Shown: in pieces, positions 1 to 9,323 of the stretch
Position numbering within the stretch: the stretch's first letter is position 1
Layout: every line of letters begins with the position of its first letter
NCBI GenBank assembly: GCA_003554345.1
Contig: PWGE01000240.1
Span: 1 to 9,323 of the forward strand
DNA length: 9,323 bases
Direction of reading: 5' to 3'
Source: T1SED10-198M sp003554345 [NCBI: Candidatus Sumerlaeota bacterium]
Lineage (GTDB): Bacteria > Sumerlaeota > T1SED10-198M
Notes under the pieces: generated by a model
Database searches by the model: none
Told to the model about the DNA's origin: nothing
Seen by the model: the letters and a program-made list of their open reading frames with translations, nothing else
Position numbers and translations under genes: made by a program

Positions 1-1768
1 CGCCTACCGACCATCGATGGTGAGGTTCACTCCACGTTAAACTCTGCTCAGCCTGACAGTGTACCACTGCATTTGGACCCGGAACCCGGGCACCATAAGC
101 ATAGGCATGACGATTATTAAGAGCATAACATTCCATAACCAGGTTTAATGTGCCTTCTATTCGATAACCATAGCGTCCAACATACACATCGGTTTCATGG
201 AAAGTTCTGCCGGTTTCATCATAGCCGGGTCCTTCGTAAAAGCTTCTGTCAGCAATAAGAGTAGAACAGTTATATACAGTAACCGAACGGGCTCCCGAAT
301 CGATTTCCACAGCCCCCAGGGTACTGTAGAAATGTTCTTTGGTAACATTTCTTACCCAGGCATCTCTGACATTATCCAGATTCAAAAACTGATCGGCATG
401 ACGGGTGTCGTCAACTCCATCTTCATTGGGTTTCCAGTAAGAAATAGCTCGCAGTTTTTCTATCCCTATGTTGGAAATCCTTTTTTCATCATCATACGTA
501 TAAATTCTTCCACCACCCCATTGACTCTCTATGGCATTTACGACGGGATGGAGCACTGTTATTTTATTATCTCCAACCCTGGTAATTTTATTTTCAAATT
601 GTAAGTCAAAAGGCTCCCATTGCCGAATGGTTCCACCATCCGGACGGGGTGGAATATCATCCATACCGATCTCACTTATCCATTCTTCATTTCCAGTTCT
701 TTCAATTATAATACGGTCGCCTGCTTCAAAAGATTCAGCATCTTCTACGTGGAAAGAATGAGAGCCCACTGGTACATATCTGTCTATTATTTCAGATTGT
801 GTGTCGCTTTGTATATTTACCTCTCCACTACCCTCTACAGAGATAAGGGTACGCCTGTCCTTACCGGTTGCCAGAAGCACAGTGGCTTCTTTTTCAGAAA
901 GTTTTTCCGTGAGCTCTTCCACAGAATATTCCCGCGAAGGGTCAAGCCAGAATTGCCCGGCATCGCCACGTCCTTCTCCTTGAATCACCACTCCGTCCTT
1001 TTGAATAGACACCTGTCCTTCAATTTCATACACCCCTTCTTTTAACAAGACGGCACCTCTGAAACCATTATCATTGACCGGCATTGAAGAAACTTCGTCA
1101 ATAGCCTCTTGAATGCGCTCTGTATCATCACCTTCTTCAGGCTTTAAAACCACAGCCGGTTCGACCTGCGGAAGAGGAGCTTTGCCTTTCTTGTATCCAA
1201 CGGTTGCAAAATCAGGAATACGGTTTCCCCGATAATCCGATATATAAGAAAGAGAGCCCTCTTTACAAGTATGAACTGCTTTGGAAACATTTTTGTCTAA
1301 CTTCCTGCTATCGATGACGGAAAAAAACAGGGTATCCGTGCTCTTCTTTTCTTCATTTGAATATAACTTGAGCTCTATGCAATAATCACCCTTAGTAAAA
1401 GGAATTTGCCGGGGATTTACATCGAATTCGATTTCTGAAGATGCCTCTTCCACCACCTTCTTTTTGTCAAAGATTTTCTCATCATCCCGCAAAAACTTCA
1501 TTTCTAACGAACAATCCTGTGCCGGGAAAACCTTTATTACAGGAAACTTCAAATCCTCGTTTGGATGCATATCAAGATAAGCCGGATCACCCGTTTCCCC
1601 GGAAAGCATGGAATGTTGAAGCTCGGGCGGTTTTTCCCACCACTCTGAAGCAAATCCCGGGGTAAAACTACAAAACAAAAAAAGAAAAACTGCAAAGTAC
1701 GCTGAAACAAAAATTCTCTTATGAAAAGAAAGCGCGAAAACATCTTTACCGGACGAGACTATCTTCAC
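1..1768 (-). CDS. Secreted pectate-lyase-superfamily (right-handed beta-helix) protein, 3' end missing
   Basis: An uninterrupted minus-strand frame of 589 codons opens at a GTG (1766-1768) and leaves the window at base 1 without a stop. Residues 1-40 form a signal peptide: a long N-region with HKR, then a hydrophobic core ending TPGFA, cleaved before SEWW, so the product is exported. Residues 45-165 resemble an all-beta N-terminal domain. From about 175 (YISDYRGNRIPDF) the protein follows the pectate-lyase-superfamily layout: the EGDDTERIQEAID stretch (211-224), FRGAVLLKEGVYEI, VVIQGEGRG, IPPRPDGGT (372-380), then coil repeats ending NNRHAYAYGARVPGPN and EPHHRWSVG near the cut. Family proteins of this type act on or bind polysaccharides, but no catalytic residues can be assigned here, so enzyme activity is an inference. 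AGGAGG at 1781-1786 lies 12 nt from the GTG. That is a long gap, but no ATG or TTG lies closer. It has its own promoter and is divergent from the exported TRAM-like gene. Confidence 0.87.
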   Translation of the reverse strand, partial: MKIVSSGKDVFALSFHKRIFVSAYFAVFLFLFCSFTPGFASEWWEKPPELQHSMLSGETGDPAYLDMHPNEDLKFPVIKVFPAQDCSLEMKFLRDDEKIFDKKKVVEEASSEIEFDVNPRQIPFTKGDYCIELKLYSNEEKKSTDTLFFSVIDSRKLDKNVSKAVHTCKEGSLSYISDYRGNRIPDFATVGYKKGKAPLPQVEPAVVLKPEEGDDTERIQEAIDEVSSMPVNDNGFRGAVLLKEGVYEIEGQVSIQKDGVVIQGEGRGDAGQFWLDPSREYSVEELTEKLSEKEATVLLATGKDRRTLISVEGSGEVNIQSDTQSEIIDRYVPVGSHSFHVEDAESFEAGDRIIIERTGNEEWISEIGMDDIPPRPDGGTIRQWEPFDLQFENKITRVGDNKITVLHPVVNAIESQWGGGRIYTYDDEKRISNIGIEKLRAISYWKPNEDGVDDTRHADQFLNLDNVRDAWVRNVTKEHFYSTLGAVEIDSGARSVTVYNCSTLIADRSFYEGPGYDETGRTFHETDVYVGRYGYRIEGTLNLVMECYALNNRHAYAYGARVPGPNAVVHCQAEQSLTWSEPHHRWSVG

Positions 1769-1814
1769 TTTTATGATATACCTCCTGAAATTTTATCACT
1801 TTCACTGACATCAT

Positions 1815-1842
1815 ATTATAAGATATCAGCGACTTTTGTCGA
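1815..1842 (-). promoter_or_regulatory. Sigma70-type promoter for the beta-helix protein gene
   Basis: On the minus strand TCGACA (1837-1842) is followed after 16 nt by a perfect TATAAT (1815-1820). Transcription would begin near 1808, giving a leader of about 40 nt that contains AGGAGG. An inverted repeat, CGAC-TTTT-GTCG (1830-1841, with flanking CAG and CTG), overlaps the -35 and spacer and could be an operator. That last point is inference. Confidence 0.6.
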
Positions 1843-1988
1843 ACTGAATGTATAAGAGAATTTAAGGTTATTACAGCACAAATGAGGAATATGAAAAATA
1901 TGTTTTCTTGTTCAGATAAATATATATTCCAGCCGGCACGCCTTTTCCCCGTTTGGCTTGAAAAAAAGTTATTATTTTACAAAACATA

Positions 1989-2016
1989 TTGGTTTTTAAC
2001 CTGAATCTATTATAAT
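1989..2016 (+). promoter_or_regulatory. Sigma70-type promoter for the exported TRAM-like gene
   Basis: A perfect -10 TATAAT (2011-2016) is preceded after 16 nt by TTGGTT (1989-1994), a weak match to TTGACA. The predicted start near 2023 leaves a short leader carrying AAGGAGG (2041-2047), six nt before the ATG at 2054. The -10 is convincing and the -35 is only fair. Confidence 0.5.
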
Positions 2017-2053
2017 GATTTGATAAAGTTTTAAGTTGAAAAGGAGGACTACA

Positions 2054-2938
2054 ATGTTTAAGCGCCTTGTCATTTTACTTTTATCTCTCTTCTGTATTAT
2101 CGGACTGAGCAATGATGTCTACACGGTATCAGGAATAGGTGATGAAGGAGACCCCTTTATATTTATTGATGGTAAAATAACCTTTGTAACCAATTTGACG
2201 CCGGAGGAAGCTCCAGAAGGAACCACGGTAGAGATATACGACCTTACAGAACGTCAAAATGTTAATTTTGCTCAAGGTACCGTCGTTGAAGAAGAAATAA
2301 AAACTGACGATACTCAGCCCGAAGAAGAGATCTATACAGTTTCAGGTATAGGCAGAGAAGGAGACCCTTTTATATTTATAGATGAAAAAATTACTTTTGT
2401 CACCAATCTGACACCTGAAGAAGCACCAGAGGGTACAGAGATCAAAATTTATGAACTTGTAGAAAGAGAAAATGTCAACTTTGCCGAAGGAATACTTGCA
2501 GAGGAAGAGAGAAAGCCGGAAGAACGTCCTGATAATGTCTATGAAGTGGCAGGCATTGGGAGAGAAGGTGATCCTTTTGTGCGTATCGATGACAAAATCA
2601 CCTTTGTCACCAACATAACCCCGGAACAGGCCCCCAAAGGCAGCCTCATTGAAATATATGATGTACAGGAACGGGAAACCGTTAATTTTGCTGAAGGAAG
2701 GGTTTATACAGAGCCAACAGAAGAAGAGCCCCCCTCAGAAAGGGAAACCGACGAAAAGGAGTTAGAAGAGAACGATGTCATAGATTTATCTATCACTATG
2801 ATTTCTGCTGAAGGTCATGGAATGGGTTTTTACGGACACTACTTGGTGTATGTTCCAGATGCCGAAGTGGGAGACACTGTAAATGTTAAAATAGAAACCA
2901 TAGAAGATCTTATTGCAAGAGGCAGCAAGACAGAATAA
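2054..2938 (+). CDS. Exported protein of four TRAM-like modules (three tandem repeats plus a C-terminal one)
   Basis: The product is 294 residues. I chose ATG 2054 because AAGGAGG sits six nt upstream; an in-frame TTG at 2036 would put that site inside the gene. Residues 1-20 (MFKR, then a hydrophobic core ending CIIGLS) are a short signal peptide or an N-terminal anchor. The Cys at 14 lacks a clear lipobox. Three repeats follow at 23-75, 94-146 and 163-215. Their shared pattern is Y-x-V-x-GIG-x-EGDPF-x-x-ID-x-KITFVTN-x-TPE-x-AP-x-G, then IY-x-x-x-ER-x-x-VNFA-x-G, separated by Glu/Pro-rich linkers. Residues 242-290 (ISAEGHGMGFYGHYLVYVP, then AEVGDTVNVKI) match the usual TRAM pattern closely, and the repeats match it more loosely (GREGD, ID, FV, then a hydrophobic strand). 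TRAM is an OB-like RNA-binding beta-barrel, known from MiaB, TrmA-type methylases and small archaeal proteins. Finding it behind a signal peptide is unusual, and its role here is unknown. The protein is strongly acidic. Confidence 0.85.
   Translation: MFKRLVILLLSLFCIIGLSNDVYTVSGIGDEGDPFIFIDGKITFVTNLTPEEAPEGTTVEIYDLTERQNVNFAQGTVVEEEIKTDDTQPEEEIYTVSGIGREGDPFIFIDEKITFVTNLTPEEAPEGTEIKIYELVERENVNFAEGILAEEERKPEERPDNVYEVAGIGREGDPFVRIDDKITFVTNITPEQAPKGSLIEIYDVQERETVNFAEGRVYTEPTEEEPPSERETDEKELEENDVIDLSITMISAEGHGMGFYGHYLVYVPDAEVGDTVNVKIETIEDLIARGSKTE
2120..2698 (+). repeat. Three tandem protein-coding repeats (period about 69-71 codons)
   Basis: The repeat cores lie at 2120-2278, 2333-2491 and 2540-2698, each 53 codons long, with variable acidic linkers of 16-18 codons. 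Proteins of units 1 and 2 are nearly identical over GDPFIFID and KITFVTNLTPEEAPEG, while the DNA differs at many third positions (ACCTTTGTAACC against ACTTTTGTCACC). This indicates old duplications held by selection on the protein rather than a recent DNA expansion. Confidence 0.85.
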
Positions 2939-3111
2939 AATCCGGCAAAGAGATACGTGAAAAGAGTAATTTCCTTATGAATTTGCTTGAGACCCGAGGA
3001 AAAGAGCTCAAGAAATCCATAAAGAAGATTGTGTAAAGGAAAGTTTATAAGGATATCTATATTAGCCGGGTTTTAAGGAGAATGTCGGTAAAAGTAAAGG
3101 TAGACAGCAGA
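2939..3111. other. Convergent intergenic gap without a clear terminator
   Basis: This 173-base gap separates the convergent TRAM-like and PAS genes. I see only a 6-bp stem, CTTGAG/CTCAAG (2986-2991 with 3007-3012), which has no T-run on either side, so no intrinsic terminator can be supported. A 19-codon ORF at 2977-3036 has no convincing ribosome binding site. Confidence 0.5.
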
Positions 3112-3756
3112 TTACTCATCCTCAATAGTATCTGACTTGCCTGGATATAATTTCTTCAGACAATCAGGACAAATACTATGACTGAATCGTGCTTCAGAAT
3201 GCTCCGTGATAAATTTTTCCAGCTGATTCCAGTATCCTTTATCATCACGAATTTCTTTACAATTCATACATATGGGAATGATGCCACTTAAAACCTTAAT
3301 TTTTGATTGAGCTTCCCTGAGAGCACGGTTTTTCCGGTTAAGTTCTCGCGACATATTGGCCATTTCATTATTAAGAACAGTAATATGTTCCAGCACCTCC
3401 TCATTTTCCTGCATCATTCGTTCCCCTATTAATAGAAATCCCTGGTTTATCTTATAAAGGTAACATTCGACTGGTAAGGTACTATCGGCGGCTAGCACAA
3501 AGTCCAGTTTCACTTTTTTTGATGTTTCATCTGATGAGAATGAGATAAGTTTTTTACTTTTTCCAAAAAGATAGGACGTTACATTCTCCCCTTTTAAACT
3601 CTTACGGGAGGGATCCTGTAACAGCCTGAAAAAAGCAGGATTATAATCCTTAATAATATTTTTATCATCAAAAAATACGACGATGACATGGGAACTTTTC
3701 TCTAAATAATGGGAAAATACACCAGGAAAGGAAGAAGAAAGAATCTTATCCAGCAT
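3112..3756 (-). CDS. PAS-domain protein with coiled coil and C-terminal four-cysteine module
   Basis: The product is 214 residues and soluble, with no signal peptide or membrane segment. Residues about 18-110 look like a PAS sensor fold (HVIVVFFDDKNIIKDYNPAF opening, a LLQDPSRKSLKGENVTSYL middle, LYKINQGFLLIGER closing). Residues 114-153 (from QENEEVLEHI to REAQSKIK) form a coiled coil. Residues 154-206 carry IKVLSGIIPICMNCKEIR, DDKGYW and HSICPDCLKKLYP, with Cys163, Cys166, Cys196, Cys199 and His193 nearby. This short C-terminal module recurs at the ends of PAS, kinase and GGDEF signalling proteins in several phyla, and the cysteine pairs suggest zinc binding. There is no kinase, GGDEF or helix-turn-helix output, so it probably works by contact with a partner. 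The ATG overlaps the end of the upstream cobalamin-sensor gene by 11 nt, which suggests coupled translation and a shared pathway. Confidence 0.82.
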   Translation of the reverse strand: MLDKILSSSFPGVFSHYLEKSSHVIVVFFDDKNIIKDYNPAFFRLLQDPSRKSLKGENVTSYLFGKSKKLISFSSDETSKKVKLDFVLAADSTLPVECYLYKINQGFLLIGERMMQENEEVLEHITVLNNEMANMSRELNRKNRALREAQSKIKVLSGIIPICMNCKEIRDDKGYWNQLEKFITEHSEARFSHSICPDCLKKLYPGKSDTIEDE

Positions 3757-4864
3757 CCTGCCACCATTTCTGTGCCAGCTCTCTGGCAGTTATGAGATTA
3801 GAGGCAAAGCCATCTGCTTCAATGACTGCCTGCATAGAATGATTTTCATTTATCGCCTTTCCACCAACCATGATTTTAACAGAGCCCAGGTCCTTCTCTT
3901 TTCTGACTTCTGCTATTGTCTCCTGCACTTTATCAATATTAAAAGGCATGGTGACAGATATTGCCAGAATATCAGGTCTGAAGGATTTCATCAGCGTGAC
4001 GAGAGAGTGGGCAGGGGTATTGGCTCCCAGATAGCGCACATTCCAGCCTTGCTGTTCCAGAACATCCGCCAGCATCCAGGCACCAATTTCATGCAACTCA
4101 TCAGGGGAAGCTGTTACTACAATTTTTCCCTTCCTTTCCTTATCAATATTGAGTTTCAAACTAACTGTAGCCATAATACGAGCCACAATTGCTGAAGCCA
4201 GATGTTCATGAGCTACTGATATAACAGACTTTTCCCACAGTAAACCAATCTCATACATTACCGGCTGAATAACATAGAGATAAAATGTTTCGATATCAGG
4301 TGATTTCTTTAAAATAGATTCAGTCAAACTGAGACAGCTTCGATGATCACCTCGCAGTACAAACGATTGAAAAGCATTTTTTGTATCTAACCATTTTTCC
4401 GGCACAGAAGGTGTTTTGTCCAGGGAAACCTTTGATAATTCAATAATGGTTTCGTGCTTATCAATAAGCCAGCTGTAAATCCTGTTTATTTTTTTTGCCT
4501 GTTCCTCAGATAAAATGCTTTCAACGGCTTTCATCCAGCTTTTCAATTCAAGGGGAAAATAATCAAAAGAAACTCCATGAGCCCTGTATCTACGATAAAC
4601 CCATAACACGGTATTAACCAGTAGTTCATAGTCACCGATACTGAATATACAGGCCATCAGCCGGGCATGATGACGGTGATTTTCATACATAACCTCAAGA
4701 GAATTGGGTCCAAGAAGATCCTGAATGGAAGTTTCTTGCTTCATCCGTTCATCGACATACTTCTTTAAAGCAGGAATATGAGTCTGATAAGCAGCGGCAG
4801 TTTCCGGGTTAACAGAAGGAAGTCTTTGAGCTTCTCTGACGAGCTGTTCCAGCTTTGATTTCAT
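3746..4864 (-). CDS. Cobalamin-binding sensor protein with CarH-type W-x9-EH motif
   Basis: The product is 372 residues. Residues 1-145 are a mainly helical domain with LEVMYENHRHHARLM (56-70) and HGVSFDYFPLELKSW (96-110), which I cannot name. Residues about 160-240 fit the helical B12-binding cap (B12-binding_2 type), ending with W210 and E220-H221. That exact W-x9-EH spacing lines the adenosylcobalamin pocket in CarH photoreceptors. Residues 246-368 are a Rossmann-like B12-binding domain with E256-L-H258-E-I-G261 (the ExHxxG form, His258 as lower axial ligand), SVT at 303-305 and GGKAIN at 334-339. CarH-like light or cofactor sensing is therefore likely. There is no MerR helix-turn-helix, so output must be through another protein, most simply the PAS protein encoded in overlap downstream. 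The start is ATG 4862-4864 with AGGAGG at 4875-4880. An alternative role as a corrinoid carrier for a methyltransferase is less likely, since no methyltransferase gene is nearby. Confidence 0.87.
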   Translation of the reverse strand: MKSKLEQLVREAQRLPSVNPETAAAYQTHIPALKKYVDERMKQETSIQDLLGPNSLEVMYENHRHHARLMACIFSIGDYELLVNTVLWVYRRYRAHGVSFDYFPLELKSWMKAVESILSEEQAKKINRIYSWLIDKHETIIELSKVSLDKTPSVPEKWLDTKNAFQSFVLRGDHRSCLSLTESILKKSPDIETFYLYVIQPVMYEIGLLWEKSVISVAHEHLASAIVARIMATVSLKLNIDKERKGKIVVTASPDELHEIGAWMLADVLEQQGWNVRYLGANTPAHSLVTLMKSFRPDILAISVTMPFNIDKVQETIAEVRKEKDLGSVKIMVGGKAINENHSMQAVIEADGFASNLITARELAQKWWQDAG

Positions 4865-4955
4865 ACCTTCTCCCCCTCCTCTTAAGAGCTCAACTTCCCT
4901 TTAAACCATCTATCCTGAGAAGATATACTAAGGCAAAACAGTGAAAAGAAAAAAA

Positions 4956-5045
4956 TGGCGGAGAGGCCGGGATTCGAACCCGGGGTGAGCTTGCGCCCAC
5001 AACACCTTAGCAGGGTGCCGCCATAAGCCACTCGGCCATCCCTCC
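4956..5045 (-). tRNA. tRNA-Ser (anticodon GCT)
   Basis: On the minus strand the gene reads GGAGGGATGGCCGAGTGG and ends in an encoded CCA (4956-4958) after discriminator G. The anticodon loop is C-T-GCT-A-A on a five-bp stem (GCACC/GGTGT), so it reads serine codons AGC and AGU. A long variable arm (TGTGGGCGCAAGCTCAC) marks it as a class II tRNA. The T arm is CCGGG-TTCGAAT-CCCGG. Six of seven acceptor pairs form; the seventh is an A-C mismatch. A T-rich tract (TTTTTTTCTTTT) follows directly downstream. Confidence 0.96.
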
Positions 5046-5057
5046 AGAGTTTTGTAT

Positions 5058-5085
5058 ATTCTACCGGATATGAGGTAAAAGTCAA
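5058..5085 (-). promoter_or_regulatory. Strong sigma70-type promoter for tRNA-Ser
   Basis: On the minus strand TTGACT (5080-5085) and TAGAAT (5058-5063) are separated by 16 nt. The -10 ends 12 nt upstream of the mature tRNA 5' end, as expected for a tRNA promoter with a very short leader. Confidence 0.75.
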
Positions 5086-5087
5086 CG

Positions 5088-5309
5088 TTATGCCTGTTCT
5101 TTCAGCAAGCGTGTACCCGGCCACTTTTGCTGGTCACATACCACTATTGTTGATTGATATTTTGCTTGCAATATAGCAGTATTCTCCTTCGAAGACTTAT
5201 AATCTCCCAAACACATGCCTGTTATTGCTTTGAGCGGGACCGGTGTGTTGTCTTCTGGCAGTAAGAGGTTGATGGGCAGGATATTATCCCTTTGCAATTT
5301 CCCTATCAC
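5088..5309 (-). CDS. Doubtful small hypothetical ORF
   Basis: An open frame of 73 codons starts at GTG 5309 right after an in-frame TAA and ends at TAA 5088, next to the tRNA promoter. The composition is ordinary (NILPINLLLPEDNTPVPLKA, then TGMCLGDYKSS), with no signal peptide, membrane segment or motif I recognise. The ribosome binding site is poor (CAGG immediately before the GTG); an in-frame TTG at 5297 has AGGGAAA just ahead but very close. It could be a real small gene, a degenerate remnant or chance. The 5046-5408 stretch otherwise holds only the tRNA promoter and the regulator's terminator. Confidence 0.25.
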   Translation of the reverse strand: MIGKLQRDNILPINLLLPEDNTPVPLKAITGMCLGDYKSSKENTAILQAKYQSTIVVCDQQKWPGTRLLKEQA

Positions 5310-5373
5310 TACCTGTTAATTTGCCCTGATATGATAGTACAAAAAGGATGGGAACAGGCTATATTCAGTTTAT

Positions 5374-5402
5374 CAAAAAACCCCGGCTAACATGCCGGAG
5401 GA
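5374..5402 (-). terminator. Intrinsic terminator of the PerR-like gene
   Basis: On the minus strand a CCGGC-ATGTTA-GCCGG stem-loop (5383-5398), extended by flanking G/C bases, is followed directly by GG and a run of six T. It begins a few bases after the stop codon at 5409. Confidence 0.88.
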
Positions 5403-5408
5403 AAGAAT

Positions 5409-5813
5409 TCAGTCAGCACACTTATCACACAGTCCACTATAAAAGACCTGAACAGAAGACACTTCAAAGTTATCCTTATCTAATAAAGGTACATCAAAAT
5501 CCATCGGTATATCCATTATTTCCCTGCATTCCCGGCAGCGAAAATGCGCATGTGGTTTTTCATAGAGATCATAGCGAAGCTGATTATCAGGAATAGCAAT
5601 TGACTTGACCAGACCTTTTTCTTCAAACAGCGTCAACGTATTATAAACAGTCGTTTTTGAAAAAGTAGGAATCTGAGGCGCCAGCTGGCGATAAATATGA
5701 TCCACCGTTGGGTGGGTTCGATGTTTTAAGAGATATTCCAGGATTTTTATTCGATGTACAGAGGGTTTAATTGAGTATTCTCTTAAAATAGACTGAAGAT
5801 TTTCTACATCCAT
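5409..5813 (-). CDS. perR: Fur-family metalloregulator, PerR-like
   Basis: The product is 134 residues, close to the usual family length. The N-terminal winged helix includes VHRIKILEYLLKHRTHPTVD and the recognition-helix stretch FSKTTVYNTLTLFEEKGLV (51-69). The C-terminal half has two CxxC pairs (Cys93/96 and Cys129/132) for the structural zinc. Aligned by eye to Bacillus PerR, all five regulatory-metal ligands are present: His34, Asp82, His88, His90 and Asp101. The Asp at the last position (IMD) favours PerR over Fur, which has Glu there. A PerR repressor senses peroxide by iron-catalysed oxidation of ligand histidines and controls catalase/peroxidase and iron genes; none of these lies in this window. 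The gene stands alone, with its own promoter and terminator. AGGAGAAGG lies upstream of the ATG. Family assignment is very secure; the PerR subclass is likely. Confidence 0.93.
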   Translation of the reverse strand: MDVENLQSILREYSIKPSVHRIKILEYLLKHRTHPTVDHIYRQLAPQIPTFSKTTVYNTLTLFEEKGLVKSIAIPDNQLRYDLYEKPHAHFRCRECREIMDIPMDFDVPLLDKDNFEVSSVQVFYSGLCDKCAD

Positions 5814-5850
5814 AAATCACCCTTCTCCTCAAAAATATTCTTTTTGTTTT

Positions 5851-5879
5851 ATTATACATCACTATTATTATTTTTGCAA
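5851..5879 (-). promoter_or_regulatory. Sigma70-type promoter of the PerR-like gene
   Basis: On the minus strand TTGCAA (5874-5879) and a perfect TATAAT (5851-5856) are separated by 17 nt. The region is very AT-rich. The inverted repeat CAAAAATATTCTTTTTG (5830-5846, written on the plus strand) covers the expected start site and could be an autoregulatory operator; this is inference. Confidence 0.7.
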
Positions 5880-6330
5880 ATTTTAAATGGTATCAAATCA
5901 CAATCGAAACATAAAAAGTGCCAGAAAATAGAGCACCTTAAGACCAGCTGACCTTGTAATCGCAGCAAAACATCAATATAATGGTTTAAAGAAGTATTCA
6001 TTGATCCTCTCAATCTTATTAACATGCTTTCCAGATAATCCGGAATAAACCCGGGCACACAGGCAACTTATTCAAGAAGAGAATACGCACAGCGACATCA
6101 GAAGGCTAAGGATCAGAAGCTTTGAAAACAAAATGGCAGATCGCTTAATCCGGACAAGTTTGCCCAATGGTTACTATAAACTCAATATCCAGGACAACTT
6201 TGCCGGACCCCATGAAAAAAACAGGTGTTTTATTTATTCAGGTTTTTTGAGAGTACGTTTTATATAGAGGAAAGTTCTCTGAGAAGAACTTCCCCGAAAT
6301 TCTATTCCAATCAATAGTTATAAAACATAA
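5880..6330. other. Gap without a supportable gene
   Basis: About 450 bases lie between the PerR-like promoter and the rplI terminator. Short open frames exist (minus 5852-6058; plus 6133-6267, 44 codons), but neither has a ribosome binding site or a recognisable product, and the first overlaps the PerR-like promoter. I find no tRNA, SRP RNA, tmRNA or RNase P signature. The one structured element is an inverted repeat at 6269-6294. Confidence 0.5.
6269..6294. repeat. Imperfect inverted repeat in the intergenic gap
   Basis: GGAAAGTTCT (6269-6278) and AGAACTTCCC (6285-6294) pair at nine of ten positions around a six-base loop. No T-run follows on either strand, so it is not an ordinary intrinsic terminator. 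It may be an operator or an RNA hairpin. Confidence 0.5.
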
Positions 6331-6366
6331 AAAAAAGGCTGAAGATTGTACTTCAGCCTTCTTTTT
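6328..6366 (-). terminator. Strong intrinsic terminator of the rpsF-rplI operon
   Basis: A perfect 10-bp stem, AAGGCTGAAG/CTTCAGCCTT (6335-6344 with 6351-6360), has a six-base loop. On the minus strand it is followed by a T-run and lies about 20 bases after the rplI stop. The plus strand also has CTTTTT after the stem, so it could work in both directions. Confidence 0.94.
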
Positions 6367-6380
6367 CTATATGGTTGCCT

Positions 6381-6842
6381 TTATTTTTCTTCGGCTTCCT
6401 CATCTGGCTGCACAACCACCTTAATATCAGCATCCACCTCTTTATGAAGCCTTACTTTTACAGTGAACTCGCCGGTTGTTTTAATAGGTTCATCAATTTT
6501 CACAGCTTTCTTATCGATGTTAAACCCTTTTTCGTTCAATTGTTCAGCCACCTCAGAGGGTGTAACAGAACCATAAAGTTTCCCTTCCGGGCCCACTTTC
6601 TTAGAAAGAACAACCTGAACTTTCTCCACTTGTTCGGCTACAGACCTGGCTTCCTCTGCCAGTTTAACGTCTTTCTTACGAAGCTTTTTCTTGTGTTCTT
6701 CCAGTAATGTAACCGTTTTATCAGTTGCTGTTTTAGCCAGATTCTGAGGTATAAGATAGTTACGGGCATAGCCATCTTTTACTGTAACAATATCACCCTG
6801 CTTTCCTAGCTTCTCAACATTTTCGAATAATATTACTTTCAT
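6381..6842 (-). CDS. rplI: 50S ribosomal protein bL9
   Basis: The product is 153 residues, near the usual 149. The N-terminal rRNA-binding domain is typical: MKVILFENVEKLGKQGD and VKDGYARNYLIPQNLA. A long charged connecting helix follows (about 45-80, EEHKKKLRKKDVKLAEEA). The C-terminal domain carries GPEGKLYGSVTPSEVAEQL and a closing beta region, ending in an acidic tail, EEAEEK. bL9 binds domain V of 23S rRNA at the base of the L1 stalk and helps keep the reading frame. It is the last gene of the operon, 24 nt after rpsR. Its Shine-Dalgarno is AGGAG at 6852-6856. Confidence 0.98.
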   Translation of the reverse strand: MKVILFENVEKLGKQGDIVTVKDGYARNYLIPQNLAKTATDKTVTLLEEHKKKLRKKDVKLAEEARSVAEQVEKVQVVLSKKVGPEGKLYGSVTPSEVAEQLNEKGFNIDKKAVKIDEPIKTTGEFTVKVRLHKEVDADIKVVVQPDEEAEEK

Positions 6843-6866
6843 ACGCTGAATCTCCTGAAAAAAAGT

Positions 6867-7097
6867 TTATTTATTTTCTACAAAGGGTAGAAGGGCTACC
6901 ATACGAGCCCTTTTAACCGCAAGAGTAAGCTGTCTCTGGTGGAAGGCACAGGTTCCCGTCATTCTCCTGCTAAATATTTTCCCTTTTTCTGAAAGATATC
7001 GTTTAAGCACATCGACTTTTTTATAATCGATTTCGTCGATTTTTCTCTCACAGAATTTACATACTTTTTTTCTTCTAAATCTTGGATTAAATGCCAT
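6867..7097 (-). CDS. rpsR: 30S ribosomal protein bS18 (cysteine-containing form)
   Basis: The product is 76 residues. I chose ATG 7097 ([11 protein letters not shown]) because AAGGAG lies 10 nt upstream; the in-frame GTG at 7106 abuts that site and is an unlikely start. The core matches the family: [19 protein letters not shown], then [23 protein letters not shown] and ALLPF. Cys-x2-Cys (CKFC) and the later C-x2-H (CAFH) make the zinc-binding C+ version. bS18 pairs with bS6 on the platform of the 30S subunit, and bS6 is encoded in the same operon. Confidence 0.98.
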
Positions 7098-7123
7098 ATT
7101 TATCACTCTCCTTTTCGTATTCT

Positions 7124-7567
7124 TTAAAATGGCAGATCATCATCAGGTGTTGTTTCATTTACGCCACCTGATCCGGTATCAAAAGGCTGCGACTCGTCAG
7201 TCTTTTCTTCACCCTGTTCTGAGGAGCTCATCCGGTTCCCGGTTGGAAGAAAAACCACTCTTTCTGCAACGGCTTTGATTTCAGTCCTGGTCACACCATC
7301 TTTTTCCCACGAATCCTGCATCAAGCGTCCTTCCACAAAAACAGGCCTCCCCTTGGACAAAAATTTCTTGCAGTTTTCTGCCAGTCTTTCCCATACCACA
7401 ATGGTGATATATAATACCTCTTTCTGGAGATTGGAGGAAGAATCCCTGAAATGTCGATTCACAGCAATCCGCATGTCACCCACAGCTTTTCCGCTGGGAG
7501 TTGCCCTGAGGACAGGATCACGAACCAGATTCCCCATTAACATCACCTTATTAAAATTAAGACTCAT
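7124..7567 (-). CDS. ssb: Single-stranded DNA-binding protein
   Basis: The product is 147 residues from ATG 7567 ([10 protein letters not shown]); the ATG one codon upstream (7570) is too close to GGAGAA (7573-7578). The OB fold covers about residues 4-108: [20 protein letters not shown], then [28 protein letters not shown] and [17 protein letters not shown] flexible acidic linker follows, ending in the DDDLPF tail that recruits replication and repair partners. The start overlaps rpsF by 11 nt, indicating translational coupling. The position between rpsF and rpsR is the common bacterial arrangement. Confidence 0.98.
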
Positions 7568-7976
7568 CATTCTTCTCCGTGTTGGATTTTGCAGGCTCGT
7601 TATCATTCTTGTCCTGCCGGGTCCCATTTAAGTTCGATGATGCAGAGGTGGATTGTTGCCTGTTTTTACGCGAAGGACTGAATCGGGACCGATGACGCTG
7701 TTTAATCTTTAAAAGCAGAAAGCGCAAAATTTTCTGATTCATCCGAAAAAGGGATTCCATTTCTTGCAGGGCTTTAGGACCCCCCGTCAACCTGGTTACA
7801 ACATACACCCCTTCTGTGTAGTCTTCTACCTCCTGGGCAAGAGTTCTTTTTCCCCAGAAATCCTTTTCATGAAAAGTGACCCCATCTAACTGGGATTCTA
7901 ATTCAGAAAGGTAAGCGTCGACATCCTCTTCTGAGTTGTCAGGTGTCAACAGGAGTAACAATTCATACTGGTGCAT
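7557..7976 (-). CDS. rpsF: 30S ribosomal protein bS6
   Basis: The product is 139 residues. The ferredoxin-like core covers about residues 1-97: MHQYELLLLLTPDNSEEDVD, then FWGKRTLAQEVEDYTEGVYVV, then ESLFRMNQKILRFLLLKI. Residues 98-139 are an extra low-complexity tail, first basic (RHRSRFSPSRKNR), then Ser/Asn/Glu-rich, which is longer than in most bS6 proteins and probably disordered. bS6 binds bS18 in the 30S platform. It is the first gene of the operon, with a strong AGGAGG five nt before the ATG. Its end overlaps ssb. Confidence 0.97.
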   Translation of the reverse strand: MHQYELLLLLTPDNSEEDVDAYLSELESQLDGVTFHEKDFWGKRTLAQEVEDYTEGVYVVTRLTGGPKALQEMESLFRMNQKILRFLLLKIKQRHRSRFSPSRKNRQQSTSASSNLNGTRQDKNDNEPAKSNTEKNDES

Positions 7977-8001
7977 ACTAACCTCCTTTGGTTTGTATCA
8001 G

Positions 8002-8028
8002 CCCCCTCTTTTACAGAAAGAGCAGGAG
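8002..8028 (-). promoter_or_regulatory. Hairpin in the rpsF operon leader
   Basis: On the minus strand CTCTTT-CTGTA-AAAGAG forms an inner stem (8006-8022), extended by CTCC against GGGG after a two-base 5' bulge. It lies just upstream of the rpsF ribosome binding site. Leaders of this operon in many bacteria bind the bS6:bS18 complex for feedback control. The conserved CCG of that motif is not evident here, so function is uncertain. No T-run follows, so it is not a terminator. Confidence 0.35.
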
Positions 8029-8041
8029 TCAAATTCAAACA

Positions 8042-8069
8042 ATTTTATACTAAATAGCTAAAATTACAA
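8042..8069 (-). promoter_or_regulatory. Sigma70-type promoter of the rpsF operon
   Basis: On the minus strand TTGTAA (8064-8069) and TAAAAT (8042-8047) are 16 nt apart. An overlapping TATAAA gives a poorer spacing. Transcription would start near 8035 and give a leader of about 60 nt containing the hairpin. Confidence 0.55.
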
Positions 8070-8105
8070 GAGTGGTTCTCTATTAATTACTGCCTCTCAT
8101 ACACT

Positions 8106-9323
8106 TCATTGAAGGAAAAGTGAAAGACGGTTGGAAATATGCACATTCGTACTGCCGCTTTCATAATCCAGGGTTAAAAACTGTAGCTCCGGAAAACAAT
8201 CCCGAATTTTTTTCTGCAGACCCTTGGAAAGGATGTGATTGGAAATACAGCCAAACGGCTGAACAGAAACAATATGGCGAACACCTCTCCGATAAAGCAT
8301 CATTATTTCAAGAGGTAGTAACCAGGACTCTCCAAACTGCAAACCCATAGAAACAATATTATCGTGAATACCATCCGATATATCGAATTCAGGTTGAGGT
8401 CTATAATACTCTTTCATCACGGCAGTCACATCCTTCCGATAGTACTCAAAAAACAATTTCTTCAGACTGTTTTGCAATACGAGCGGTAAGTTTTTTTTAT
8501 TACTTCGTCGATAATTAAATAATTGCGTATGAAAGTCCATTTCCAGGAAATGCATAAAACCAGGCACCACCGCTTCATAGCCATTGTTTTCCAGCCAGTG
8601 TACCAGGTTTTTATTTGAAAAACTGTTCATTTTGAGATAAATCTCTCCCACCACTCCAACGGGTACATTTCGTTTCTCATAGACCGGAACTGCATTAAAT
8701 TCCTGGACGACCCGGCCTAAAAATTTCCTCATGCTTTTCCGATCAGGGGAACCGGCAAGAAATTCCTGCAATCGCAGTTTCACATCCTGCAGCAGCTCAT
8801 TTGTCTGCCCCGGCTTCTTTTCATAAGGCCGGGTAGACAAAACCATACTCTGAATAGCATCAGCAAGTAAAAAGCCCATACTGCCTTTCTTTAACAATTG
8901 ATAGCGATTAACAGAAAACGCATCGAAAGAACCAGCTGTGGAAAGTGTGACCACAGGAATAGAATGATAGCCATTCTGCCGTAAAGCTTTTTTCATAATA
9001 GCAGAATAATTGCTGGCACGACATTGACCACCAGTTCGTGAAAGGGCCACAATAATATTTTCTTTATCCGGATCTATGCCCCTCTTTTCAAGGGTTGTCA
9101 AAACATCTCCGACCACTATCTTTGCCGGATAGCACATATCGTTATTTACAAAATTCAAGCCACATTCTACATTGTTTTCATTCTGTTCAGAAGGAACAAT
9201 AATGTCGTAGCCCATAGATTCAAAAACAGAGGTGATGACTTCCGTGTATATGTCGGCAAGATAGGGAATCAACAAGGTTGGTTTCTTGCCGGCATCTGAT
9301 ATCACAGAAGGAGCGTCATTAGA
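8106..9323 (-). CDS. Acyl-CoA dehydratase activase-related protein, C-terminal part (5' end outside window)
   Basis: A 405-residue open frame enters from the right edge without a stop and ends at TGA 8106. An internal GTG at 9305 is a possible start, but the frame stays open upstream of it and has no good ribosome binding site, so I treat the gene as partial. The segment matches the HgdB-like C-terminal region of the long proteins related to 2-hydroxyacyl-CoA dehydratase activases: LLIPYLADIYTEVITSVFES, NFVNNDMCYPAKIVVGDVL, SRTGGQCRASNY, VGVVGEIYLKMNSFSNKN, then GESWLLPLE and VSVQPFGCISNH. Three conserved cysteines (visible residues 64, 101 and 359) could bind an iron-sulfur cluster. Such proteins carry ATPase (BcrAD/BadFG-type) domains upstream, which would lie outside this window. 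The substrate is unknown. The gene ends 130 nt upstream of rpsF, with no clear terminator between. Confidence 0.85.
   Translation of the reverse strand, partial: SNDAPSVISDAGKKPTLLIPYLADIYTEVITSVFESMGYDIIVPSEQNENNVECGLNFVNNDMCYPAKIVVGDVLTTLEKRGIDPDKENIIVALSRTGGQCRASNYSAIMKKALRQNGYHSIPVVTLSTAGSFDAFSVNRYQLLKKGSMGFLLADAIQSMVLSTRPYEKKPGQTNELLQDVKLRLQEFLAGSPDRKSMRKFLGRVVQEFNAVPVYEKRNVPVGVVGEIYLKMNSFSNKNLVHWLENNGYEAVVPGFMHFLEMDFHTQLFNYRRSNKKNLPLVLQNSLKKLFFEYYRKDVTAVMKEYYRPQPEFDISDGIHDNIVSMGLQFGESWLLPLEIMMLYRRGVRHIVSVQPFGCISNHILSKGLQKKIRDCFPELQFLTLDYESGSTNVHISNRLSLFLQ

Follow-up and report, generated by a model that had tools for sequence, protein, structure and literature searches.

A predicted exported protein of acidic TRAM-like repeats in a Sumerlaeota bacterium

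The gene at 2054..2938 (+) of a 9,323-nucleotide stretch from a Candidatus Sumerlaeota bacterium (the whole stretch is called the window here) encodes a protein of 294 residues, in which a signal-peptide-like start is followed by three related TRAM-like modules and a fourth module with a canonical TRAM domain. We consider it highly probable that this anatomy, a TRAM array that is exported, is right. TRAM is described in the accessible part of PMC5572242 as a domain that binds RNA, present both in enzymes that modify RNA and in archaeal RNA chaperones. An exported, repeated and acidic TRAM, if true, would mean that the domain is able to leave RNA work altogether, as OB folds did elsewhere. The array would offer a simple system (one module, one assay) in which to ask what the barrel binds with RNA out of reach, and it would carry a warning for annotation, namely that a TRAM match need not mean a cytoplasmic RNA function.

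Reading frame, repeats and charge

The frame runs from an ATG at 2054 to a TAA ending at 2938 on the + strand. The program-listed open reading frame begins with a TTG at 2036; the ATG is the better-placed start, and a Shine-Dalgarno-like AAAGGAGG (2040..2047, +), read directly from the sequence, lies 6 bases upstream of it. Module 1 (residues 21-80; 2114..2293, +), module 2 (residues 92-151; 2327..2506, +) and module 3 (residues 161-220; 2534..2713, +) contain the pattern GIG-x-EGDPF..ID-x-KITFVTN that the first-pass annotation had read as a triplicated unit. In module 4 (residues 239-294; 2768..2935, +), EGHGMGF, LVYVP and AEVGDTVNVKI were all found, as that annotation had reported. The repeats are real, but the word "near-identical" applied to them was a little strong, since modules 1 and 3 have 77% and 65% protein identity to module 2, respectively.

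DNA identity among modules 1-3 was 64-72%. Differences were counted by codon position, because dS between modules was not computable and was taken as saturated. Results showed 11/6/34 differences at positions 1/2/3 between modules 1 and 2, with 17/11/36 and 17/9/37 for the other two pairs. The differences thus fall mostly at third codon positions, which indicates that the repeats are under protein-level selection and do not come from a recent DNA slip.

The protein is acidic in all of its parts behind the start. By charge count, the linkers are net -4 over 11 residues (2294..2326, +), net -1 over 9 residues (2507..2533, +) and net -7 over the 18 residues leading to module 4 (2714..2767, +), in agreement with the acidic linkers that had been noticed earlier, and modules 1-4 themselves have net charges of -11, -11, -6 and -8. 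In total the mature protein has 69 acidic and 21 basic residues, a net charge of -48 and a pI of 4.05. Among other proteins of the same window, S18 (pI 10.49) and L9 (pI 7.80) are not acidic, and S6 and SSB are mildly so. The net charge of 32 TRAM domains with short flanks, taken from the host genome and its phylum, had a median of +2 (range -2 to +8), and the archaeal TRAM proteins 1yvc and 1yez are at -1 each. A haloarchaeal TRAM domain was at net -9; haloarchaeal proteins are generally acidic. The ~142-residue haloarchaeal plasmid protein with a C-terminal TRAM of this charge (L074:55-483) adjoins a gene for the MC1 chromosomal protein.

A paralogue of 163 residues was found on another contig of the same genome (G000:C64; L002:1480-1971). 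Its two modules stand directly behind a hydrophobic start of its own and are followed by a charged tail; module 4 is missing. Sixteen positions are invariant across the five modules, three from the window protein and two from the paralogue.

Relation of the modules to TRAM and other OB folds

The assignment of module 4 to TRAM, made earlier from motifs, was confirmed by Pfam TRAM (PF01938), which scored 23.5 bits in the whole protein and 26.5 bits with module 4 alone against a cut-off of 21. Module 4 also matched 1yez in phmmer (E 4.9e-6), scored 71 in pairwise alignment with 1yvc, and gave E 3.9e-13 with the C-terminal portion of the aIF2-beta model of NCBIfam, where its 49.2 bits fall short of the cut-off of 243. 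With the PyTRAM RNA chaperone model (NF053605), the whole protein reached 44.8 bits, under the curated threshold of 85. A Pfam search with the full sequence at E up to 1 gave TRAM and three families that scored under their cut-offs; BOF was not among the three.

For modules 1-3, the earlier claim that the repeats are TRAM-like held in profile and shuffle tests, but not at the Pfam cut-off. Searched singly, none of the three had a Pfam match at E up to 1, and module 3 gave a weak PyTRAM match (13.5 bits, E 0.044). When the module profile was compared with an alignment of four TRAM sequences, three of them archaeal (1yvc, 1yez, one haloarchaeal TRAM and streptococcal RlmCD), the score was 30.0 (E 5.6e-6, probability 85.5), and 300 column shuffles gave 17.8 at most. 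An HMM of the same alignment scored modules 1, 2 and 3 at 6.2, 3.5 and 7.2 bits and the paralogue at 0.8 bits, no clear match; the highest two of 2000 shuffles scored 8.6 and 5.6 bits, and nine exceeded 3.5. No signal was obtained with a profile of 32 mostly RumA-type TRAM domains, made without locus L004, whose domain read differently: the module profile scored 13.7, and at least 8 of 200 shuffles were higher, the best at 19.4.

Pairwise alignments were strongest with archaeal 1yvc. With this protein, modules 1, 2 and 3 scored 55, 56 and 70 (z 7.4, 6.9 and 10.1), and none of 1000 shuffles reached any of these scores. Module 3 was the closest of the three, and its identities with 1yvc span the whole domain (YEV, G..GD, RID, FV.N, KGS, FAE). 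The first module of the paralogue likewise was not reached by any of 1000 shuffles against 1yvc, and the second was less clear (14 of 1000). Comparisons with 1yez were weaker, with 3, 5 and 2 of 1000 shuffles reaching the scores of modules 1, 2 and 3; with RlmCD the corresponding counts were 1, 22 and 0. A RumA of the host phylum and the TRAM locus L005 of the host genome itself gave no match (97 to 972 of 1000 shuffles). In a module-profile search of solved structures, two matches (E 0.58 and 0.61) were taken as chance.

Standalone archaeal TRAM proteins (MMP0076, PDB 1yvc; MM1357, PDB 1yez) have the same order of motifs over the domain as the protein described here, and among the five TRAM sequences compared pairwise, 1yvc was the best partner of modules 1-3 and 1yez that of module 4. 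Whereas 1yvc and 1yez are small single-domain proteins, four strongly acidic domains stand here behind a signal-like segment. Modules 1-3 further differ from the archaeal TRAMs, and from the TRAM alignment, in being two residues shorter near strand 1 and five residues longer after strand 3. On the sequence comparisons, the TRAM resemblance of modules 1-3 is real but uneven, strongest with archaeal 1yvc and partly shared with bacterial RlmCD. We would therefore regard these modules as derived TRAM relatives, not textbook TRAMs, and an archaeal origin of the repeats is put forward as a lead only.

To the sequence comparisons a fold prediction was added. AlphaFold2 modelled module 2 alone, with the other four modules as alignment, as five strands at pLDDT 93.1, and the predicted fold was an OB/TRAM-like barrel, as had been expected of the modules. 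Foldseek with this model returned nothing at E 0.001 or better; its top row was Rpb7 (OB/S1-type, not TRAM), followed by 1yvc and RumA. VIA-align placed TRAM domains on top (range Z 7.3-7.0; RumA 7.3, RlmCD 7.2), with staphylococcal enterotoxin L, a non-TRAM OB fold, next at Z 6.7, within 1 Z of the top. At about Z 6 came MiaB-type proteins, other OB folds and 1yvc (Z 6.2, 31% identity over 52 residues). Since these Z values are below 8, structure alone does not separate TRAM from other OB folds; sequence comparison does. The TRAM domains of RumA, RlmCD and MiaB-type proteins have the same barrel as the module 2 model, and the predicted fold of module 2 is an OB fold, most like TRAM. The full-length model was poor (pLDDT 56.1), with strands in the first three modules, better in 1 and 2, and module 4 not formed; it is too poor to be used for the arrangement of the domains.

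Export-like start and distribution of the array

The hydrophobic N-terminal segment on which the claim of export had been based is present: K3-R4 is followed by a hydrophobic run whose best 12-residue Kyte-Doolittle mean is 3.43. Residues 1-20 (2054..2113, +) resemble a signal peptide, with a putative cleavage site near GLS/ND, placed by eye, and the low-confidence full-length model has a helix at residues 2-17. The starts of both paralogues fit signal peptides in hydropathy and composition (positive start, hydrophobic core, small residues), so that a hydrophobic, export-like start, be it signal peptide or N-terminal anchor, was found in each. Identity between the two proteins was 7/20 in the first 20 residues and 33/55 in residues 21-75; a start less conserved than the stretch that follows fits signal peptides, in which the property is kept and not the sequence. 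Positive charges precede the hydrophobic run of the window protein and acidic residues follow it, with a similar layout in the paralogue, and by the positive-inside rule this favours a location outside. From hydropathy we infer that the protein is exported across the inner membrane.

The array family is known here from one genome only. No relatives of the repeat module outside the host genome were found in genome contigs, viral contigs, phages and plasmids, or whole genomes. The genome-contig scans gave 113 and 64 pattern-matching stretches and the viral-contig scan gave 82, none of which was confirmed, the pattern step reaching close relatives only; tblastn against phages and plasmids gave no match. 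Searching whole genomes with the full protein found 2 of 61 genomes including the host, the second through a 465-residue frame that matched residues 232-280. The module profile found 2 of 40 genomes in the phylum and 3 of 386, the host being counted where present, and without the host 0 of 400 and 2 of 383, in genome sets that partly overlap. Weak module-profile matches in G017 (E 0.041), G059 (E 0.0052) and G292 (E 0.0085) were taken as chance, given the number of genomes searched.

Broader models recovered larger proteins. When the modules, module 4 and two archaeal TRAMs were combined in one mixed profile, 52 of 386 genomes including the host were matched; the non-host matches numbered 52, and 50 of them lay in frames of 333-554 residues. 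In the rest of the phylum, 32 of the 34 non-host matches of the PyTRAM model were in frames of 336-634 residues, which is enzyme size. Three further Pfam TRAM matches (L004, L005, L007) lie in the host genome. We inspected 61 TRAM loci, a part of all matches, namely these 3, 30 PyTRAM matches of the phylum and 28 mixed-profile matches, with start codons guessed as the first ATG. Motifs that we take to be RumA-type occurred in about 53 of the 61, a rough count, as the frames of at least L025 and L057 differ from those of the search and four loci were cut. The TRAM domains of RumA/RlmCD, MiaB/RimO and YacL are joined to an enzyme or PIN domain and are cytoplasmic. Of the inspected loci, only L005 (G000:C216), a 350-residue frame with a C-terminal TRAM, had a start comparably hydrophobic to those of the two paralogues (hydropathy 2.68; next highest 2.12), and it is presumably a YacL-type PIN-TRAM protein. 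A literature search, in which subscription papers were mostly outside the coverage, found no paper joining a TRAM domain with a signal peptide, nor one joining it with an OB fold and the term extracellular; papers pairing a TRAM domain with secreted or periplasm were off topic as far as their titles and the beginnings of their abstracts go.

Possible function, alternatives and gene neighbourhood

As a working mechanism, we propose that the N-terminal signal peptide takes the protein across the inner membrane, or anchors it facing out. The mature part would be a string of four TRAM/OB-type barrels, three of them related, derived copies on short acidic linkers and one a more canonical C-terminal copy, and duplication of a standalone TRAM, which may have been of archaeal type, probably gave rise to the repeats. 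Beyond the inner membrane, the role in RNA modification would be gone. Export would, if real, take the protein away from cellular RNA, a view that the charge of the modules supports, and loss of RNA binding is plausible. The reuse of the fold outside the cytoplasm that the first-pass annotation had suggested is supported as a proposal. The array may instead hold cationic peptides, proteins or metal ions in the envelope, and here the ligand is suggested by analogy with SipA. That an exported TRAM/OB array acts there as an acidic multivalent binder of such ligands has, in our judgement, a little less than an even chance, and any one named ligand class is unlikely to be the right one. The history of the array is a more tentative matter: an archaeal-type RNA-chaperone TRAM may have been gained by a bacterium, put behind a signal peptide, multiplied and turned to an extracytoplasmic ligand, in a lineage-restricted manner and with no relative found in the searched collections. 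Archaeal TRAMs are described as RNA chaperones in the accessible parts of PMC5572242 and PMC6705878.

The analogy with the periplasmic BOF family (YgiW/YdeI/SipA), which are exported small OB barrels as is proposed here, is one of use and not of family. BOF proteins are single-domain, and neither the whole protein nor any of the four modules nor the paralogue matched BOF in Pfam, even at E up to 1. According to the accessible part of PMC6370654, SipA, a periplasmic OB-fold protein from Vibrio cholerae, has cationic antimicrobial peptides as ligands and also interacts with OmpA. The putative lipoprotein KPN03535 (PMC2954213) is a further case of an OB fold that is exported.

Modules 1-3 might belong to a different lineage of exported OB barrels, of BOF-like or S1-like type, that became joined to a single genuine TRAM and resembles TRAM by convergence. 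Such an origin would fit the missing Pfam TRAM matches of these modules, the lack of signal against the mostly RumA-type profile, the Rpb7 row of Foldseek and the ties with non-TRAM OB folds in VIA-align. We nevertheless hold it to be quite unlikely, as the module profile scores far higher against the four-sequence TRAM alignment than any shuffle did, the identities of module 3 with 1yvc run along the full domain, and the Pfam matches of the whole protein include TRAM and none to BOF, modules 1-3 alone matching nothing. A different possibility accepts the TRAM assignment and places the array inside the cell, as an RNA-binding protein tethered by an uncleaved anchor with its TRAMs facing the cytoplasm. 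The PIN-TRAM protein YacL is a model for an inward-facing anchored TRAM, and the host genome has in L005 a TRAM frame with a hydrophobic N-terminus; the charge layout favours the outside, however, and module 1 begins directly after the one hydrophobic segment, so that we judge the tether very unlikely.

Nor need export end nucleic-acid binding, for the array could have kept the RNA or DNA binding of TRAM and hold extracellular DNA or RNA. TRAM domains do bind RNA according to the accessible part of PMC5572242, and because an acidic haloarchaeal TRAM exists, acidity alone cannot exclude RNA binding. The mature charge nevertheless lies far from the median of the 32 TRAM domains and from 1yvc and 1yez, and we regard such a binder as highly unlikely. 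An artefact is barely credible, be it a frame that is open by chance, a gene in decay or a contig from contamination. The assembly (2.55 Mb) is indeed in 454 contigs, with a completeness of 87.66% and a contamination of 4.32%; chance or decay, on the other hand, is already contradicted by the selection pattern in the third-position-biased differences between repeats, and the Shine-Dalgarno-like sequence before the ATG, the paralogue on another contig and the bacterial ribosomal genes on the same contig (S6, S18 and L9, together with SSB and a PerR-like regulator) also speak against an artefact.

Around the gene of the proposed exported array, the neighbourhood yields no function, as no common neighbour was seen when those of the two paralogues were compared by eye. 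To the left lies a divergent gene (2-1768, -) that runs off the window; its large product begins with a hydrophobic stretch and weakly matches the BT3328-type hyaluronate lyase family (26.7 bits against a cut-off of 1100). On the other side, 3112-4864 (-) holds a B12-binding protein with CarH/corrinoid-like domains, whose end overlaps the start of a second protein with a weak PAS match below cut-off and a cysteine-rich C-terminal stretch; the pair is probably a two-gene operon and perhaps a light or corrinoid sensor. Farther along, a frame open at the window edge (8106-9323, -) matched the CoA enzyme activase domain DUF2229 with 32.5 bits (cut-off 29.4).
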